Origin: an uncultured Carboxylicivirga sp.
Lineage (GTDB): Bacteria; Bacteroidota; Bacteroidia; Bacteroidales; Marinilabiliaceae
Assembly (NCBI GenBank): GCA_947503525.1
Contig: CANNEA010000002.1
Coordinates: forward strand, 372,001-436,000
DNA length: 64,000 bases
Direction of reading: 5' to 3'
The first letter of the stretch is position 1, and every line of letters begins with the position of its first letter. Position numbers and translations under genes: made by a program. The notes under the pieces were generated by a model that was not told the DNA's origin, ran no database searches, and worked only from the letters and a program-made list of their open reading frames with translations. Shown here in pieces: positions 1 through 64,000 of this stretch.

Positions 1-89
1 ATTTCTTGGATACAACCATTCTCAATTATAATATTAGCACCATAAATTTCTTGACTATGCACATCTACGAGATTACCAGAAACAATCAT
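1..89 (-). CDS. adenine deaminase-like amidohydrolase, N-terminal fragment
   Basis: A partial gene running off the left edge. The 29 visible codons begin at an ATG at 87-89 and read MIVSGNLVDVHSQEIYGANI and on to an IIENG motif. The pattern GN-[IL]-VD...IY...I-x-ENG is typical of the N-terminal strand of adenine deaminases and related amidohydrolases, which hydrolyse adenine to hypoxanthine in purine salvage. The metal-binding domain lies outside the window, so substrate is inferred only from this N-terminal pattern. It is transcribed in the same direction as mnmG, with a parS-like palindrome in the 31-bp gap. Confidence 0.55.
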   Translation of the reverse strand, partial: MIVSGNLVDVHSQEIYGANIIIENGCIQE

Positions 90-104
90 AGAAATAAAAA
101 TTAG

Positions 105-120
105 TGTTCCACGTGGAACG
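105..120. other. parS-like centromere site 1
   Basis: The 16-mer TGTTCCACGTGGAACG contains a perfect 14-bp palindrome (106-119) around CACGTG. It matches the ParB-binding parS consensus TGTTNCACGTGNAACA at all but the last base. It lies exactly between the mnmG stop codon and the next gene, so it interrupts neither. ParB loads at such sites, usually close to oriC, and ParA/SMC act on the complex for chromosome segregation. A second copy is at 13018. Confidence 0.8.
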
Positions 121-1998
121 TTAGCGACCCATTAAAACCAAAAGTACATTAATATCACTTGGAGAAACACCAGAAATTCGACTAGCTTGACCAATAGTTT
201 CCGGATCAATTTTAGCCAACTTCTGACGACCTTCGGTTGAAATTGACTTTAAAGTTGAATAATCGAAACGGTTTTTAATCTTTACACTTTCAAGTCTCTT
301 AAACTTTTCAGCGAGCAATTTTTCTCGATTGATATATCCTTCGTATTTAATGGCCACCTCAACTGATTCAATAATTTCATCATATCGTTCAGAAGGTAAC
401 TTATCCACTTCAGTTTTTAGATCCTTAAAATTATCTATTAAATCACGTAGATTCAATTGCGGACGTGTTAAAAGATCCATAAGTTTCACGCCCTGTTTTA
501 AAGGTGTGGTTCCTTTTGAAAGTAACCAATCATTAGCAAACTTCATTTTAACACTATATGTCTTGATGAAATTTATCAATTGCTCCTTAAGAACATTCTT
601 TTGTTCCAAATATTCTACTCTCTCCTTTGACGCCAAACCAAGCTTATAACTTTTCAAAGTTAAACGATTATCTGCATCGTCCTGTCGCAATAAAATACGA
701 TACTCAGCTCTAGAGGTAAACATCCTATAAGGTTCGTCAACACCTTTAGTAACTAAATCATCAATCAATACTCCAATATAAGCTTCATCTCTACTAAGCA
801 CGACATCCTTTAAATTATTTATTTTTTGATGAGCATTTATACCAGCCATCAAACCTTGAGCAGCCGCTTCTTCGTAACCGGTAGTACCATTTATTTGACC
901 AGCAAAAAACAGGTTTGTTATATATTTTGTTTCCAAAGTATGGAATAACTGAGTAGGTTCAAAAAAATCGTACTCTATTGCATAACCCGGCCTGAACACT
1001 TTGACTTGTTCTAAACCAGGAACTTTTTCAAGTGCAGAAATTTGAACATTTAGTGGAAGTGAAGAACTAAAACCATTTAAATAATATTCAATAGTATCTT
1101 CACCTTCAGGCTCCAAAAATAATTGATGACGGTCCTTATCCGCGAAAGTGACAATCTTTGTTTCAATACTTGGACAATATCTAGGACCTAAACTTTGAAT
1201 TGTACCATTATACATTGGGGATTCCTGAAGACCTTCTTCTAACTTAGTATGCACAGTTGGATTAGTATACGTAACATAACAACTTCTCTGCTTTAACTTT
1301 TTATTCGATCCAGGAAGATAACTAAATCGATAATTTGTGTCCTCTCCTTTTTGCTCCTCCAATTTGCTAAAATCTATACTTCTTTCGTCAATTCTGACAG
1401 GAGTACCCGTTTTCATTCGTCCAACCTTAAAACCAGCAGAAAATAGCTTTTCGGACAGTCCTTTCGAGCTAGGTTCAGAAACTCTACCTCCTTCTAACTG
1501 TACTGATCCTATGTGCATTAGACCGTTTAAAAACGTTCCTGTCGTTAATATCACAGCCTTAGCCTTAAACTCTACATTATTCTTTGTTCTAACGCCCTTA
1601 ATTATGTTATCTACAATAATAAAATCAATAACCGTGTCTTGCCAGAAAAAAACGTTAGAATTTTGTTCTAGTTGTTTTCTCCATTCCGTTGAAAAAACCA
1701 TTCGGTCACATTGAGCCCTTGGACTCCACATCGCAGGTCCTTTAGACCTATTTAACATACGAAATTGTATAGAACTCTTATCAGTAATTATACCCATATA
1801 ACCACCCATCGCATCTATCTCCCGAACAATTTGACCTTTGGCAATTCCACCGACAGCAGGATTACATGACATTTGTGCAAAACGCGACATATCCATAGTA
1901 ATAAGTAACACCCTACTACCCAAATTTGCAGCTGCTGCTGCAGCCTCGCATCCAGCATGACCGCCCCCAACGACAATTACATCGTAATCAAAATCCAT
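121..1998 (-). CDS. mnmG: tRNA uridine-5-carboxymethylaminomethyl modification enzyme MnmG (GidA)
   Basis: This 625-residue cytoplasmic FAD protein works with MnmE to install the cmnm5 group on the wobble uridine of certain tRNAs. The dinucleotide-binding motif GGGHAGCEAA is at residues 11-20, followed by the family-typical SCNPAVGGIAKG stretch and a C-terminal helical domain for MnmE/tRNA contact. Length is normal. The stop abuts parS site 1, and ybeY lies 34 bp upstream. A possible minus-strand -7 element TAATTTTG (2035-2028) overlaps the ybeY stop, so mnmG may have its own promoter. gidA is often found beside bacterial replication origins. Confidence 0.97.
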   Translation of the reverse strand: MDFDYDVIVVGGGHAGCEAAAAAANLGSRVLLITMDMSRFAQMSCNPAVGGIAKGQIVREIDAMGGYMGIITDKSSIQFRMLNRSKGPAMWSPRAQCDRMVFSTEWRKQLEQNSNVFFWQDTVIDFIIVDNIIKGVRTKNNVEFKAKAVILTTGTFLNGLMHIGSVQLEGGRVSEPSSKGLSEKLFSAGFKVGRMKTGTPVRIDERSIDFSKLEEQKGEDTNYRFSYLPGSNKKLKQRSCYVTYTNPTVHTKLEEGLQESPMYNGTIQSLGPRYCPSIETKIVTFADKDRHQLFLEPEGEDTIEYYLNGFSSSLPLNVQISALEKVPGLEQVKVFRPGYAIEYDFFEPTQLFHTLETKYITNLFFAGQINGTTGYEEAAAQGLMAGINAHQKINNLKDVVLSRDEAYIGVLIDDLVTKGVDEPYRMFTSRAEYRILLRQDDADNRLTLKSYKLGLASKERVEYLEQKNVLKEQLINFIKTYSVKMKFANDWLLSKGTTPLKQGVKLMDLLTRPQLNLRDLIDNFKDLKTEVDKLPSERYDEIIESVEVAIKYEGYINREKLLAEKFKRLESVKIKNRFDYSTLKSISTEGRQKLAKIDPETIGQASRISGVSPSDINVLLVLMGR

Positions 1999-2032
1999 TA
2001 TTATATCTTTTACTGAAAGTTAAACAGCAAAA

Positions 2033-2455
2033 TTACAGAAAAGTTGGGAATAACTTAAGAGCCTCATCTTCCTTTTGACGCATAATAGCAATATCCTCTT
2101 CACTTTTATCTTTATAACCTAGTAAATGTAGGATACCATGTATGACAACTCTTAAAAGCTCATTATGGTAAGATTTATTAAACTTAATAGCATTTGATGC
2201 TACAGTATCAACGCTTATAACTAAATCCCCAGAAATAACCTTATTTACAGAATAATCAAAGGTTATGATATCGGTATAGTAATCGTGATTTAAATAGGCT
2301 TTATTTACATCAATAATATATTGGTCAGAACAGAAGAAATACGTTATTTGACCTAACTGGGCAGACTCATTTATAATAATATTTTCAATCCAACTTGTAA
2401 CAGAATCATCAATACCTTCAGGTAAACTCTCCGATTCAGATTGAAAACTAATCAT
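2033..2455 (-). CDS. ybeY: endoribonuclease YbeY (16S rRNA maturation)
   Basis: This 140-residue UPF0054 metalloprotein acts in 16S rRNA 3'-end maturation and ribosome quality control. The metal site HGILHLLGYKD has H106 and H110 of the usual HGxLHLxGYDH motif, but the third His position is D116; several Bacteroidota homologues also vary here (recollection, not checked). Its ATG directly follows the TGA of the upstream HATPase gene with no gap, indicating translational coupling. mnmG follows 34 bp downstream. Confidence 0.93.
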   Translation of the reverse strand: MISFQSESESLPEGIDDSVTSWIENIIINESAQLGQITYFFCSDQYIIDVNKAYLNHDYYTDIITFDYSVNKVISGDLVISVDTVASNAIKFNKSYHNELLRVVIHGILHLLGYKDKSEEDIAIMRQKEDEALKLFPTFL

Positions 2456-2863
2456 TCAAGAAATAAAAAATTGCATTTTTACTATACTACCATTCTCCTC
2501 AAATTCAATTTCATCAGCTAAATGATGCATAAGAAAAATGCCCCGGCCATGAGTTTTCTCAAGATTTTCCGGCTTTGTTGGATCAGGGACATTGGTATAA
2601 TCAAAACCATCTCCCTGGTCTTTAATTATAAATTCAACTCTTTTATCATCAATACTATATTCGACTTCAACGTCTTTATTCTTGTCCAATTTATTTCCAT
2701 GGACAATCGCATTATTTACTCCTTCAACAACGCCCAAAAGTAATTTACCGTAAACATCACTATGGAGATCAAATTGATTAGACAAATCATCAATTAACTT
2801 TTCAATTATATTGATGTTTTTCGTATCAGAATTAAATGTTAATTTATCCGCAGTAAGTTCCAT
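2456..2863 (-). CDS. RsbW-like anti-sigma/serine-protein kinase (HATPase domain)
   Basis: A 135-residue stand-alone GHKL ATPase domain. The N-box lies in EGVNNAIVHGNK (47-58), the G1-box-like DQGDGFDY is at 82-89 and the G2-box-like GRG is at 106-108, followed by FLMHHLADEIEF. This order and size match the RsbW/SpoIIAB family, which bind sigma factors or phosphorylate anti-sigma antagonists. No partner STAS or sigma gene is adjacent, so the target is unknown. It is the first gene of a compact ybeY-mnmG transcription unit, 125 bp downstream of the EnvC-like gene. Confidence 0.85.
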   Translation of the reverse strand: MELTADKLTFNSDTKNINIIEKLIDDLSNQFDLHSDVYGKLLLGVVEGVNNAIVHGNKLDKNKDVEVEYSIDDKRVEFIIKDQGDGFDYTNVPDPTKPENLEKTHGRGIFLMHHLADEIEFEENGSIVKMQFFIS

Positions 2864-2988
2864 TAATAACTTATTTAATTTTGTTAGTTCGAATAATATA
2901 AGTCGAAATATTAATCAAACCTGTACATCATACATTTATACTCAAAAAAGGCAAAAGAGTTCCATTTTTTTTCGAAAATATCACTATT

Positions 2989-4137
2989 TTAATTAGAAAG
3001 CCATTTTTCAGGATTTAATTTGACATTTTCTTTCCAAATTTCAAAGTGTAAAACTTCAGAATTATCACCGTCACCCTTATAAATCAAACCTAACAGTTGT
3101 CCTTTTTTAACCGCATCACCCTTCTTTACCTCTACACTGGTCAAATTGGCATAAACCGTTAAATACTTTCCATGCCTTATAATAACTGTTTTATTATACC
3201 CAGGAATAGTGACAACTCGCGATACTATTCCATCAAATACAACTAAACTTTGATTAGTAACAGTTGATTGTATGTCAACACCATTATTATTAACTTTTAC
3301 ATACTTCAAAACAGGATGTTGATGTTCACCAAATTTAGATACAATTACACCACTTTTAACCGGCCAGCTTAATTTCCCAATAGCCAAATTAAACTCAGAG
3401 AAAATTGGTTCAGACTCTTTTGAATCATTAATAATTTTGATGATAGCGTCCTCAAGCTTTTTCAAAGCCTTTTTTTGTTTTGATATATCACTTTTTATTT
3501 GAGACTCTTTTCGTTGTAATCCTTTAATAGAACTACTTAGTTGTCTTTTATTCTGTTCAAGGCTCTGTTTTTCTTTTACAACTTTATCCAAGGCATTTTG
3601 CTGAACAACTAATTTTGTTTCAAGAATACCCTTCTTTTCAGCCAATTTTTGGGTTTCCTTAACTATTAAGAGACCCTGATTCTTTCTGAACTTATTATAC
3701 TCCTTAATAATAACAAACCGTCTATACGCATCATTAAAACTTGCTGCACCAAGAAAAAATGAAAATTCGTTATATACCTGGCGATTACGGTAACTTTTTT
3801 GAATTAGCTGTGCATAATCTGACTTCAATTTAGACAGCTCTCTATTTGAACTTGTAATATCCTTTTCTAAGGCACTAATATCCTCATTTAACCAATCAAT
3901 TTCTTTATTATATATATCCAATAAACGAACCCTTGAAGCTATTTGATTATCTAATAATCGTATCCTTGAATAGGTATTACTCTTCTGCTTACTATACTTT
4001 TTAAGTAAACTTGAAGACTTTTCAAGGTTCTTTTGTATACTCAATTTTTCCTTTTCTAAAGAAGCAACAGATTGTGATACAGCTCCTTTAATCTGAAAAA
4101 AACCAAATATGATTAATATAAAAAGATGTCTATGCAT
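2989..4137 (-). CDS. EnvC-like murein hydrolase activator (degenerate M23/LytM)
   Basis: A 382-residue exported protein with an N-terminal signal peptide, a long Lys/Glu/Gln-rich coiled coil (about 22-240) and a C-terminal M23 (LytM) domain. The expected catalytic residues are altered: the HxGxD-type motif reads NNGVD and the later HxH motif reads HGKYLTVYANL. Like EnvC, it should therefore activate an amidase at the division site rather than cut peptidoglycan itself. Its ATG overlaps the stop of the DUF4292 gene by one base (TAATG), so the two are coupled. Confidence 0.88.
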   Translation of the reverse strand: MHRHLFILIIFGFFQIKGAVSQSVASLEKEKLSIQKNLEKSSSLLKKYSKQKSNTYSRIRLLDNQIASRVRLLDIYNKEIDWLNEDISALEKDITSSNRELSKLKSDYAQLIQKSYRNRQVYNEFSFFLGAASFNDAYRRFVIIKEYNKFRKNQGLLIVKETQKLAEKKGILETKLVVQQNALDKVVKEKQSLEQNKRQLSSSIKGLQRKESQIKSDISKQKKALKKLEDAIIKIINDSKESEPIFSEFNLAIGKLSWPVKSGVIVSKFGEHQHPVLKYVKVNNNGVDIQSTVTNQSLVVFDGIVSRVVTIPGYNKTVIIRHGKYLTVYANLTSVEVKKGDAVKKGQLLGLIYKGDGDNSEVLHFEIWKENVKLNPEKWLSN

Positions 4138-4970
4138 TAGAACTTACCTGTTTTATATTTACTCGAAACTTTAAATCCAATAGAACCTACACCATCAAAT
4201 TCTATATCGCTAAATACCAAATTTAATGTAAACGTATCAAAACCACGTTTACCTTCAATCAATACTTCGTTGGCAAATAAACCTTTACTCGTTTGACTAA
4301 AATTAGTATACAAAATATTGACAGAAGAATTAGAACCAAAATCCTTGATATAGGACCTTGATATTTTAAATACTTCCGGCAAAATACTGAATTCATGCAT
4401 CATTAAGTCATCAAATTGATCTCGTCTACTTATACGTGCGTAACGACCATCTTTAATTGACTTAAAGGTATAAACCTGATCACCAATACCATGCTTATAC
4501 TTTTTTAATGAAGAGTTGGATATAACATCTATTGGATAGGAATATAACTCATTAAGAATAATAGACTGAACAGTATTGAAATCCATATCTAACATAAACT
4601 TTTTCCAAAGAATATTGTAATCTCCAGTATTATATTCACGCTTAATACGATCAAGTATTTCTACTTTATCCTTCGACAACTTTATTCGAAAGGCCTCTAT
4701 TCCTTTTAGTACAGAAACAATAATAAAACTATCCTTAACTAAATAAAGATTTCCGCGAAACGATTCACTTTTTCCATTTAGATCAAATTCAGCTTTAAAC
4801 TTCTTTAGAAACAAGGTACTACAATCTGAATAGTTTGATTCAATTTCTTTTATCAGGCGATTATCACTAATATTCTTTAGTTCTCCATCATTCTTATAGA
4901 ACTCCTTACCAGACTTACACGAGGTGCAGAATAGTATTAAAGACAAGAAAGCTATAATCAAATATTTCAC
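4137..4970 (-). CDS. DUF4292-family lipoprotein
   Basis: A 277-residue lipoprotein with a signal peptide ending in the lipobox-like FCTSC (lipidated Cys near residue 18). The rest resembles the Bacteroidota DUF4292 family, whose beta-rich fold recalls LolA/LolB-type outer-membrane lipoprotein handling; that functional link is inference. It overlaps neighbours by one base at each end, between a TPR lipoprotein and an EnvC-like protein. This suggests a shared role in envelope or outer-membrane maintenance. Confidence 0.8.
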   Translation of the reverse strand: MKYLIIAFLSLILFCTSCKSGKEFYKNDGELKNISDNRLIKEIESNYSDCSTLFLKKFKAEFDLNGKSESFRGNLYLVKDSFIIVSVLKGIEAFRIKLSKDKVEILDRIKREYNTGDYNILWKKFMLDMDFNTVQSIILNELYSYPIDVISNSSLKKYKHGIGDQVYTFKSIKDGRYARISRRDQFDDLMMHEFSILPEVFKISRSYIKDFGSNSSVNILYTNFSQTSKGLFANEVLIEGKRGFDTFTLNLVFSDIEFDGVGSIGFKVSSKYKTGKF

Positions 4971-6715
4971 TACTCTATATACGATTTAGTTTGAATCTTT
5001 TGTTTAAGAGTTTCGCTCTCATTTCCCATAGACTCAGATAATTTCCATTGCTCAACAGCTTTTTCAACATCTCCATTTTTGAAAAGAATATCGCCATAAT
5101 GTTCCACAACAACATCACTGTCTTTACCACCATTATCGATAGCCCTCTCCATTATATATTTAGCCTCAAAATAGCGTTCTCTTTTAAATAATACCCAGGC
5201 ATACGTATCCAGATAAGTAGCATTACCTGGCTCCATTTCAATACACTTACTACTCATCCTTTCAGCTCTATCTAAATCCTTATTTTCAAGTGTTAAATAG
5301 TAACTATAATTATTAAGTACAACTATATTTAGTTCATCCAATAAAAGCGATTCGTCATAAGCTTTAAAAGCCGCATCTGGATTTTCAAGAGCATAATAAA
5401 CATCACCCTGAGTCGCTAAAAATTGTGCTTTTAATGCCATGTTTTCACCGACATGATTAATACCGGTTTCTAGTAGATTTAAAGCATCCCTATTTTGTTC
5501 AAGTTGCAGAGCAGCAGACGCACCTAATAAATAGAAAAAAGCATTCTTTTTAAATTTATCTATAGCGATGATTGAGTTATCGTAAACTCCTTTAAAATCC
5601 TGTTTATCTATTAATAAGAGTAGATATTCCTGCCAAATTAATTCATTACTATCTTCAATATTTAGAGCATTTTGGTATGATTTAATAGCCAAATTGTTAC
5701 GCTTAGTGGCCTTATAATAATTTCCTAAATAAATATGAGCATTAGCTTCAAATGGATGTGTATCTATTAAAATTTTGAAGAAATCCTCCAAATAGGTTTG
5801 ATCTTTAACGATTCCTTGCCCATCCATTAATAATGGTAACAGACGTTGAAACTTGACCTCAAAGGGCGTAGCTTTATTTTCCAAACCTAATTGGTAGTTT
5901 TTTACAAACGAAGCAGTGTCCTTTTGGGACAAAGCCAAATTTCCCAGACTAAAAAATGCCATTGCATTATTTTCATCCTTCTCCAAAACTTTATTATAAT
6001 AAGTTTTAGCATTAACAGGATCTTTCAAATACATGTAGTAATCAGCAATATAACCGTAATAACGTGGTTCTTCCGGATACTTTGCCGTTAACTTTTGCAA
6101 TTCTTTTAAGGCATTCTTATTCTGACCAACTTCTAAAAAGATCTTTTCCTTTTCTAGAACTACAACTTCATTAAGTCCAATCTTCTTTTCAAGTTTATCA
6201 TAAACACTAACTGCTTTATCAAACTCACCATTCTTTTGATATACCTGCGCTAAACCATACAAATATTCATCGTTATCAGGATATTGATTAACAATCTTTT
6301 CATAAATACTAATCGCCTGTACACCTAATTTATTTTGCTGATATAACTGAGCCAGCATTAAATTATACCAAATATTTGAAGGTTCAAGCTGAATAGCTCT
6401 TTCCAGTAATCCCTGTGCTTTAACAACCTCATTTCCGGAAACAAAAATATTGGCGAGCTCATACATAGAAGCACTACTTGTCGGATCAATCTTTAAACAC
6501 TCACCAAGATACATCGCTGACTTTTCGATGTTACCTTTCATCTTCTCTCTACCAGCCTCATAAAAGAAGTAATCAAACTTTCGTTTCTCTACATCAGAAA
6601 GTTGAACTTTTCTAATTGTTTGGGCATTATCCTGTGCAACCTGAACCTTCGTAGTAGTCTTACATGAAAATGTAAAACCAATGATCAAAATAAAACCTAA
6701 TTTATATAATTTCAT
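4970..6715 (-). CDS. tetratricopeptide-repeat lipoprotein
   Basis: A 581-residue protein with a signal peptide ending FTFSC (lipobox), then at least ten TPR-like helix pairs from about residue 45 to the end, visible as recurring A-x-x-x-Y/L...P patterns. TPR lipoproteins scaffold envelope complexes; no enzymatic motif is visible. It lies 6 bp after dut and overlaps the DUF4292 gene by one base. The dut-TPR-DUF4292-EnvC order is probably a conserved Bacteroidota operon (from memory, unchecked). Confidence 0.85.
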   Translation of the reverse strand: MKLYKLGFILIIGFTFSCKTTTKVQVAQDNAQTIRKVQLSDVEKRKFDYFFYEAGREKMKGNIEKSAMYLGECLKIDPTSSASMYELANIFVSGNEVVKAQGLLERAIQLEPSNIWYNLMLAQLYQQNKLGVQAISIYEKIVNQYPDNDEYLYGLAQVYQKNGEFDKAVSVYDKLEKKIGLNEVVVLEKEKIFLEVGQNKNALKELQKLTAKYPEEPRYYGYIADYYMYLKDPVNAKTYYNKVLEKDENNAMAFFSLGNLALSQKDTASFVKNYQLGLENKATPFEVKFQRLLPLLMDGQGIVKDQTYLEDFFKILIDTHPFEANAHIYLGNYYKATKRNNLAIKSYQNALNIEDSNELIWQEYLLLLIDKQDFKGVYDNSIIAIDKFKKNAFFYLLGASAALQLEQNRDALNLLETGINHVGENMALKAQFLATQGDVYYALENPDAAFKAYDESLLLDELNIVVLNNYSYYLTLENKDLDRAERMSSKCIEMEPGNATYLDTYAWVLFKRERYFEAKYIMERAIDNGGKDSDVVVEHYGDILFKNGDVEKAVEQWKLSESMGNESETLKQKIQTKSYIE

Positions 6716-6721
6716 ATTAAA

Positions 6722-7159
6722 TTAATTAGTACCGGTATGTCCAAAACCACCAGCACCACGTACTGTTTCTTCTAAAACATCTACCTCTAAAAGTTGTACT
6801 TTTGTATATTCTGCAATAATCATTTGACAAACTCGCTCCCCATCTTTAATAATAAAATTCTCATTTGACAAATTCACTAAAATAATTTTTACCTCACCTC
6901 TATAATCAGCATCTATTGTTCCTGGTGTATTAAGCACTGTAACACCAAATTTAGCAGCCAGTCCACTTCGAGGTCTAATCTGTGCCTCGTAACCTTCCGG
7001 TAATTGTATATACAAACCAGTTGGTACAATAGTTCGCTGTAAAGGCTCTAAAACAACAAATTCATCAATATTAGCTCTAAGATCCATTCCTGAGGAATAT
7101 TCAGTACTATATGCAGGGAGTTGATGCTTTCCTTTGTTTACTATTTTTACTTCTGTCAT
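6722..7159 (-). CDS. dut: dUTP diphosphatase (dUTPase)
   Basis: A 145-residue trimeric dUTPase that hydrolyses dUTP to dUMP, keeping uracil out of DNA and supplying thymidylate synthesis. The family motifs occur in order: SSGMDLRA (motif 1), RPRSGLA (2), [11 protein letters not shown] (3) and the C-terminal glycine-rich [10 protein letters not shown] (5). Length is standard. Its start overlaps the flippase stop by 4 bp (ATGA-type coupling). Confidence 0.97.
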
Positions 7160-8616
7160 ATTATAGTTTTTTTGAATTCCTTTCTTTCAAAAAAGAATAT
7201 TGTAGCTAAATAACTTACAAATATAAAAGCTTTAACAGCTAATAAAAATATATCGTTGCTAAGCTGAATTTTATTAACCACTATTACCAACATTATACCA
7301 GAAAGTAAATAGAATACTATTGACTTAATAGGATACTTTATTAGATAAAACTTTTGCCCATAATAGTATGATAATATGGTCATTAAGACAAAACAGACCA
7401 GGGAACTAATAGCAGCTCCAATATATCCAATACTAGGAACAAGCACTAAGTTAAGTACTATAACAATTAAGGCACCAAATCCACTAATATAGGCACCGTA
7501 TATAGTCCGATCAGTTAGTTTATACCATAGCGATAAAGAATAGTATATTCCAAAAAACAATTGTCCCATTAAAACATATGGAATAATCACATTACCACTA
7601 AAATACTCCGGTAAAAGAAAGTTATTTATAATATCAAGAAACATTAGAACACCAACATATATCAGTATACCAAATATCACAAAAAACTTAAGTATCGTAG
7701 CATATAACTCTTTTGATGCGTTCTCCTTTCCTTCTTTGAAAAAGAAAGGTTCAAAAGCGAGGCGATAAGATTGAATAAAAAGCATCATTAAAACACCAAT
7801 CTTAAAGTTTGCAGAATATATACCTAATGCTTTCATTGGATTGTCTGGAATCAATTTAGGCATCAAAATTTTGTCAACATTTTGAATTAACATTCCAAAC
7901 AAACCAACGATCATAATTGGTCCCGAATACTTAAAAACATCCTTAACATGGGCAAAATCAAAGTTACCAACTCGTTTAAACAAAACAGGAATTAGATATA
8001 TGCCTATTAATCCTGAGCTTAAAATATTAGAAATAAAGACGTATTTAAGCCTATTATTAGAATCAAATATTAATTCTATACCATCGTAGCCCAAAGAGAG
8101 TAAGTAAGGGCACACAACAAGGAAAAAGACGTTAAAAACAATATTAAGTAATACCTGAAAGAATCTTAAGCCGGCATAAAACATTTTTTTATTCCGATAT
8201 CGCAAATCAGCAAACGGTAAACTAATAATCGCATCAATGGCGACAATTATTGCACCATAGCGAAAAATTTTACCAGATAGGTATTCGTTACCAAGCAAAC
8301 GCTCAATTGGTGATGAAAAAATATACACAAAGAGAACGAACAGTACAGAAGCAATAATAATGAAAAACGAAAGCGATTTTAATAAATCATTTCTATTTTC
8401 CTTGGTAATAAAACGAAAATAGCCAGTTTCAAAACCAAATGTAAGAAGTACTAAAACTACAGATATATAGCTGTATATATTAGCAACACCACCAAACAAT
8501 TCAGGATCTAGTGTACGAATATAAAATGGCATAAGTAACCAAGCCAATAAACGACTAACTATTGTACTAGCACCATAAACCACCGTTTCACCGGCGAGAC
8601 TTTTTAATTTACTCAA
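7156..8616 (-). CDS. polysaccharide flippase (MATE/MOP superfamily, Wzx-like)
   Basis: A 486-residue integral membrane protein with about 14 hydrophobic segments. The N-terminal pattern [20 protein letters not shown] is typical of the oligosaccharide flippases of the MOP superfamily, which move undecaprenyl-linked sugars across the inner membrane. No glycosyltransferases are adjacent, so the substrate cannot be read from context. It starts 4 bp after ruvB and overlaps dut by 4 bp. Confidence 0.85.
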
Positions 8617-8620
8617 AATA

Positions 8621-9634
8621 TTATTCGAAAAGTGAACCTTGATTTAATTTATTTTCTCTTCCTAAATGTTCATAGGCAAGTGCAGTAACCATGCGACCCC
8701 GCGGTGTTCTGTTAATGAAACCTTCCATTATAAGAAATGGTTCATAAACTTCCTCAATAGTGCCGGCATCCTCTCCAACTGCAGTTGCAATCGTATTAAC
8801 ACCAACCGGACCGCCATTGAATTTATCAATTAAAGTAATCAATATCTTATGATCCATGATATCTAAACCATGTTGATCAATATTCAAAGCATTTAACGCT
8901 AACTGACTAATTTCTAGATCTATAATTCCATTACCCTTAACTTGAGCAAAATCTCTGACTCTACGTAAAAGTGCATTAGCAATACGTGGTGTACCACGAC
9001 TTCGACGCGCAATTTCATCAGAAGCATTTTTATGAATTCTAACTTCTAAAATATCAGCTGAGCGTTCTATAATTCCAGAAATAGTAGCAGGATCATAATA
9101 CTCTAAATGGCAATTAATTCCAAAACGAGCCCTTAAAGGAGCTGTTAATAATCCACTACGCGTAGTAGCGCCAATAAGCGTAAATGGATTTAGATCCAGC
9201 TGTATACTTCTGGCACCTGGTCCCTTATCAATCACAATATCGATTCTAAAATCTTCCATTGCGCTGTAAAGATATTCTTCAACTACAGGACTTAAACGAT
9301 GAATTTCATCAATAAATAAAACATCATTCTCCTCTAGACTTGTAAGAATACCGGCCAAATCACCAGGTTTATCAAGTACTGGTCCACTAGTTAATTTAAA
9401 ACCCACCTGCATTTGATGAGCAATAATATTCGAAAGAGTAGTTTTACCTAATCCAGGAGGTCCATGCAATAAAACATGATCGAGTGCATCACCTCTCATC
9501 TTGGCCGCCTGCACAAATATTTCCAGATTTTCTACAACTTTATCCTGGCCCTTAAAATCTTCAAAACTTAGAGGTCTTAACTGTCTCTCAACATCATGTT
9601 CACCATCTTCATTCCCTCTAATATCGAACTCCAT
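8621..9634 (-). CDS. ruvB: Holliday junction branch-migration helicase RuvB
   Basis: A 337-residue AAA+ ATPase that drives branch migration with RuvA during recombinational repair. It has Walker A GPPGLGKT (58-65), Walker B DEIH (109-112), the sensor region [19 protein letters not shown] with the arginine finger, and a C-terminal winged helix with [13 protein letters not shown]. Length is typical. It lies 6 bp downstream of the receiver-protein gene and is followed within 4 bp by the flippase gene. Confidence 0.98.
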
Positions 9635-9640
9635 AAAGTA

Positions 9641-10033
9641 CTATTTTATTAAACCCAAGAACCTTAAATTCTTAAAGAATTCTTGTAAATCGAAAGGTTT
9701 AGCCATATATTCATCCATACCATGATCTAAACATTTATCACGATCAGCATCATAAGTATTTGCAGTTAAACCAATTATTGGTAGGTGTTCGTTAGTCGTT
9801 TTTTCTTTATTACGAATAGCCACAGTAGTTTCAAGGCCATCCATAATTGGCATCATTAAATCCATCAACACCAGATCATACGAACTTAAAGCTAACTTAT
9901 CCAAAGCTTCTTGTCCATTATTGGCGATATCAATCTTAAAACCATATTTTGACAAATTAAGAAATATGAGCTTTTGATTAAGAACATTATCCTCAACCAA
10001 TAATACTGAAATATGATTTTCAAGTTTTTCCAT
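9641..10033 (-). CDS. single-domain response regulator (CheY-like receiver)
   Basis: A 130-residue protein that is all receiver domain. Acidic residues occur in LLVEDN (11-16), the phospho-acceptor is D58 in LVLMDLMMPIMDG, the conserved Thr is in IIGLTAN and the conserved Lys is K112 in AKPF. The DLMMPIMDGLE pattern resembles receivers of hybrid histidine kinases rather than DNA-binding regulators. There is no output domain and no kinase nearby, so its partner is unknown. It lies between nadA and ruvB in the same direction. Confidence 0.88.
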   Translation of the reverse strand: MEKLENHISVLLVEDNVLNQKLIFLNLSKYGFKIDIANNGQEALDKLALSSYDLVLMDLMMPIMDGLETTVAIRNKEKTTNEHLPIIGLTANTYDADRDKCLDHGMDEYMAKPFDLQEFFKNLRFLGLIK

Positions 10034-10055
10034 TGTTCGGTTTAGGCTTGATTAA

Positions 10056-11051
10056 CTATAGACCATACTTTGCTGATATGTCCAACATTTTATTAATTGG
10101 TTTGACAGCTTCTACCCTAATTTCTTCCGGAACCTGAATAGATGGCCATTCATATTTTAAACAATTATACAATTTTTCTATGGTATTTAGCTTCATGAAT
10201 TCACAATCATTACAAGCACATGTCGAATCATTAGGTGGAGCAGGTATAAATATCTTATCAGGATTATATTTTTGCATTTGATGAATTATACCCGATTCAG
10301 TAGCAACAATAAACTTAGTAGACTCACTATTAGTAGAATGTTTTAATAAAGCTGCAGTACTGCCTACAAAATCAGCTAACACCAATAAAGGTTTTTTACA
10401 TTCAGGATGAGCCAGAACTAATGCATCAGGATTTTCTTTCTTAAGCTCAATAATTTTTTCAATAGAGAATTTCTCATGTACATGACATGCGCCATCCCAT
10501 AAAACCATATCTCTACCCGTAATACTATTTAAATAATTCCCTAAATTTCTATCAGGTCCAAAAATAACCTTCTCATCTGTAGGCAAACTATCTACAATGC
10601 TTTTTGCATTAGTACTTGTAACAACAATATCAGAAAGAGCTTTAATTTTTGCTGTAGTATTAACATAGGTCAGAACCGTATGATCAGGATGATGATCAAC
10701 AAATTCTTTAAATTTATCTGGAGGACAACTATCCGCTAAACTGCAGCCTGCATTTAGGTCTGGTACCAATACGACTTTTTCAGGCGAAAGTATTTTAGCT
10801 GTTTCACCCATAAAATGCACTCCTGCCAATACTATTATATCAGCATCAGTTTTTGCAGCTTCCTGAGCTAAGGCTAAACTATCTCCAACAAAATCTGCGA
10901 TATCCTGTAATTCATCCGTTTGATAGAAATGCCCCATAATTATAGCATTCTTCTCCTTTTTCAAACGACTTATCTCTTCCTTTAAATCTATGTTAGCTGG
11001 AACCGTCTCGTTCACATATCCACTTTTCAACCAACTATTCTTTATATTCAT
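10056..11051 (-). CDS. nadA: quinolinate synthase A
   Basis: A 331-residue [4Fe-4S] enzyme that condenses iminoaspartate with dihydroxyacetone phosphate to make quinolinate for NAD. Cluster and catalytic motifs include NAGCSLADSCPP, HPECKKPLL and the C-terminal CACNDCEFM. IIMGHFYQTDE is the typical N-terminal YQ-containing loop. nadB and nadC are not in the window. It is the first gene of the leftward run, beginning at the edge of the origin-like intergenic region. Confidence 0.97.
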   Translation of the reverse strand: MNIKNSWLKSGYVNETVPANIDLKEEISRLKKEKNAIIMGHFYQTDELQDIADFVGDSLALAQEAAKTDADIIVLAGVHFMGETAKILSPEKVVLVPDLNAGCSLADSCPPDKFKEFVDHHPDHTVLTYVNTTAKIKALSDIVVTSTNAKSIVDSLPTDEKVIFGPDRNLGNYLNSITGRDMVLWDGACHVHEKFSIEKIIELKKENPDALVLAHPECKKPLLVLADFVGSTAALLKHSTNSESTKFIVATESGIIHQMQKYNPDKIFIPAPPNDSTCACNDCEFMKLNTIEKLYNCLKYEWPSIQVPEEIRVEAVKPINKMLDISAKYGL

Positions 11052-11510
11052 ATATAGATAGAGTAATTAAATAAATATAGTGATGATAATATGCTGTTAA
11101 TAAGGTTGGCAATTAATTTCTATTTTACTTTGATATTAACTTATAAGCTTCAAATAACAAATAATTAACCAATTATTAACAAGTATATATTTGCTTAAAT
11201 CATTGAGAATAATTCACTTTTAAATTATATCAACAATTAGTTAACAGCGTTCAAATTTAATAATTTCTTTTTTTCCTGCTGTGTAAAACTGCTTTTAAAA
11301 CGGTTTATAAGTTTTGTCTAAAAAATACACTTACAAACAAGCAACTTTGGAACTAATCCTTGTATTGAAAAAATGAATTTAAAAATCAAGAGTAAATTGT
11401 AAAAAATATTCCCTCAATATGCACAAGTTATGAACATTTATTCATGGGTTTATTCACAAATTAGTTAATAGAAAAATTGCATTACTATCTTTGCAAAAAA
11501 AACAAACGAA
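11052..11510. other. candidate replication origin (oriC)
   Basis: A very AT-rich 459-bp gap at the point where transcription diverges: all genes to the left run leftward and rpiB/Rrf2 run rightward. It holds DnaA-box-like 9-mers: an exact TTATTCACA (11450-11458), a one-mismatch TTATGAACA (11428-11436) and the weaker TTATTCATG (11438-11446), in tandem with starts 10-12 bp apart. TTATTAACA (11173-11181) and its complement TGTTAATAA (11095-11103) are further one-mismatch copies. parS-like sites lie about 11 kb left and 1.5 kb right. A -7-like TATCTTTG (11486-11493) probably serves rpiB. Assignment as oriC is inference. Confidence 0.5.
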
Positions 11511-11948
11511 ATGATTTTTAAATCAATTGCTTTAGCGGCTGATCATGCTGGATTTCCTGTCAAAGAATTAATAAAAACCTATTTGATAGAAAACGGAGTA
11601 GAGGTAAAAGATTATGGTACCTTTTCTGCAGAAAGTACCGATTACGCTGATTATGCCCATCCTATGGCATCTGCTGTTGAAAAGAAAGAATACGAGATTG
11701 GAATTGCGGTTTGTGGAAGTGGCAACGGTATAAACATGACTGTTAATAAGCATCAGGGAATTAGAGCTGCCCTTTGTTGGAATGTTGATATATCTGAAAT
11801 GGCCCGACTTCATAACGATGCTAATATATGCACGATACCAGGTAGATACGTAAGTGAGAACTTGGCTGTTGAGATTGTTGATAAGTTTGTTAATACAGCA
11901 TTTGAAGGTGGAAGACATCAAAAGCGCATCGAAAAAATACCTGTTTAA
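11511..11948 (+). CDS. rpiB: ribose-5-phosphate isomerase B
   Basis: A 145-residue RpiB/LacAB isomerase that interconverts ribose 5-phosphate and ribulose 5-phosphate in the pentose phosphate pathway. The N-terminal AADHAGFP contains the conserved D11-H12 pair, CGSGNGINM carries the active-site Cys (C68) and anion hole, and R-x-A-L-C-W plus HNDANI are family-typical. The ATG at 11511 follows a TATCTTTG -7-like element by about 17 bp. It is the first rightward gene after the origin-like gap. Confidence 0.96.
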   Translation: MIFKSIALAADHAGFPVKELIKTYLIENGVEVKDYGTFSAESTDYADYAHPMASAVEKKEYEIGIAVCGSGNGINMTVNKHQGIRAALCWNVDISEMARLHNDANICTIPGRYVSENLAVEIVDKFVNTAFEGGRHQKRIEKIPV

Positions 11949-12078
11949 GTAATCATCTTCAAAGTAGTATATAATGACATATTGATTTTGATGTCTGAAA
12001 AATAAAAGAAGAAAGGATAAACAGACATAAAGGTTTTTAAATGATTTTATTTATTTTTAGGCTTTAAATCAAGCAAAT

Positions 12079-12522
12079 ATGTTATCAAATACCTGTAAAT
12101 ACGCTATTCGAGCAGTAATCTATCTAGCTGTTAATGATGAAGAAGGAAAGCGAATTGGAATTAAGCAAATTTCAAAAGAATTAGATATTCCAACTCCATT
12201 TCTTGGAAAAATTCTTCAAAGTTTGGCCAAACAAAAATTATTAAAGAGTACCAAAGGTCCTCATGGCGGATTTGGATTAGGTAGAAAGGCTGAGGAAATT
12301 ACACTATATGATATTGTTTCTATTATAGATGGTGAAGATGTATTTACAAATTGTTTGATTGGTCTTCATTCATGCAAGAGTAATAGTAATGGGGGACATG
12401 CTTGTCCGGTTCATGACCAGTACAGCTCTATTCGTAAACAAATGAAAGAATTTTTTGCGAATGAAAGTATTCAAAAGATTATCACCAATATGGAAGACAA
12501 AGGTGATTACATTAAGCTATAG
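12079..12522 (+). CDS. Rrf2-family transcriptional regulator (possible Fe-S sensor)
   Basis: A 147-residue winged-helix regulator. The N-terminal MLSNTCKYAIRAVIYLA and the DNA-recognition segment LLKSTKGPHGGFGLGR are diagnostic of the Rrf2/IscR/NsrR family. Candidate cluster ligands are C92, C99, C109 and H112. The final Cys-x2-His matches the IscR spacing, but the Cys-Cys spacings (6 and 9) are longer than in IscR or NsrR. It may therefore sense iron-sulfur, nitric oxide or oxygen status; targets are unknown. It overlaps the convergent VanZ-like gene by 11 bp. Confidence 0.88.
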   Translation: MLSNTCKYAIRAVIYLAVNDEEGKRIGIKQISKELDIPTPFLGKILQSLAKQKLLKSTKGPHGGFGLGRKAEEITLYDIVSIIDGEDVFTNCLIGLHSCKSNSNGGHACPVHDQYSSIRKQMKEFFANESIQKIITNMEDKGDYIKL

Positions 12523-12934
12523 TTTTAGAACTAAAAAATGGAAAGAGAATAAAACGATTTAAAAATTTATTCTCTTTTAGTATATTGAAGCCAATGTAGG
12601 CAAAAATCACTCCTAAGGTATTTGCAAGCATATCAAGCCATTCAGCGCCTCTATAACTGGTTAGAACAAGTTGAGTTATTTCCATTGTTGCACCCCAAAA
12701 AATTGGAATCATTAATACCTGAAATCCTCTTGTTATTTTGTGTTTATGATGTACATAGTATTCAAACATTAAAAAGAATGCCATTGTGAAATACATCAAA
12801 AAATGAACAATTTTATCAATATGAGGTATTAGATGAATATTTCTGGGTTCAATACTTGATGTATTCATTAAGCTAAGAATGGTTACAGCCAATATTATTC
12901 CTAAGGTTTTGTGATATTTTAGTAGTCTTATCAT
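12512..12934 (-). CDS. VanZ-like family membrane protein
   Basis: A 140-residue protein with four hydrophobic segments and the VanZ-family pattern DKIVHFLMYFTMAFFL...GATMEITQL...RGAEWLDMLANTLGVIFAY. VanZ-like proteins are widespread; most have no demonstrated role, and the name comes from a minor teicoplanin-resistance gene. Its 3' end overlaps the Rrf2 gene by 11 bp in convergent orientation, and its start faces parS site 2 and hemW. Confidence 0.8.
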   Translation of the reverse strand: MIRLLKYHKTLGIILAVTILSLMNTSSIEPRNIHLIPHIDKIVHFLMYFTMAFFLMFEYYVHHKHKITRGFQVLMIPIFWGATMEITQLVLTSYRGAEWLDMLANTLGVIFAYIGFNILKENKFLNRFILFPFFSSKTIA

Positions 12935-13017
12935 TGGTTTGATTACTTGTTAATAACTATAACATTTTTGTTTAAAAAGAGTTGATAAGGTGTTTATAAG
13001 CATAAATAACAAATTAA

Positions 13018-13033
13018 CGTTTCACGTGAAACA
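13018..13033. other. parS-like centromere site 2
   Basis: CGTTTCACGTGAAACA matches the bacterial parS consensus TGTTTCACGTGAAACA at 15 of 16 positions and is a perfect 14-bp palindrome at 13019-13032. It lies in the divergent gap between the VanZ-like gene and hemW, 9 bp before the hemW start, so ParB binding could also affect hemW transcription. Together with site 1 it brackets the origin-like region. Confidence 0.85.
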
Positions 13034-13042
13034 ATTTCAATA

Positions 13043-14179
13043 ATGGCGGGTATTTACGCACATATTCCTTTCTGTTACACCAGATGTTCATATTGTGATT
13101 TTTATAAAACTACAGATCAATCCATGAAATCTGGGTTTATAAGCGCAATGTGCAAAGAAATAGTATTAAATGGAGAATTTTTTTCAAGTAATTCAATTGA
13201 TACGCTTTATTTTGGAGGTGGAACTCCTTCAGCCCTATCAATACAAGAGATGAAAACGATTTTTGATTCTATTGCTAAGTATGTTGATATCTCCTCTATT
13301 AATGAAATTACAATGGAGGTTAACCCGGATGACGTTTCAATGGAATACATCGATGGATTAATACAATTAGGTGTTAATCGTATTAGTATGGGTGTTCAAA
13401 GTTTTTATGATGATCATTTACGTAAGATGAATCGTCGTCATAATGCTCAACAAGCATTTTTAGCAATTGAAATCATAAAGAAATCCGCAATAAATAATGT
13501 CAGTATTGATCTTATTTATGGATTGCCATATATGAATATGGAGCAATGGACCTGGAATATTGAGCAGGCAATTAAGGCAGATGTTCAACATATTTCAGCA
13601 TACCATTTAACCTTTGAAAAAGGTACGGTGTATTACGATCTTTTGAAAAAAGGGACATTATCAGAAATCAGTGAAGAAGATAGTTCAGAACAATTTGATT
13701 ATCTCCGAGATAAACTTCAATTGAATGGTTTTGAAAATTATGAAATATCCAATTTTTCGAAAGCCGGATATTACTCCCAACATAACAGCAGCTATTGGAC
13801 AGGTGAAAAATATTTAGGTCTCGGGCCTTCGGCCCATTCATTTGATGGTAAAATACGCCGATGGAATGTTAGAGATTTGAATAGATATACACAAAGTGTA
13901 GTTAATGATAAAGTATATTGGGAAGAAGAAGAACTAACATTAAAAGATATTTATAATGAGCGAATCATGCTTGGATTAAGGACATCCAAGGGTTTTTCAA
14001 TGGATTACATCAATAGTTTAACTGAAGGTGAAATAAAAGAGTTTGCCCAAAATGAAATAGTTAATCAGTTGAATAAAGGTAATGTTGAAGTTGTAGATAA
14101 CCATTGTCGCGTAAAACATGATAGAAAGTTTATATGCGATCGGATTATTGCTTCTTTATTTTTTACTGATGATGATTAA
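13043..14179 (+). CDS. hemW: radical SAM heme chaperone HemW
   Basis: A 378-residue radical SAM protein. The cluster motif CYTRCSYCDF has C11, C15 and C18 (CX3CX2C), followed by the SAM-binding FGGGTPS. Length and absence of the N-terminal extension favour HemW (heme insertion) over true HemN (anaerobic coproporphyrinogen III oxidation). The aerobic oxidase gene hemF is also in this window (46853-47749). The ATG lies 9 bp after parS site 2. The C-terminal half shows the usual HemW pattern GLGPSAHSF. Confidence 0.93.
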   Translation: MAGIYAHIPFCYTRCSYCDFYKTTDQSMKSGFISAMCKEIVLNGEFFSSNSIDTLYFGGGTPSALSIQEMKTIFDSIAKYVDISSINEITMEVNPDDVSMEYIDGLIQLGVNRISMGVQSFYDDHLRKMNRRHNAQQAFLAIEIIKKSAINNVSIDLIYGLPYMNMEQWTWNIEQAIKADVQHISAYHLTFEKGTVYYDLLKKGTLSEISEEDSSEQFDYLRDKLQLNGFENYEISNFSKAGYYSQHNSSYWTGEKYLGLGPSAHSFDGKIRRWNVRDLNRYTQSVVNDKVYWEEEELTLKDIYNERIMLGLRTSKGFSMDYINSLTEGEIKEFAQNEIVNQLNKGNVEVVDNHCRVKHDRKFICDRIIASLFFTDDD

Positions 14180-14227
14180 AACATTGTGCTCCTTTATTTG
14201 TAAATATAAGCGAGAAATGATTTTAGA

Positions 14228-15103
14228 ATGAAGAATGAAACAGGGATTCTTGCCACTTACGGGTCGATTGTTTTAAATGTATTTTTGTTTGCAATAAAGA
14301 TGTGGGCCGGAGTAGTTAGTGGTTCTATTGCTATAATTGCAGATGCCTGGCATACTTTAAGTGATAGTATCTCATCAATCGCTGTTTTAATAGGTTTAAA
14401 AATTTCAGCAAAACCAGCCGACAGTAATCATCCCTATGGGCACGGCCGTGCAGAATTAATTTCATCTTTAGTAATAGGGATATTATTAGCTGTAATTGGT
14501 TTTAATTTTCTGATGGAATCGATCGTTAAATTAAGAAGTCACGAAGAAGTGATTTTCGGAAATTTAGCAATTATTGTCACCATTATTTCTGCTGTTGTTA
14601 AAGAGATAATGGCACAATACTCAATAATCATTGGAAAAAAGACCAAGTCAAAATCAATGGTAGCCGATGGTTGGCATCATCGTTCCGATGCTATTTCATC
14701 TCTTATAATTCTTGTTGGGATATTTATTGGTAAATATTACTGGTGGGTTGATGGTGTTTTAGGCATCATTGTTTCATTCTTGCTTTTTTATACTACCTAT
14801 TCTATTATGAAGGAGAATATTAGTATTCTACTTGGTGAATCTATTGATGAAGAATTAAGAAATGATATTGTTTCGATGGCACCTGAGGTTAGCGATTTTG
14901 ATATTATGCCGCATCATTTTCTGGTGCATCACTATGGAAATCATACCGAGTTAACTTTCCATATCAGACTTCCCGGAAGACTTAGTTTGGATGAAGCACA
15001 TGTGATTGGTACTAAGTATGAAATAATAATAAAAGAGCGTCATAATATACAGGCTACTGTACATATCGACGCTCTGGAGTTCAATGACAATAAAGACTTT
15101 TAA
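14228..15103 (+). CDS. cation diffusion facilitator (CDF) metal exporter
   Basis: A 291-residue inner-membrane transporter with about six helices and a cytoplasmic C-terminal domain. The metal-site motifs AWHTLSDSISS and GWHHRSDAISS (HxxxD type) on helices 2 and 5 define the CDF family, which exports Zn2+, Fe2+, Mn2+ or Co2+ by proton antiport. The C-terminal domain contains several His residues (MPHHFLVHHYGNH) suited to metal sensing. Substrate cannot be assigned from sequence. It starts 48 bp after hemW. Confidence 0.92.
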   Translation: MKNETGILATYGSIVLNVFLFAIKMWAGVVSGSIAIIADAWHTLSDSISSIAVLIGLKISAKPADSNHPYGHGRAELISSLVIGILLAVIGFNFLMESIVKLRSHEEVIFGNLAIIVTIISAVVKEIMAQYSIIIGKKTKSKSMVADGWHHRSDAISSLIILVGIFIGKYYWWVDGVLGIIVSFLLFYTTYSIMKENISILLGESIDEELRNDIVSMAPEVSDFDIMPHHFLVHHYGNHTELTFHIRLPGRLSLDEAHVIGTKYEIIIKERHNIQATVHIDALEFNDNKDF

Positions 15104-15112
15104 CTAATATTT

Positions 15113-16309
15113 TTAATAGTTGAGAGTTCTACCGGTAATGGCAATAAATATATCCAGTTCCCGAAGTTTATCCTGTATTTTAATCAGTTCAGAAATCTTG
15201 ATTAAACCAATTTTATAACTATTCTCCCTACCTTTATATTCTTCGTTAATCGTTTCAAAATTAAAGTAGTTTAATACACTCTCATCGGAATAGCGAATAT
15301 ATATTTCTATTGCTCTATCCTTATTATAAGTAAAACCTCCTGAATAATTTAGCTTTTTATATTCGTACGAATAATTGTGAGCCAATGCGGTAATATCGGA
15401 AAGAACCGCTGAACCTGTTGGATGGGCACCGGCGCCTTTGCCAAACATAAATTGTTTATCGTAGGCTTTACCTTTAATTACTACACCGTTAAATTCATCT
15501 TCTACGCTATAAATGTACTTGTCTTTACCTACAAATCGAGGAAGTACAAATAAGGTAATATTGTTGTTTTCTAGACGTTCAACCTGTGCTACCAGTTTAA
15601 TTTTGAATCCTTTTTCTCTGGCATAATTAATATCAAAATCGGAAATATTACTTATACCATAAGTCAGAACATCATTAGGTTGGACAACTGTTCCAAAACT
15701 ATGCAGGGTAAGAATTATAAGTTTGAATAAAGAATCATATCCTTCCACATCAAAAGATGGATCACTTTCAGCAAAGCCCAAATCTTGAGCATCTTTTAAT
15801 GCTGTATCGTAGGACTGATTATGATCGAAAATTTTGGAAAGAATATAATTTGATGAACCATTTAGAATTCCGGTTACCGAGAGTAATAGATCATTATCGT
15901 AGTACTCTTCAAGATTTCTGATGATTGGTATGCTGCCACAAGCAGAAGCTTCGTATAATAAAGAAACATTATTTTCTTTTTGTAGTTGAAGCATTTCAGC
16001 CATATTTTCAGCTAGCATTTTTTTATTTGCCGACACCACTTTCTTCCCTTTCTGTAAGGCCTTCTTAACAATTTTATAGGCTTCATCGGCATTATCAATT
16101 AATTCAACTACCGTGTTTATATCAGGATCGTCAAGAATATCATCTGCATTGTAACAGAATGAATCTTCCGGTAAGGATCTTTGCTTTTTATTTTTGACAC
16201 AAATTTTAGAGATTTCTGCATTAAAAGCTGGACTCGTTTTTAATACTTCATATAAGCCTTGGCCAACAACTCCAAAGCCGAAAAGACCAATGTTTAGTTT
16301 TTGTTTCAT
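15113..16309 (-). CDS. hom: homoserine dehydrogenase
   Basis: A 398-residue monofunctional enzyme that reduces aspartate semialdehyde to homoserine, the branch point to threonine and methionine. It has the N-terminal NAD(P) motif GLFGFGVVGQG, the catalytic region SANKKMLAE, and LNGSSNYILSKI...AESDPSFDVEGYD; GKGAGAHPTGSAVLSD is also conserved. The C-terminus has only a short ACT-like segment and no aspartokinase domain. It lies 192 bp downstream of metY on the same strand, so homoserine supply and homocysteine formation are genetically linked here. Confidence 0.95.
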   Translation of the reverse strand: MKQKLNIGLFGFGVVGQGLYEVLKTSPAFNAEISKICVKNKKQRSLPEDSFCYNADDILDDPDINTVVELIDNADEAYKIVKKALQKGKKVVSANKKMLAENMAEMLQLQKENNVSLLYEASACGSIPIIRNLEEYYDNDLLLSVTGILNGSSNYILSKIFDHNQSYDTALKDAQDLGFAESDPSFDVEGYDSLFKLIILTLHSFGTVVQPNDVLTYGISNISDFDINYAREKGFKIKLVAQVERLENNNITLFVLPRFVGKDKYIYSVEDEFNGVVIKGKAYDKQFMFGKGAGAHPTGSAVLSDITALAHNYSYEYKKLNYSGGFTYNKDRAIEIYIRYSDESVLNYFNFETINEEYKGRENSYKIGLIKISELIKIQDKLRELDIFIAITGRTLNY

Positions 16310-16465
16310 CTGTTTAAATTATTCTTTCATTTGTCAGATGGAACTCTCAGGTAAATTTCAAGTAAAATCTTTTTTAGCAATTTATAATTAAAATTGACCC
16401 GGTAGTTTCATTTTATGGTATGATTTGCTTTGTAAAATTAGGGCAAATTTCTGATTTATTTGTAA

Positions 16466-16495
16466 ATGGGAAGATGATTGTACTCACCTTCCCAT
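16466..16495 (-). terminator. weak hairpin between metY and hom
   Basis: On the minus strand an 8-bp stem ATGGGAAG/CTTCCCAT closes a 14-nt loop directly downstream of the metY stop. It lacks a clear T-run, so it may be a leaky terminator or an mRNA-stabilising hairpin that sets the metY:hom ratio. Confidence 0.4.
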
Positions 16496-16501
16496 CCTAT
16501 T

Positions 16502-17809
<1,308 letters not shown>

Positions 17810-17830
17810 TTATGGTTAATGTTTTATATC

Positions 17831-17858
17831 AAAAAGCCGCCGTTGCGTAACGCATCGG
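17831..17858 (-). terminator. attenuator terminator of metY leader
   Basis: On the minus strand, CCG-A-TGCG-TTA-CGCA-A-CGG forms a hairpin (17858-17840), followed by CGGC and TTTTT (17835-17831), 33 bp before the metY start codon. The 5' half, CGATGCGTT (17857-17849), can instead pair over 9 bp (one G-T) with AACGCATTG (17902-17894) just after the leader ORF. This gives mutually exclusive terminator and antiterminator structures. Confidence 0.75.
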
Positions 17859-17909
17859 TCTGTTTAATATATGTCTTGTGTGATTTTCAGATACAATGCG
17901 TTGTGACAA

Positions 17910-18014
17910 CTAGCTTGTCATCATCATACACATCATCATGGTACGTGAAGAGATTATTAGCGATGTTTCATCACTAATATCTAAAGGACTTATATGAAAA
18001 CTATATTTCTTCAT
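17910..18014 (-). CDS. methionine/cysteine-rich leader peptide of metY attenuator
   Basis: A 34-codon ORF starting ATG-AAG-AAA and ending with seven consecutive sulfur amino acid codons, MMMCMMM, then Thr-Ser-TAG. Its last codons lie at 17910-17939. A ribosome stalled on scarce Met-tRNA there would leave AACGCATTG (17894-17902) free to form the antiterminator; a ribosome reaching the stop would cover that segment and let the terminator form. A 6-bp hairpin, TGACAA/TTGTCA, encloses the stop codon (17904-17920). No SAM riboswitch is visible upstream of metY. Function is inferred from architecture. Confidence 0.8.
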   Translation of the reverse strand: MKKYSFHISPLDISDETSLIISSRTMMMCMMMTS

Positions 18015-18023
18015 TTGTTAAAG

Positions 18024-18054
18024 CAAATAAAGACATTTTGGTATTAATATCAAA
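18024..18054 (-). promoter_or_regulatory. promoter of the metY leader
   Basis: On the minus strand, TTTG (18054-18051) is followed after 19 nt by TTTATTTG (18031-18024). This matches the Bacteroidota -33 TTTG / -7 TAnnTTTG pair except for one base of the -7 element. Transcription would begin only a few bases before the leader ATG at 18014. Confidence 0.6.
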
Positions 18055-18267
18055 AAAAGTTACAATAAATGTGATTTGTTTTTTTTGCTCATTTTATTTA
18101 ATTAATATAAGGTGTTGTAATTCAATTAATAAGGTGTTTTGTGATGAAATATTAACTGTGTATTTGTTAAAAAACAATCAATTTTTTTGGTATAAAAGCA
18201 ACCTTTTTAAATTCTTACCGTCTAATGTAATTGATCGGGAATATTTTATGTTTTTAATTAACCAAGT

Positions 18268-18283
18268 GGTTTGATATCAAACC
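18268..18283. promoter_or_regulatory. perfect 16-bp palindrome, possible operator
   Basis: GGTTTGATATCAAACC is a perfect palindrome 17 bp before the small ORF at 18301 and about 210 bp upstream of the metY leader promoter. It could be a dimeric repressor site; no regulator gene is adjacent. Confidence 0.4.
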
Positions 18284-18300
18284 AATCTAAATCTACGTAT

Positions 18301-18417
18301 CATGAAAATGGCATTTACTTCGGTAAAGAATAATTTGAAAAGTATTGAAATTCCTGTTCGCTTCTTAATTCTTCAAATTTTTCTTTTATCAATGATTACG
18401 ATCTTGATTGTCTATTA
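18301..18417 (+). CDS. possible 38-residue membrane miniprotein
   Basis: An ATG-initiated ORF of 38 codons: an N-terminal basic part (MKMAFTSVKNNLKSIEIPVR) then a hydrophobic stretch of about 16 residues near the C-terminus (FLILQIFLLSMITILIVY region), ending in TAG. It lies between a perfect palindrome upstream and a terminator-like hairpin downstream, which makes it a plausible short transcription unit. I do not recognise it. It may be a real single-pass small protein or chance; codon evidence is too short to decide. The 18015-18300 stretch before it holds only promoter elements. Confidence 0.4.
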
Positions 18418-18448
18418 GTACTATTTTTTATAGACTTTAAAATTTGTT

Positions 18449-18475
18449 ATACCTCAATATTTATTGGGGTATTTT
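18449..18475. terminator. bidirectional terminator-like hairpin
   Basis: A 10-bp stem (ATACCTCAAT/ATTGGGGTAT, one G-T pair) with a 4-nt loop and TTTT on the plus strand. It sits between the 38-codon ORF and the converging end of the GH92 gene. Confidence 0.6.
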
Positions 18476-18479
18476 CATT

Positions 18480-20741
18480 TTATTGATTATCCGAAGGAGG
18501 ATAAGATTCTGGACCATTCCATAATTTTTCATTAGGTTCATTTCCCATTGTAAATTCAAGTTTACCACCATTAATAATGTCTTTGTGAGAAATGTATGAT
18601 CGATTTAATGGTTCACCGTTTAGCTTTACGCTTTGTATATAAATGTTTTTGGAATCGTATTCCATGCAGCTAATTTCAAATTTCTTTCCACCCGGTAGGT
18701 TAATACTTGCCTCTTTCCATTTTGGTGAGCCAATTACATATATTCCATCGGCAGGATTAACCGGATAGAATCCTAAAGAACTAAAAATATACCAGGATGA
18801 CATTTGGCCACAGTCTTCGTTGCCACAATGTCCGTTAGGAGTAGGGGCATATTGTGTATCCATTATTTCGTGAACGCGTTCCTGAGTTTTCCACGACTTA
18901 CCAAGATAATTATATAGATAAACCACATGGTGACTTGGTTCATTACCATGAGCATATTGTCCAATCATGCCAGTACTAAATATTGGTAATTCATCATCCT
19001 TTTTTGGCGCGTAGGTAAACATACTATCCAACTTCTCTTCAAAGCGCTTTGAACCTCCTGTAAGATCCAGCAAACCCTGTATATTATGCGGTACAAACCA
19101 GAAATAATGCCAAGCGTTACTTTCACAGAAATGATCGGTGTAGTCCTTGGCTATAAAATCTTTAATAAATTCGCCACTTGAATATTTTGGTCTTAAAAAA
19201 GATGATTCAGTATCGTAATGATTTTTCCAATAATTGCTTCTCTCCATAAAATAGGCGTAATCTTCTGTTTTATCCAAGGCCTTTGCTAATTGAGCTATGC
19301 ACCAGTCGTCATACGCGTATTCTAATGTTTTTGAGACTGACCAGTTTTCGTGATCAAAGGAAATAGGAACATATCCCAGTTCACGGTATTTATCTATTCC
19401 ATGCTCATTACTCATTGCATTCGATTTACAAGCAGTGAACACTCTTTCGATGTTAAAATCGTCCAGTAATCCTTTAAAATATGCATCAACTATAACCGGA
19501 ATGGCATGGTATCCAATCATCATATTAGTCTCATTGCCTTGCATTGACCAAACCGGAGTAAGTCCGGTTTCATCATAATGACTCATCATGGATTTAACCA
19601 TGTCCTTAACTCGTTCAGGATGCATTATTGTGTACAAAGGATGAGCTGCCCGAAACGTGTCCCATAAAGAGAAAGTATCGTATTTTTTGTAGTTGATAGC
19701 TTGATGATATTCACCATCTGCACCTTTATAGTGTCCATCAACATCGCTTAATAAAGTAGGTGCAAGCATAGATTGGTACAGCGTTGTATAGAATGTTTTT
19801 TTATCACTTAAGTTATCTGTTTCAATAGTAATTTTTTGTAATTCCTTTTCCCATTTATCCAATGCGGAACTTCGGTATTTTTCAAAATCGGCATGTGAAG
19901 CTTCTTTCTCAATGCTTTTTAATGAACCATTAAGACTGGCGGTAGAGAAACCGAATTTAACCAATATTTTTTCGTTTTTAACTGTTGAAAAGTTGATTTT
20001 TACTTTCGTGTTAGGTGATTTCACTTCATTTTTTTCAACTATTTTATCATCCTCATATAGAGTAAAATTTTCTATTTCTTTATTGAAAGTAGCCGTAAAA
20101 AATACGCGTTGATCAGGTGCCCAACCTGTTGAAAATCTATAACCTTCGATGGTATGATCATCAATAATTTTAAGGTAGGTATCTGTTGGCGAATCCCAAT
20201 TGAGGGCATATCCAAGATCAATAATAAATCCAGAGTTTTCATCTTTAGGAAATGTGTATTGATGAATTCCTACACGATCTGTTGTTGTGAGTTCCGCATT
20301 GATTTCGTAATCGCGCAGATAAACCTGATAGTACCCTGGTTCCGAAGATTCTTGATCATGACTAAAAGAACTATACGGCCTATTTCCATTTTCAGGATGT
20401 GTTTTAATGGCTTTTGAATTTATTGGAGATATAAGTATATCGTATAAATCACCTGCTCCCGTGCCCGTTAAGTGCATATGGCTAAAACCGCTTATGATTG
20501 TATCGGGATAGAAGTAACCTGAAATGCGATCCCAGCCTGGAATACCATGGTCGGGACTTAATTGAACCATTCCAAACGGCACTGATGCACCTGGATAGGT
20601 ATTTCCGGGCCCGTCTGTCCCCATGAATGTATTAACATAGGAAGTTAGTTTGGTATTTGAATTCTCCTTAGGAGTTGGATTACATGCAATTATTAATAGT
20701 GCAATAAAAACAGTTGTCAGGGGTTTTACAGAAAATGTCAT
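18480..20741 (-). CDS. GH92-family alpha-mannosidase, lipoprotein
   Basis: A 753-residue exported lipoprotein (lipobox LIIAC near residue 20). It has the GH92 hallmarks VNTFMGTDGPGNTYPGASVPFGMVQLSP, GFSHMHLTGTGAGDLYDI, FSLWDTFRAAHPLYTIMHPER, GNEPSHHVVYLYNYLGKSWKTQ and NGHCGNEDCGQMSSWYIFSSLGFYPVNP. GH92 enzymes are Ca2+-dependent exo-mannosidases, mostly alpha-1,2, that trim mannans or N-glycans. The gene is alone: no SusC/SusD or regulator is adjacent, so it is not part of a visible polysaccharide utilisation locus. Confidence 0.95.
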   Translation of the reverse strand: MTFSVKPLTTVFIALLIIACNPTPKENSNTKLTSYVNTFMGTDGPGNTYPGASVPFGMVQLSPDHGIPGWDRISGYFYPDTIISGFSHMHLTGTGAGDLYDILISPINSKAIKTHPENGNRPYSSFSHDQESSEPGYYQVYLRDYEINAELTTTDRVGIHQYTFPKDENSGFIIDLGYALNWDSPTDTYLKIIDDHTIEGYRFSTGWAPDQRVFFTATFNKEIENFTLYEDDKIVEKNEVKSPNTKVKINFSTVKNEKILVKFGFSTASLNGSLKSIEKEASHADFEKYRSSALDKWEKELQKITIETDNLSDKKTFYTTLYQSMLAPTLLSDVDGHYKGADGEYHQAINYKKYDTFSLWDTFRAAHPLYTIMHPERVKDMVKSMMSHYDETGLTPVWSMQGNETNMMIGYHAIPVIVDAYFKGLLDDFNIERVFTACKSNAMSNEHGIDKYRELGYVPISFDHENWSVSKTLEYAYDDWCIAQLAKALDKTEDYAYFMERSNYWKNHYDTESSFLRPKYSSGEFIKDFIAKDYTDHFCESNAWHYFWFVPHNIQGLLDLTGGSKRFEEKLDSMFTYAPKKDDELPIFSTGMIGQYAHGNEPSHHVVYLYNYLGKSWKTQERVHEIMDTQYAPTPNGHCGNEDCGQMSSWYIFSSLGFYPVNPADGIYVIGSPKWKEASINLPGGKKFEISCMEYDSKNIYIQSVKLNGEPLNRSYISHKDIINGGKLEFTMGNEPNEKLWNGPESYPPSDNQ

Positions 20742-20990
20742 AATTATCAGTTAATGAGACATTAAATTTACGTATTTGAGAATTTATAATAAATGATAGT
20801 TATGCGTTTTAACAATAAAAACAGCTTTAAGAGGAAGTGATTTATCTGGAATGATTCTGAACTAACTTTTATCACCAATAAAAACTCAAATCTACATTAC
20901 TATTCCGTTATTAAATTGAAAAATTTCACATATTTGAACCCAATTTTGGAAAGAGAACAACGGGATACTTAGTTTATACTTAGGATTGAT

Positions 20991-22685
20991 ATGAATTATT
21001 CATTTTTTGATTTCTTAACGCTTATTGGCTCGTTAGGATTATTTTTGTTTGGGATGAAGATGATGAGTGAAGCCTTGCAAAAGGTAGCTGGCTCACGAAT
21101 GCGTAAAATCTTGTCTGTCATGACCTCAAATCGCTTCTTAGGAGTACTGACGGGCTTTTTGGTGACGACCATTATCCAATCATCGTCTGCTACAACCGTA
21201 ATGGTAGTGAGTTTTGTTAATGCCGGATTGATGTCCTTGGTTGAATCTATCGGTGTGATTATGGGTGCAAATATTGGTACCACAGTGACTGGATGGATCA
21301 TTACCTATTTTGGATTTAAGGTTAAAATCAGTGCCTATGCACTACCGATGATAGGATTAGGATTACCACTTATTTTTTCTAAAAACTCAACTCGTCGCTC
21401 CTGGGGTGAATTTCTTGTTGGTTTTGCCTTATTATTCCTGGGCTTAGAGTATTTGAAGGGATCAGTACCAAATATTAATGAAAATCCGGAAGTACTTAGC
21501 TTTTTGCAACATTATACGGATTTAGGATTTGGATCAACCCTTATATTCCTTTTTATAGGAACTATTTTGACAGTTGTTATCCAATCTTCGAGTGCAACCA
21601 TGGCGCTTACTTTTGTCATGTGTAATCAGGGATGGATACCATTCCATCTGGCGGCGGCAATGGTTATGGGCGAAAATATTGGAACAACGATAACTGCGAA
21701 TATAGCTGCGGCAGTTGGCAATGTTTCCGCAAAAAGAGCAGCACGTGTTCATCTTCTCTTCAATCTTTTAGGAGTTGTATGGATGCTTTTAATTTTTAAT
21801 TGGTTTGTTGGGGGTATTGATTATTTGGTTGCTCAAAAAATGGGTATATCACCAAGTACATCCGTTGTAGCTATCCCTACCTCACTATCTATCTTTCATA
21901 CTTCATTCAATGTACTTAATGTACTTATCTTTATATGGTTTGTTCCTATTTTCCACAAACTGGCTATTAAGATGGTTCCTTCTTCTGATGAAGACGAAGA
22001 AGAATTTAGACTTAAATTTATTACCACAGGCATGTTATCCACATCTGAATTATCCATTCTGCAAGCCCGTAAAGAAGTACATTGGTTTGGCCTGCATACC
22101 CATAAAATGTTTGGTATGGTTCGCAAATTATTTAGCCAAAAAAAGGATGCAAAGTTTTCAAAGAAATTTGCCAGAATTGAGAAATACGAGGACATATCGG
22201 ATAATGTTGAAGTAGAAATTGCTAATTATCTTTCGCAAGTTAGTCAAGGTAGATTGAGTGATGTTGGCCGAAAACGCACCAGAGCAATGTTGAAGCTTGT
22301 TGATGATTTGGAGAGCATTGGTGATAGTAATTATAATTTGGCGCGTTGCATGGTCCGTATGCGCAATTCCAATATCTCTTTTTCTGAAGGTATCGTTACT
22401 AAACTGGAATTAATGTTTAATCTGGTTGATGAAGCATTAGCCTTAATGATTAAAAACCTGGATGATCAATCTGAAGATGTTGATATAGAAAAAGCAAAGC
22501 TTTTGGAAATGGAGATTAACAGCTATCGTAACCAGTTAAAAGTAGAACATTTAGATAATATTAAGAACAAGGTCTATACCTATGAAGCGGGTATTATTTT
22601 TAATGATTTATTTTCAGAATGCGAGAAACTTGCGGACTATGTAATAAACGTATCAGAAGCTTTAGCAGAGGCTAATCCGAAATAG
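20991..22685 (+). CDS. Na+/phosphate symporter with PhoU-like domain
   Basis: A 564-residue NptA/PNaS-family transporter. Two inverted-repeat halves each carry the signature QSSSAT (TIIQSSSATTVMVVSF and VIQSSSATMALTF), with GANIGTTVT and GENIGTTIT nearby. The C-terminal 200 residues are a helical PhoU-like domain without membrane segments. It would import inorganic phosphate with sodium. It is preceded by a 249-bp gap with no recognised motif and followed by a strong terminator. Confidence 0.92.
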   Translation: MNYSFFDFLTLIGSLGLFLFGMKMMSEALQKVAGSRMRKILSVMTSNRFLGVLTGFLVTTIIQSSSATTVMVVSFVNAGLMSLVESIGVIMGANIGTTVTGWIITYFGFKVKISAYALPMIGLGLPLIFSKNSTRRSWGEFLVGFALLFLGLEYLKGSVPNINENPEVLSFLQHYTDLGFGSTLIFLFIGTILTVVIQSSSATMALTFVMCNQGWIPFHLAAAMVMGENIGTTITANIAAAVGNVSAKRAARVHLLFNLLGVVWMLLIFNWFVGGIDYLVAQKMGISPSTSVVAIPTSLSIFHTSFNVLNVLIFIWFVPIFHKLAIKMVPSSDEDEEEFRLKFITTGMLSTSELSILQARKEVHWFGLHTHKMFGMVRKLFSQKKDAKFSKKFARIEKYEDISDNVEVEIANYLSQVSQGRLSDVGRKRTRAMLKLVDDLESIGDSNYNLARCMVRMRNSNISFSEGIVTKLELMFNLVDEALALMIKNLDDQSEDVDIEKAKLLEMEINSYRNQLKVEHLDNIKNKVYTYEAGIIFNDLFSECEKLADYVINVSEALAEANPK

Positions 22686-22705
22686 GATATATAACAATAT
22701 AAACT

Positions 22706-22736
22706 AAACCTACAGGCATAAGACTGTAGGTTTTTT
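22706..22736 (+). terminator. intrinsic terminator after the phosphate symporter
   Basis: Stem CCTACAG/CTGTAGG extended by AAA/TTT, 8-nt loop, followed by TTTTTT. Because A residues flank the other side, it could also serve the converging SIMPL gene. Confidence 0.85.
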
Positions 22737-22750
22737 ATATAAATCGCTTT

Positions 22751-23464
22751 TTATTCGATAGCAAATCGTGCTAAAATTTCATACTCAAGCTTTAGTTTTT
22801 GGAATTCAATATCTGGAATATTTTGACCACTGGCGGAAGCATTTGATTTGACTTTCATCATCATATTCGAATCCATAGCATTCATTCTAGCCGGATAAAT
22901 ATTTCTGTTAACTTCCTGTACATAAATTGCTTTTCCAGTAATCTGGTCAAAGGCTTCCATTATTTTTTGAGCTTTGGTTTTAGCCGCTTTTGCTGCATTC
23001 ACTTTAACTTCCTGGCGAAATTCCTCCATTTTTGAATGATCAAGTTTCGAAACGGTAATATTCGAAATATCAAGTTTTTCCAATTCGATAAAAACCTGTG
23101 CAACCATTTTACCACTATTGACTAATACTTCATACTCTTTGCTTGTTTGAATATTAGTACGTTTTATCCAATGTGATTCAAAATTACTGGCGTAGTCAAC
23201 AACTGCAACATCCTTTTTAATATTTAAACCAATACTTTCGAGCACCTTAAGCATATTATTTTCCTGATCTTCCATTGATGTTTTGGTCTTAGAATCTTTT
23301 TCATCAATGATTACTTTCAGATAAATAATATCTGGAACCACCTCCATTTCGGCCTTTCCTCTGACTTCAATAAATGGTTGATCAATAAAATTTTTTGCTC
23401 CAGTCTGTGCTGATAAAGAGCTTGTGGCTAATAGGATAAATGCCAATATTGAAAACTGTTTCAT
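22751..23464 (-). CDS. SIMPL-domain (DUF541) secreted protein
   Basis: Read from the ATG at 23464, this is a 237-residue protein with a clean signal peptide (MKQFSILAFILLATSSLSAQ). An in-frame ATG nine codons upstream would spoil the signal peptide, so it is not preferred. FIEVRGKAEMEVVPDIIYLKVIIDE and the later AAKTKAQKIMEAF and ARFAI(E) patterns are those of SIMPL/DUF541 proteins, periplasmic proteins of poorly defined function. It converges on the phosphate symporter gene. Confidence 0.82.
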   Translation of the reverse strand: MKQFSILAFILLATSSLSAQTGAKNFIDQPFIEVRGKAEMEVVPDIIYLKVIIDEKDSKTKTSMEDQENNMLKVLESIGLNIKKDVAVVDYASNFESHWIKRTNIQTSKEYEVLVNSGKMVAQVFIELEKLDISNITVSKLDHSKMEEFRQEVKVNAAKAAKTKAQKIMEAFDQITGKAIYVQEVNRNIYPARMNAMDSNMMMKVKSNASASGQNIPDIEFQKLKLEYEILARFAIE

Positions 23465-23531
23465 ATGTATTTGTTTAAGATTAAGAATCATAAATTACAA
23501 ATACCATGCTAAGGATTCAAGTAGGGTATTA

Positions 23532-24128
23532 CTATTTCTTTATGGCTTCATATCTAAGCATCGATGCAAGACCTCTATGTCCATCGCCTTCATTTAGTTC
23601 AATCTCGAACTGTTGATTTAAAATTATATCAACATTTTTGATTTGATCCTGGAGTTTGGTTGCAGAATAAAGCCAATCTTCATTTTTAGGTCCCCCACTT
23701 GAGTATTTTAATTGTGATGTATGAAAGCCGCATATAAATAATTTACCGCCTGTCTTTAGTCCTGAAATTAAATGATGTAGCATTGAAACAAAAGTTGCTT
23801 CAGGCATGTGTAGAAACAGCAGAGCAATACAATCAAAAGAATCTGGTTCTGGAGTGTATTCGATAATGTTTTTCAATTCATAGTTTATCGATACATCTGA
23901 TTTCTTAGCTAAAGTTAAGGCCTTATTTCTTCCTTCTTTGCTGAAATCAACCGCTGTAACATCCCAAGCTAACTTGGCGGCATATACGGCGTTACGTCCT
24001 TCGCCTTCACCTGGTAAAAGAATTTTACCCGACTCACATTTGTCAAGGAATTGTTTAAAACTTGGATTTGGCTCGATACCATAAAAGTAATCGTTTGACT
24101 TATAACGATCATTCCACATTTCTTCCAT
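23532..24128 (-). CDS. class I SAM-dependent methyltransferase
   Basis: A 198-residue Rossmann methyltransferase. Motif I is PGEGEGRNAVYAAKLAWDVTAVDFS, followed by FDCIALLFLHMPE; this resembles the TehB/thiopurine methyltransferase-like group that acts on small molecules. The opening MEEMWNDRYKSNDYFYGIEPN is typical of that group. Substrate is not predictable. It lies 67 bp upstream of the SIMPL gene and about 40 bp after mgtE, all leftward. Confidence 0.85.
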   Translation of the reverse strand: MEEMWNDRYKSNDYFYGIEPNPSFKQFLDKCESGKILLPGEGEGRNAVYAAKLAWDVTAVDFSKEGRNKALTLAKKSDVSINYELKNIIEYTPEPDSFDCIALLFLHMPEATFVSMLHHLISGLKTGGKLFICGFHTSQLKYSSGGPKNEDWLYSATKLQDQIKNVDIILNQQFEIELNEGDGHRGLASMLRYEAIKK

Positions 24129-24168
24129 CTGAAAATTCCTTAAAATGACTAATTATTGCTTCTACTTT

Positions 24169-25533
24169 CTATATGAATATCTTAAAAAACAGACTACCAA
24201 TGGTAAGATAAATAAACATGCCGATTATATCATTCATTGTTGTTACAAAGGGACCGGTAGCAACTGCAGGATCAATTTTAAGGCGGTTTAAAAGAAGCGG
24301 TACAAAAGTTCCGAATAAACTGGCAAATACAACTACCGAAAACATGGCGGCAGTAACAGTGGCTGTTAATGCGAATTCTGCACCATCAAACTTGTTATAG
24401 CCGAATATTAAAAGGGACAGTATAGTTGCATTAAGCAAAGCAATAAGAAGTTCTTTCAAAAGTTTAACCCATGTAGTATCTAAACCTAAATTACCAGAGG
24501 CTATGGATTGAACTATGATGGCGGAAGATTGCATGCCAACATTACCACCCATAGCCGCAATTAGCCCCATAAAAAAGGATAGCTGAGGATAGTCATCAAT
24601 AATACCTTCAAAACCTGCAATCACTCGAGAACCTAATATTCCCCCAACCAAACCAATAAGTAACCATGGGATACGTGCTCTGGTATGTTGAATTACATTA
24701 TCTGAAGCTTCTACATCATTGGTGATACCAGAAGCCAATTGATAATCTTTTTCCGCCTCTTCACGAATAACATCTACCACATCATCGATGGTAATTCTAC
24801 CAACAAGGCGGCCAATGGAGTCAACAACTGGTAATGCAACCAAATCATACTTATCCATGATGTTACTTACATCTTCTCCATCAACATCTACTTTTACCGA
24901 TTTAACATCCGAATTATAAATGTCTTTAACAATTGAATCTACAGGACTCAGCAGCATTCGTTTCAAGGATAAAGTACCTTTTAGTAATCCATCACTATCA
25001 ACAACATATACGTAATATACTTCGTCTATTTCTTCGGCCTGACGGCGCATACTGCGAAGACAGGTTGGTATATTCCAATTTTCTTTAACCTTGATTAATT
25101 CCTTGGCCATTAATCCACCGGCCGTATCTTCATCATAAGTTAAGAGGTCGGCAATATCACCAGCAGTTGAAACATCATCAAGGTGTGAAAGCACTTCTTG
25201 CTGACGATCATCATCCATTTCACCAATGATATCTGCAGCATCATCGGAATCCATGTTGTCGATAAAACGTTTGGCAATTACTTCACTAGGTAGGCTTGCC
25301 AGAAACTTTTTACGGTCGTCCTCTTCCAACTCAGTTAATACATCGGCTGCTGTATCATCATCTGTTAGGAAATAGATGAATTTGGCTTCGTCAATGGTTA
25401 ATTCTTCATAAATCTCAGCGATATCAGCAGGGTGTAATTCTTCCAATAACTTTACTAAGGCCTCTTCATCCTTGGCCGCAATTAAGTCACGTAAATCTTC
25501 TATATATTCCCTGGTTAATTCGAAATTTACCAT
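24169..25533 (-). CDS. mgtE: magnesium transporter MgtE
   Basis: A 454-residue Mg2+ channel. It has an N-terminal superhelical MgtE_N domain (LHPADIAEIYEEL...MDSDDAADIIGEM), a CBS pair (about 135-260, including LPVVDSIGRLVGRITIDDVVDVI) and five C-terminal helices with the pore signature MGGNVGMQSSAI and PFVTTMNDIIG. The cytoplasmic domains gate the pore according to intracellular Mg2+. It lies 27 bp downstream of rsmA. Confidence 0.96.
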   Translation of the reverse strand: MVNFELTREYIEDLRDLIAAKDEEALVKLLEELHPADIAEIYEELTIDEAKFIYFLTDDDTAADVLTELEEDDRKKFLASLPSEVIAKRFIDNMDSDDAADIIGEMDDDRQQEVLSHLDDVSTAGDIADLLTYDEDTAGGLMAKELIKVKENWNIPTCLRSMRRQAEEIDEVYYVYVVDSDGLLKGTLSLKRMLLSPVDSIVKDIYNSDVKSVKVDVDGEDVSNIMDKYDLVALPVVDSIGRLVGRITIDDVVDVIREEAEKDYQLASGITNDVEASDNVIQHTRARIPWLLIGLVGGILGSRVIAGFEGIIDDYPQLSFFMGLIAAMGGNVGMQSSAIIVQSIASGNLGLDTTWVKLLKELLIALLNATILSLLIFGYNKFDGAEFALTATVTAAMFSVVVFASLFGTFVPLLLNRLKIDPAVATGPFVTTMNDIIGMFIYLTIGSLFFKIFI

Positions 25534-25560
25534 ATCACATCGATTATAATCGCTATAAAG

Positions 25561-26337
25561 CTAACGATTAGGATTGTCTTGAACCATTTTTGTTAATGTA
25601 ATAAAATCTTGAACGCTCATTTGTTCAGGCCTTCTGGTTAAGAAATCATGATCTTTTATCGCGTCCATATTAAAGTCAAGCGATTTCATAGAGTTACGAA
25701 TGGCTTTTCTTCGTTGATTAAAAATGGCCTTAACCACTTTAACAAATAGTTTTTCATCACATTCCAGGCTGTCTATTTCATTTCGGACTAAGCGAATAAC
25801 ACCGGATTGTACTTTTGGTGGCGGATCGAAAACATGTGCTTCCACAGTAAAAAGATATTCAATATTGTAGAAGGCTTGTAAGAGCACACTTAACACACCA
25901 TATTTTTTTGTTCCTGGTCCTGATGCCAGGCGTTCTGCAACTTCTTTTTGAAGCATTCCAACAACTTCCGGTATCTGATTGCGATATTCAAAAACCTTAA
26001 AAAACAATGGGCCGGAAATATTATATGGAAAATTGCCGATGAGCGAGAAAGGCTCTTGAAATAATTCAGTTAAATCTAATTTCAGAAAATCTTTAAAGAA
26101 AATACGATTTTCAAGTTCAAAATAATGTGCCTTCAGGTATTCTACTGACTCAATATCGAGTTCAATCAATTTTAGATTAATATCTTCTCGCTTAACTAAA
26201 TATTGAGTTAAAACACCGGTTCCCGGACCAACTTCCATCACATTTTTATAAGATGTTGAAAGTCCATCTACTATCCGTTGGGCAACATCAAGGTCGCGTA
26301 AGAAATGTTGTCCGAGGTGTTTTTTTGCTTTTACCAT
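25561..26337 (-). CDS. rsmA: 16S rRNA (A1518/A1519) dimethyltransferase RsmA (KsgA)
   Basis: A 258-residue methyltransferase that dimethylates two adjacent adenines in the 3'-terminal helix of 16S rRNA. It shows KKHLGQHFLRD at the N-terminus, motif I VMEVGPGTGVLTQYL, catalytic motif IV NFPYNISGPLFFK, and FDPPPKVQSGVIRL. Length is standard. Its start diverges from the flippase-like gene at 26486. Confidence 0.97.
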   Translation of the reverse strand: MVKAKKHLGQHFLRDLDVAQRIVDGLSTSYKNVMEVGPGTGVLTQYLVKREDINLKLIELDIESVEYLKAHYFELENRIFFKDFLKLDLTELFQEPFSLIGNFPYNISGPLFFKVFEYRNQIPEVVGMLQKEVAERLASGPGTKKYGVLSVLLQAFYNIEYLFTVEAHVFDPPPKVQSGVIRLVRNEIDSLECDEKLFVKVVKAIFNQRRKAIRNSMKSLDFNMDAIKDHDFLTRRPEQMSVQDFITLTKMVQDNPNR

Positions 26338-26485
26338 GATTAGATTTTATAAAACTTTCAGTTAAGAAGCATTTTTGTCTGAAAAAACAATATTGTTATC
26401 TTTCGGCGCTTTTACAGCGCGCAAAGGTATACTTTTAATATTTGAGTGCACATGAAGGTACCTAAATTATTAAAATCTTTCAATT

Positions 26486-27475
26486 TTGAAAAAACAGCTA
26501 AGCAGAATAATCCAATATGTTGTTTTTCCTGCATTTGGTCTATTTATCATTTGGCATTTGTATAAAGATCATAAGGCAGATGAAATAATACAAGTTCTAA
26601 AAAACGACATAAATTTCAGTTGGATTGGTTTATCTGTAATACTGGGACTTCTAAGCCATTTAAGTCGAGCCTTTCGTTGGCGAATGTTACTTGAACCAGT
26701 AGAGAAAAAACCTGCTATCGGCAATACTTTTTGGGCTGTTATGATCGGTTATCTTGCTAACCTGGTCTTTCCACGTATGGGTGAAATTACAAGATGTGGT
26801 GTTTTAAGCAAGTATGAAGGAATGTCGTTTACACGTGTCGTTGGAACTGTGGTTGCCGAACGTTTGACTGATTTGATAATGTTGGTACTCATCCTGGTCA
26901 CTGTTTTTATCATTCAGTTTGATATTCTTGTCGTATTTTTAAGAGATAATACTAATATCGATTCAATTCGAGTCTTATTACAATCACCAATTTTTTATGT
27001 CGCATTACTTTCTTCAGTGGTGATCATTTTTCTTGTACTCCGCTTTTCAAATAAAATTGAAATGTTGAGTCGAATAAAAAATCTGTGGATTAAGTTTTCG
27101 GATGGATTAGGATCCTTTCGTAAAATTAAGAACATACCACTTTTTATTTTTCATACTTTGTTCATTTGGCTCATGTATTTCATGATGATTTATGTGTGCT
27201 TTTATAGTATGGAAGCGACTTCTGTATTAAGCATTGATGCCGGAATAACCATTTTATTAACAGGCAGTCTTGGAATGTTGGCACCAGTTCAGGGAGGAAT
27301 CGGACCCTGGCATTTTATGGTAATTGCAACTTTAAAATTATACGGAGTGCCAGCAGATGCCGGTGGTGTTTTTGCTCTGGTTGTTCATGCTGCTCAAAAC
27401 ACGATGATAATTGTTGTAGGTTTGTTTGCCTTCTTTATACTGCCAATTATAAATCGTAAATTAAATGTTCAGTAA
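26486..27475 (+). CDS. flippase-like (UPF0104/LPG synthase TM region) protein A
   Basis: A 329-residue polytopic membrane protein of the lysylphosphatidylglycerol synthase TM-region family (DUF2156-less). It has LSHLSRAFRWRMLLEP, YLANLVFPRMGEITRCGVLSKYEGMSFTRVVGTVVAERLTDL and the late APVQGGIGPWHFMV pattern. Start is probably TTG (TTGAAAAAACAG at 26486); the nearest ATG at 26452 is in another frame. No aminoacyl-transferase domain is present, so it is not itself a lipid aminoacylase. It is followed 3 bp later by a second family member. Confidence 0.8.
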   Translation: MKKQLSRIIQYVVFPAFGLFIIWHLYKDHKADEIIQVLKNDINFSWIGLSVILGLLSHLSRAFRWRMLLEPVEKKPAIGNTFWAVMIGYLANLVFPRMGEITRCGVLSKYEGMSFTRVVGTVVAERLTDLIMLVLILVTVFIIQFDILVVFLRDNTNIDSIRVLLQSPIFYVALLSSVVIIFLVLRFSNKIEMLSRIKNLWIKFSDGLGSFRKIKNIPLFIFHTLFIWLMYFMMIYVCFYSMEATSVLSIDAGITILLTGSLGMLAPVQGGIGPWHFMVIATLKLYGVPADAGGVFALVVHAAQNTMIIVVGLFAFFILPIINRKLNVQ

Positions 27476-27478
27476 TCT

Positions 27479-28396
27479 GTGATTGGAAAACGCAGCCAAC
27501 GAATTCTTTTTTATGTAATAGGTTTATTGGCGTATTATTTCATAATTAAGCGTCTTGTTTCGTTTGAGCATTGGGGTATTATTTCTGAAAATTTCAAAGT
27601 AACCAGGGATCAAATAGGAATATTTATTTTGTTATTGGTCCTTTTGGTATCCAATATTTTTTGTGAAGTCAAAAAGTGGCAGGTTTTAATACAGCCGTTC
27701 TATACCTTGAGTTTATATAACTCATTGTTGCAGTATTTAGCTGGTGCACTTACAGCAGTGGGTTCGCCTGCACGAATCGCAGAACCAGGAGGTCGCATGG
27801 CTCTTTTACCCAAGGAACATCGCTTAAATGCGCTTGTTATGACCAGTATTGGTGGTTTTATTCAAAATATAGTAATTGTATTTTTTGGATTGTTAACGCT
27901 TTCATTTTCAAAAAGAAATCTATTACAATCGTATAATTTACGAGATTTCTCTCTTTTTCCACTAATTCTAGTTGTGGTGAGTTTATTAATTATAAGCACT
28001 CTAACTATATTATTCAGGAAGAAATTAAAATATTTATGGAATGAAATAAGAAAGGTGAAGCTAAAGGTTTTGCTGTATGCTACGTTTTGGACCATAGTCA
28101 GGTACTTAATCTACAATTTACAATTTTACTTGTGGTTGCTGTTGTTTAATATTGAAATACCTATAGATCAGTTTATTCTATACTCACCTCTATATTTTCT
28201 TATCATTACAATTATCCCCTCTTTCTTACTAATAGATCTTGGTATTAGAGGATCTGTGTCTTTAATAGTATTTGGGAATGCTATTATTCCGAGCCCATTA
28301 TTGTTATCGGGTGTTTTAGGATTATGGTTTTTTAATGTTGTACTTCCTGCCGTGTGCGGAGGGTGGGTATTATACAGAAAAAAAGGTCTGAAATAA
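27479..28396 (+). CDS. flippase-like (LPG synthase TM region) protein B
   Basis: A 305-residue polytopic membrane protein, apparently a diverged paralogue of the preceding gene: SNIFCEVKKWQVLIQP and LQYLAGALTAVGSPARIAEPGGRMALLPKEHRLNALVMTSIGGF correspond to the same conserved loop of the family. A GTG at 27479 is the likely start, giving a 3-bp gap to gene A and suggesting co-translation. Two adjacent members may form a heteromeric envelope lipid-handling unit (inference). Confidence 0.72.
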   Translation: MIGKRSQRILFYVIGLLAYYFIIKRLVSFEHWGIISENFKVTRDQIGIFILLLVLLVSNIFCEVKKWQVLIQPFYTLSLYNSLLQYLAGALTAVGSPARIAEPGGRMALLPKEHRLNALVMTSIGGFIQNIVIVFFGLLTLSFSKRNLLQSYNLRDFSLFPLILVVVSLLIISTLTILFRKKLKYLWNEIRKVKLKVLLYATFWTIVRYLIYNLQFYLWLLLFNIEIPIDQFILYSPLYFLIITIIPSFLLIDLGIRGSVSLIVFGNAIIPSPLLLSGVLGLWFFNVVLPAVCGGWVLYRKKGLK

Positions 28397-28495
28397 GCAA
28401 TTATTGGATTAAAAGTAAAAGAGAGGGGCCTAAATATTAATTTTTTTAGAAATCTCATTATCTTTAAATCTTGAATATTAATCATTAACCTGATC

Positions 28496-29581
28496 ATGGT
28501 ATCTGAAATGGAAAAACACATACTCTCACTTATTAAAGAGAATAACCGCGTTATCATCCCAAATTTTGGTGCTTTTATTGTAGCTAAAGAAAAAGGTTTT
28601 ACCATTCTGTTTAATAATTTTCTGAGTTTTAATGATGGCTTACTGATCGATCATGTAGTGTCGAGTGAGCAATTGACCAAGGAAGCGGCTACTCAAAAGG
28701 TAGAAACGTATGTGGAGAGGGTAAAAGAAGAGTTGGATACCCATGGCAGATATCAAATCGAAGGTTTAGGTACATTTACAAAAGATAGTACAGGTATATT
28801 AAGATTTAGTCAATCTGAAGACATTAATGACTCAGAGTTGACCGAAACGAAGGAGCCCGAGTTGTTGGATATTGATAGTTCTGCAAAAGAGGATGAACAG
28901 CCAAAAGAAGAAGAGAAACCTGTTGAAGTTTCACCTACGAGTACGTTTATTAAAGAAACACCATTGGCTGAGGTGGAGGAAGAAAAAAAGGAAGAAAAGG
29001 TGATTGTACCTCCGAAGGTTGAACCTGAGAAAAAGAAATTATCAAAAGAAGCGATTGCCAATAAATATATTGAAGAAGATAAAAAGAAAAGAAATCGAGC
29101 AATATTTGTTTTCATTCTAATTTTTGTTCCACTGCTTGGAGCGGCGATTTATTTTTCACTTTTCCATAATAAAAAGCCGGTAAAAAAGGCTGAAAAGGTT
29201 CAAACTGTGGTGAAGAAAACTCCAAATGAAAATGAAACGGTTAAGGTACTTCCAAAACCTGAAGGAGATATAGTGGCTGGCCCTGAGACTAAGAAAAACG
29301 AAGCTAAAATTGAGGAAAAACCTGCTATTGTAAAATCCGCAGTAGATAGAACTAAGCCACACCACATTATTGTTGGTAGTTTTAAAAATATGGAAAACGC
29401 TGAGCGTTACCTGAAATCATTAAAAGATAAAGGGTATGAGCATTGTTCAGCGATTCAGAATAACTCGATGACTTTGGTGAGTATTCAATCGTTCGATAAA
29501 TTGTATAAAGCTCAAAGTATGCAGGAGCAAATTCTGGATAATCATAAAATGGAATCCTGGATTCTAACAAAGAGAAAGTAA
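28496..29581 (+). CDS. CCDC81-like HU-domain/SPOR-domain membrane protein
   Basis: A 361-residue bitopic protein. Residues 5-100 resemble the CCDC81-like prokaryotic HU domain (LIKENNRVIIPNFGAFIVAKE...IEGLGTFTKD). A Glu/Lys/Pro-rich linker follows, then one TM helix at about 204-222 and a C-terminal SPOR domain (HHIIVGSFKNMENAERYLKSL). SPOR domains bind denuded septal peptidoglycan, so the protein may link nucleoid or cytoplasmic factors to the division site. A strong terminator follows. Confidence 0.88.
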   Translation: MVSEMEKHILSLIKENNRVIIPNFGAFIVAKEKGFTILFNNFLSFNDGLLIDHVVSSEQLTKEAATQKVETYVERVKEELDTHGRYQIEGLGTFTKDSTGILRFSQSEDINDSELTETKEPELLDIDSSAKEDEQPKEEEKPVEVSPTSTFIKETPLAEVEEEKKEEKVIVPPKVEPEKKKLSKEAIANKYIEEDKKKRNRAIFVFILIFVPLLGAAIYFSLFHNKKPVKKAEKVQTVVKKTPNENETVKVLPKPEGDIVAGPETKKNEAKIEEKPAIVKSAVDRTKPHHIIVGSFKNMENAERYLKSLKDKGYEHCSAIQNNSMTLVSIQSFDKLYKAQSMQEQILDNHKMESWILTKRK

Positions 29582-29601
29582 AGTATTTTATATATTATAA
29601 A

Positions 29602-29631
29602 GTCAGGTGTCAAAAGGCATCTGGCTTTTTT
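29602..29631 (+). terminator. intrinsic terminator after the HU/SPOR gene
   Basis: Stem GTCAGGTG/CATCTGGC (with G-T pairs), 8-nt loop, then TTTTTT. It overlaps the earliest possible GTG of the next reading frame, arguing that the glycosyltransferase starts downstream. Confidence 0.8.
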
Positions 29632-29642
29632 ATTGCTTTATT

Positions 29643-30740
29643 ATGATATGGTACCTTTTGTTACTTGCTGCTATTCCTTTTGTATTCTATTTTATTCAAA
29701 TGGAAAGATGGAGTAAAATTTGGAAAAATTCATCTGATTTTGTTGCTGAAGAATCAAATGTATGTTTATCTGTTCTTGTACCTTATCGAAACGAAATGGC
29801 TAATTTGCCATCTTTATTAAATTCATTATCAAGTCAAAAATATGGAAATTGGGAGTTAATCCTGATCGATGATCATTCGGAGGATGAAGGTCTGAATAAG
29901 CTGAGCGATATACTGAATAATTTAGAAATACAGGTAAAGTGTATTAGAAGTAGTGGTGAAGGTAAAAAGGCAGCGTTGGCAACAGGCGCTGAAATAGCCA
30001 AAGGTGACTATCTTATAACAACAGATGCTGATTGTACATTTCATCCTTTATGGTTACAAACCATAGCTTCATTTTGCTCAAATAATAATTCTGATTTAGT
30101 TATTGCCCCAGTTCTTCAATTGTCAGATGGATCTGCACTCTCAAACTTCCAGATAAGCGAATTTATAGGCTTACAGCTTAGTGGTGCAGCTTCGGCATTA
30201 AATGGCAAACCAATAATGCTTAATGGAGCTAATTTGGCTTGTAAAAGAAAGCTATATCTTCAAGCAGATCTTAATCGGAATACAGAATCCGGTGATGATA
30301 TGTTTCTATTGGAATGGGTAAAGAAAAATGGATATCAAATAGGGTATCTGAAATCTACGGATGCAATGGTATATACTGCAACTGAAAAATCAGTTTTTAG
30401 TTTACTTGCTCAAAAAGCGAGGTGGGCAGCCAAATCCAGGCATTATTCCGACAAAGATATTATACAATCAGGACTATTGGTTGGTTCTATAAACTTGGTA
30501 CTTCTTATACTTTTTATAGGAAGTATTCTTAATCCTTTCTTGTCAAGTTTCTTTTTGATTTTTTATATAATCCGATTAGTTGCAGACTATCGTATACTGT
30601 TAGCAGGCAGCACTTTCTTTGTTTATGCTTCATGTGTTCGTGAGCTTATTATTTGGCAATTGATTTATCCTTTTTATGTTTTAACTGTTGCCTTGTATTC
30701 CATTCTTTTGCCTTTGAAATGGAAAAATCGTAGGATTTAA
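29643..30740 (+). CDS. family 2 glycosyltransferase, membrane-bound
   Basis: Starting at the ATG at 29643, a protein of 365 residues: one N-terminal membrane helix, a GT-A domain (LVPYRNEMANLPSLLNSL, LIDDHSEDEG, DXD-like TTDADCTF, GDDMFLLEWV, QKARWAAKSRHY) and two or three C-terminal helices. The layout matches processive or lipid-linked family 2 transferases such as biofilm/ceramide glucosyltransferase types. A GTG 12 codons upstream falls in the preceding terminator, so it is rejected as start. Acceptor and sugar are unknown. Confidence 0.85.
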   Translation: MIWYLLLLAAIPFVFYFIQMERWSKIWKNSSDFVAEESNVCLSVLVPYRNEMANLPSLLNSLSSQKYGNWELILIDDHSEDEGLNKLSDILNNLEIQVKCIRSSGEGKKAALATGAEIAKGDYLITTDADCTFHPLWLQTIASFCSNNNSDLVIAPVLQLSDGSALSNFQISEFIGLQLSGAASALNGKPIMLNGANLACKRKLYLQADLNRNTESGDDMFLLEWVKKNGYQIGYLKSTDAMVYTATEKSVFSLLAQKARWAAKSRHYSDKDIIQSGLLVGSINLVLLILFIGSILNPFLSSFFLIFYIIRLVADYRILLAGSTFFVYASCVRELIIWQLIYPFYVLTVALYSILLPLKWKNRRI

Positions 30741-30842
30741 AAGTTTAATTTTAAAACATCTGTTTTTATTAGACCATAGATTCTTATTACGGCAATCGAG
30801 AAAATGGAAATAATAATAAGGATGGTGTTTTGAACTTGTAAT

Positions 30843-32135
30843 TTATTCTTGCTTAAATTGTGATGGAATTGATTTTGTTGTTTTAGCACCTAATTCTTTA
30901 ATTTTTTCTGCGCGGCTTACCAGATTCCCGCGTCCTGTACTTAGTTTATTGATAGCACTGTTATAATTGGTATTGGCCTGATCAATTGACTTACCTATTT
31001 TCTCAAGGTCAGTGATAAAACCAACAAGTTTGTCATATAAATCACCACTTCTGCGAGCAATTTCACGGGCATTTTTGTTTTGGTTTTCTTGTTTCCAAAT
31101 TGAAGCTATGGTTCTAAGTGTAGCTAATAAAGTAGAGGGACTCACAGGTACAATTTTCTTCTCCCAAGCTGAAGAGAATAAATCATTGCCGGCTTCCATA
31201 GCTGCCGCAAAAGAAGCTTCAACAGGCATGAACATTAGAACAAAGTCAGGAGTGTTTAAAGCCGGAGCACTTGAGTATTTCTTCTCATGAAGCTCAAGGA
31301 TGTGTTTACTCACACTGCCAAGGTGCTCTTTTAACGCTTTATTTCTATTTTCTTCCGAGTCAGCATTGACATATCTTTCATAGGCAATTAAGGAGACCTT
31401 AGAGTCGATAATGATGTGTTTATCATCAGGTAAATGTACAATGACATCGGGTCGTATTATTTTACCCTCGCTGTTCTTACTTACTATTTCTCGCTCAAAC
31501 TCATGTCCTTCTCGTAAGCCAGATTGTTCTAACACTCGTTCAAGGATCAATTCACCCCAATTCCCCATCTTCTTGACATCGCCTTTTAAGGCTTTGGTAA
31601 GATTTCCTGCTTCAACGCTAATTCTTTGATTTAATTCGTACAGACGTTTTACTTCATTTTCCAGGCTTAGTTTATCTCTTAGTTCTTTTTCGTAAGTATC
31701 ATTAACCTTCTTTTCGAAGGATACAATACGTTCCTTAAATGGACTTAAGACATCTGCCAGTCGTTTGCTTTGATCTTGGTTAATTTCATCTGCTTTTTTA
31801 CTAAGAATTCGATTAGCTATATTTTCAAATTCTGTTGTTAAACGTTCCTCTATTTGCTTTTTCTCTTCTTTTAATTCCTTAATTTGTTGGAGGTGATAAT
31901 TGTTTTCAACTTCAATACCCGTAAGTCGGTTGTTTTTGTCTTCAGCTAATAGGCGGTAATCTTCAAGTGCCTTTTTAAGATGGTCATTTTCTTCGCTAAG
32001 CTTGAGGTTTTCGTCTTTTAAAGTATGACTTACATTTTTGACTTGATTATTTTTTAATGTCATTATTAACCAGGTGATGGTGGCACCACTGGCAATTGAA
32101 ATAAGGATATATACGAACAGAGAATTCATCAGCAT
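30843..32135 (-). CDS. rmuC: RmuC-family DNA recombination protein
   Basis: A 430-residue protein: N-terminal membrane anchor, coiled coil (about 35-185) and the RmuC PD-(D/E)XK-like nuclease domain with GNWGELILERVLEQSGLREGHEFERE, RPDVIVHLPDDKHIIIDSKVSL and the APALNTPDFVLMFMPVEAS region. E. coli RmuC limits inversion rearrangements at short inverted repeats; biochemical activity is not settled. It is a single-gene unit. Confidence 0.92.
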   Translation of the reverse strand: MLMNSLFVYILISIASGATITWLIMTLKNNQVKNVSHTLKDENLKLSEENDHLKKALEDYRLLAEDKNNRLTGIEVENNYHLQQIKELKEEKKQIEERLTTEFENIANRILSKKADEINQDQSKRLADVLSPFKERIVSFEKKVNDTYEKELRDKLSLENEVKRLYELNQRISVEAGNLTKALKGDVKKMGNWGELILERVLEQSGLREGHEFEREIVSKNSEGKIIRPDVIVHLPDDKHIIIDSKVSLIAYERYVNADSEENRNKALKEHLGSVSKHILELHEKKYSSAPALNTPDFVLMFMPVEASFAAAMEAGNDLFSSAWEKKIVPVSPSTLLATLRTIASIWKQENQNKNAREIARRSGDLYDKLVGFITDLEKIGKSIDQANTNYNSAINKLSTGRGNLVSRAEKIKELGAKTTKSIPSQFKQE

Positions 32136-32173
32136 TAGAATTAATGGGATAGCTAATTTAGCAATATCAGAGC

Positions 32174-32208
32174 AAAAAAAAGCAGCTTATCCAACAGATA
32201 AGCTGCTT
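32174..32208 (-). terminator. intrinsic terminator of fabH-like gene
   Basis: On the minus strand a perfect 12-bp stem (AAGCAGCTTATC/GATAAGCTGCTT) with a 5-nt loop is followed by a run of seven T, 21 bp after the fabH-like stop codon. Confidence 0.9.
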
Positions 32209-32228
32209 AATTATATCAATTCTTACAA

Positions 32229-33317
32229 TTAAGGCATTTTGTACATATAGGCGTTAATATTCATACCTGCACCAACTGAAGTCATCATCACATAATCGCC
32301 ACTGTTTAACTCATGGCCTTCTAATTGACCCCTTACAATGAGATCGAATAAGGTTGGTACAGTAGCTACACTGCTATTTCCAAGAGTTCCAATTGTCATT
32401 GGCATTACTGAATAATCCACGGTTTTTTCACCATATAATCTAAAAATGCGTTTCAAGATTGCTTCATCCATTTTAGCATTTGCCTGATGAATCAACACCT
32501 TTTTAACATCACTAAGATGAAGTTTATTTTTATCTAAGCATTCCTTAGCTAATTGCGGAACATTAGTCAGAGCATAATTATACAAGCGGCGACCGTACAT
32601 TTTTAAATATAAATTCTCACCTTTTAATTCCGGATTATAAGGCTCATCCATTCTTAATAGGTCGAGGTGTTCATCGGTATCGGTTTGTACAGCGTGTTTT
32701 AGCATACCAACCGGCTCATCACTTTCAACAGCTTCCAGTAAAGCAGCACCCGCACCATCAGCAAATATCATAGAATCTCTATCATGAGGTTCCATGGCTC
32801 GACTTAAGGTATCAGCACCAATAACAAGAGCACTTTTAGCATCTCCTGATTTGATGTAATAATTGGCCTGAATCATGGCTTGCGTCCATCCCGGACAACC
32901 GAATGTGATATCATAAGCAACCGTCTTTGGATTTTTGATACCCAACTTTTGTTTTACTCTGGCCGCCAAGGTTGGCAATATGTCCGGATAAATAGTGCCA
33001 TGGCGCATGTCGCCAAGATTATGCGCAATAATAATATAATCCAGTTTTTCCGGATCAAAATTGGCTTGCTCAAGCGCTGCTTTACCGGCAAACATGGCCA
33101 AATCCGATGTGACATGTTTTTCATCGGCACAGCGACGTTGTGAGATGTCAGTAATCTGTTCAAATTTCTTAACTATCTCATCTCCTGAAGTATCAATGAC
33201 AGAGCCATCTTCGTTGTAAAAACGATTATTGGCAAAGTCAGCATTTTCTACCACATTGGGGGGGATATAGCTACCTGTTCCGGTAACTACGGCATAAATA
33301 CCTGCTTTCGGTTCCAT
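32229..33317 (-). CDS. fabH: 3-oxoacyl-ACP synthase III (KAS III) family protein
   Basis: A 362-residue thiolase-fold condensing enzyme. The Cys-His-Asn triad appears as C141 in ITFGCPGWTQAMIQA, H276 in VLIHQANAKMDEAI and N313 in LGNSSVATVPTLFDL. It would start fatty acid chains from acetyl- or branched acyl-CoA. It is longer than E. coli FabH (317) with insertions near residues 30-60 and 205-235, so it may be a KAS III paralogue for another acyl product rather than the sole FabH. Confidence 0.88.
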   Translation of the reverse strand: MEPKAGIYAVVTGTGSYIPPNVVENADFANNRFYNEDGSVIDTSGDEIVKKFEQITDISQRRCADEKHVTSDLAMFAGKAALEQANFDPEKLDYIIIAHNLGDMRHGTIYPDILPTLAARVKQKLGIKNPKTVAYDITFGCPGWTQAMIQANYYIKSGDAKSALVIGADTLSRAMEPHDRDSMIFADGAGAALLEAVESDEPVGMLKHAVQTDTDEHLDLLRMDEPYNPELKGENLYLKMYGRRLYNYALTNVPQLAKECLDKNKLHLSDVKKVLIHQANAKMDEAILKRIFRLYGEKTVDYSVMPMTIGTLGNSSVATVPTLFDLIVRGQLEGHELNSGDYVMMTSVGAGMNINAYMYKMP

Positions 33318-33339
33318 GATTAATATTTTCTATATCAAA

Positions 33340-34098
33340 CTATTCTTCGCTATTGAAATATTTTAATTCCACACAATCATTTTCAAACACAGCATAAGAG
33401 AATAGTTTTATCCAATCTCCTAAAAATATAACTTGACTCTCGGGTGCCACACTTACCTTTCGAGCCACATGTCTGTGTCCAAAAATAAAATAATCAATAG
33501 CATGTTTTTTAAGTACGTCCCTGGCGTAAAGAACCGACCATTCCTTATCATCTCCGAGGTATGTACTTCCATATATTTTGTTATTCTTTTCTCTACTTTT
33601 TCCTGACCAAAAATCAGCAAGACCTATGCCAAAGTTAGGATGAAGCCTTGCAAAAAGCCATTGGGCAATAGGGCTGGTGAAAACGGACTTTAAAAAATTA
33701 TAATAGCGATCATAATTGCCAAGTCCATCACCATGGGCTAAGTAAAAGGTTGTTCCATTAATTTGTTTTACAAGCGGTTCACGATGCACCTTCACTCCAC
33801 ATTCCTTACTCAGATAATCAAATATCCAGATGTCGTGGTTTCCGGTAAAAAAATGAACAGGTATTCCACTATCAGTTATTTCAGATAATTTACCAAGAAA
33901 TCTTGTAAAACCACGGGGGACAACTTTTTTATACTCAAACCAAAAATCAAAAATATCACCCATCAAATATATTTCAGATGCATCCTGTTTGATACTATCA
34001 AGCCATTTTACAAAGCGAATTTCATGTTCGCGGTGATCCTTAATACCTGAAGCTCCTAAATGAACATCCGAGGCGAAATATATTTTGTTTGACTTCAA
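33340..34098 (-). CDS. lpxH: UDP-2,3-diacylglucosamine diphosphatase (LpxH-type)
   Basis: A 252-residue calcineurin-like metallophosphoesterase with DVHLGA, GDIFDFWFEY, FFTGNHDIW and GHRHVARK metal-binding blocks and YLAHGDGLGNYDRYYNFLKSVFTSP. The arrangement matches LpxH, which cleaves UDP-2,3-diacylglucosamine to lipid X in lipid A synthesis at the inner membrane surface. It precedes the fabH-like gene by 22 bp on the same strand, so acyl-chain and lipid A functions are co-transcribed. Confidence 0.85.
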   Translation of the reverse strand: MKSNKIYFASDVHLGASGIKDHREHEIRFVKWLDSIKQDASEIYLMGDIFDFWFEYKKVVPRGFTRFLGKLSEITDSGIPVHFFTGNHDIWIFDYLSKECGVKVHREPLVKQINGTTFYLAHGDGLGNYDRYYNFLKSVFTSPIAQWLFARLHPNFGIGLADFWSGKSREKNNKIYGSTYLGDDKEWSVLYARDVLKKHAIDYFIFGHRHVARKVSVAPESQVIFLGDWIKLFSYAVFENDCVELKYFNSEE

Positions 34099-34298
34099 TT
34101 GCTATACATGTTTATGTTAAGCATTTTTATTCTAATTTCGGACAAAGATATCAGAAAATAGTGGTTTATTCCAAATTAAAGGCATCATGCTTTCAGTGAT
34201 TTAGAACAAATTAACGCAGAATTCCATAGGTCGAAAAAGAGCTGGTTATAATTGTTTGATTAGAATGATCTTAAGGAATAATGAATATTTATTCATAC

Positions 34299-34329
34299 AA
34301 AAAACCACCATCAAACTGATGGTGGTTTT
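34299..34329 (-). terminator. intrinsic terminator of thioredoxin-like lipoprotein gene
   Basis: Perfect 13-bp stem (AAAACCACCATCA/TGATGGTGGTTTT) with a 3-nt loop and a T-run on the minus strand, 20 bp after the stop of the gene at 34349. Confidence 0.9.
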
Positions 34330-34348
34330 TAATGCGATTTGCTATTTT

Positions 34349-35509
34349 TTAGAATAATTCGTCTAATTTATCAGTCAATCGGTTTCCAAATAAGTCCTTT
34401 CCAATAATTTCCCCGCCAGGACTAATTAAATAGTTCGCCGGTAATTGACGCACGTTATAAATACGGGCAGGGTAAGAATCGGTGTAACGAAGATCGCTAA
34501 CATTAATCCAAGGTAATTCATCGTTAATGATTGCGTTTTCCCAAAGTATCTTACTCCTGTCAAGGGATATTTGATAAATTTCAAAACCACTCTTGCTGTA
34601 TTTTTTATACATCTTTTTGAGATGATTATTTTCTTTGCGAGACGCCTTATCCCAAGAAGCCCAGAATGAAAGTAAAACTGTTTTTCCTCTCAGTGAAGAA
34701 AGGGCAATTTTTTCACCTGATGGGGTGGCTTCTTCAATATCCGGAAATCCACTTTCAGCTTCATTCATTAGTTTTTCGTGGAATGCTTGACGTTGCTGTT
34801 GAGCCTTAGCACCTAACACATAATTGTATAAATGCTTAGCGCGTTCTGAATCCGGATAGAATAGGTTTAAACTAGTTGCTAATGTTGAGAAATATACCTG
34901 ATCTTTTTGATCCATTACATTCATTACCTGCGAACCATCGTTGAATCGCTGAAAGAGTGCATAATAACCAGCATATGAACGTGGATGTTCCATAATAAAC
35001 TCACCAACAAATGCCTTATGGTCAGTTAGTAATTCTTGATATTGCAGTTCCAGTTCCTCAGACGCTTCTTTATCCTTTTTATCCAAAGCTTTGTAATCTT
35101 CAATAACCTTTTCTAATTCAGAATTTAATATACGCATGCGTTTATTGAAAATCTGAATATAGGCTGAACCAATACTATTTGATAAGCGATAGCTTTCTTC
35201 AAGATTTTTGGCATCAGCGGAAACCTCGATCGCTTCAGTTGAATCAGCCATTAATGTAATAAAGTTTTGATCGCTAAGCTTAAGCAATAGAAATGAGGGC
35301 TCAGTTAGTCGTTCTCCTTTAAAAGAAAACTGTCCATTTTTCTTAAGTTTAGTTGAGTCTAAAGTTGTAGTTTCATTAAGGTCCATTTTCTGGAAATACA
35401 ATGTTTTTCCTGCTCCATTTTCAATGGTCCCGCTAATTTTATATTTTTCTTTGGTAGAGCAAGCGCTTGTTAAAAGCACTATAATTACAAGAAAAAGGCT
35501 CTGCTTCAT
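34349..35509 (-). CDS. DUF4369/thioredoxin-like lipoprotein lacking CXXC (copy 1)
   Basis: A 386-residue lipoprotein (lipobox LLTSAC). Residues 20-120 are a DUF4369-type beta domain (YKISGTIENGAGKTLYFQKM), a helical middle follows, and residues about 245-386 are a TlpA/AhpC-TSA thioredoxin fold. In place of the catalytic WASWCxxCRKE it reads WASWDKASRKEN, so both redox cysteines are gone. The YLISPGGEIIG cis-proline region is kept. It may be a binding or structural protein rather than a disulfide reductase. A similar gene lies immediately upstream. Confidence 0.85.
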   Translation of the reverse strand: MKQSLFLVIIVLLTSACSTKEKYKISGTIENGAGKTLYFQKMDLNETTTLDSTKLKKNGQFSFKGERLTEPSFLLLKLSDQNFITLMADSTEAIEVSADAKNLEESYRLSNSIGSAYIQIFNKRMRILNSELEKVIEDYKALDKKDKEASEELELQYQELLTDHKAFVGEFIMEHPRSYAGYYALFQRFNDGSQVMNVMDQKDQVYFSTLATSLNLFYPDSERAKHLYNYVLGAKAQQQRQAFHEKLMNEAESGFPDIEEATPSGEKIALSSLRGKTVLLSFWASWDKASRKENNHLKKMYKKYSKSGFEIYQISLDRSKILWENAIINDELPWINVSDLRYTDSYPARIYNVRQLPANYLISPGGEIIGKDLFGNRLTDKLDELF

Positions 35510-35573
35510 AATTATTTTAAGGTTTTATTCTTCCAGCCCTTTGTAGGCTTAATATATGCCTCAAATATAGGAT

Positions 35574-36707
35574 TTATTTTTGTATTAGATTGTTCAAGGC
35601 AACTCCTATACCTGATAGTTCAGATGATCTTTCCAATATTAAGCCTTCCTTATCAACCAGAATCATAGTAGGAACTTTACTTAAACCTAACCCTGCAAGT
35701 ACTGGTGATGTTTTACCCTTTAAATCTGATAAGTGCCAAACAGGCAAATTATCCTCTTTTATGGCATTTTGCCAATCCTCTTTATTAGTATCTGTTGATA
35801 TTAAACACAAATCAAGTCCTTTGTATCTGTATTTTCGTGTCCAACGCATAAGTTGTTTAGTAATTTTACGGCTTTCATCCGATTCTGAATTCCACACCAG
35901 ATACAAGGTGTTTTTACCTCTGAATCTGGACAGGGGAATAGGGTCTCCCCATGCGTTAGGAATATGTAAATCAGGCAATGGTTTCCCTGGATTTGTTACG
36001 GATGTATAATAAATCCAACTGCGCAAGGAGTCAACGCGATTATTGAAATCTTGTACAGGGATATAATTGGGATTATAGGATTGAAGGTATTGATCAACCT
36101 TGAAATACACATTTGCATCCGTATTAAAATTATAAATATGATGATTACCGGCTTTTAACTGAACTAATAACAGAGGGAGTAAATTGGACTTATTGCGTTC
36201 AATTAATTGAGTTATTGTTTTGCGACTTTTCACTTTTTGAGCTTCAACCAATTTAAACACTGAATCTCTGTAATGATTAAACAATTGACTTTCCAGTGAG
36301 TCTGGAAATGATGAACCAATGTTTTGGATAGCAGCTGTCAGATCATCTCTTATCTTTTGTGCTTGCCATAAAGTTTGAGTAATTGGGCTCCCTGAAACAA
36401 TCAGGTTTGAATTAGAGTATGAAACTGATACCGGCATGGTTCCTTCAAGTAATAATGGTATGATCGTTGAATTATCAATTCGTAGCTGATATATCCCGGA
36501 AGGAACTGAATCAGATCGAAATGCCCAGGTATTTGATTCCTCACTTTTCTCGGCACTATCAAAAAACGTATAATCTTCATTCAGTCTATAAAGTTCAACT
36601 TTAGCAATCGAATAAGTAAGCGGAGTAAAAGTAAGGTAAGGTGTTTTTTGTGGCTTTGAACATGAAACTAACAGTGCTACAAAAAAAGTAAATACGAAAA
36701 ATCTCAT
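35574..36707 (-). CDS. thioredoxin-like lipoprotein lacking CXXC (copy 2)
   Basis: From the ATG at 36707 (chosen because it gives the signal peptide MRFFVFTFFVALLVSCS with lipobox), 377 residues. It has the same plan as its neighbour: a beta-rich N-domain, a helical middle and a C-terminal thioredoxin fold with FRGKNTLYLVWNSESDESRK, where WCxxC is replaced by ESDES, and KVPTMILVDKEGLI with the cis-proline. Sequence similarity to copy 1 is only moderate, so it is an old duplication or separate recruitment. The 64-bp gap suggests an operon with copy 1. Confidence 0.82.
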   Translation of the reverse strand: MRFFVFTFFVALLVSCSKPQKTPYLTFTPLTYSIAKVELYRLNEDYTFFDSAEKSEESNTWAFRSDSVPSGIYQLRIDNSTIIPLLLEGTMPVSVSYSNSNLIVSGSPITQTLWQAQKIRDDLTAAIQNIGSSFPDSLESQLFNHYRDSVFKLVEAQKVKSRKTITQLIERNKSNLLPLLLVQLKAGNHHIYNFNTDANVYFKVDQYLQSYNPNYIPVQDFNNRVDSLRSWIYYTSVTNPGKPLPDLHIPNAWGDPIPLSRFRGKNTLYLVWNSESDESRKITKQLMRWTRKYRYKGLDLCLISTDTNKEDWQNAIKEDNLPVWHLSDLKGKTSPVLAGLGLSKVPTMILVDKEGLILERSSELSGIGVALNNLIQK

Positions 36708-36930
36708 TTGGTATAGTTTTATACAAAAATATAAAAATTGGTTTGTAAAGGAGGAATTCATTTATAAGTGTCTCATTTTATTGAAAAAAACTTATAATTC
36801 GCTAACTTGAAGTTTGGTATCAAAATTGTAAAACACCAATGATCAATTATCTAATTAGTCTAATTGATGAGAGTTTTTTGGAAATTTAGTTTATTTTGGT
36901 CGATTGTTTAGCTAACAAAAATTCAATGAA

Positions 36931-38583
36931 ATGATAGAGAATGGTTATTTAAGTTTGGTTGAAACCACTCTAAAAGAAAATAGTGCGCTTAAAGCGTTTA
37001 GTGATTTTCAGGGAGAATCCATTACATATGCACAGGTAGGTGAGCGAATTATTGGCTTACACCAACTGTTTAGAGATTTGGGAATTAAAAAAGGTGATAA
37101 AGTTGCTGTAATCGGCCGAAATATGACAAGTTGGGGTGTCATTTATTTAGGAGCCATAACATATGGAGCAGTGATTGTTCCCATATTACCCGATTTCAAT
37201 TCACCCGATATTCACCATATTGTAAGTCATTCTGAGTCGAAATTATTATTTAGTACGGATTTACTGTTTGATAAGCTGGATGAAACTAAAATGACCCGTT
37301 TAAAGGGAATAGTTTCAATTAATCAATGTACGACTTTGGTTGATAATTCAGATGGAGAATTAACAGCAGCTGTAAAAAAGGCTCAGTCATTATTTAAAGG
37401 AAATGGTGAAAGCTTTTCTTCCGATCAGTTGAACTTTCCTGAAATTGGAGCTGATGAATTGATGGTATTGTCTTATACTTCAGGAACATCTGGTTTTTCA
37501 AAAGGGGTATTGATTCCTCATCGAAGTATCTGGTCAAATATAGTTTATGCCCGTGAACATCTTATTCTTAAACCTGAAGAAAGAGTTGTATCCTTTTTAC
37601 CTTTGGCACATGTTTTTGGCTGTCTGTTTGAGTTTTTATGGCCTTTTACGGTTGGTTGCCATACTACATTTTTAACGCGTACACCATCGCCTCAAATAAT
37701 TACGCAGGCGTTTCGTGAAGTGAAACCTCATATTATTTTATCTGTTCCATTAATTCTTGAGAAGATTTTCAAGAAACGTGTTCAGCCCCAACTGGAAGAA
37801 ACAAAGGTTAAAACCTTGCTAAAAATCCCGGGATTAAATAAAGTGGTCTATAATAAGATTAAAAATAAGTTGATAGATGTATTTGGGGGAGAGTTTCGTG
37901 AAATGATTATTGGAGGAGCAGCTCTCAATAAGGATGTTGAACAGTTTCTGCGTAAGATTGGATTTCCTTTTACCATCGGTTATGGTATGACAGAATGTGG
38001 TCCGCTTATTAGTTATGCACCTTGGACCGAATCGAGACCACTTTCTGCTGGAAAATTAGTGGATCGCATGGAAATTAAAATTGATTCGGATGATCCATAC
38101 AACACCGTTGGTGAAATAATGGTTAAAGGTGAAAACACCTTACTTGGTTATTATAAAAACAAGGAAGCAACTGATGAAATTTTTGATAACGAAGGTTGGT
38201 TACACACTGGCGATTTAGGTGTAATTGACAAGGATAATTACGTTTTCATCAAAGGTCGTAGTAAGAATATGCTATTGGGTGCCTCGGGACAGAATATTTA
38301 TCCTGAAGAGATTGAAGCTACCATTACATCAATGAATTATGTGCAGGAATGCTTAGTTCGTGATAATGACGGAAAAATTGAAGCTCTGGTATATCCTGAT
38401 TACGAAGCTACCGATGCTGAAAGCTTTACTGAAGCTCAAATAGAAGAGAAGTTGCAAGACATTAAAAAGCATGTGAATTCTGTTCTTCCCTCGTATATGA
38501 ATATTCAAATGATTACTCTGTTTCCTGAGGAGTTTGAGAAGACGCCTAAGAAAAGTATTAAGCGATATAAGTATAATAAGTAG
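36931..38583 (+). CDS. AMP-dependent long-chain acyl-CoA synthetase
   Basis: A 550-residue adenylate-forming enzyme. The P-loop A3 motif is YTSGTSGFSKGVLIPH; IGYGMTECGPLIS (A5), GWLHTGDLG (A7) and KGRSKNMLLGASGQNIYPEEIE (A8), with the C-terminal lysine in KTPKKSIKRY, complete the set. It activates fatty acids to acyl-AMP and acyl-CoA for beta-oxidation or lipid synthesis. It has its own terminator and no beta-oxidation neighbours. Confidence 0.93.
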   Translation: MIENGYLSLVETTLKENSALKAFSDFQGESITYAQVGERIIGLHQLFRDLGIKKGDKVAVIGRNMTSWGVIYLGAITYGAVIVPILPDFNSPDIHHIVSHSESKLLFSTDLLFDKLDETKMTRLKGIVSINQCTTLVDNSDGELTAAVKKAQSLFKGNGESFSSDQLNFPEIGADELMVLSYTSGTSGFSKGVLIPHRSIWSNIVYAREHLILKPEERVVSFLPLAHVFGCLFEFLWPFTVGCHTTFLTRTPSPQIITQAFREVKPHIILSVPLILEKIFKKRVQPQLEETKVKTLLKIPGLNKVVYNKIKNKLIDVFGGEFREMIIGGAALNKDVEQFLRKIGFPFTIGYGMTECGPLISYAPWTESRPLSAGKLVDRMEIKIDSDDPYNTVGEIMVKGENTLLGYYKNKEATDEIFDNEGWLHTGDLGVIDKDNYVFIKGRSKNMLLGASGQNIYPEEIEATITSMNYVQECLVRDNDGKIEALVYPDYEATDAESFTEAQIEEKLQDIKKHVNSVLPSYMNIQMITLFPEEFEKTPKKSIKRYKYNK

Positions 38584-38605
38584 TCTTATTATAAAGAATT
38601 GCATT

Positions 38606-38647
38606 GGCAGAAATCATGGTTGGGCACCTGTGATTTCTGCCTTTTTT
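38606..38647 (+). terminator. intrinsic terminator after acyl-CoA synthetase
   Basis: Perfect 11-bp stem GGCAGAAATCA/TGATTTCTGCC, 14-nt loop, followed by TTTTTT. The rest of the 352-bp gap to 38935 shows no further recognisable element. Confidence 0.92.
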
Positions 38648-38935
38648 ATGCCAATTATAGTCAAGTGCAATCGGATTTATTTATTAACTATTTTCATATG
38701 ATTATATTTTCTTTCAATTGCCATATGGAACTCGCCTGAAAAATCATCATTCTCGTGTGTGAGAACTTTTTCTCATGGCTCGTTTCATGGAATCATCCCT
38801 CATTTGAAGACGTTTATGTAAGTCAAAAAACAGTTAGTCATTATACTGCTGAATAAATGTTTAAGGCAGCCAAACTTTATTATTTTTGATGCAGGAAGAT
38901 TTGGGCGGTGATATTAACAAATCAACCAGAAGCGA

Positions 38936-39181
38936 TTGAAAACAAGCAATGCATATAGTCAGATAGTAAAGTGGCAAAAAGCCCACAATATCTGCATAGG
39001 CGATCAAATTAACTTTCTTTACAAAGGTCGAAATCGATCGGGATATTTAACTGGTTTTGATATGGAACAGAACCCTTTAAAATTAATTGTTCGTTATATT
39101 AATCGTTTAGGCTTAATGCAGGTTATAATTATTGACAGAAAAGCTGTACTATCGAAAAAGGAGCTTGTTCAAACCGTCTGA
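38936..39181 (+). CDS. hypothetical protein, 81 residues
   Basis: A small ORF from a possible TTG start to TGA at 39181, abutting the stop of the convergent TonB receptor gene. The product is basic, with no signal peptide or membrane helix; VKWQKAHNICIGDQINFLYKGRNRSGYLTGFD looks like a short beta-barrel/SH3-like or Sm-like segment, followed by LKLIVRYI and MQVIIIDRKAVL. I do not recognise the family. The lack of an ATG and the short length make it uncertain, although the amino acid pattern looks protein-like. Confidence 0.45.
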   Translation: MKTSNAYSQIVKWQKAHNICIGDQINFLYKGRNRSGYLTGFDMEQNPLKLIVRYINRLGLMQVIIIDRKAVLSKKELVQTV

Positions 39182-41674
39182 TTAAATAATTATTTTCAAA
39201 TACAAAAGTGGTGTAAACGGCATAGCAGCTGAATTAATCTGGATGGTATTGATTTGATCAATCGGTATACGTTCAAAACTATTGAATTTCACATTTTTGT
39301 GATCAAAAACATTTAGTACTGAAAGCCCCACTTCTCCAATAAATTTCTGCTTTGACAAACGATAGGTTACTGAGGCATCCATCCGATTATAATCCGGATC
39401 GTTGTAACTTTTTGTTTCGCTTGAGTAAATTGGGAAACCGCTACCATAAACATAGCTGATAGAGGAGTGGAAGGCTCCAAAATTTAATAAGCAAGCCCCT
39501 TTTAATTCATGTCGTTGATCTTGCTGCGATCTTCTGTATTCATAAGGATTAAAATATGGAAATAGCTCTTCTGTTTTAGTTAAAGAGTATGACATCCATA
39601 TGGAATGTCCCCAAAAATCTTTTTTAGCATAGAAGTCCAGACCGTAACTTCGGCTTTCTCCTTCGAAAACATCTTCAAGTATTTCACCTTGCTGGCGGTA
39701 TCTTCTATAGCGTGTTAAGCCGGTATTGTTTTTATGAAATCCATTGATGCTGAGCAACCATTGATCTTTAGCGAATGAGGCACCCACAACCCAATGCTCA
39801 GAGTTAAGAATGGGCACATCATTATATCCTGCAATAGACCAGGTGTAATGGTAATTATCATAGGCATCAAGAATGGATGAACGAACTAGAAACTGGTGAT
39901 ATAATCCCCAGGATGCATTTAATTTAATTGCTTCACTGGCATTGAATGTGATACCAAGTCTAGGATCAACAAAGGCCTTCGGCATATGTGTAGGGTAGTT
40001 AATGCGTAAGCCACCTGTTACTTCCAGATTTCTGTGTAATTGAAGGAAATATTGGCCAAAGGCTGTTATGCGATTCACCCGGCTGGAGAGATATACGTAA
40101 TTGATGTCTAATGTATCTTCTTTAAATTCAACATTATTTTGAAACCAAGTCAAACCCGTTTTAACACTATGCTTTGAGCTAAAGTTAAAGGTATTGGTCC
40201 ATTCTGCTTCCATCTCATTGATATTATTTTGAGTCAGAACATCCGATAGTAATACCGAAATATTTTGTCGATTACTTTCGGCTATTAGTCGGCGATTAAA
40301 GCTTAAGTCAAGTGCCGAATAACTTATTTTTAAGGCCGATGAATGTCCATTATCCCAGGTTTTACCATAGTACATACTTCCACCAAATTGCCTCGATGAT
40401 TCTTCGGTACTTAATTGATTTGTGTAGTTTGGCCTGGTTTGGTTGGCATTGTATTTAAAGTTATCACCTGCTCCCAAAAGACTAATGTAAAATAAATCAT
40501 CATTATCGCCCTGAAATGAGTATTTCATATTCAGATCGCGGAAAATATAGTCTGGATGTTGTATTTCAAGTGGGTATTTAGCGTTATTGTTATAGTTTTT
40601 AAAAGTGGCTATATCATTGGCACTAAACAGGTCATAATAGGTCTGGCGATAGGCGAGTAAAAGCGATGATTTTTTCTCAATGGGTAACTCCAGCATGGTA
40701 TTCATGGTTTCGTTGTTCAGAAAAAAGCTAAACTCAGGCTTATGTCTGTTACCGTTTTTACCGGCAATATTTATAATACCCCCTATTAAGTCAGCATGAC
40801 TGGCATCATATCCTCCACGATGTACTTCTACATTTTTGGCTAAGAATGGATTGACGGCACTGATGTTATCGTTAATGTTTTTTAAACCCCAAATGGTAAA
40901 TCCATCGAATTGAACTCGACTTGTGCCTTCGGGGCTACCCCAGATAATTAAATCGTTGGGTTGTTCACCTGCTGCCAGCACTCCGGGTTGCAATCGCAAT
41001 AGGTTAAATACTGAATTGTCGCCATTACCGGGCAGATAGTTGGCAATGTGATGATTGAGTTTGGTTAAGCCTGGTTTATCACCTATTTGTGCTGACTTCT
41101 CAACAATGTTATTGGTAACAGTAACTTCGGGTAAGCCTACCATAGAAGGCGTAAGCTCTATGGTATGATCGCGACCAGCATTCAAGAGTGTATCAATAAT
41201 GTAGCAACCCAGATGAGAGGCTTTGACTTCAAAAATACTATCGTTTTCAATGCTAAAACTGAACACACCTTTTACATCTGTGACAGTTTGGTAATCGCCA
41301 ACAGCAACATGAGAAAAGGGGAGGGGCTCACCTGTTCCAACTTCAACAATTTTACCAATTAGATGAAAAACTTTGGATTCGAGCTTAATCTCTAATTGAT
41401 AAATAATAAATACTTCGCCATCAAACTCATAGCTAAGAGGAAGGTCTTTAAGGATTTCATCAATTGCTTTTTGAGGAGAGCTGTATGTTTGGGTTTTACT
41501 TATTTTGTATTGGGCTAAGAGCTCTTCATTATATGAAAATTGAAGCTCGTAGTCCAGCCTTAACTCTGAGAGTAAGTCATTTAAAGGTTTGTCCTTGCAA
41601 TCCAGTTTAATTTCCTGAGCATAAATTTGTACACTTAAACCAAATGCAATAAATAGTAAGAAATATTTATTCAC
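39182..41674 (-). CDS. FecA-like TonB-dependent receptor with STN domain
   Basis: An 830-residue outer-membrane receptor: signal peptide, an STN (secretin/TonB N-terminal) signalling domain at about 20-95, a carboxypeptidase-regulatory-like domain (FHLIGKIVEVGTGEPLPFSHVAVGD), a plug (about 195-310) and a beta-barrel. STN domains talk to FecR anti-sigma factors, and the gene overlaps fecR by 8 bp and follows fecI-fecR, forming a cell-surface signalling unit. The ligand is unknown; there is no SusD-like partner, so a siderophore, cofactor or peptide is as likely as glycan. Confidence 0.92.
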   Translation of the reverse strand: MNKYFLLFIAFGLSVQIYAQEIKLDCKDKPLNDLLSELRLDYELQFSYNEELLAQYKISKTQTYSSPQKAIDEILKDLPLSYEFDGEVFIIYQLEIKLESKVFHLIGKIVEVGTGEPLPFSHVAVGDYQTVTDVKGVFSFSIENDSIFEVKASHLGCYIIDTLLNAGRDHTIELTPSMVGLPEVTVTNNIVEKSAQIGDKPGLTKLNHHIANYLPGNGDNSVFNLLRLQPGVLAAGEQPNDLIIWGSPEGTSRVQFDGFTIWGLKNINDNISAVNPFLAKNVEVHRGGYDASHADLIGGIINIAGKNGNRHKPEFSFFLNNETMNTMLELPIEKKSSLLLAYRQTYYDLFSANDIATFKNYNNNAKYPLEIQHPDYIFRDLNMKYSFQGDNDDLFYISLLGAGDNFKYNANQTRPNYTNQLSTEESSRQFGGSMYYGKTWDNGHSSALKISYSALDLSFNRRLIAESNRQNISVLLSDVLTQNNINEMEAEWTNTFNFSSKHSVKTGLTWFQNNVEFKEDTLDINYVYLSSRVNRITAFGQYFLQLHRNLEVTGGLRINYPTHMPKAFVDPRLGITFNASEAIKLNASWGLYHQFLVRSSILDAYDNYHYTWSIAGYNDVPILNSEHWVVGASFAKDQWLLSINGFHKNNTGLTRYRRYRQQGEILEDVFEGESRSYGLDFYAKKDFWGHSIWMSYSLTKTEELFPYFNPYEYRRSQQDQRHELKGACLLNFGAFHSSISYVYGSGFPIYSSETKSYNDPDYNRMDASVTYRLSKQKFIGEVGLSVLNVFDHKNVKFNSFERIPIDQINTIQINSAAMPFTPLLYLKIII

Positions 41675-42569
41675 TCAAGCCATCTTTGCTCACCAAATAT
41701 CCACCGTTAACTTTTTTGTAATTCAGATTTAAGCCTTTGCATACCCGCTTCATTACATCTTCTGCCTGACGTGTTATGGTGAAGTTTCCAGTATAAAGAT
41801 AGTTTAGTTTTTCTTTAGTTTGAATGCTTATCCCATATTGACGTTCTATTTCTTCAAATACCAATTGAATTGGAGTTCCTTTAAAGTAGAACTTATCTTC
41901 CATCCACGAGATGGTTTCTTCCGCTAATTCCTCATTCTTACTAATAACAGAACCGTTGGCAATAACCTCGGCACGTTGATTTGGAGTTATATCGGCAGAT
42001 TTGCCACTTATTACACTTACTACCCTTACTTTACCGGTGTAGCAGGTTACTTTATAATCGTTTTTGCGCGAATAGATATTGAAGCTGGTACCTAATACTA
42101 TGGTTTTACCTCTGCTTGATACCACTTCAAATGATTTACCTTTTTGTACTTTAAAAAATCCTTCACCTTCAAATTGTACCTGTCGGTTAAATCGCCACCA
42201 GTAAGGATGATATTTTATGGTTGAGCTGGCATTTAATTCAATGCTTGAACCATCAGGTAAAAGGGCTGTTAAATGTTGTCCTGCACCGGCTTCTACTGTT
42301 GTTGTATAGAGACGTAAAAAAGCGCTTGTGGATAACATGAGTACTAATATGGCCGCAGCAGCCCAGTATATCTGTTTTAAGGATCTTACTTTTGTTTCTT
42401 GTGGTTTTATTGTTCTGATGGGGGTTTCAGTTTCCTGCTCATCCATCATGTCTGACAGCTCGCTCCATACATCCTCTTTTGATTTTTTGAAAGGACGTTC
42501 AATCTCAGGTAAAGACTGCATAAAGTCTTTGTCTGATCCCGGATTGATATGTTGCTTATCGTTTTTCAT
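41667..42569 (-). CDS. FecR-family anti-sigma factor
   Basis: A 300-residue inner-membrane protein: a cytoplasmic N-terminus that binds the sigma factor, one TM helix at about 85-105 (IYWAAAAILVLMLSTSAFL), a periplasmic FecR domain (GAGQHLTALLPDGSSIELNASSTIKYHPYWWRFNRQVQFEGEGFF; quoted in part) and a C-terminal DUF4974-like segment (FKGTPIQLVFEEIERQYGISI). It transmits receptor occupancy to the ECF sigma. It overlaps both neighbours, by 4 and 8 bp. Confidence 0.93.
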   Translation of the reverse strand: MKNDKQHINPGSDKDFMQSLPEIERPFKKSKEDVWSELSDMMDEQETETPIRTIKPQETKVRSLKQIYWAAAAILVLMLSTSAFLRLYTTTVEAGAGQHLTALLPDGSSIELNASSTIKYHPYWWRFNRQVQFEGEGFFKVQKGKSFEVVSSRGKTIVLGTSFNIYSRKNDYKVTCYTGKVRVVSVISGKSADITPNQRAEVIANGSVISKNEELAEETISWMEDKFYFKGTPIQLVFEEIERQYGISIQTKEKLNYLYTGNFTITRQAEDVMKRVCKGLNLNYKKVNGGYLVSKDGLSE

Positions 42570-43054
42570 TGTTCTGTCAGTGCTTCTCTTAAAAATTGTA
42601 ATGCGTTTTTCATTCTTTTCTCGACGGCTTTAACGCTTAAGTCCAGTCGATCAGCTATTTCTTGGTATTTGAGTTCGTCCATCCGACTCATTAAAAAAAC
42701 TTCCCGTTGTTTTTCCGGCATTTCCTTTAGAGCCCTTTCGTATGAACTTTTTAATTCTTTATAGCTTAATTCATCCTCGGGTGATTGACTTTCATTTTTA
42801 TCAGGTGGTTTAGCTATAAACTCTTGTTCTACTTGTTGCCGTCGGTATTTGCTGATAAAGGCGTCCTTGGCCATTTTGTACAACAGACCAACTACTTCTT
42901 TTGGAGGTTTATTTAATTGTTTCTCCCAAAGTTTCATAAAGGTCTCTTGCGCAATATCAGTGGCCAGTTCTTCATCTCCACATCTGTAATAAAGATAATT
43001 ACGGAGTGGATCAAAGTGCTCATCGAACAAACTTTTAAATTCTTCCCGCGTCAA
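42566..43054 (-). CDS. FecI-type ECF sigma factor
   Basis: A 162-residue ECF sigma-70 factor: region 2 has FDEHFDPLRNYLYYRCGDEELATDIAQETFMKLWE, and region 4 has ALKEMPEKQREVFLMSRMDELKYQEIADRLDLSVKAVEKRMKNAL (quoted in part). Start is probably the TTG at 43054, since no ATG precedes the conserved region. It is the first gene of the FecI-FecR-TonB receptor operon and probably drives it, as is usual for the family. Confidence 0.92.
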   Translation of the reverse strand: MTREEFKSLFDEHFDPLRNYLYYRCGDEELATDIAQETFMKLWEKQLNKPPKEVVGLLYKMAKDAFISKYRRQQVEQEFIAKPPDKNESQSPEDELSYKELKSSYERALKEMPEKQREVFLMSRMDELKYQEIADRLDLSVKAVEKRMKNALQFLREALTEQ

Positions 43055-43121
43055 GATGTTACTAATTATTGTTTGGGCTAAGATAAAAAATAAATGCTAT
43101 TAAGATGAGTTTGGTTTTTGG

Positions 43122-43154
43122 AAAACCCGAAGGGAAGCGTTCTTTCCTTCGGGT
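43122..43154 (-). terminator. intrinsic terminator of the lipoprotein gene at 43195
   Basis: A 13-bp stem (ACCCGAAGGGAAG/CTTTCCTTCGGGT, one G-T) with a 4-nt loop and TTTT on the minus strand. It separates the lipoprotein gene from the downstream fecI operon. Confidence 0.85.
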
Positions 43155-43194
43155 ATTTCTAAGTCCAATGAGTGAACGGGAATGTTATTAAATC

Positions 43195-44130
43195 CTAGTT
43201 ATTGCTTGTTTGTTCTTGTTTTCTTTCTCTTTTGCGCTTACCAATAATGAAGTCTTTTGTTCCTTCAGCTGTAGTCATTGTAGCTTTACGATCGCAACTT
43301 CCATCTCCGAAATTAATTACTGCAAAGTCCACTGCGTTTTTCGATAGAGTGACCTCACCTGCAACTATATATCTGCATCCACCTTTTTTAATTAGTGGGG
43401 TAGTAATCATTTTTTTGAACTCATTACCATCAGTATCAACACACATTGAGTATCCAGTTATTTCGAAACGGTCATCGTCATTTTGCTTTGGTGTTCCCAT
43501 ACCTTCTACCCAAGTTTTAGTTCTGTCGGCAGTGGTTTCAATTCCTGTACCATCAGGCAATGTGAAAGAGATCTCACGGGCAACATGTACTTTATATTCA
43601 TCCTTAAGGAATGTTTTAACACTTTGTCCTGCTATGGAGATGGTGTCAACACTAAAGTTTTGGAAGCTTAAAGTACGGGTAGCACCATTTTCACGTCGTG
43701 GACCGGTAATTACAATTTCGATAATACCTGCTATTACACGACCATTTTCTAATTCAGTGCTTTCGCCATAATTAAGGGTAATGGTTTTTGGAAATCCGCC
43801 TTCTTCTGAAACAATGTGGATATCCGGACATTTTCCCCAACGGTAACGGTATTTAAAAGGATTTTCGTTACCGCTTGCCTTAAGGGCTGACTCCTCTTGC
43901 ATGGCTTCAAAGGTACTTGTTGTTTCTTCAGCACCTGAATACAACTCTACTTCGTATTCGGCTGCTTCCATTACATCATCCAGGTTGGCATCAGTTGTTA
44001 CAATTGATTCAGTAGTTACTGTAAGATCTACTTCGTCCATCATTGGGTTAGGACTTAGGTTTTCATTTTTATTACATGCTGTAAAAGCGACTAATGAGCT
44101 GATTCCGATTGCTAATAATACTTTTTTCAT
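43195..44130 (-). CDS. hypothetical lipoprotein
   Basis: A 311-residue exported lipoprotein (signal peptide ending LVAFTACNK). An acidic, Thr/Glu-rich segment (about 30-90) is followed by a beta-rich domain with repeated Cys-containing strands (GKCPDIHIV, YSMCVDTDG, GGCRYIVAG, DGSCDRKAT) and a very basic tail (GKRKRERKQEQ). No known domain is recognised; similar lipoproteins with conserved GGCRYIVAGE-like strands are common in this phylum (recollection). The fecI operon lies downstream behind a terminator, so any link is only positional. Confidence 0.75.
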   Translation of the reverse strand: MKKVLLAIGISSLVAFTACNKNENLSPNPMMDEVDLTVTTESIVTTDANLDDVMEAAEYEVELYSGAEETTSTFEAMQEESALKASGNENPFKYRYRWGKCPDIHIVSEEGGFPKTITLNYGESTELENGRVIAGIIEIVITGPRRENGATRTLSFQNFSVDTISIAGQSVKTFLKDEYKVHVAREISFTLPDGTGIETTADRTKTWVEGMGTPKQNDDDRFEITGYSMCVDTDGNEFKKMITTPLIKKGGCRYIVAGEVTLSKNAVDFAVINFGDGSCDRKATMTTAEGTKDFIIGKRKRERKQEQTSNN

Positions 44131-44603
44131 GATCTTAAATTTTATAAGTTATATTCTCAATTATTCGTTTGTAATGTGTTTACATTAGCATACCGCACAG
44201 CCCCACTTTTACCCTACCAAAAAAGTGAATTATTTTTGAAAAAACTTTTAAAGTGAAGAAAATGAAGATGATGAAGTAGAATTATATCTGATCATTTGTT
44301 TATTCTATCCTTGTAGAGATGTCGATGAATGAGGGCGAATTTTTTTAAGTAGCGGCTCTTTATTTGCATATCGCTATAAAGAACCGTTTCACTAAGGACC
44401 TGTATATTTATAAAACATATAAATAATAGAAAAATGAGAGGATTAACGGCGCATCTTTTAAGGCTTGTTGATTGGAATTAATTCGTGAGCTAATATATTA
44501 TTATGTCAATTTGTTTAAAATTGCTAGTTTTAAGTTGTGATGCATATTTTGATTTTATTGCATCACAAATGTTTTAAAAATCTAACCTAATTTACCCAGT
44601 TCT
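44131..44603. other. intergenic region with two inverted repeats
   Basis: A 473-bp gap between divergent genes. It contains CGGCTCTTTAT/ATAAAGAACCG (44353-44363 with 44376-44386, one mismatch), which may be a relic terminator. It also contains a perfect 10-bp inverted repeat TTGTGATGCA/TGCATCACAA (44535-44544 with 44559-44568), 36 bp before the peptidase start and possibly an operator. No protein-coding ORF is convincing here. Confidence 0.5.
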
Positions 44604-46760
44604 ATGAGACTACTATTTGCTCTGCTTATTAGCTTATCTTACCAATTAATTGATGCACAGAAAATCCATACTTATCCAATAGCTCCAAAGGACACAATAG
44701 TTGATATTTATTTTAGTGATAGAATAGAAGATCCTTACCAATGGATGGAAAACCCTGAAGATATTCGTTTATCGGCATGGTTGGAAGAACAAAAAGACTT
44801 AACTAAAAAGCTTTCGCGAAAGCAAAGTCGAAAACTTCTCTTAGAGAAGCAATTAAGATCAATGTATAATGATATGGATAGGGAATCGTTATATACGTTT
44901 GAAAACAAGAATAAGAAGAACAAAGTAAAGTACATATTTAAGAATAAGTGGAATAGCTATAGCAAATCACCTGATTTATTGTATAAAAAGAAAAATGATA
45001 CAAATTTTAAGTACCTGGTTAGGTCAAAAGATTTTATACAAAGTAAAAAGGATCACATTGTTGTAAAATCAAAAATCATAAATGAGAAAGAAGACCTGGC
45101 AGTGGTTACAATTTCTCGTAACGGCAGTGATTGGTTAACGGGCTATATATTTGATTTTGCAAGGGGTAAATTCACCAATTATACACTCAATAACCTTAGA
45201 ATAGGTAGCCACATTGAATGGCATGGTAAAGATTTGTATTTTGATGCTTATGATGCACCGATAGCTGGCAGAGAATTACTTGATAAAGCTAAAGGGCAAA
45301 AACTGTATAAACTTTCGAATATTAAAGATTCCTTAATCACAGAGGTACTTTATAGTCACTACGATATTGATGGTACATCATCATTTAATTACGATATCAT
45401 TGAAGAAAAACTATTCTTGTATCACGGTTTAAAGTCACGGGACAATGTATACAAGTGTATCTCAGTCGATGATTTGTCCAAGCCTTCCTTTTTTCCACAG
45501 AAATTATTGGTGTATCCGGGAGACAGCGACATTAAATTATCAATTGAATACATCAAGAATGACACAGTTCTAATAAAAACCAATTGGAATGCTCCTAATT
45601 ATAAGGTTCTCTTAGCCCAGTTTAGTAAACCTAATCAGTTAGAAGAGTTTATTCCGGAATATGACGTGGTACTTGAAAGTGTGGATAAACTTGGTGGTGA
45701 TAAATTAGCTTGTCGGTATTCGGAAAACGATCAGGATTTAGCCCTCATTTTTAGTATGAAAGGAGAGCTGCTTAAGACGATAGACTTTCCGAAGGGCAAG
45801 AAACTGAAATATTTATATGAGTATAATGAAGAAGCAACACATACTTTCTTTAGTGTTAGTTCCTTTTATCATCCCGAACTATGGTATGATTTATCCTTGA
45901 AGAATTTGTCTTTTAAACCGGCTGAATCATTAACGGTGCCTTATGACGCCGATAAATTAGAGACACGTTACGAAATCTTTATATCAAAGGATGGCACGGA
46001 GATACCAATGTATATAACATGTAAGAAAAATATAAAACTCGATGGTACAAACCCGGTATTATTGTATGGTTATGGAGGCTATGGTAATACCATTGAGCCC
46101 TTCTTTAATGAATCGAATTGCCTATTTGTCTTACACGGAGGCGTATTGGCCATTCCTAATGTTAGAGGGGGTGGTGCCAAAGGAAGCACTTGGGCAGAAC
46201 AAGGCAGAAGACTAAATAAACAGAATGCCATAGATGATTTTATAGGAGCAGCGGAATATTTAATTGATAAAGGTTATACCTGTCCAAAGAAACTAGCCAT
46301 CAATGGAGGCTCGCATGGTGGCTTGCTTGTTGGTGCTGCCATAACCCAACGCCCTGATCTTTATAAGGCAGCTATTGCTGAAGCTGGGGTCTTAGACATG
46401 TTAAGGTTTAGTCAATTTACGGTTGGATCTGTGGCTACCAATATCAATGAATTTGGAATACCTGACAATACAGAAGACTATAAAAACTTAAAATCGTATT
46501 CGCCTTTACATAACATTAAAAGAAATGAAAAATATCCTGATGTTCTTCTGATAAGCGGTGATAATGATGACCGTGTTCCACCGCACCACTCCTATAAGTT
46601 TTTAGCTCGCCTACAGGAATGTGGTGACTCTGAGAATTTATTTCATATTTATATAACTCCTGGTTCAGGCCATGGTGGTGCATTAACACCGAAAGATGCT
46701 TTAGATGTAATATTATATAAAGTCCATTTCTTGATAGATCAGATGGATATACAATTATAG
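44604..46760 (+). CDS. prolyl oligopeptidase family serine peptidase (S9A)
   Basis: A 718-residue peptidase with a signal peptide (MRLLFALLISLSYQLIDAQ), so periplasmic. YPIAPKDTIVDIYFSDRIEDPYQWME (quoted in part) is the typical S9A start, a beta-propeller follows (about 80-430), then the alpha/beta hydrolase domain with YGYGGYG, the nucleophile S570 in NGGSHGGLLVG, the Asp region SGDNDDRVPPHHS near 653-660 and the His in GSGHGG. It cleaves after proline in short peptides. It is a single-gene unit. Confidence 0.93.
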   Translation: MRLLFALLISLSYQLIDAQKIHTYPIAPKDTIVDIYFSDRIEDPYQWMENPEDIRLSAWLEEQKDLTKKLSRKQSRKLLLEKQLRSMYNDMDRESLYTFENKNKKNKVKYIFKNKWNSYSKSPDLLYKKKNDTNFKYLVRSKDFIQSKKDHIVVKSKIINEKEDLAVVTISRNGSDWLTGYIFDFARGKFTNYTLNNLRIGSHIEWHGKDLYFDAYDAPIAGRELLDKAKGQKLYKLSNIKDSLITEVLYSHYDIDGTSSFNYDIIEEKLFLYHGLKSRDNVYKCISVDDLSKPSFFPQKLLVYPGDSDIKLSIEYIKNDTVLIKTNWNAPNYKVLLAQFSKPNQLEEFIPEYDVVLESVDKLGGDKLACRYSENDQDLALIFSMKGELLKTIDFPKGKKLKYLYEYNEEATHTFFSVSSFYHPELWYDLSLKNLSFKPAESLTVPYDADKLETRYEIFISKDGTEIPMYITCKKNIKLDGTNPVLLYGYGGYGNTIEPFFNESNCLFVLHGGVLAIPNVRGGGAKGSTWAEQGRRLNKQNAIDDFIGAAEYLIDKGYTCPKKLAINGGSHGGLLVGAAITQRPDLYKAAIAEAGVLDMLRFSQFTVGSVATNINEFGIPDNTEDYKNLKSYSPLHNIKRNEKYPDVLLISGDNDDRVPPHHSYKFLARLQECGDSENLFHIYITPGSGHGGALTPKDALDVILYKVHFLIDQMDIQL

Positions 46761-46801
46761 TTTATTCAAGGATAGAATAAACCTTATGAAGTGAATGATT
46801 T

Positions 46802-46842
46802 GGAGAGGCTCTTTTAATATTTAGTAAATTAAGAGCCACTCC
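46802..46842 (+). terminator. hairpin after the prolyl oligopeptidase gene
   Basis: GGAG-A-GGCTCTT pairs with AAGAGCC-A-CTCC across a 17-nt AT-rich loop. There is no T-run after the stem; it lies between the convergent peptidase and hemF genes and may act in both directions weakly. Confidence 0.5.
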
Positions 46843-46852
46843 TATGATATAG

Positions 46853-47749
46853 CTAAATATTAATCCAGTCAATACCCTTTTTTAGCAACTCTAAGGTTTG
46901 AGCTTCGGCACTGCCTTCTTTGGGATCATGCATATATTCCCACGAGGCCTCAGGGGGCATACTTAATAGTATGGCTTCTGTATTTCCTCCTGATACGAGT
47001 CCGAATTTGGTTCCCCTGTCGTGTACCAGGTTAAACTCCACATAGCGTCCTCGTCGAAGGCCCTGCCAGACTTTTTGTGCTTCGCTTACAGCCTTATCGC
47101 CATGTCGCAGAATTAAAGCAGCATACACTTGTGGGTAGAGACGACCTAATTGAATGCAAAATTCCAATAAAGCGTCCTGGCTTAATTCATCACCTGGCTT
47201 AATGCGATCGAAAAAAATACCACCTACGCCTCTGGTCTCGTTGCGATGAGGTAAAAAGAAATAATCATCAGCCCAAGGCTTAAAACGATTATAGTAATCG
47301 GGGTGAGCCGAATCACATACCTTTTTTAGCTCTTCATGAAACCATCGGGCATCTTCTTTTATAATGTAATGTGGAGTAAGATCAATGCCACCACCAAACC
47401 AACTCGTTCCGTTATCCAATTGAAAATAGCGGACATTCATATGGATTATGGGAACATGAACGTTTACCGGATGTAGTATGGAAGATACACCTGTAGCCGT
47501 GTAAGATGTTGCTTCTTCGCCCAATAGCTTTGCCATTTGCTCAGAATAAGGGCCACCAACATGTGAGAAATTAACGGCTGCCTTTTCGATGTATTTACCA
47601 CCTTGCATAACACCCGATACACCTCGCCCAATGTCTTTGGTCCAGGGATTCATTTTAAATTCAGCTCGACCATCGGCTTTATTTAGTTCAGCACAAATCT
47701 GTTGTTGAAGCGTTTCAAATTGCTCAGCTATTGCTTTTCCTGCGTTCAT
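46853..47749 (-). CDS. hemF: oxygen-dependent coproporphyrinogen III oxidase
   Basis: A 298-residue HemF enzyme that oxidatively decarboxylates coproporphyrinogen III to protoporphyrinogen IX with O2. Conserved blocks include GGGKYIEKAAVNFSHV-like NFSHVGG, HPVNVHVPIIHMNVRYF, WFGGGIDLTPHY, FLPHRNETRGVGGIFFD and the C-terminal RRGRYVEFNLVHDRGTKFGL. Its presence points to an organism that meets oxygen. The adjacent genes do not continue the heme pathway. Confidence 0.97.
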   Translation of the reverse strand: MNAGKAIAEQFETLQQQICAELNKADGRAEFKMNPWTKDIGRGVSGVMQGGKYIEKAAVNFSHVGGPYSEQMAKLLGEEATSYTATGVSSILHPVNVHVPIIHMNVRYFQLDNGTSWFGGGIDLTPHYIIKEDARWFHEELKKVCDSAHPDYYNRFKPWADDYFFLPHRNETRGVGGIFFDRIKPGDELSQDALLEFCIQLGRLYPQVYAALILRHGDKAVSEAQKVWQGLRRGRYVEFNLVHDRGTKFGLVSGGNTEAILLSMPPEASWEYMHDPKEGSAEAQTLELLKKGIDWINI

Positions 47750-47949
47750 TCTAATATAATTTGAACTTAAAACGAAACAAGGGCTCGGTTGTTTAATCCA
47801 ATCATTTTTAAGCTCATTAATAAATCAGGAAAATACTTGTGTCAAAGTAGATTAGCTTGGTGGTATGATTACGGTAGATTTTTTGATGCTGCCATTATAA
47901 ACGAATAGGAGCCATTTTATCCATAGCTCCTTTATGTGTTTGCGTTTAT

Positions 47950-48255
47950 TTATGCCGATTGTTTCAGACGATGTAAGCTGATGGCTCGTTCGTGACAAGC
48001 AGATACACATTTGCCGCATTCAATGCAGGATTCAGGATGGACCACTTGTGATTTAACATTGCCCTTAATTCGTACTTTTAATCGGCCAAAGAAGGAGAGC
48101 TCATTAATCTCCTCCTTGCTGAGTTCTACCATTTCAAAAACCTGAGCAGGACAGATATCAATGCATACACCACATCCATCACAGGCATTGGGGTTAATGT
48201 TTAAGGGAGCACTTGGTTTATTGATTTTCATCACTGGCTTCTTTAGGGGTTTCAA
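47950..48255 (-). CDS. 2[4Fe-4S] ferredoxin-type protein
   Basis: A 101-residue electron carrier with two cluster motifs, CDGCGVCIDICP and CIECGKCVSACH, separated by about 35 residues. The start is ambiguous: the ATG at 48255 overlaps the upstream gene by 38 bp, while the ATG at 48231 (MKINKPSAP) overlaps it by only 14 bp. It is the last gene of a sigma factor/membrane protein/ferredoxin operon, suggesting a redox-linked membrane or stress function (inference). Confidence 0.85.
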   Translation of the reverse strand: MKPLKKPVMKINKPSAPLNINPNACDGCGVCIDICPAQVFEMVELSKEEINELSFFGRLKVRIKGNVKSQVVHPESCIECGKCVSACHERAISLHRLKQSA

Positions 48256-48538
48256 CTACGGGTTTACACTTTCTTTTGCCAAAGCGTTGCATAAACTGTT
48301 CTTTATGCATTCTTGACTTGTCTCTATCGGCCCAGCTTGGTCTTTGACCTTTGCCAAATAATATTTTCGACAATACCAGTAAGCCTAAGGCTTGCCAAAA
48401 AGTGATGGTGGTCAAGCCAAATATGACTGGCATTAACCAGTTCCAAAGTAACATTAATGCCAATGTAAAGACTGCTGCTGCCAATATCACAAATACCATC
48501 ATTTTGCCTTTTGCGAATCTTGTTCTATTTGTATTCAT
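48218..48538 (-). CDS. small membrane protein of sigma-ferredoxin operon
   Basis: A 106-residue protein with two hydrophobic segments (about 13-32 and 36-60) and a basic C-terminal tail containing RPSWADRDKSRMHKEQFMQRFGKRK. I do not recognise a named family. Its position directly after an ECF sigma factor raises the possibility that it is a short membrane-bound regulator, but no zinc-finger or anti-sigma motif is visible. It overlaps the ferredoxin gene. Confidence 0.75.
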   Translation of the reverse strand: MNTNRTRFAKGKMMVFVILAAAVFTLALMLLWNWLMPVIFGLTTITFWQALGLLVLSKILFGKGQRPSWADRDKSRMHKEQFMQRFGKRKCKPVVETPKEASDENQ

Positions 48539-48616
48539 CTCTTTTATTTTTTATGATGATGTTATCGAGTTATCCGTGTTTTTCTCCATCGTTCTGTTCT
48601 ACTCACATCATCGGAT

Positions 48617-49168
48617 TTATTCTTTTAGTTGTATAAATAACTCTTCAAGTTGCTCACGCAGATACAATACAGCATAACGTTTTCTGCTGATTAGGGTATT
48701 GACCGCCGTTCCTGAAAAATCTGAAATCTGCTGAAAACTATAGCCCTCCAATTCATGCCATTCAAACACCTCACGTTGCTCTTTGGGTAATTCATTCAGG
48801 TGCACCTGAATCTCTTCCCATATCATATCCATCATCATTTGCTCATCAGGCAAGGATTCTAAAGAAGGTAAAAGATCAGCTATGTTAAGCCTAATGCCTT
48901 CTTCATCTTTCTCAATTTGATCTTCAAGAGACACAGGTTTTTTCTTTCTTCGGTAATCAACAATTTTGTTTTTGGCAACGGAGTAAAGCCAGGAGATTGT
49001 TTTGCGCAAATCAGATATATCTTCAAATCCACCAACTAAACTCATAAAAACATCTTGAACAATATCTTCAGCATCTTCGGCAGAGCCCACCCTACGTTTG
49101 ATGTAGTTGGTCAGGCGACCCTGCTCCTGACTAAAAGTATCTCCAATATTTTGTTTTTCTGTTGTCAT
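48617..49168 (-). CDS. ECF-family RNA polymerase sigma factor
   Basis: A 183-residue sigma factor: region 2 includes LTNYIKRRVGSAEDAEDIVQDVFMSLV and YSVAKNKIVDYRRKKK (quoted in part), and region 4 includes LNELPKEQREVFEWHELEGYSFQQISDFSGTAVNTLISRKRYAV (partly quoted). An acidic insertion lies between the two (KDEEGIRLNIADLLPSLESL). It heads the operon with the small membrane protein and the ferredoxin; no FecR-like or zinc-finger anti-sigma is present, so control of its activity is not evident. Confidence 0.92.
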   Translation of the reverse strand: MTTEKQNIGDTFSQEQGRLTNYIKRRVGSAEDAEDIVQDVFMSLVGGFEDISDLRKTISWLYSVAKNKIVDYRRKKKPVSLEDQIEKDEEGIRLNIADLLPSLESLPDEQMMMDMIWEEIQVHLNELPKEQREVFEWHELEGYSFQQISDFSGTAVNTLISRKRYAVLYLREQLEELFIQLKE

Positions 49169-49302
49169 CCTAATTATGGTATCTACCTTTTAAGTCGAAT
49201 TGCTAAGAATTATATTTTAAGCTTTAGGTGATTTTTTTGAATTATTTTATTGTTATGCTTCTAAGGTATTGAAATTCATTAAGAACGCATACTTCATAAA
49301 TA

Positions 49303-49521
49303 TACTGGATTATTAAAATAGCAAATGCTGCAGAAAAACATATTTTCAACGCATATACCATTAACATGGCCCTAAGCAATGTTACCTTGCCTTATGCCTT
49401 AAAAATAGCTAAGTTGGGCTGGGAGGCTGCCTGTGAACAGGATGAAGGACTTAAAAAAGGATTAAACATTTATGGCGGGAAAGTGAGCTGCGATGAGTTA
49501 ATTAAGGTATTTGGCCTTTAG
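49303..49521 (+). pseudogene. remnant of alanine dehydrogenase (C-terminus)
   Basis: An in-frame stretch from an upstream TAA to a TAG at 49519-49521. Its last 52 codons, from ATG 49366, read MALSNVTLPYALKIAKLGWE and continue to GLNIYGGKVSCDELIKVFGL. This is the C-terminal helix pair of alanine dehydrogenase (normally LSN..LPY.L.LA..GW...GLN...GKV....VAEAFGL). The NAD-binding and catalytic domains are absent, with only about 20 doubtful codons before the homology. It looks like a truncated, dead gene. A hairpin follows at 49555. Confidence 0.7.
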
Positions 49522-49554
49522 GATGCCTTAATCCATCAGATCAAAAATAAATAG

Positions 49555-49602
49555 AAAGCCTCTCTAAATCCTTATTCTAAAATAATGATTCGGAGAGGCT
49601 TT
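49555..49602 (+). terminator. hairpin downstream of the alanine dehydrogenase remnant
   Basis: Perfect 10-bp stem AAAGCCTCTC/GAGAGGCTTT closing a 28-nt loop. It could be the original terminator of the lost gene and may also stop leftward transcription from the ABC operon. The remaining sequence of the 49169-49646 gap shows nothing else. Confidence 0.5.
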
Positions 49603-49646
49603 AGATTTTAAGCTTATATGGTATATTAAGCCTATTGAAATTAAGT

Positions 49647-50366
49647 TTAATTCTCTGCCTTAATAGCAGCCTCAGGATTAAAATAACCTTCCAATTCATC
49701 CAGGGTATTATTAGACGTTAAGAGGTCTTTAACTGCTTTGCCTTTTTCTAAAATCACAATGCGTTGGCTGACTTCTGCAATATGATTTAAGTCGTGGCTG
49801 GAGATTAGCATGGTTAAGTTGTTTTTTTGATGTAGCTCTTTTAGCAGTGTCTTAAGACGTATCTGGGAAGAAGGATCCAGATTGGCAAATGGTTCATCTA
49901 AAATTAAAACTTCAGGCTGACTGATGATCGCACCAAAAATGCCAATCTTCTTTTGATTACCTTTTGAGAAGTCGCGAATATATTTGTTCTTATTCAGAAT
50001 TTCATCACCAAAGAAATCGGCAAAATCATTGTAAAACACGCTTAATTCTTCTTTGGTAACACCGTTGATGTCAGCAATAAAATTGAAATACTCTTCAGGT
50101 TTTAAAAAGTCAATTAAGAAGCCTTCATCCAGAAAGGAACCTGTGTAATTTTTCCATTGACTGTCTTTGTTTACAGCAATGTCCTTACTCAACACCTTGC
50201 CTCTGTCTGCCTTAATCAAATCTAAAATAAGTCGGAATAATGTGGTTTTCCCCGCACCATTATTACCGACTAAACCAAATGATTGGCCTTGTGGAATTTC
50301 TAATTGCTCTATATCTAAAACTTTAACTGCATTATATGCCTTGCCTAAATTATCTATATGTATCAT
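49647..50366 (-). CDS. ABC transporter ATP-binding protein
   Basis: A 239-residue ATPase: Walker A GNNGAGKTT, Q-loop region FLDEGFLIDFLKPEEYFNF, signature FSKGNQKKIGIFGA (a variant of LSGGQ), Walker B VLILDEPFANLDP and the H-loop SSHDLNHI. It is similar to ABC-2 type exporter ATPases. It lies 20 bp downstream of a DUF5687 permease gene and probably forms a two-gene export system with it; substrate unknown. Confidence 0.92.
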   Translation of the reverse strand: MIHIDNLGKAYNAVKVLDIEQLEIPQGQSFGLVGNNGAGKTTLFRLILDLIKADRGKVLSKDIAVNKDSQWKNYTGSFLDEGFLIDFLKPEEYFNFIADINGVTKEELSVFYNDFADFFGDEILNKNKYIRDFSKGNQKKIGIFGAIISQPEVLILDEPFANLDPSSQIRLKTLLKELHQKNNLTMLISSHDLNHIAEVSQRIVILEKGKAVKDLLTSNNTLDELEGYFNPEAAIKAEN

Positions 50367-50386
50367 GTTGATATGTTCTTTAATTA

Positions 50387-51859
50387 TTACTTATTTCTAA
50401 AACCTTCCGACATTTGATATCGCTTACTAATAAAACGCCGTGTAATAATATCCAGCATTTTTTCGCGTAACAATAAACCTATAGTTCCTATGATACCTAT
50501 TAAAGCAAAGCCCAAATTGGATTGATCCATAATACTAAAAGGTAAATAAATGAATATTGGTAAAACCAATAAAGGAATCATTAAAACAAAATGCCTTCCA
50601 CCCACGCCCTGGTAATTGAATGCCGAACCTTTGGAAAGATCCATGTGTTTGTTGTTGTTTGTAGCAAAGTACAGGAGCAAGAGGCTATTAACACCAATAT
50701 TAAACAAAAAGCACATGCTATTAATCAGCACTATTTCTATTCCATAAACGATGTAGAATGTGGATAACAGGAAAATAAGTGTGCTTGTTGAAAGCATTAG
50801 GAAATATTTGGCTTTTATGTAATCCTTATAAGTGTTATTGGCCGTAAGCATTAAATCAAAATGTCCAGATTCCCATGCAAAGAAGTATAAGCCAAAACTC
50901 ATCATAAAACCACCTGATATGAATAATCCTATAAAAATCAGAAATCCACTCATTTCAAGATATTCAGCTTTAGTATAAAAGAACATCCCATACAGAAGAA
51001 AAAGGGGAGCCATATATAACATGGTTCTGGTTCGCTTATTTCTGATGCACATTTTAAGTTCGAGTAAGGCAAACGTTCCTATTTTTCCAAAGCGATTCAG
51101 GTAGTTAAGGTTTTCAAGACTGCTTTTTTGATTGGTATCGCCCTTTCCAAAGTCTTCCAATGAAAAGTGTTTGTATAGTAATTGGAAATTGAGGTAGTAA
51201 GCCACTGCAAAGAGTAAGCCTCCAAGTAATAGCCACAGAGGTTGCTGTATGACTTCCATAAATAACGCCGACGAAATGGCCTGGAAATTAACAAAGCCAA
51301 ACTGATCCAACAAAAGGAAACCTGCTACTATAGCTAAGAAGAGATAAAAGACATATTCGTACTTAATCTGTACTCTTTTGATGTAGATGGATAGGTAGTT
51401 GAAAAATATGTCGCCAACAAGCACACAAGCCAATATCATCCAGAACGTATAGGCATCCAAGTGCTTATGCAAACCCATGGTAATGGCCAAAACAAAACTA
51501 AGTGGAAGGATATTAAGGCTGTTAAATAAGGGTTTTGTCAACATGAAGTTAACCAGCTTCCCTTTCTTAATGGGTAAATTTAGATAGGATTTTACCATTA
51601 AAGTTGGCAGCTTCTGCAACATGAATCGGCTCATAAGAATGGCCAGAAAGAAATAGAATCCATAGCCCGATAGTGCTCCAATCGGATCTTCTGATTTATC
51701 GGCAAGTGAAGAGCCAAGGTAATAGCCAGCTCCGAGCAACTCAAGGAATAAAACAAAAAAGAGAAATCCCATAAAGATTTTAATCCCAATACTTTTGGAA
51801 ACCGCCGCAGATCGGGTAGCCGCTTTCCATTGATGGGAAAGTAAGGTAAAGTTTTTCAT
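50387..51859 (-). CDS. DUF5687-family ABC transporter permease
   Basis: A 490-residue polytopic membrane protein with about 10-12 helices. The N-terminal LLSHQWKAATRSAAVSKSIG and the central LLELKMCIRNKRTRTMLYMAPLFLLYGMFFY (quoted in part) are the pattern I associate with DUF5687 permeases of Bacteroidota. The paired ATPase follows after 20 bp. Such pairs resemble ABC-2 exporters for peptides or lipids; the cargo here is not indicated. Confidence 0.82.
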   Translation of the reverse strand: MKNFTLLSHQWKAATRSAAVSKSIGIKIFMGFLFFVLFLELLGAGYYLGSSLADKSEDPIGALSGYGFYFFLAILMSRFMLQKLPTLMVKSYLNLPIKKGKLVNFMLTKPLFNSLNILPLSFVLAITMGLHKHLDAYTFWMILACVLVGDIFFNYLSIYIKRVQIKYEYVFYLFLAIVAGFLLLDQFGFVNFQAISSALFMEVIQQPLWLLLGGLLFAVAYYLNFQLLYKHFSLEDFGKGDTNQKSSLENLNYLNRFGKIGTFALLELKMCIRNKRTRTMLYMAPLFLLYGMFFYTKAEYLEMSGFLIFIGLFISGGFMMSFGLYFFAWESGHFDLMLTANNTYKDYIKAKYFLMLSTSTLIFLLSTFYIVYGIEIVLINSMCFLFNIGVNSLLLLYFATNNNKHMDLSKGSAFNYQGVGGRHFVLMIPLLVLPIFIYLPFSIMDQSNLGFALIGIIGTIGLLLREKMLDIITRRFISKRYQMSEGFRNK

Positions 51860-51983
51860 AAATGTTTGGTTAAAGCTTGTTGTCTTTGTTTAGTATAAAA
51901 CTAAGGAATACAGCTTAGCAATCAAAATCTGTGAATTGGTGTTTTTGATGAAGCCACGGAACTTCTGAATTGAACAGCATCAT

Positions 51984-52718
51984 TTATAAATGTGATTTGT
52001 TGGTTGGGAAGTATGTTCTTTTTTCCTTTTCCTTGTTTTTATCAATGATGATGACTTCTATATCTTTGTTTAAAGCTTCTTTAAGAAGTTTGTGATATAT
52101 TGAAGTTAGCTTGGAATCTACAGAGAAGTCATTCAAATAATAATGTACTAGATTCAAGATATATCCATCCAATTCTTTAGTTAAAATAAATGTTTCTATT
52201 AAACTGCCTTCACAAAACACAACTTTATTTATGGCTTCAATAATTTTCTTGTGATCAATATCGTCCAAGTCCTTTGGATAAATTAATGGTTTTTTATTGT
52301 CAAGAATTATTTTATTGAACTTGGTAGGATAATAGTCTTTTAAACTATTAATGTTAATATCTATAGTGTCAATAAATGGTTCTTGAATTTTGAAACCATA
52401 GTTTGATGAAGTATTTGAACGTTTACTTATTAAATAATTTTTTGATGGGTTGAGTTTACAAACTCTTACCTGTGCCTTAGAGCTTAGGATAGCTTTTTTA
52501 GGTGATGTATATCTTGCTTGGTCAAAGTAATATTTGTCCCCGTATTTATAAAAATATTTAATCGTATATATTGTTGGTCTTGCTTTATATACATTTAAGT
52601 TATATGAATAACAACTAACAATTTCATAATAAATTAGTGTCTTGTAGTAGAGATATGAAAATCCCAAGCACAATACAATTACTAAGATGACAAGTCTGTT
52701 AATATTGTTTTTACTCAT
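51984..52718 (-). CDS. hypothetical single-pass membrane protein
   Basis: A 244-residue Lys/Asn/Tyr-rich protein with one N-terminal TM helix (about 8-27), so anchored with the bulk probably outside the cytoplasm. No domain is recognised. Its base composition is more AT-rich than nearby housekeeping genes and it begins a patch of four accessory genes (51984-55025), which suggests a variable region. Nothing indicates function. Confidence 0.6.
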   Translation of the reverse strand: MSKNNINRLVILVIVLCLGFSYLYYKTLIYYEIVSCYSYNLNVYKARPTIYTIKYFYKYGDKYYFDQARYTSPKKAILSSKAQVRVCKLNPSKNYLISKRSNTSSNYGFKIQEPFIDTIDININSLKDYYPTKFNKIILDNKKPLIYPKDLDDIDHKKIIEAINKVVFCEGSLIETFILTKELDGYILNLVHYYLNDFSVDSKLTSIYHKLLKEALNKDIEVIIIDKNKEKEKRTYFPTNKSHL

Positions 52719-52956
52719 TTAATTTTTTATGCGAATCATCACATTCAACCTAAGGGACGCAGCTATGAAGTGTAAGTGAGATTATAACCTTACTCACCAC
52801 AAAAAACCTACACTTGTTCATAATTGTAAATCATGAACACCTTATAAAACTAATAAAATGTTCATAAATCAGTGATTTGGCGGTGTCTGCCGAAGTTACA
52901 AGTCTTCCAAAATAAAGCTACACGCCATATACACTATTGCGGTTTGTTAGTAGCTG

Positions 52957-53400
52957 TTATTTATTGATTACTCTTGTATTACTCATAGTATCATGTATTC
53001 CTACAGGTTTCATTGAAAGGTAAGATAATTGTTCTAAAGGAATTAGTCTTAAAAAGCTTCTTTTAAATCCGTCAATAATGGTAATCCGTGTTCCGTTCTG
53101 TTTAACAATCTGAGTCTTTGTGATTAATTTTGCAATAGTGGTCTTGAAAAAAGATTCACAAATAAAATAATAACTGAAATAATAGATTATTGATTCGAAG
53201 TCAATGTTAATATAAAATATTGTTGAGTTATAATTCCAATATAATTTATTGAATAGATCTGCAAAGCATTCAAAATTAATGCTTAGGAGTATCATTTTAA
53301 TAATAAAACCAATTAACAAGGCCATAAATCCATCGATGAAGAAATTAATCACTCGTTTTTTTCTTGAAGCATAATTTCTGATTAATTCATTAATGTCCAT
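52957..53400 (-). CDS. RDD-family membrane protein
   Basis: Taken from the ATG at 53400, a 147-residue protein (a longer frame begins at 53481 but its first 27 residues do not fit the family). RVINFFIDGFMALLIGFI is the first RDD helix with its Arg and Asp, SYYFICESFFKTTIAKLITKTQIV the second, and IDGFKRSFLRLIPLEQLSYL...GIHDTMSNTRVI the C-terminal part. RDD proteins are small membrane proteins of mixed, mostly unknown function. Its neighbours are secreted proteins. Confidence 0.78.
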   Translation of the reverse strand: MDINELIRNYASRKKRVINFFIDGFMALLIGFIIKMILLSINFECFADLFNKLYWNYNSTIFYINIDFESIIYYFSYYFICESFFKTTIAKLITKTQIVKQNGTRITIIDGFKRSFLRLIPLEQLSYLSMKPVGIHDTMSNTRVINK

Positions 53401-53501
53401 TTTACTTAATTGTAATTGGTTATGTGTTTGTGAATAATAGCTACTAACGGCCTGCCGCATGAAGCTGTAACAGAGTATCATTTATTACAATCTAATTTAC
53501 T

Positions 53502-54206
53502 TTAGTTAAGTTTAAGTTCGTAATTGTAAATGACAATTTCATCAAGACATCCATAAAAGTAGTTCGGATAAATTTCATTTACCATATTACTTTGAGCTCC
53601 AATTGTGAGTGGAGTATATGTGTCAATTAAACTATTCTTAATCAGCGCTGTGTTATCATGTTTGCCGTCAATGTAAATATCTGCTTCACTACCATTAAAA
53701 GTACAAACAATTCTATACCATCTATCAATTTCAAGCTCACTAATGGCATCAACATATTCTCCAGAGATATTCCATCGGATTATGGTTGTATTAGGTTTGA
53801 TTCCTAAATAAAAACCACAATTTTTATTACGGGGTATTTCATCCACCAGACTATTCCACTTAGAAATAATAGCCTTCCATGTTTCAGCTTTACTAGTTAT
53901 AAGCAAATTTAATGAAATGGAAATCCTATTATTGAACTCAATATTTGGTCTTTGTATCACTTCAATATAACCATTGTTGTTTTCAAATTTTATTGCACAA
54001 GATTTGTTTTTATTTAGGTCAAGTATTGGTAATAATTTACCGATAATTCTCCCATGATTATGTAGAGAGCCTATATCATATGCATTACCATCAAGTGGAT
54101 AATGTGCAATTACTTCTGGATTAATTGGAGCACTTAGTTTTTCTTTTGAACAGCTTAATGTAATACATAAGATGCCTACAAAAATGATTTGTATTAATTG
54201 ATTCAT
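53502..54206 (-). CDS. LamG/concanavalin A-like domain lipoprotein
   Basis: A 234-residue lipoprotein (signal peptide with lipobox ITLSC). The rest is one LamG-like jelly-roll domain: IAHYPLDGNAYDIGSLHNHGRI, ISISLNLLI, WYRIVCTFNGSEADIYIDGKHDN and PLTIGAQS...YFYGCLDEIVIYNYEL. Such domains bind carbohydrate or protein surfaces. It lies 9 bp downstream of the secreted protease gene, so the two are probably co-expressed. Confidence 0.85.
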   Translation of the reverse strand: MNQLIQIIFVGILCITLSCSKEKLSAPINPEVIAHYPLDGNAYDIGSLHNHGRIIGKLLPILDLNKNKSCAIKFENNNGYIEVIQRPNIEFNNRISISLNLLITSKAETWKAIISKWNSLVDEIPRNKNCGFYLGIKPNTTIIRWNISGEYVDAISELEIDRWYRIVCTFNGSEADIYIDGKHDNTALIKNSLIDTYTPLTIGAQSNMVNEIYPNYFYGCLDEIVIYNYELKLN

Positions 54207-54215
54207 AGATAGTTT

Positions 54216-55025
54216 TTATTGTACAATAATCTTGTTTGTATGATAAAAGTCTCTTCCTGTTATCTTAATAAGATACATACCAGGTGTTAGATCGTCTGCA
54301 ATTGTTTGCAAAACATGTTTGGAATTATATTTATTATATAATACTCTAATTCCGTATGAGTTGTATAATTCAACAATTGATTCTTGAGATTCTTGTAGGA
54401 CAATAGATAATGTTAATTTACCATATGATGGATTTGGAAAAATTGAAATTTTTGATTCATTCGCCATAACCGTCACTGGAGCTTGCAAAGGGATATATGA
54501 ACTGGTCCATGTGTAATTAACGTTGTTAATTAATTCATGATAACTTAGATTATAAAATCCAATAAGAGGATCCATTATCATGACTTTGTCATTTATAACA
54601 CCATATATTACGACTGAATGTCTAACAGGGATGTTATTGTATTTCCAAGAAATTACAATAGGTTTCATATTAAGTAACAACCTGGAGATTTCATCCAGAT
54701 TCAACACATCTGTAATTGTAAGACTGAAACCAGCAAAATTTTCAAAACCAACGCCAAAATAACCAGCTTCGTTACACTCCTCAGAAGGCTTTAAACAACA
54801 GTCCTTTGTACCATATTGTGGTGGAGATGAATGGGTTCTAGCGTAATTAACAATTTCACACTGTGATACACTTTTACCATAAAAATCAAGGACACACTGT
54901 GTTGTGGCGGCCCAACACCAACTATCCTGCTCTTGTAAAGTCTCTTTAATATTGAGTTGTTGTGATTTACACAGAGTTTCGCTTGATATTATCAGAATGA
55001 CATATAAAATCCATTTATTTTGCAT
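54216..55025 (-). CDS. papain-like cysteine protease with type IX sorting tail
   Basis: A 269-residue secreted protein: signal peptide (about 1-20), a papain-like/C39-like domain with C37 in QEQDSWCWAATTQCVLDFYG, H136 in PVRHSVVIYGV and D152 in MIMDPLIG, and a C-terminal type A sorting domain (ISIFPNPSYGKLTLSI ... GMYLIKITGRDFYHTNKIIVQ). The CWAA context resembles AvrRpt2/papain-like secreted proteases. The tail predicts export by the type IX system and surface attachment. Target is unknown. Confidence 0.85.
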   Translation of the reverse strand: MQNKWILYVILIISSETLCKSQQLNIKETLQEQDSWCWAATTQCVLDFYGKSVSQCEIVNYARTHSSPPQYGTKDCCLKPSEECNEAGYFGVGFENFAGFSLTITDVLNLDEISRLLLNMKPIVISWKYNNIPVRHSVVIYGVINDKVMIMDPLIGFYNLSYHELINNVNYTWTSSYIPLQAPVTVMANESKISIFPNPSYGKLTLSIVLQESQESIVELYNSYGIRVLYNKYNSKHVLQTIADDLTPGMYLIKITGRDFYHTNKIIVQ

Positions 55026-55371
55026 GGTTATATTTTTCTAGTTATCAGTTGGGTTATTTGTATTTCTTGTAAATAATTCTTTTCAAGGGGTGCGATTTCT
55101 ATGGACCTTAATAAAGCCCAACTAGTCGATATAAGGCGTATGTATTATGTTCCTTATGGCTACATTAAAACTAATTAATCCCCTTGGCCTAACAAAACTA
55201 AAGCCAACAAATAATTCTGGTATAATGACTTTACCACTATTGATAGGTAACTATTTATAGGGATGGTACTAGCATTTTTTTACATAAATAACAGATATTC
55301 AGATCCCCAATTTTTGCTATTCATCAGTACAAGCAACTATTCTCCATTAAATTTTTCCCCTTTTAATGGGA
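55026..55371. other. intergenic region, no gene seen
   Basis: An AT-rich gap between the divergent protease and heme receptor genes. I see no ORF, tRNA, riboswitch or strong repeat. The rightward promoter begins at its right-hand edge. Confidence 0.6.
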
Positions 55372-55402
55372 TTGATAGCACCCATACTTCCCTCTAGTTT
55401 TG
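55372..55402 (+). promoter_or_regulatory. Bacteroidota-type promoter of the hmu operon
   Basis: TTG (55372-55374, -33 element) is followed after 20 bp by TAGTTTTG (55395-55402), an exact TAnnTTTG -7 element. Transcription would start near 55407, downstream of the ATG at 55366 and about 22 bp before the ATG at 55429. This decides the start codon of the receptor gene. Confidence 0.75.
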
Positions 55403-55428
55403 TAGTGATTAAACCACTCAAAAACAGA

Positions 55429-57660
55429 ATGAACTTTAAAAATCTACACAAGCTAATAATTTTCATAAGTATTGGATTCATATCAATACCGGTAGTTTCA
55501 AACGAAGTGGGATCTCCATTTCAATTTACACTGGTTGATGTGGTCGATAAGAAAGCGGTTGATGCCGCTCACGTATGCATTGAACTCAATACGGGAGATA
55601 AGCTCTATGCTGTATCTGATACTCATGGAAAAGTTAATCTAATTATTCCAAAGGGAGCCAAGGGGCAATTGGTCATCTCCAAAGTGGGCTATGAAACGGG
55701 CTTTTATGCCATTGACCAAATACAAAGTGGAGCCGTATTACCATTGCACTTAGATATGTTCAATCTGGATCAGGTAGTGGTGACCGGATCAGGTAAACCC
55801 ATTGCCCGAGACAGTTCCATCTACAAGGTTAAACTCATCGATAATAAAAAAATTGAGGAGTCCGGTTCACTTAACTTATCAGAGTTATTAATGACCGAGG
55901 CCAATATCAGAATGTCAACTGATCTCGTGTTGGGTTCACAAATTGAAATGTTGGGCTTAAGCGGACAGAATGTTAAGATCATGATCGACGGTGTTCCGGT
56001 AATAGGTCGATTGGATGGAAATGTGGATCTGAGTCAAATCAACCTGGCTAATATCGCCCATGTTGAGGTAATTGAAGGGCCCATGTCGGTGGTGTACGGC
56101 AATAATGCACTGGCTGGAACCATTAACCTGATTACCAAAAAAGAATACCGCCATAATACCGAAGTTAAGTTGAATGCCATGGCTGAGCATGTAGGCCGAT
56201 ATGCCGGCAATGCCAATGTGGCGCAGCGCTTTGGTCAACATCAAATTAGCATTGATGGAGGTTATGAATATTTTGGAGGTTATGATTTCGACAACAACAC
56301 CCGATCGATGGATTGGAAACCCAAGAACCTGGCACGTGGCAATGTGCGTTACGATTTGACATGGGGACAATGGAAGCTGCACGCTAAGGCAGGCATATAT
56401 ACCGATAAATTGCATTATAAATCAGACTTGGTTGATGGCTATAAGGCCTTTGACAAATATTACTATACCGATCGTTACGACTTTAGTATGGGTGCCAATG
56501 GAAGCTGGAATGAGCGTCATCATTTAGATGTAGTGGCCTCGTATAATTATTACGATCGCCTGGAGCAGGATGAATATAAGGATATGCGCACACTAGAATC
56601 CATACTTGGCGAGAAAACATCATCGCAAGTAGTCAGCCAGCAGATGTTCAGAGCCATTTATAATTTTGATGTGTTACCCGGTGTTTTGTCTACTCAAACT
56701 GGAATTGATGCCAATGTGGAGGAAATGAAGGGAGATCGTATTAGTGATGGTCAGCAGTCTTTGGGCGATTATGCGGTATTTCTTAATGTGCGCCTAAAGC
56801 CATTGGAAAACCTGGAACTGCAGCCTGGCGTGCGTTATGCCTACAATACTGCCTATGAAGCTCCGGTGGTGTATTCGGTCAACCTTAAGTGGGATATTGT
56901 TAAAGGATTGTCGTGGCGAGGCTCAGTCGCTTCAGGGTTCAGAGCACCTAATATTAAGGAATTGCATTATGTGTTTGTCGACAGTAATCATGAGATATAT
57001 GGTAATCCTGATTTAAATGCTGAAACATCGAAAAACTTTAATAGCTCATTGGAATACAGCCTAGGAAACGAGCGCAACAGTTTTAAGGTGGGTGCATCTG
57101 CCTATTACAATGATATTAACGACTTAATCACATTGATTCAAAGCGATAATTCAACGGCTTATACCTATCAAAATATAGAGGAATACCGAACTGCCGGGGG
57201 AGATATCAACTTCAGCTATCGCTATAAAAATATTTTGAAAGTAAATGGAGGTTATGCCCTTACGGCAAGGTATAATACCTATACCGAAGAGAATGGTTCG
57301 GATAAATACAACAGGACCCACGATTGGTTTGCGGGAGTGTCGGTATTGGAGCCCAAAAGCAAAATTAAATTGGCGCTCGATTACAAGTATAACGGACAGT
57401 TGCCCTACCTCTACACCGACTCAGAAGATAATCAGATTAAAGAAGGTCTGCAGGATGCTTACCATACCATGAACCTATCCGTATCGCGAAGCTTTTTGAA
57501 TTCGCGATTACAAGCAGTGACAGGAGTTAAAAACCTCTTTGATGTGACCTCAGTCAATCGGATGGGTGGAAGTTCAGGAGCACATAGTGGCAATGCAGGT
57601 ACTCCGGTATCTTACGGGCGATCCTTCTTTATCAACATTACATACAAATTCAATAAATAA
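55429..57660 (+). CDS. TonB-dependent heme receptor (HmuR-like)
   Basis: From the ATG at 55429, a 743-residue outer-membrane receptor with signal peptide MNFKNLHKLIIFISIGFISI, a carboxypeptidase-regulatory-like domain, a plug with the TonB-box-like DQVVVTGSG, MIDGVPVIGR and VEVIEGPMSVVYGNNALAGTINLI (quoted in part), and a barrel ending in FINITYKFNK. Substrate is inferred from the operon (HmuY, HmuS). Unlike P. gingivalis, where hmuY precedes hmuR, the receptor comes first here. A 19-bp end segment is repeated before hmuY. Confidence 0.9.
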   Translation: MNFKNLHKLIIFISIGFISIPVVSNEVGSPFQFTLVDVVDKKAVDAAHVCIELNTGDKLYAVSDTHGKVNLIIPKGAKGQLVISKVGYETGFYAIDQIQSGAVLPLHLDMFNLDQVVVTGSGKPIARDSSIYKVKLIDNKKIEESGSLNLSELLMTEANIRMSTDLVLGSQIEMLGLSGQNVKIMIDGVPVIGRLDGNVDLSQINLANIAHVEVIEGPMSVVYGNNALAGTINLITKKEYRHNTEVKLNAMAEHVGRYAGNANVAQRFGQHQISIDGGYEYFGGYDFDNNTRSMDWKPKNLARGNVRYDLTWGQWKLHAKAGIYTDKLHYKSDLVDGYKAFDKYYYTDRYDFSMGANGSWNERHHLDVVASYNYYDRLEQDEYKDMRTLESILGEKTSSQVVSQQMFRAIYNFDVLPGVLSTQTGIDANVEEMKGDRISDGQQSLGDYAVFLNVRLKPLENLELQPGVRYAYNTAYEAPVVYSVNLKWDIVKGLSWRGSVASGFRAPNIKELHYVFVDSNHEIYGNPDLNAETSKNFNSSLEYSLGNERNSFKVGASAYYNDINDLITLIQSDNSTAYTYQNIEEYRTAGGDINFSYRYKNILKVNGGYALTARYNTYTEENGSDKYNRTHDWFAGVSVLEPKSKIKLALDYKYNGQLPYLYTDSEDNQIKEGLQDAYHTMNLSVSRSFLNSRLQAVTGVKNLFDVTSVNRMGGSSGAHSGNAGTPVSYGRSFFINITYKFNK
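57642..57660 (+). repeat. 19-bp direct repeat, left copy
   Basis: ATACAAATTCAATAAATAA, the last codons and stop of the receptor gene. An identical copy is at 57969-57987, just before hmuY. The two flank about 308 bp of unrelated sequence. Confidence 0.85.
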
Positions 57661-57968
57661 GGGATTAATGATAGAACAAGTTTTTCATTCGAAATATATG
57701 GTAAGCTTGTCCTCATGTGGGATGGAAGATGATATAAAGGAATTATTTAGTAAGACCGGGAAGCTTCGAACTTGTTCGAAGATCGCGCGGCCGAACTTAA
57801 TAATTACAAATATCAGCGACAATCGTACATGCAGACTTGACTTTCTTTGTTTCGTTTCTTTTGTCAAGACAAGAAATGAAAGGAAAATCGGTGAAGTCAA
57901 AAGGTCTGCTGCTTGAATGAAAACTTTAAAAGACTAGATGTTAGCTCAAGAGAGCTTATAGGGATCAT
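57661..57968. mobile_element. REP/MITE-like insertion between receptor and hmuY
   Basis: A non-coding block with two palindromes: CTTCGAAC-TT-GTTCGAAG (57764-57781, perfect 8-bp arms) and a 14-pair imperfect hairpin centred on TTGTC-AA-GACAA (57850-57881). Its composition (for example GATCGCGCGGCC) differs from the AT-rich surroundings. Reading frames here only give a short protein-like tail that I associate with dispersed palindromic repeats. Together with the flanking 19-bp repeat it looks like a repeat element or duplication event inserted in the operon. Confidence 0.55.
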
Positions 57969-57987
57969 ATACAAATTCAATAAATAA
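57969..57987 (+). repeat. 19-bp direct repeat, right copy
   Basis: Identical to 57642-57660. It ends 12 bp before the hmuY start codon, so removing one copy with the intervening DNA would place hmuY 12 bp after the receptor stop. Confidence 0.85.
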
Positions 57988-57999
57988 AAAACACATATC

Positions 58000-58680
58000 A
58001 TGAAGAGAGTTATTTTATCAATTATGCTTGCAGGCGCAATGTTTACTGCCTGCGAAAAAGAAGAAGCAGTAGAAGTGAAAGACTACGGTATGAAAACCGT
58101 GGAGGCAGATTTAATGTACGACAAGGATACGCCGCATGGAGAGATTAATTATAAGCAGCAATCCTTTTTAAAAATAGGGCAAGACGATGTTGTTGCAGAA
58201 TTTGAATCGGACAATGAAGCGTGGACCGCATTTAATGTCGTTGAAGGTGAGGATGATTACAATGTGGATACAGATGTAAAGGGTTGGGATCTTTATCTGG
58301 GTTATCATATTGGTAATGCAGGCAGTGTTGAAGAACCAGTTGCTTATAGTGTAACCGGCGTGTTGATTAATACTGAGGAAGGCATAATGGTGGCTGAAAC
58401 AACTTACAATGACAGTGAGAATGCTGATGATATTGCGCAAGCCTTTGCCGATCTATCACTTGAAGATGTAAGCGGGCTGGAGTACAAAAGTGATATTGAT
58501 GTGATTGGTCACGACTGGAAATCTTTTGATTTAACATCATATACTTACAAGGTAGATATGCACCGTTTCTTCATTGTTAAGATGAAAAATAATGACGTTT
58601 ATAAATTGCGCTTTACCAGCTTTTATGGTTCAAGCACTGATCAACGTGTCATTAAGTTTGAGTACCAATTAATGCAATAA
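58000..58680 (+). CDS. hmuY: HmuY-like heme-binding lipoprotein
   Basis: A 226-residue lipoprotein (signal peptide, lipobox AMFTACEK). The C-terminal region HRFFIVKMKNNDVYKLRFTSFYGSSTDQRVIKFEYQLM (quoted in part) is the most conserved part of the HmuY family, hemophores that take heme from host or environmental hemoproteins and pass it to the receptor. His residues in LYLGYHIGNAG, VIGHDWKSF and VDMHRFF are candidate heme ligands, not aligned here. A strong hairpin follows before hmuS. Confidence 0.88.
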   Translation: MKRVILSIMLAGAMFTACEKEEAVEVKDYGMKTVEADLMYDKDTPHGEINYKQQSFLKIGQDDVVAEFESDNEAWTAFNVVEGEDDYNVDTDVKGWDLYLGYHIGNAGSVEEPVAYSVTGVLINTEEGIMVAETTYNDSENADDIAQAFADLSLEDVSGLEYKSDIDVIGHDWKSFDLTSYTYKVDMHRFFIVKMKNNDVYKLRFTSFYGSSTDQRVIKFEYQLMQ

Positions 58681-58706
58681 ACTTAGCTCTGTTAGCTATA
58701 GCATGT

Positions 58707-58748
58707 GGGAGTTATTAGTTGTGCGCGCAAAATCGACTAATAACTCCC
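58707..58748 (+). terminator. strong intercistronic hairpin between hmuY and hmuS
   Basis: GGGAGTTATTAGTTG pairs with CGACTAATAACTCCC (15 bp, one G-T) around a 12-nt loop. No T-run follows. It could be a processing or 3'-stabilising structure that raises hmuY mRNA above downstream genes, or a leaky terminator. It also shows that the long reading frame beginning at 58703 is not translated from there. Confidence 0.7.
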
Positions 58749-58762
58749 TTAACAGAAATATT

Positions 58763-61700
58763 ATGAAGAAAACATACCTGATTATAGTAGCCTGCTTACT
58801 GATTCTGACAGGCGGGTTTTTGACCTATCAAAAATACATTTCTCCCACCCGAATAGGGATGGTGAATTATCCCGATTTCCTGTATTCGAAAATGGCCGGT
58901 TCCATCGATAGTCGTTTTATTAAAACCGATTTTATCGAGCAGACCGAGCTTGAAGATCTTGATGATTATGATGTGCTGCTTTTTTTTGGCATGGGTTTAA
59001 AATTAAGCACCGAGCAAGAGGAGGCAGTAAAAAAGCTAGGCGAAAAGGGCATGCCCATTTATTTACAATCGACCACTACTAAAGGGCTTGAACTAACAAC
59101 CCTAAGTGAGGAACAAAAGGAAGTAGTGGAAAACTACCTCGATAACGGTGGGAAAAAGAATTACCGCAACCTCTACCGTTACCTCAGAACAGACGTGGCG
59201 GGTAAAACGGCCTTTACTCCACTGCCCGAAGAACATAAAGAAATACCATCCGATGTGCTTTTTCACATTGATGAAGAGGTGGCCTTTGAAGAAGTAAGTG
59301 ACTTTGAAGATTACTGTTTAAAAAATGACTTTCATAAAGAAGGCCAAAAAAGTGTGCTGTTATTTACCAGTATTCCCGGCCCTTTTAATGCCAATCGTGA
59401 GCATTTGAACAGCCTGATTGAAGAGTTGCAAAACAGGAATTGTAATGTTTATCCAGTGGCTGGATTCAAAGGTCGCTTAAGCTATATGATGGAGATTTAT
59501 CCTGACTTAATTGTGTACATGCCGCATGGCCGCTTATCTCTTGGAGGAGGCGAAGCCAAGGCCATCATGAGTTGGCTGAAGGAGTTAAACGCGCCGGTGC
59601 TATGTCCGCTTACGGTTCATCAACGCTATGACGAATGGCTGAAGGATAAAAATGGGATGATGGGCGGACTATTGAGCCAGAGTGTTACCATGCCGGAGTT
59701 TGATGGAGGCATTGCACCTTATGCCCTATTTGCCGAGTACGAAGAAGACGGTATGGTTATTTTTAAGGCTGTTCCCGAACGACTCACAAAATTTGGAGAT
59801 ATGGTGGAAAACTACCTTAAGCTTCAACAACTGAAAAATAAAGATAAAAAAGTGGCCTTTGTGTATTTTAAAGGTCCGGGAAAAAATGCGCTGGTAGCGG
59901 CCAATATGGAAGTATTGCCTTCCTTACACAATGTGTTACTGCGCATGCAAAAAGAAGGCTATGATCTGGGTGATTTACCGCATGACTTTCCTACTTTTCA
60001 ACAAATGGTGATGCAACAAGGTCCGGTACTGGGCCCATATGCCGAAGGAGCCTTCGACCAATTTTTGAAAAGCGGCTACCCTGAATTACTTAATGTTGAT
60101 GATTATAATAAGTGGTGTAGCGATTTATTGCCACAGGAGTTAATTAATGATGTGAAAGAACGCTATGGTAAGGCGCCGGGTTCGTACATGGGTGTTTATC
60201 AGGATGAAAAAGAATATATTGCTGTGGCTCGTGTTCAGTTTGGTAATGTGGTGCTTCTACCTCAGCAATTACCCGGATTGGGCGATAACTCGTTTCAGCT
60301 TATTCATGGAGCTAAAGTAGCTCCGCCTCATACCTACATTGCTCCTTATTTATGGATTCAAAAAGGATTTAAAGCAGATGCCATTTTCCACTTTGGAACA
60401 CATGGAAGTCTTGAGTTTACACCAGGTAAGCAAATTGCTTTGTCGGATTACGATTGGACTGATCCATTAATTGGCACAACGCCTCACAACTATATCTATA
60501 CCATTAGTAATGTTGGTGAGGGCATGATAGCCAAGCGCAGAAGTTATGCTGCCCTGCAAACCTACCTTACACCTCCTTTTATTCAGGCCAAAGGTATGGA
60601 GTCGAAGCAGATTCTGTTGAACAAGATGAACCTTTACATGGGTGCTCAGGGGGCATTAAAACGTCAGTATGGCCTAACGATAAAAGACTTGCTGATAGCC
60701 GAAGGTATGGATAAAGAGCTAGGCCTTGAAAATATTCAAGGGCAGCCTTATCCTCATGAAGAAATGGTGCGGGTGCTTAACTTTATGGAAGAGATAGCTG
60801 CTGAAAAAATTACCGGTGGGCTATATACCATGGGGGTGCCTTATACGGCTGATAAATTGGATGAAACCATTCATATGATGCATGTGGATGAATTGGCCTA
60901 TCGCCTGGCTGAACTGGATGTGCAAAAAGAGGAAGTGACTCGTAAACAGCTCAGAGATAAAACATGGTTCAGAACAAAATACCGTAACCCATCTGATAAG
61001 AATGTCCAGGAGGTGATTCGTACACAAAACACTGAACTTGTATTAAAGCGATTAGTAGCTAATGCTGATTACAACAGGGCACTGGCCTTTAAAGCCGAAC
61101 GTGCAAAAGCTCAAAAGGATTTTCATACCCGCATGTCGGCACATATGAAGGCTAAGATGAACAAAGAATCGGGCAAGGCGGAAAACAAAGGAAAGAAGGA
61201 AGAAAAGCCGGAGGTAGATGGTCATAGTGGAGCCACGCCTAAAATTGCACCGCCCGATCCTGTTGAAGAGGCTTTTGCCACTGCCGTTTTTGGTGTTGAG
61301 AATACGTTAAAATCCATTATCACTAAGGCAGAAGAGCTCAAAAACAGTCCTGAAAACGAGATGCAAAGCATCCTGAATGCCTTAAATGGGGCCTATACTG
61401 CACCAAGCCCGGGAGGTGATCCTATTGCTAATCCGGAGAGTGTGCCAACAGGTCGTAACTTATTTGCGGTTAACGCTGAGCAAACACCAAGTAAGGAAGC
61501 CTGGAAAGTAGCCGTTAAACTGGCTGATGATTTGATAGCCGACTTCCGCAATAAGCATGAGGATAAATATCCGGAGAAGATCAGTTTTACCCTATGGTCG
61601 GGTAGTTTTATTGAGAGCGAAGGAACCACCATTGCACAAATTCTTTACATGTTAGGAATTGAGCCGGTCTGGACACCTCGTGGTAAAGTTAACGATTTAC

Positions 61701-62959
61701 GAGTAATGAGTGAGGAAGAACTTGGTCGTCCGCGCATTGATGTAGTGGTTCAAACTTCAGGTCAGTTGCGCGATTTAGCCGCATCCAGATTACTGCTGAT
61801 TAATAAAGCCATTAAAATGGCTGCCGAAGCCAAACAAGCTGATGGATCTAACTTTGTGGCCAAGGGAATTGCCGATGCCGAAAAGCATTTAATTAATAAA
61901 GGCTATTCACCAAAAGAAGCCAGGGCTTTTGCCTCTCAACGTGTGTTTGGTGGAGTAAATGGCAATTATGGTGCTTCCATAATGGGCATGGTTGAAAGTA
62001 GTGATCGCTGGGACAGTACCAGTACTGTGGCCAAAACTTATATCAACAATATGGGTGCTGTATATGGCGAAGATGAAAACTGGGGTGATTTTAATGCCGG
62101 TGTATTTGAAGCGGCTTTACTTAATACTGAAGCGGTAGTTCAACCTCGCCAAAGTAATACCTGGGGTGCCCTTAGCCTCGATCATGTGTACGAGTTTATG
62201 GGTGGCCTTAATCTGGCCGTTCGTGAAGTAACGGGCAATGATGCAGAGTCGTATTTCAACGATTTCCGTAACTCTTCCAATCCCCGCATACAAGGACTGA
62301 AGGAGTCCATTGGGGTGGAGAGTCGTACTACCCTGTTAAATGAGCGTTACATTAAAGAACACATGAAAGGTGGTGCTTCATCAGCAGCCGGATTTGCCGA
62401 AACCGTGCGCAATACCTTTGGTTGGAATGTGATGAAACCGAGTGTGATTGAGGACAAACTCTGGGACGATTTGTACGATGTATATGTTGAGGATAAACTT
62501 AAGCTTAAAGTTCAGGACTTTTTCAAGCGTGAAAACCCTTATGCACTGCAAGAAATGACAGCAGTAATGCTGGAAACCGTTCGTAAAGGATTGTGGGAAG
62601 CCACACCTGAACAAGTTAAAGCCATGAGTACTCTTCATGCCCAATTGGTGCAAGAGCATGAGGCCGGATGTAGCGGTTTTGTTTGTGATAATGCAAAGCT
62701 CCGTTCTTTTATCAGTGAGCAGCTTCAGGGTGAAATGAAAGAGGCTTATGCGCAGGAGATCAAAAATGTGCGTGAAGTTTCGAAAGAGGCCGAGCAAGAC
62801 AATGTCGTGTTGAAGAAGGATGAGAAGGAGCAGCCAAAATCAGAGGCAGATGTGAGTATGCACTTTGATGTTAAAACAGTGCTTGGAGTTTCACTTCTGG
62901 TATTGATGCTCATCGTTTTATTTATTCGCCAAAGAAGAAACCATTCCAATAAAGACTAA
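58763..62959 (+). CDS. hmuS: CobN-like chelatase of the hmu operon (HmuS)
   Basis: From the ATG at 58763, 1398 residues: an N-terminal membrane anchor (MKKTYLIIVACLLILTGG), a CobN/BchH chelatase body with YMPHGRLSLGGGEAKAIMSW, APYLWIQKGFKADAIFHFGTHGSLEFTPGKQ (quoted in part), YTISNVGEG and VFGGVNGNYGASIMG, and a C-terminal TM helix (VKTVLGVSLLVLMLIVLFI). No cobS, cobT or cobalamin genes are nearby. The two anchors and the HmuY context indicate HmuS, thought to remove iron from heme anaerobically, rather than cobaltochelatase. Confidence 0.88.
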   Translation: MKKTYLIIVACLLILTGGFLTYQKYISPTRIGMVNYPDFLYSKMAGSIDSRFIKTDFIEQTELEDLDDYDVLLFFGMGLKLSTEQEEAVKKLGEKGMPIYLQSTTTKGLELTTLSEEQKEVVENYLDNGGKKNYRNLYRYLRTDVAGKTAFTPLPEEHKEIPSDVLFHIDEEVAFEEVSDFEDYCLKNDFHKEGQKSVLLFTSIPGPFNANREHLNSLIEELQNRNCNVYPVAGFKGRLSYMMEIYPDLIVYMPHGRLSLGGGEAKAIMSWLKELNAPVLCPLTVHQRYDEWLKDKNGMMGGLLSQSVTMPEFDGGIAPYALFAEYEEDGMVIFKAVPERLTKFGDMVENYLKLQQLKNKDKKVAFVYFKGPGKNALVAANMEVLPSLHNVLLRMQKEGYDLGDLPHDFPTFQQMVMQQGPVLGPYAEGAFDQFLKSGYPELLNVDDYNKWCSDLLPQELINDVKERYGKAPGSYMGVYQDEKEYIAVARVQFGNVVLLPQQLPGLGDNSFQLIHGAKVAPPHTYIAPYLWIQKGFKADAIFHFGTHGSLEFTPGKQIALSDYDWTDPLIGTTPHNYIYTISNVGEGMIAKRRSYAALQTYLTPPFIQAKGMESKQILLNKMNLYMGAQGALKRQYGLTIKDLLIAEGMDKELGLENIQGQPYPHEEMVRVLNFMEEIAAEKITGGLYTMGVPYTADKLDETIHMMHVDELAYRLAELDVQKEEVTRKQLRDKTWFRTKYRNPSDKNVQEVIRTQNTELVLKRLVANADYNRALAFKAERAKAQKDFHTRMSAHMKAKMNKESGKAENKGKKEEKPEVDGHSGATPKIAPPDPVEEAFATAVFGVENTLKSIITKAEELKNSPENEMQSILNALNGAYTAPSPGGDPIANPESVPTGRNLFAVNAEQTPSKEAWKVAVKLADDLIADFRNKHEDKYPEKISFTLWSGSFIESEGTTIAQILYMLGIEPVWTPRGKVNDLRVMSEEELGRPRIDVVVQTSGQLRDLAASRLLLINKAIKMAAEAKQADGSNFVAKGIADAEKHLINKGYSPKEARAFASQRVFGGVNGNYGASIMGMVESSDRWDSTSTVAKTYINNMGAVYGEDENWGDFNAGVFEAALLNTEAVVQPRQSNTWGALSLDHVYEFMGGLNLAVREVTGNDAESYFNDFRNSSNPRIQGLKESIGVESRTTLLNERYIKEHMKGGASSAAGFAETVRNTFGWNVMKPSVIEDKLWDDLYDVYVEDKLKLKVQDFFKRENPYALQEMTAVMLETVRKGLWEATPEQVKAMSTLHAQLVQEHEAGCSGFVCDNAKLRSFISEQLQGEMKEAYAQEIKNVREVSKEAEQDNVVLKKDEKEQPKSEADVSMHFDVKTVLGVSLLVLMLIVLFIRQRRNHSNKD

Positions 62960-62965
62960 TTATTT

Positions 62966-63664
62966 ATGCAAACATTAGTCATTGCTTTATTTATACTGTC
63001 AGTTGTATCCTTTTCGATGCAACTGCAGTTTTTTAGTAAAAAATGGATGATATGGCCTTATTTGGCATTGATCGCAGGCTTTGTGTATGCCATGCATTAC
63101 CTGGCCATAGAGCAAAGCTATAAAAGCTTTAGGGCCATATTGGGCAACAGTAGTGTAATGATGGATTTTGTGGTGATTCAGGTTATAGAAGCACTAGGCG
63201 GATTGTTAATGGCTGTTTTTCTGATCCGCTCTTATTATAACGAGCCCATTAAGAAGTTTTTCAAACCGCTAATGTATTTGCCTGGTATCATTGTCTTCCC
63301 TGCTCTATTCTATTTTGAGAGTATGGTTTTTCTTCAGGCACATACTTATGATTTTCAGTTGCTGGCTGCAGTGTTGGCCATTAGTGCTGTGGCTCTTATT
63401 CTAACGCTGAAAATGAGTTTTAAGAAACTGATACCCGAAATGGAGCTACAATTGGAGATGAAGTTTATTATCCACCTGCTGCAATTATTAGGAGGCATTG
63501 TTCTATCTGTATTGATGCTTAGGCTTCCGGTTCAGCAGGCCGTTGATCATGGCTTTTCCTTAAATGCTATGTTGGTATTGGGCTTGGTGATACTAGTCGG
63601 TACCCTTATGGGAATGTTGTGGTATCGCTATAAAATGAAGCGTTTAAGTAAAACTGTCCTATAG
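62966..63664 (+). CDS. integral membrane protein of the hmu operon (HmuT-like)
   Basis: A 232-residue protein with six to seven hydrophobic helices and little else. The loops contain HYLAIEQSYKSFRAI and FFKPLMYLPG. It begins 6 bp after hmuS and is followed by an ExbB/TolQ-like gene, the same relative position as the membrane protein of other hmu loci. A role in an inner-membrane heme or energy-coupling complex is inferred from position. Confidence 0.75.
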   Translation: MQTLVIALFILSVVSFSMQLQFFSKKWMIWPYLALIAGFVYAMHYLAIEQSYKSFRAILGNSSVMMDFVVIQVIEALGGLLMAVFLIRSYYNEPIKKFFKPLMYLPGIIVFPALFYFESMVFLQAHTYDFQLLAAVLAISAVALILTLKMSFKKLIPEMELQLEMKFIIHLLQLLGGIVLSVLMLRLPVQQAVDHGFSLNAMLVLGLVILVGTLMGMLWYRYKMKRLSKTVL

Positions 63665-63733
63665 TTGCTTAACGGTATTCAAAAGTAAAAACGAGGTGAA
63701 TTATTAACTATTTAGATCATCAAATCATATAAA

Positions 63734-64000
63734 ATGGACGAAATAACTAAAATACTATATTGGATTTCAACTGGTTTATTGATACCGGTTATCGTACTAC
63801 TGCTTTTATTTTTTGCAAGAGCACTAATCTTGATTGGGACTTTCTACAGCGCCTATATGCAAAAGCTAAAGTACAATAAGCAAATGCTACCGGTATTTGA
63901 TCAGTTAAGTGATGCAAATGTGCGTGCTGCCTTGGCTGATAGTAAGTTGGCAGACAGGCTTATTAGCTCTATCTATCTTAAGAAGCTACTTAGCGTAGTA
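63734..64000 (+). CDS. MotA/TolQ/ExbB-like protein, N-terminal fragment (HmuU-like)
   Basis: 89 codons from the ATG at 63734 to the right edge. The first helix (about 7-32, TGLLIPVIVLLLLFFARALILIG) followed by an amphipathic cytoplasmic stretch (YSAYMQKLKYNKQMLPVFDQL, quoted in part) fits the N-terminus of MotA/TolQ/ExbB proteins. In hmu loci this gene may supply proton-driven energy coupling for HmuS or the receptor. The channel helices lie outside the window. Confidence 0.65.
   Translation, partial: MDEITKILYWISTGLLIPVIVLLLLFFARALILIGTFYSAYMQKLKYNKQMLPVFDQLSDANVRAALADSKLADRLISSIYLKKLLSVV

Follow-up and report, generated by a model that had tools for sequence, protein, structure and literature searches.

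Predicted methionine-codon attenuation upstream of metY in an uncultured Carboxylicivirga sp., with related Met/Cys-run leaders in Bacteroidota

Methionine genes are best known for control by repressors, T-boxes, and SAM riboswitches, of which SAM-I senses SAM directly, without a leader peptide. Ribosome-mediated attenuators are known from the trp, his, thr, ilv, and leu leaders. The metY locus described here lies in a stretch of 64,000 nucleotides from an uncultured Carboxylicivirga sp. (contig CANNEA010000002.1, positions 372,001 to 436,000), hereafter the window. Similar to the classical attenuators, it possesses a leader ORF enriched in codons for the product amino acid, hairpins that exclude one another, and predicted control by ribosome position. 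It differs from them in the amino acid (Met), the gene (metY), the phylum (Bacteroidota), a start codon near the presumed transcription start, and a family without a canonical terminator. SAM-I (RF00162) is present upstream of many Bacteroidota metY genes and was not found at metY of the window. Bacteroid-trp RNA (RF01692) is taken here to be a Trp attenuator. Poly-cysteine leader ORFs of Actinobacteria are reportedly, going by its title, the subject of Canestrari et al. 2020.

The preliminary description of this locus regarded a Met-codon attenuator as unusual, and this assessment stands, with one putative precedent in the available text of PMC8079986, the metL leader before metNIQ of Streptomyces lividans. 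The two loci share a proposed Met-dependent leader peptide, a leaderless transcript, and the lack of a typical terminator; metL differs in its peptide (MSTTSDRTPATEATTTPGARCMCRRMCAF, with few Met and as many Cys) and in its transporter operon, and the same text gives no evidence of an RNA switch (PMC8079986). In Actinobacteria, poly-Cys leader ORFs occur upstream of cys operons and cbs, with Rho proposed to act, and this 2005 paper, in its accessible part, found no conserved RNA structure at methionine operons (PMC1262725). With Cys runs near the stop codon and without clear terminators, they resemble the poly-Cys leaders of Bacteroidota metY genes; they differ, as far as that part of the paper goes, in that they are not at metY, include no methionine case, and have no adjacent SAM riboswitch (PMC1262725). 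The available sections of PMC9723704 mention 'strong clues' that amino acid operons of F. psychrophilum are preceded by leader-peptide attenuators, and the supplement of that paper may already list the version of the leader that we found in another class. Short ORFs in 5' UTRs are described for B. thetaiotaomicron (PMC7366714, partial text). Bacteroid-trp RNA is, similar to the present element, a Bacteroidota cis-regulatory candidate (PMC2864571, partial text); it differs in that it gave no match at gathering score at the window or family loci. In the literature covered by full-text search, judged by titles and abstracts and with subscription papers mostly outside it, we recognised no Met-run attenuator at metY and no leader/SAM-riboswitch tandem in Bacteroidota, and found no experimental report of a Met leader at metY. 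A Met-codon attenuator with comparative support would extend the range of amino acids sensed through leader peptides to methionine.

The window harbours both the 34-codon minus-strand ORF with its Met-rich end and, just upstream, the Bacteroidota-type promoter, as had been described (Table 1). The box TTTATTTG has one mismatch to TAnnTTTG and ends 9 nt from the leader ATG, and a TTTG ending 6-10 nt before the leader ATG was read off the aligned strings of 14/14 congeners. In a flavobacterium, the -7 box TAnnTTTG is located at -12 to -5 (PMC9723704, partial text); transcription in the window would therefore start close to the leader ATG, a few nucleotides away. A full promoter box within 40 nt upstream was detected by script in 27/37 Met-type and 16/51 Cys-type leaders, so the promoter-near-start feature is not general. 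The presumed regulated gene, whose ATG is at 17797, 33 nt from the T5 run, encodes a protein matching TIGR01326 (O-acetylhomoserine aminocarboxypropyltransferase/cysteine synthase) with 688.3 bits at a cut-off of 495.1. The next gene, 192 bp after metY and on the same strand, encodes homoserine dehydrogenase and is a possible second gene of the metY unit. The stretch before the metY start (17800-17822, ACATTAACCATAAAAACTAAATA) is almost invariant within the genus; by eye, 9/14 congeners carry a GGTTAA able to pair with its TTAACC.

Table 1. Features of the metY leader locus and of the aspartate kinase locus with a SAM-I riboswitch; positions are those of the window unless a contig is named
Feature	Position	Strand	Basis and remarks
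Bacteroidota-type promoter	18024..18054	-	TTTG 18054-18051, 19-nt spacer, TTTATTTG 18031-18024; sequence
Leader ORF, 34 codons	17910..18014	-	peptide MKKYSFHISPLDISDETSLIISSRTMMMCMMMTS-stop, ending MMMCMMMTS; read from sequence
Segment 1, Met-Met-Cys codons AUGAUGUGU, can pair with segment 2	17928..17936	-	lowest-energy fold of 17940-17820, pair counts
Hairpin over stop codon, GACAA/UUGUC	17905..17919	-	pair counts over 32 sequences
Segment 2, AACGCAUUGUAUCUG, alternative pairing with segment 1 or 3	17888..17902	-	folding, alignment
Segment 3, CAGACCGAUGCGUU, alternative pairing with segment 2 or 4	17849..17862	-	pair counts, refolding simulation
Segment 4, CGCAACGG, closing short 3:4 hairpin	17840..17847	-	pair counts
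T5 run, putative terminator tail, not conserved	17831..17835	-	four bases after 3:4 stem
metY, O-acetylhomoserine/O-acetylserine sulfhydrylase, presumed regulated gene	16502..17797	-	TIGR01326
Homoserine dehydrogenase gene	15113..16309	-	NF004976 (PRK06349), 329.6 bits
Aspartate kinase gene and SAM-I riboswitch, L259 (G000:C2)	4175-5593 and 5766-5862	same strand	gene named from its sequence

The Met-run leader is present in 14/14 genomes of the genus, the window included, and was recognised in 11/18 other family genomes with metY at E <= 1e-150. Two of these 11 (L023 and L029) fell below the automatic score and were accepted from the RNA-segment alignment, as was L066. No leader was recognised in 7/18 of these genomes (G014, G019, G020, G023, G024, G028, and G033). 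Named records with near-identical MetY have identical leaders, and the cultured Carboxylicivirga mesophila JCM 18290 (locus L051) carries this leader. Over the 33-34 codons of the 14 congeners, the leader frame contains no in-frame stop, versus 102 and 30 in the two alternative frames, and the differences before the Met run number 241, 217, and 374 at codon positions 1, 2, and 3 (congener pairs of equal length, at most 45% different). The N-terminal part of the leader is variable, and the Met run and the RNA segments are kept; the Cys codon of the run is kept in 13/14 congeners. Peptide ends in the family differ yet are Met-rich (MMMCMMMTR, TMMCMMMTM, TMMYMMMTR, DMMCCMMMLL, DMMCRMMMTI, RRMYMVM), and the divergent ones, such as GMMDMMCMMTK, MGMMWNMMMAQ, TGMMMGRMSMA, and MMMGMMCSMMMSC, keep Met and differ by whole codons. 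As in trp-type attenuators, the leader ORF thus carries a run of codons for the regulated amino acid (MMMCMMM) in a conserved frame, and stands out from the controls given below. Non-conservation of the ORF or stems in close relatives, named in the preliminary description as evidence against its reading, was not seen: the frame is kept in 14/14 congeners, and the helices score above their slid versions.

In a quick FastTree of MetY, which took in the 125 proteins long enough out of 222, 32 of the 33 rows labelled Met without SAM were found on one branch (support 98), together with six leaderless rows; the 33rd is the doubtful locus L092. The conservation is therefore that of one lineage. The covariance model R1 gave one significant match in its own genome, the metY leader itself (next best E = 0.87). 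With stricter filters, six matches with E <= 0.01 were obtained in 393 genomes of the order: three from this family (own genome included), L044 before a metY-like gene, and L045 and L046, which look like chance.

The pairing segments named earlier are present, AACGCATTG at 17902-17894 and CGATGCGTT at 17857-17849. The 1:2 pairing of the Met/Cys codons with segment 2 and the stop-codon hairpin are additions to that first scheme, as are the nearness of the leader start codon to the presumed transcription start and the Cys/Met leaders found across the phylum, often next to SAM-I. When the window RNA is folded from the Met run onward, AUGAUGUGU pairs with ACGCAUUGU of segment 2 around the stop-codon hairpin, and the 3:4 hairpin forms as well. 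Folding without the Met run pairs segment 2 with segment 3, and folding without segment 2 forms the 3:4 hairpin. Across 32 aligned leaders, paired cells amount to 85.3% for the 2:3 helix, 77.6% for 1:2 with the stop-codon hairpin, and 63.1% for the 3:4 hairpin, versus 20-53%, 19-63%, and 26-36%, respectively, in six slid versions of each. The stop-codon hairpin alone reaches 78.5%, with both-side changes at 3/5 pairs.

Cells with both-side changes exceed all 500 shuffles for each of the three structures, and the covariation score is reached by 0, 23, and 5 of 500 shuffles (2:3, 1:2 with stop-codon hairpin, and 3:4). The number of pairs with a both-side change is not above the shuffles, 341, 305, and 152 of 500 of which reach it in the same order. 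Slid versions gave 26 and 18 double changes versus 14 in the true 1:2 helix, and 15 versus 16 in 2:3; several 1:2 pairs are broken in about half of the 32 sequences. The Met run and the paired segments, whose covariation the preliminary description proposed to check, are kept in relatives; double changes exceed the shuffles when counted by cells, and not when counted by pairs.

The response of the fold to the ribosome was simulated with partition functions, placing the ribosome edge 12 nt beyond the point where the first Met codon (stalled) or the stop codon begins. Averaged over 32 leaders, the probability that segment 3 pairs upstream was 0.75 for a ribosome stalled in the run, 0.29 for one at the stop codon, and 0.23 for free RNA. 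The stalled-minus-stop difference of 0.46 compares with 0.04 when the sequence after the stop codon was shuffled (highest of 20 sets 0.12). The exclusive 1:2, 2:3, and 3:4 helices of a trp-type device were computationally found to be set by ribosome position, with 10/32 sequences fitting poorly: five (L006, L021, L023, L029, and L059) already favour 2:3 as free RNA (0.92-1.00), and five others (L010, L012, L054, L056, and L066) hardly form it on stalling (0.01-0.15). The stalling and antiterminator logic first put forward is supported in its conserved Met-run leader frame and antiterminator-like 2:3 helix, both kept in relatives and above the shuffled controls, and is not supported, as stated, in its terminator.

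We consider it quite probable, from comparative and folding evidence, that metY is controlled by a ribosome-mediated attenuator sensing charged methionyl-tRNA. In the proposed mechanism, a very short 5' end would start the 33-34-codon leader, whose last codons are the Met run (MMMCMMM). With ample Met-tRNA, the ribosome would finish and leave, the Met codons would pair with segment 2 (1:2), stacked on the stop-codon hairpin, and segment 3 would pair with segment 4, keeping metY expression low. With scarce Met-tRNA, the ribosome would stall in the run and hold segment 1, segment 2 would pair with segment 3, and metY, perhaps with the homoserine dehydrogenase gene, would be expressed. The conserved coding frame, the conservation of the Met run, the alternative helices, and the response to ribosome position support this computationally; leader translation, the methionine response, and the output step are what we infer.

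As output, premature termination, either intrinsic or Rho-assisted, would be preferred, and a translational effect is also possible. The hairpin and T5 described 33 bp before metY exist as elements and do not amount to a canonical terminator. The stem CCG-A-UGCG/CGCA-A-CGG ends at 17840 and is followed by the four bases CGGC before the T5 run. A consensus terminator scan found none in the window, and a similar scan found one in 1/32 family leaders (L066; shuffled 0.8-2.5%). A trp-type 3:4 intrinsic terminator with a direct U-run was accordingly absent from the window and, but for that one leader in 32, from the family, and we therefore infer termination. Premature termination is our first choice because terminators are found in relatives. 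Of 12 Met/Cys leaders of other groups, one (L124) is from Bacteroidales and 11 are from another class (families f135 and f142, which we would guess to be flavobacteria). A terminator no more than 110 nt downstream of the leader stop was detected in 8 of the 12 by strict criteria and in 9 with longer stems and loops allowed, with 4.6% in shuffled sequences each time. The remaining Cys leaders have one in 1 or 2 of 44.

In these leaders, the terminator 5' arm can pair with GGGCUU, or with an equivalent, at the stop codon before the 3' arm is made. Upstream pairing of this 5' arm (n=9; L236, L246, and L257 of the 12 were left out, as no terminator passed the scan) was 0.69 with the ribosome stalled and 0.20 with it at the stop codon; shuffling of the upstream part gave 0.47, and at most 0.57 in any of 20 sets. 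This model, with the 3' arm not yet made, was chosen after full equilibrium folding failed: with the complete terminator no switch was obtained, and the terminator wins in 9/9 loci of the other-class set.

A variant of the main explanation keeps the Met-tRNA sensor and replaces intrinsic termination by Rho access to an untranslated stretch, by RNA stability, or by metY translation. It deserves attention, while falling well short of probable. In its favour are the 31/32 leaders without a canonical terminator, the GGUUAA...UUAACC noted by eye between the 3:4 hairpin and the metY start in 9/14 congeners, and the Actinobacteria poly-Cys leaders, which in the accessible text lack clear terminators and for which Rho was proposed (PMC1262725). 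Against it, the 3:4 hairpin ends about 35-45 nt before the metY ATG, so the metY start is not covered; relatives of the other class have strong terminators; and about one third of the 32 sequences have, by eye, a U-run within about a dozen bases.

The predicted device is not an isolated case. For each metY upstream, the best short ORF was scored by the number of Met and Cys among its final 12 codons. A score of at least 5 was reached in 88/222 distinct Bacteroidota metY upstreams, in 0/222 antisense strands, and upstream of 2/355 other genes in the same loci. Mainly Cys (ties included) are 51 of these leaders and mainly Met 37, among which L092 is of doubtful status, seemingly inside another gene, as are the mixed loci L148 and L172. 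For 97 loci (L162-L258), about 450 nt upstream were covered, and leaders or riboswitches further up were missed; L033, with the correct gene start, scores 1 and so lacks a leader, and a short pattern found no SAM-like core there. Judged by these sequences, the window element is one lineage's version of phylum-wide Cys/Met-run leaders at metY. The own genome contains six poly-Cys matches of TGYTGYTGYTGYTG, and no leader before a sulfur gene was found among the frames and neighbours inspected. In locus L084, a short ORF ending RHMLMQCMHSMH, one of the 2/355, lies 106 nt before an aspartate-kinase-like gene and may be a real Met leader on aspartate kinase. Within the final 16 codons of the 88 leaders, Arg is encoded by CGA in 28/75 cases, 26 of them directly before ATG (e.g. 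L025, L034, L065, L130, L133, and L145); in 72 metY genes, CGA accounts for 89/1001 Arg codons. The CGA-AUG motif in leader runs may reflect slow decoding or RNA pairing.

The Cys-run leaders at metY elsewhere in the phylum would also suit a run that senses a general shortage of both sulfur amino acids, Met and Cys, its single Cys codon serving as second input. The enzyme family is named for homocysteine and cysteine synthesis, and the Cys codon persists in 13/14 congeners. Nonetheless, we regard this reading as unlikely: the last 12 codons of L025, L027, L028, and L030 contain no Cys, L017 has Tyr, and the Cys codon of the genus also serves the 1:2 pairing, so its conservation could be explained by that.

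An unrecognised SAM or methionine riboswitch with an incidental ORF could account for the conserved bases at the 2:3 internal loop in much of the set, and is nevertheless very improbable. At gathering score, Rfam gave no match on the window, with the SAM families, T-box, and Bacteroid-trp RF01692 included; up to E = 10 on 301 bases, it gave nine matches, all far below gathering (eight snoRNA families and one BsrG), with no T-box, no RF01692, and nothing relevant. L026, L034, L054, L056, and L071 have a continuous helix instead of the internal loop, and the frame, the Met codons, and the codon-sized changes are conserved. A novel aptamer in the 2:3 stem was set aside because the 2:3 internal loop is not kept in one subgroup. 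Even less credible is a chance Met run or a small functional protein without attenuation, for which the shortness of the ORF and the low complexity of repeated ATG speak, and against which stand the antisense and gene controls and the variable N-terminal part beside the retained Met run and RNA segments.

Leader type and SAM-I were compared using a nucleotide profile from 19 Rfam-matched SAM-I riboswitches. A SAM-I-like stretch was found upstream of metY in 43/51 Cys-type loci, leaving eight without it, in 5/37 Met-type loci, and in 60/134 loci without recognised leader. Rfam confirmed SAM-I in 17/20 tested leader loci, namely 16/19 mainly-Cys loci and the mixed L148 (more Met than Cys), missing L065, L074, and L096. 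It also confirmed SAM-I in 10/12 other tandem candidates, missing L216 and L254, which have two tandem Met/Cys leaders instead. L001, L124, and L259 were also scanned, with a SAM-I match in L259 only. Within the family of the window, SAM-I and the other Rfam 15 SAM families gave 0/19 loci at gathering score, 18 of the 19 with a Met leader. Twenty loci without a recognised leader of at least 5 Met/Cys gave two SAM-I matches, in L078 and L084, each at a distance of about 1.7 kb upstream of metY. A single SAM-I match was found in the own genome, upstream of the aspartate kinase gene on the same strand, not of metY; SAM-I matches were found in 23/60 relatives and in 12/14 genomes of the genus. In relatives of the other class, the riboswitch at metY comes after a Met/Cys leader, which in most cases has a terminator.

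Tentatively, and with somewhat more doubt than confidence, we propose that Bacteroidota metY carries a phylum-wide, evolvable Cys/Met-run attenuator, often with SAM-I as two-input control. The lineage of the window would have lost the metY riboswitch and recoded the leader from Cys to Met, the leader taking over methionine sensing and the SAM riboswitch staying on aspartate kinase. That no riboswitch was found at metY in the clade of the window, where the run is Met, suggests a Cys sensor recoded to Met, as one event. We put the recoding forward as a hypothesis because only 2-3 independent contrasts between the Met run and the absence of the SAM riboswitch are available (sign test p = 1), because other-class Met/Cys-leader loci L243, L252, and L258 retain the riboswitch, and because the eight Cys-type loci lack it. 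If true, the change would be a visible case of a leader peptide switching its amino acid. Most surprising is the phylum-wide Cys/Met leader family itself, frequently paired with SAM riboswitches; with both leader and riboswitch, a single gene would be able to sense tRNA charging independently of SAM. Tandem Met/Cys-run leader ORFs before one metY were found in L216, L254, and L124, with a terminator after the first in all three. In L172 the order is reversed relative to the other-class loci, with a SAM riboswitch followed by an ORF ending FMDMRGMRM and then metY.
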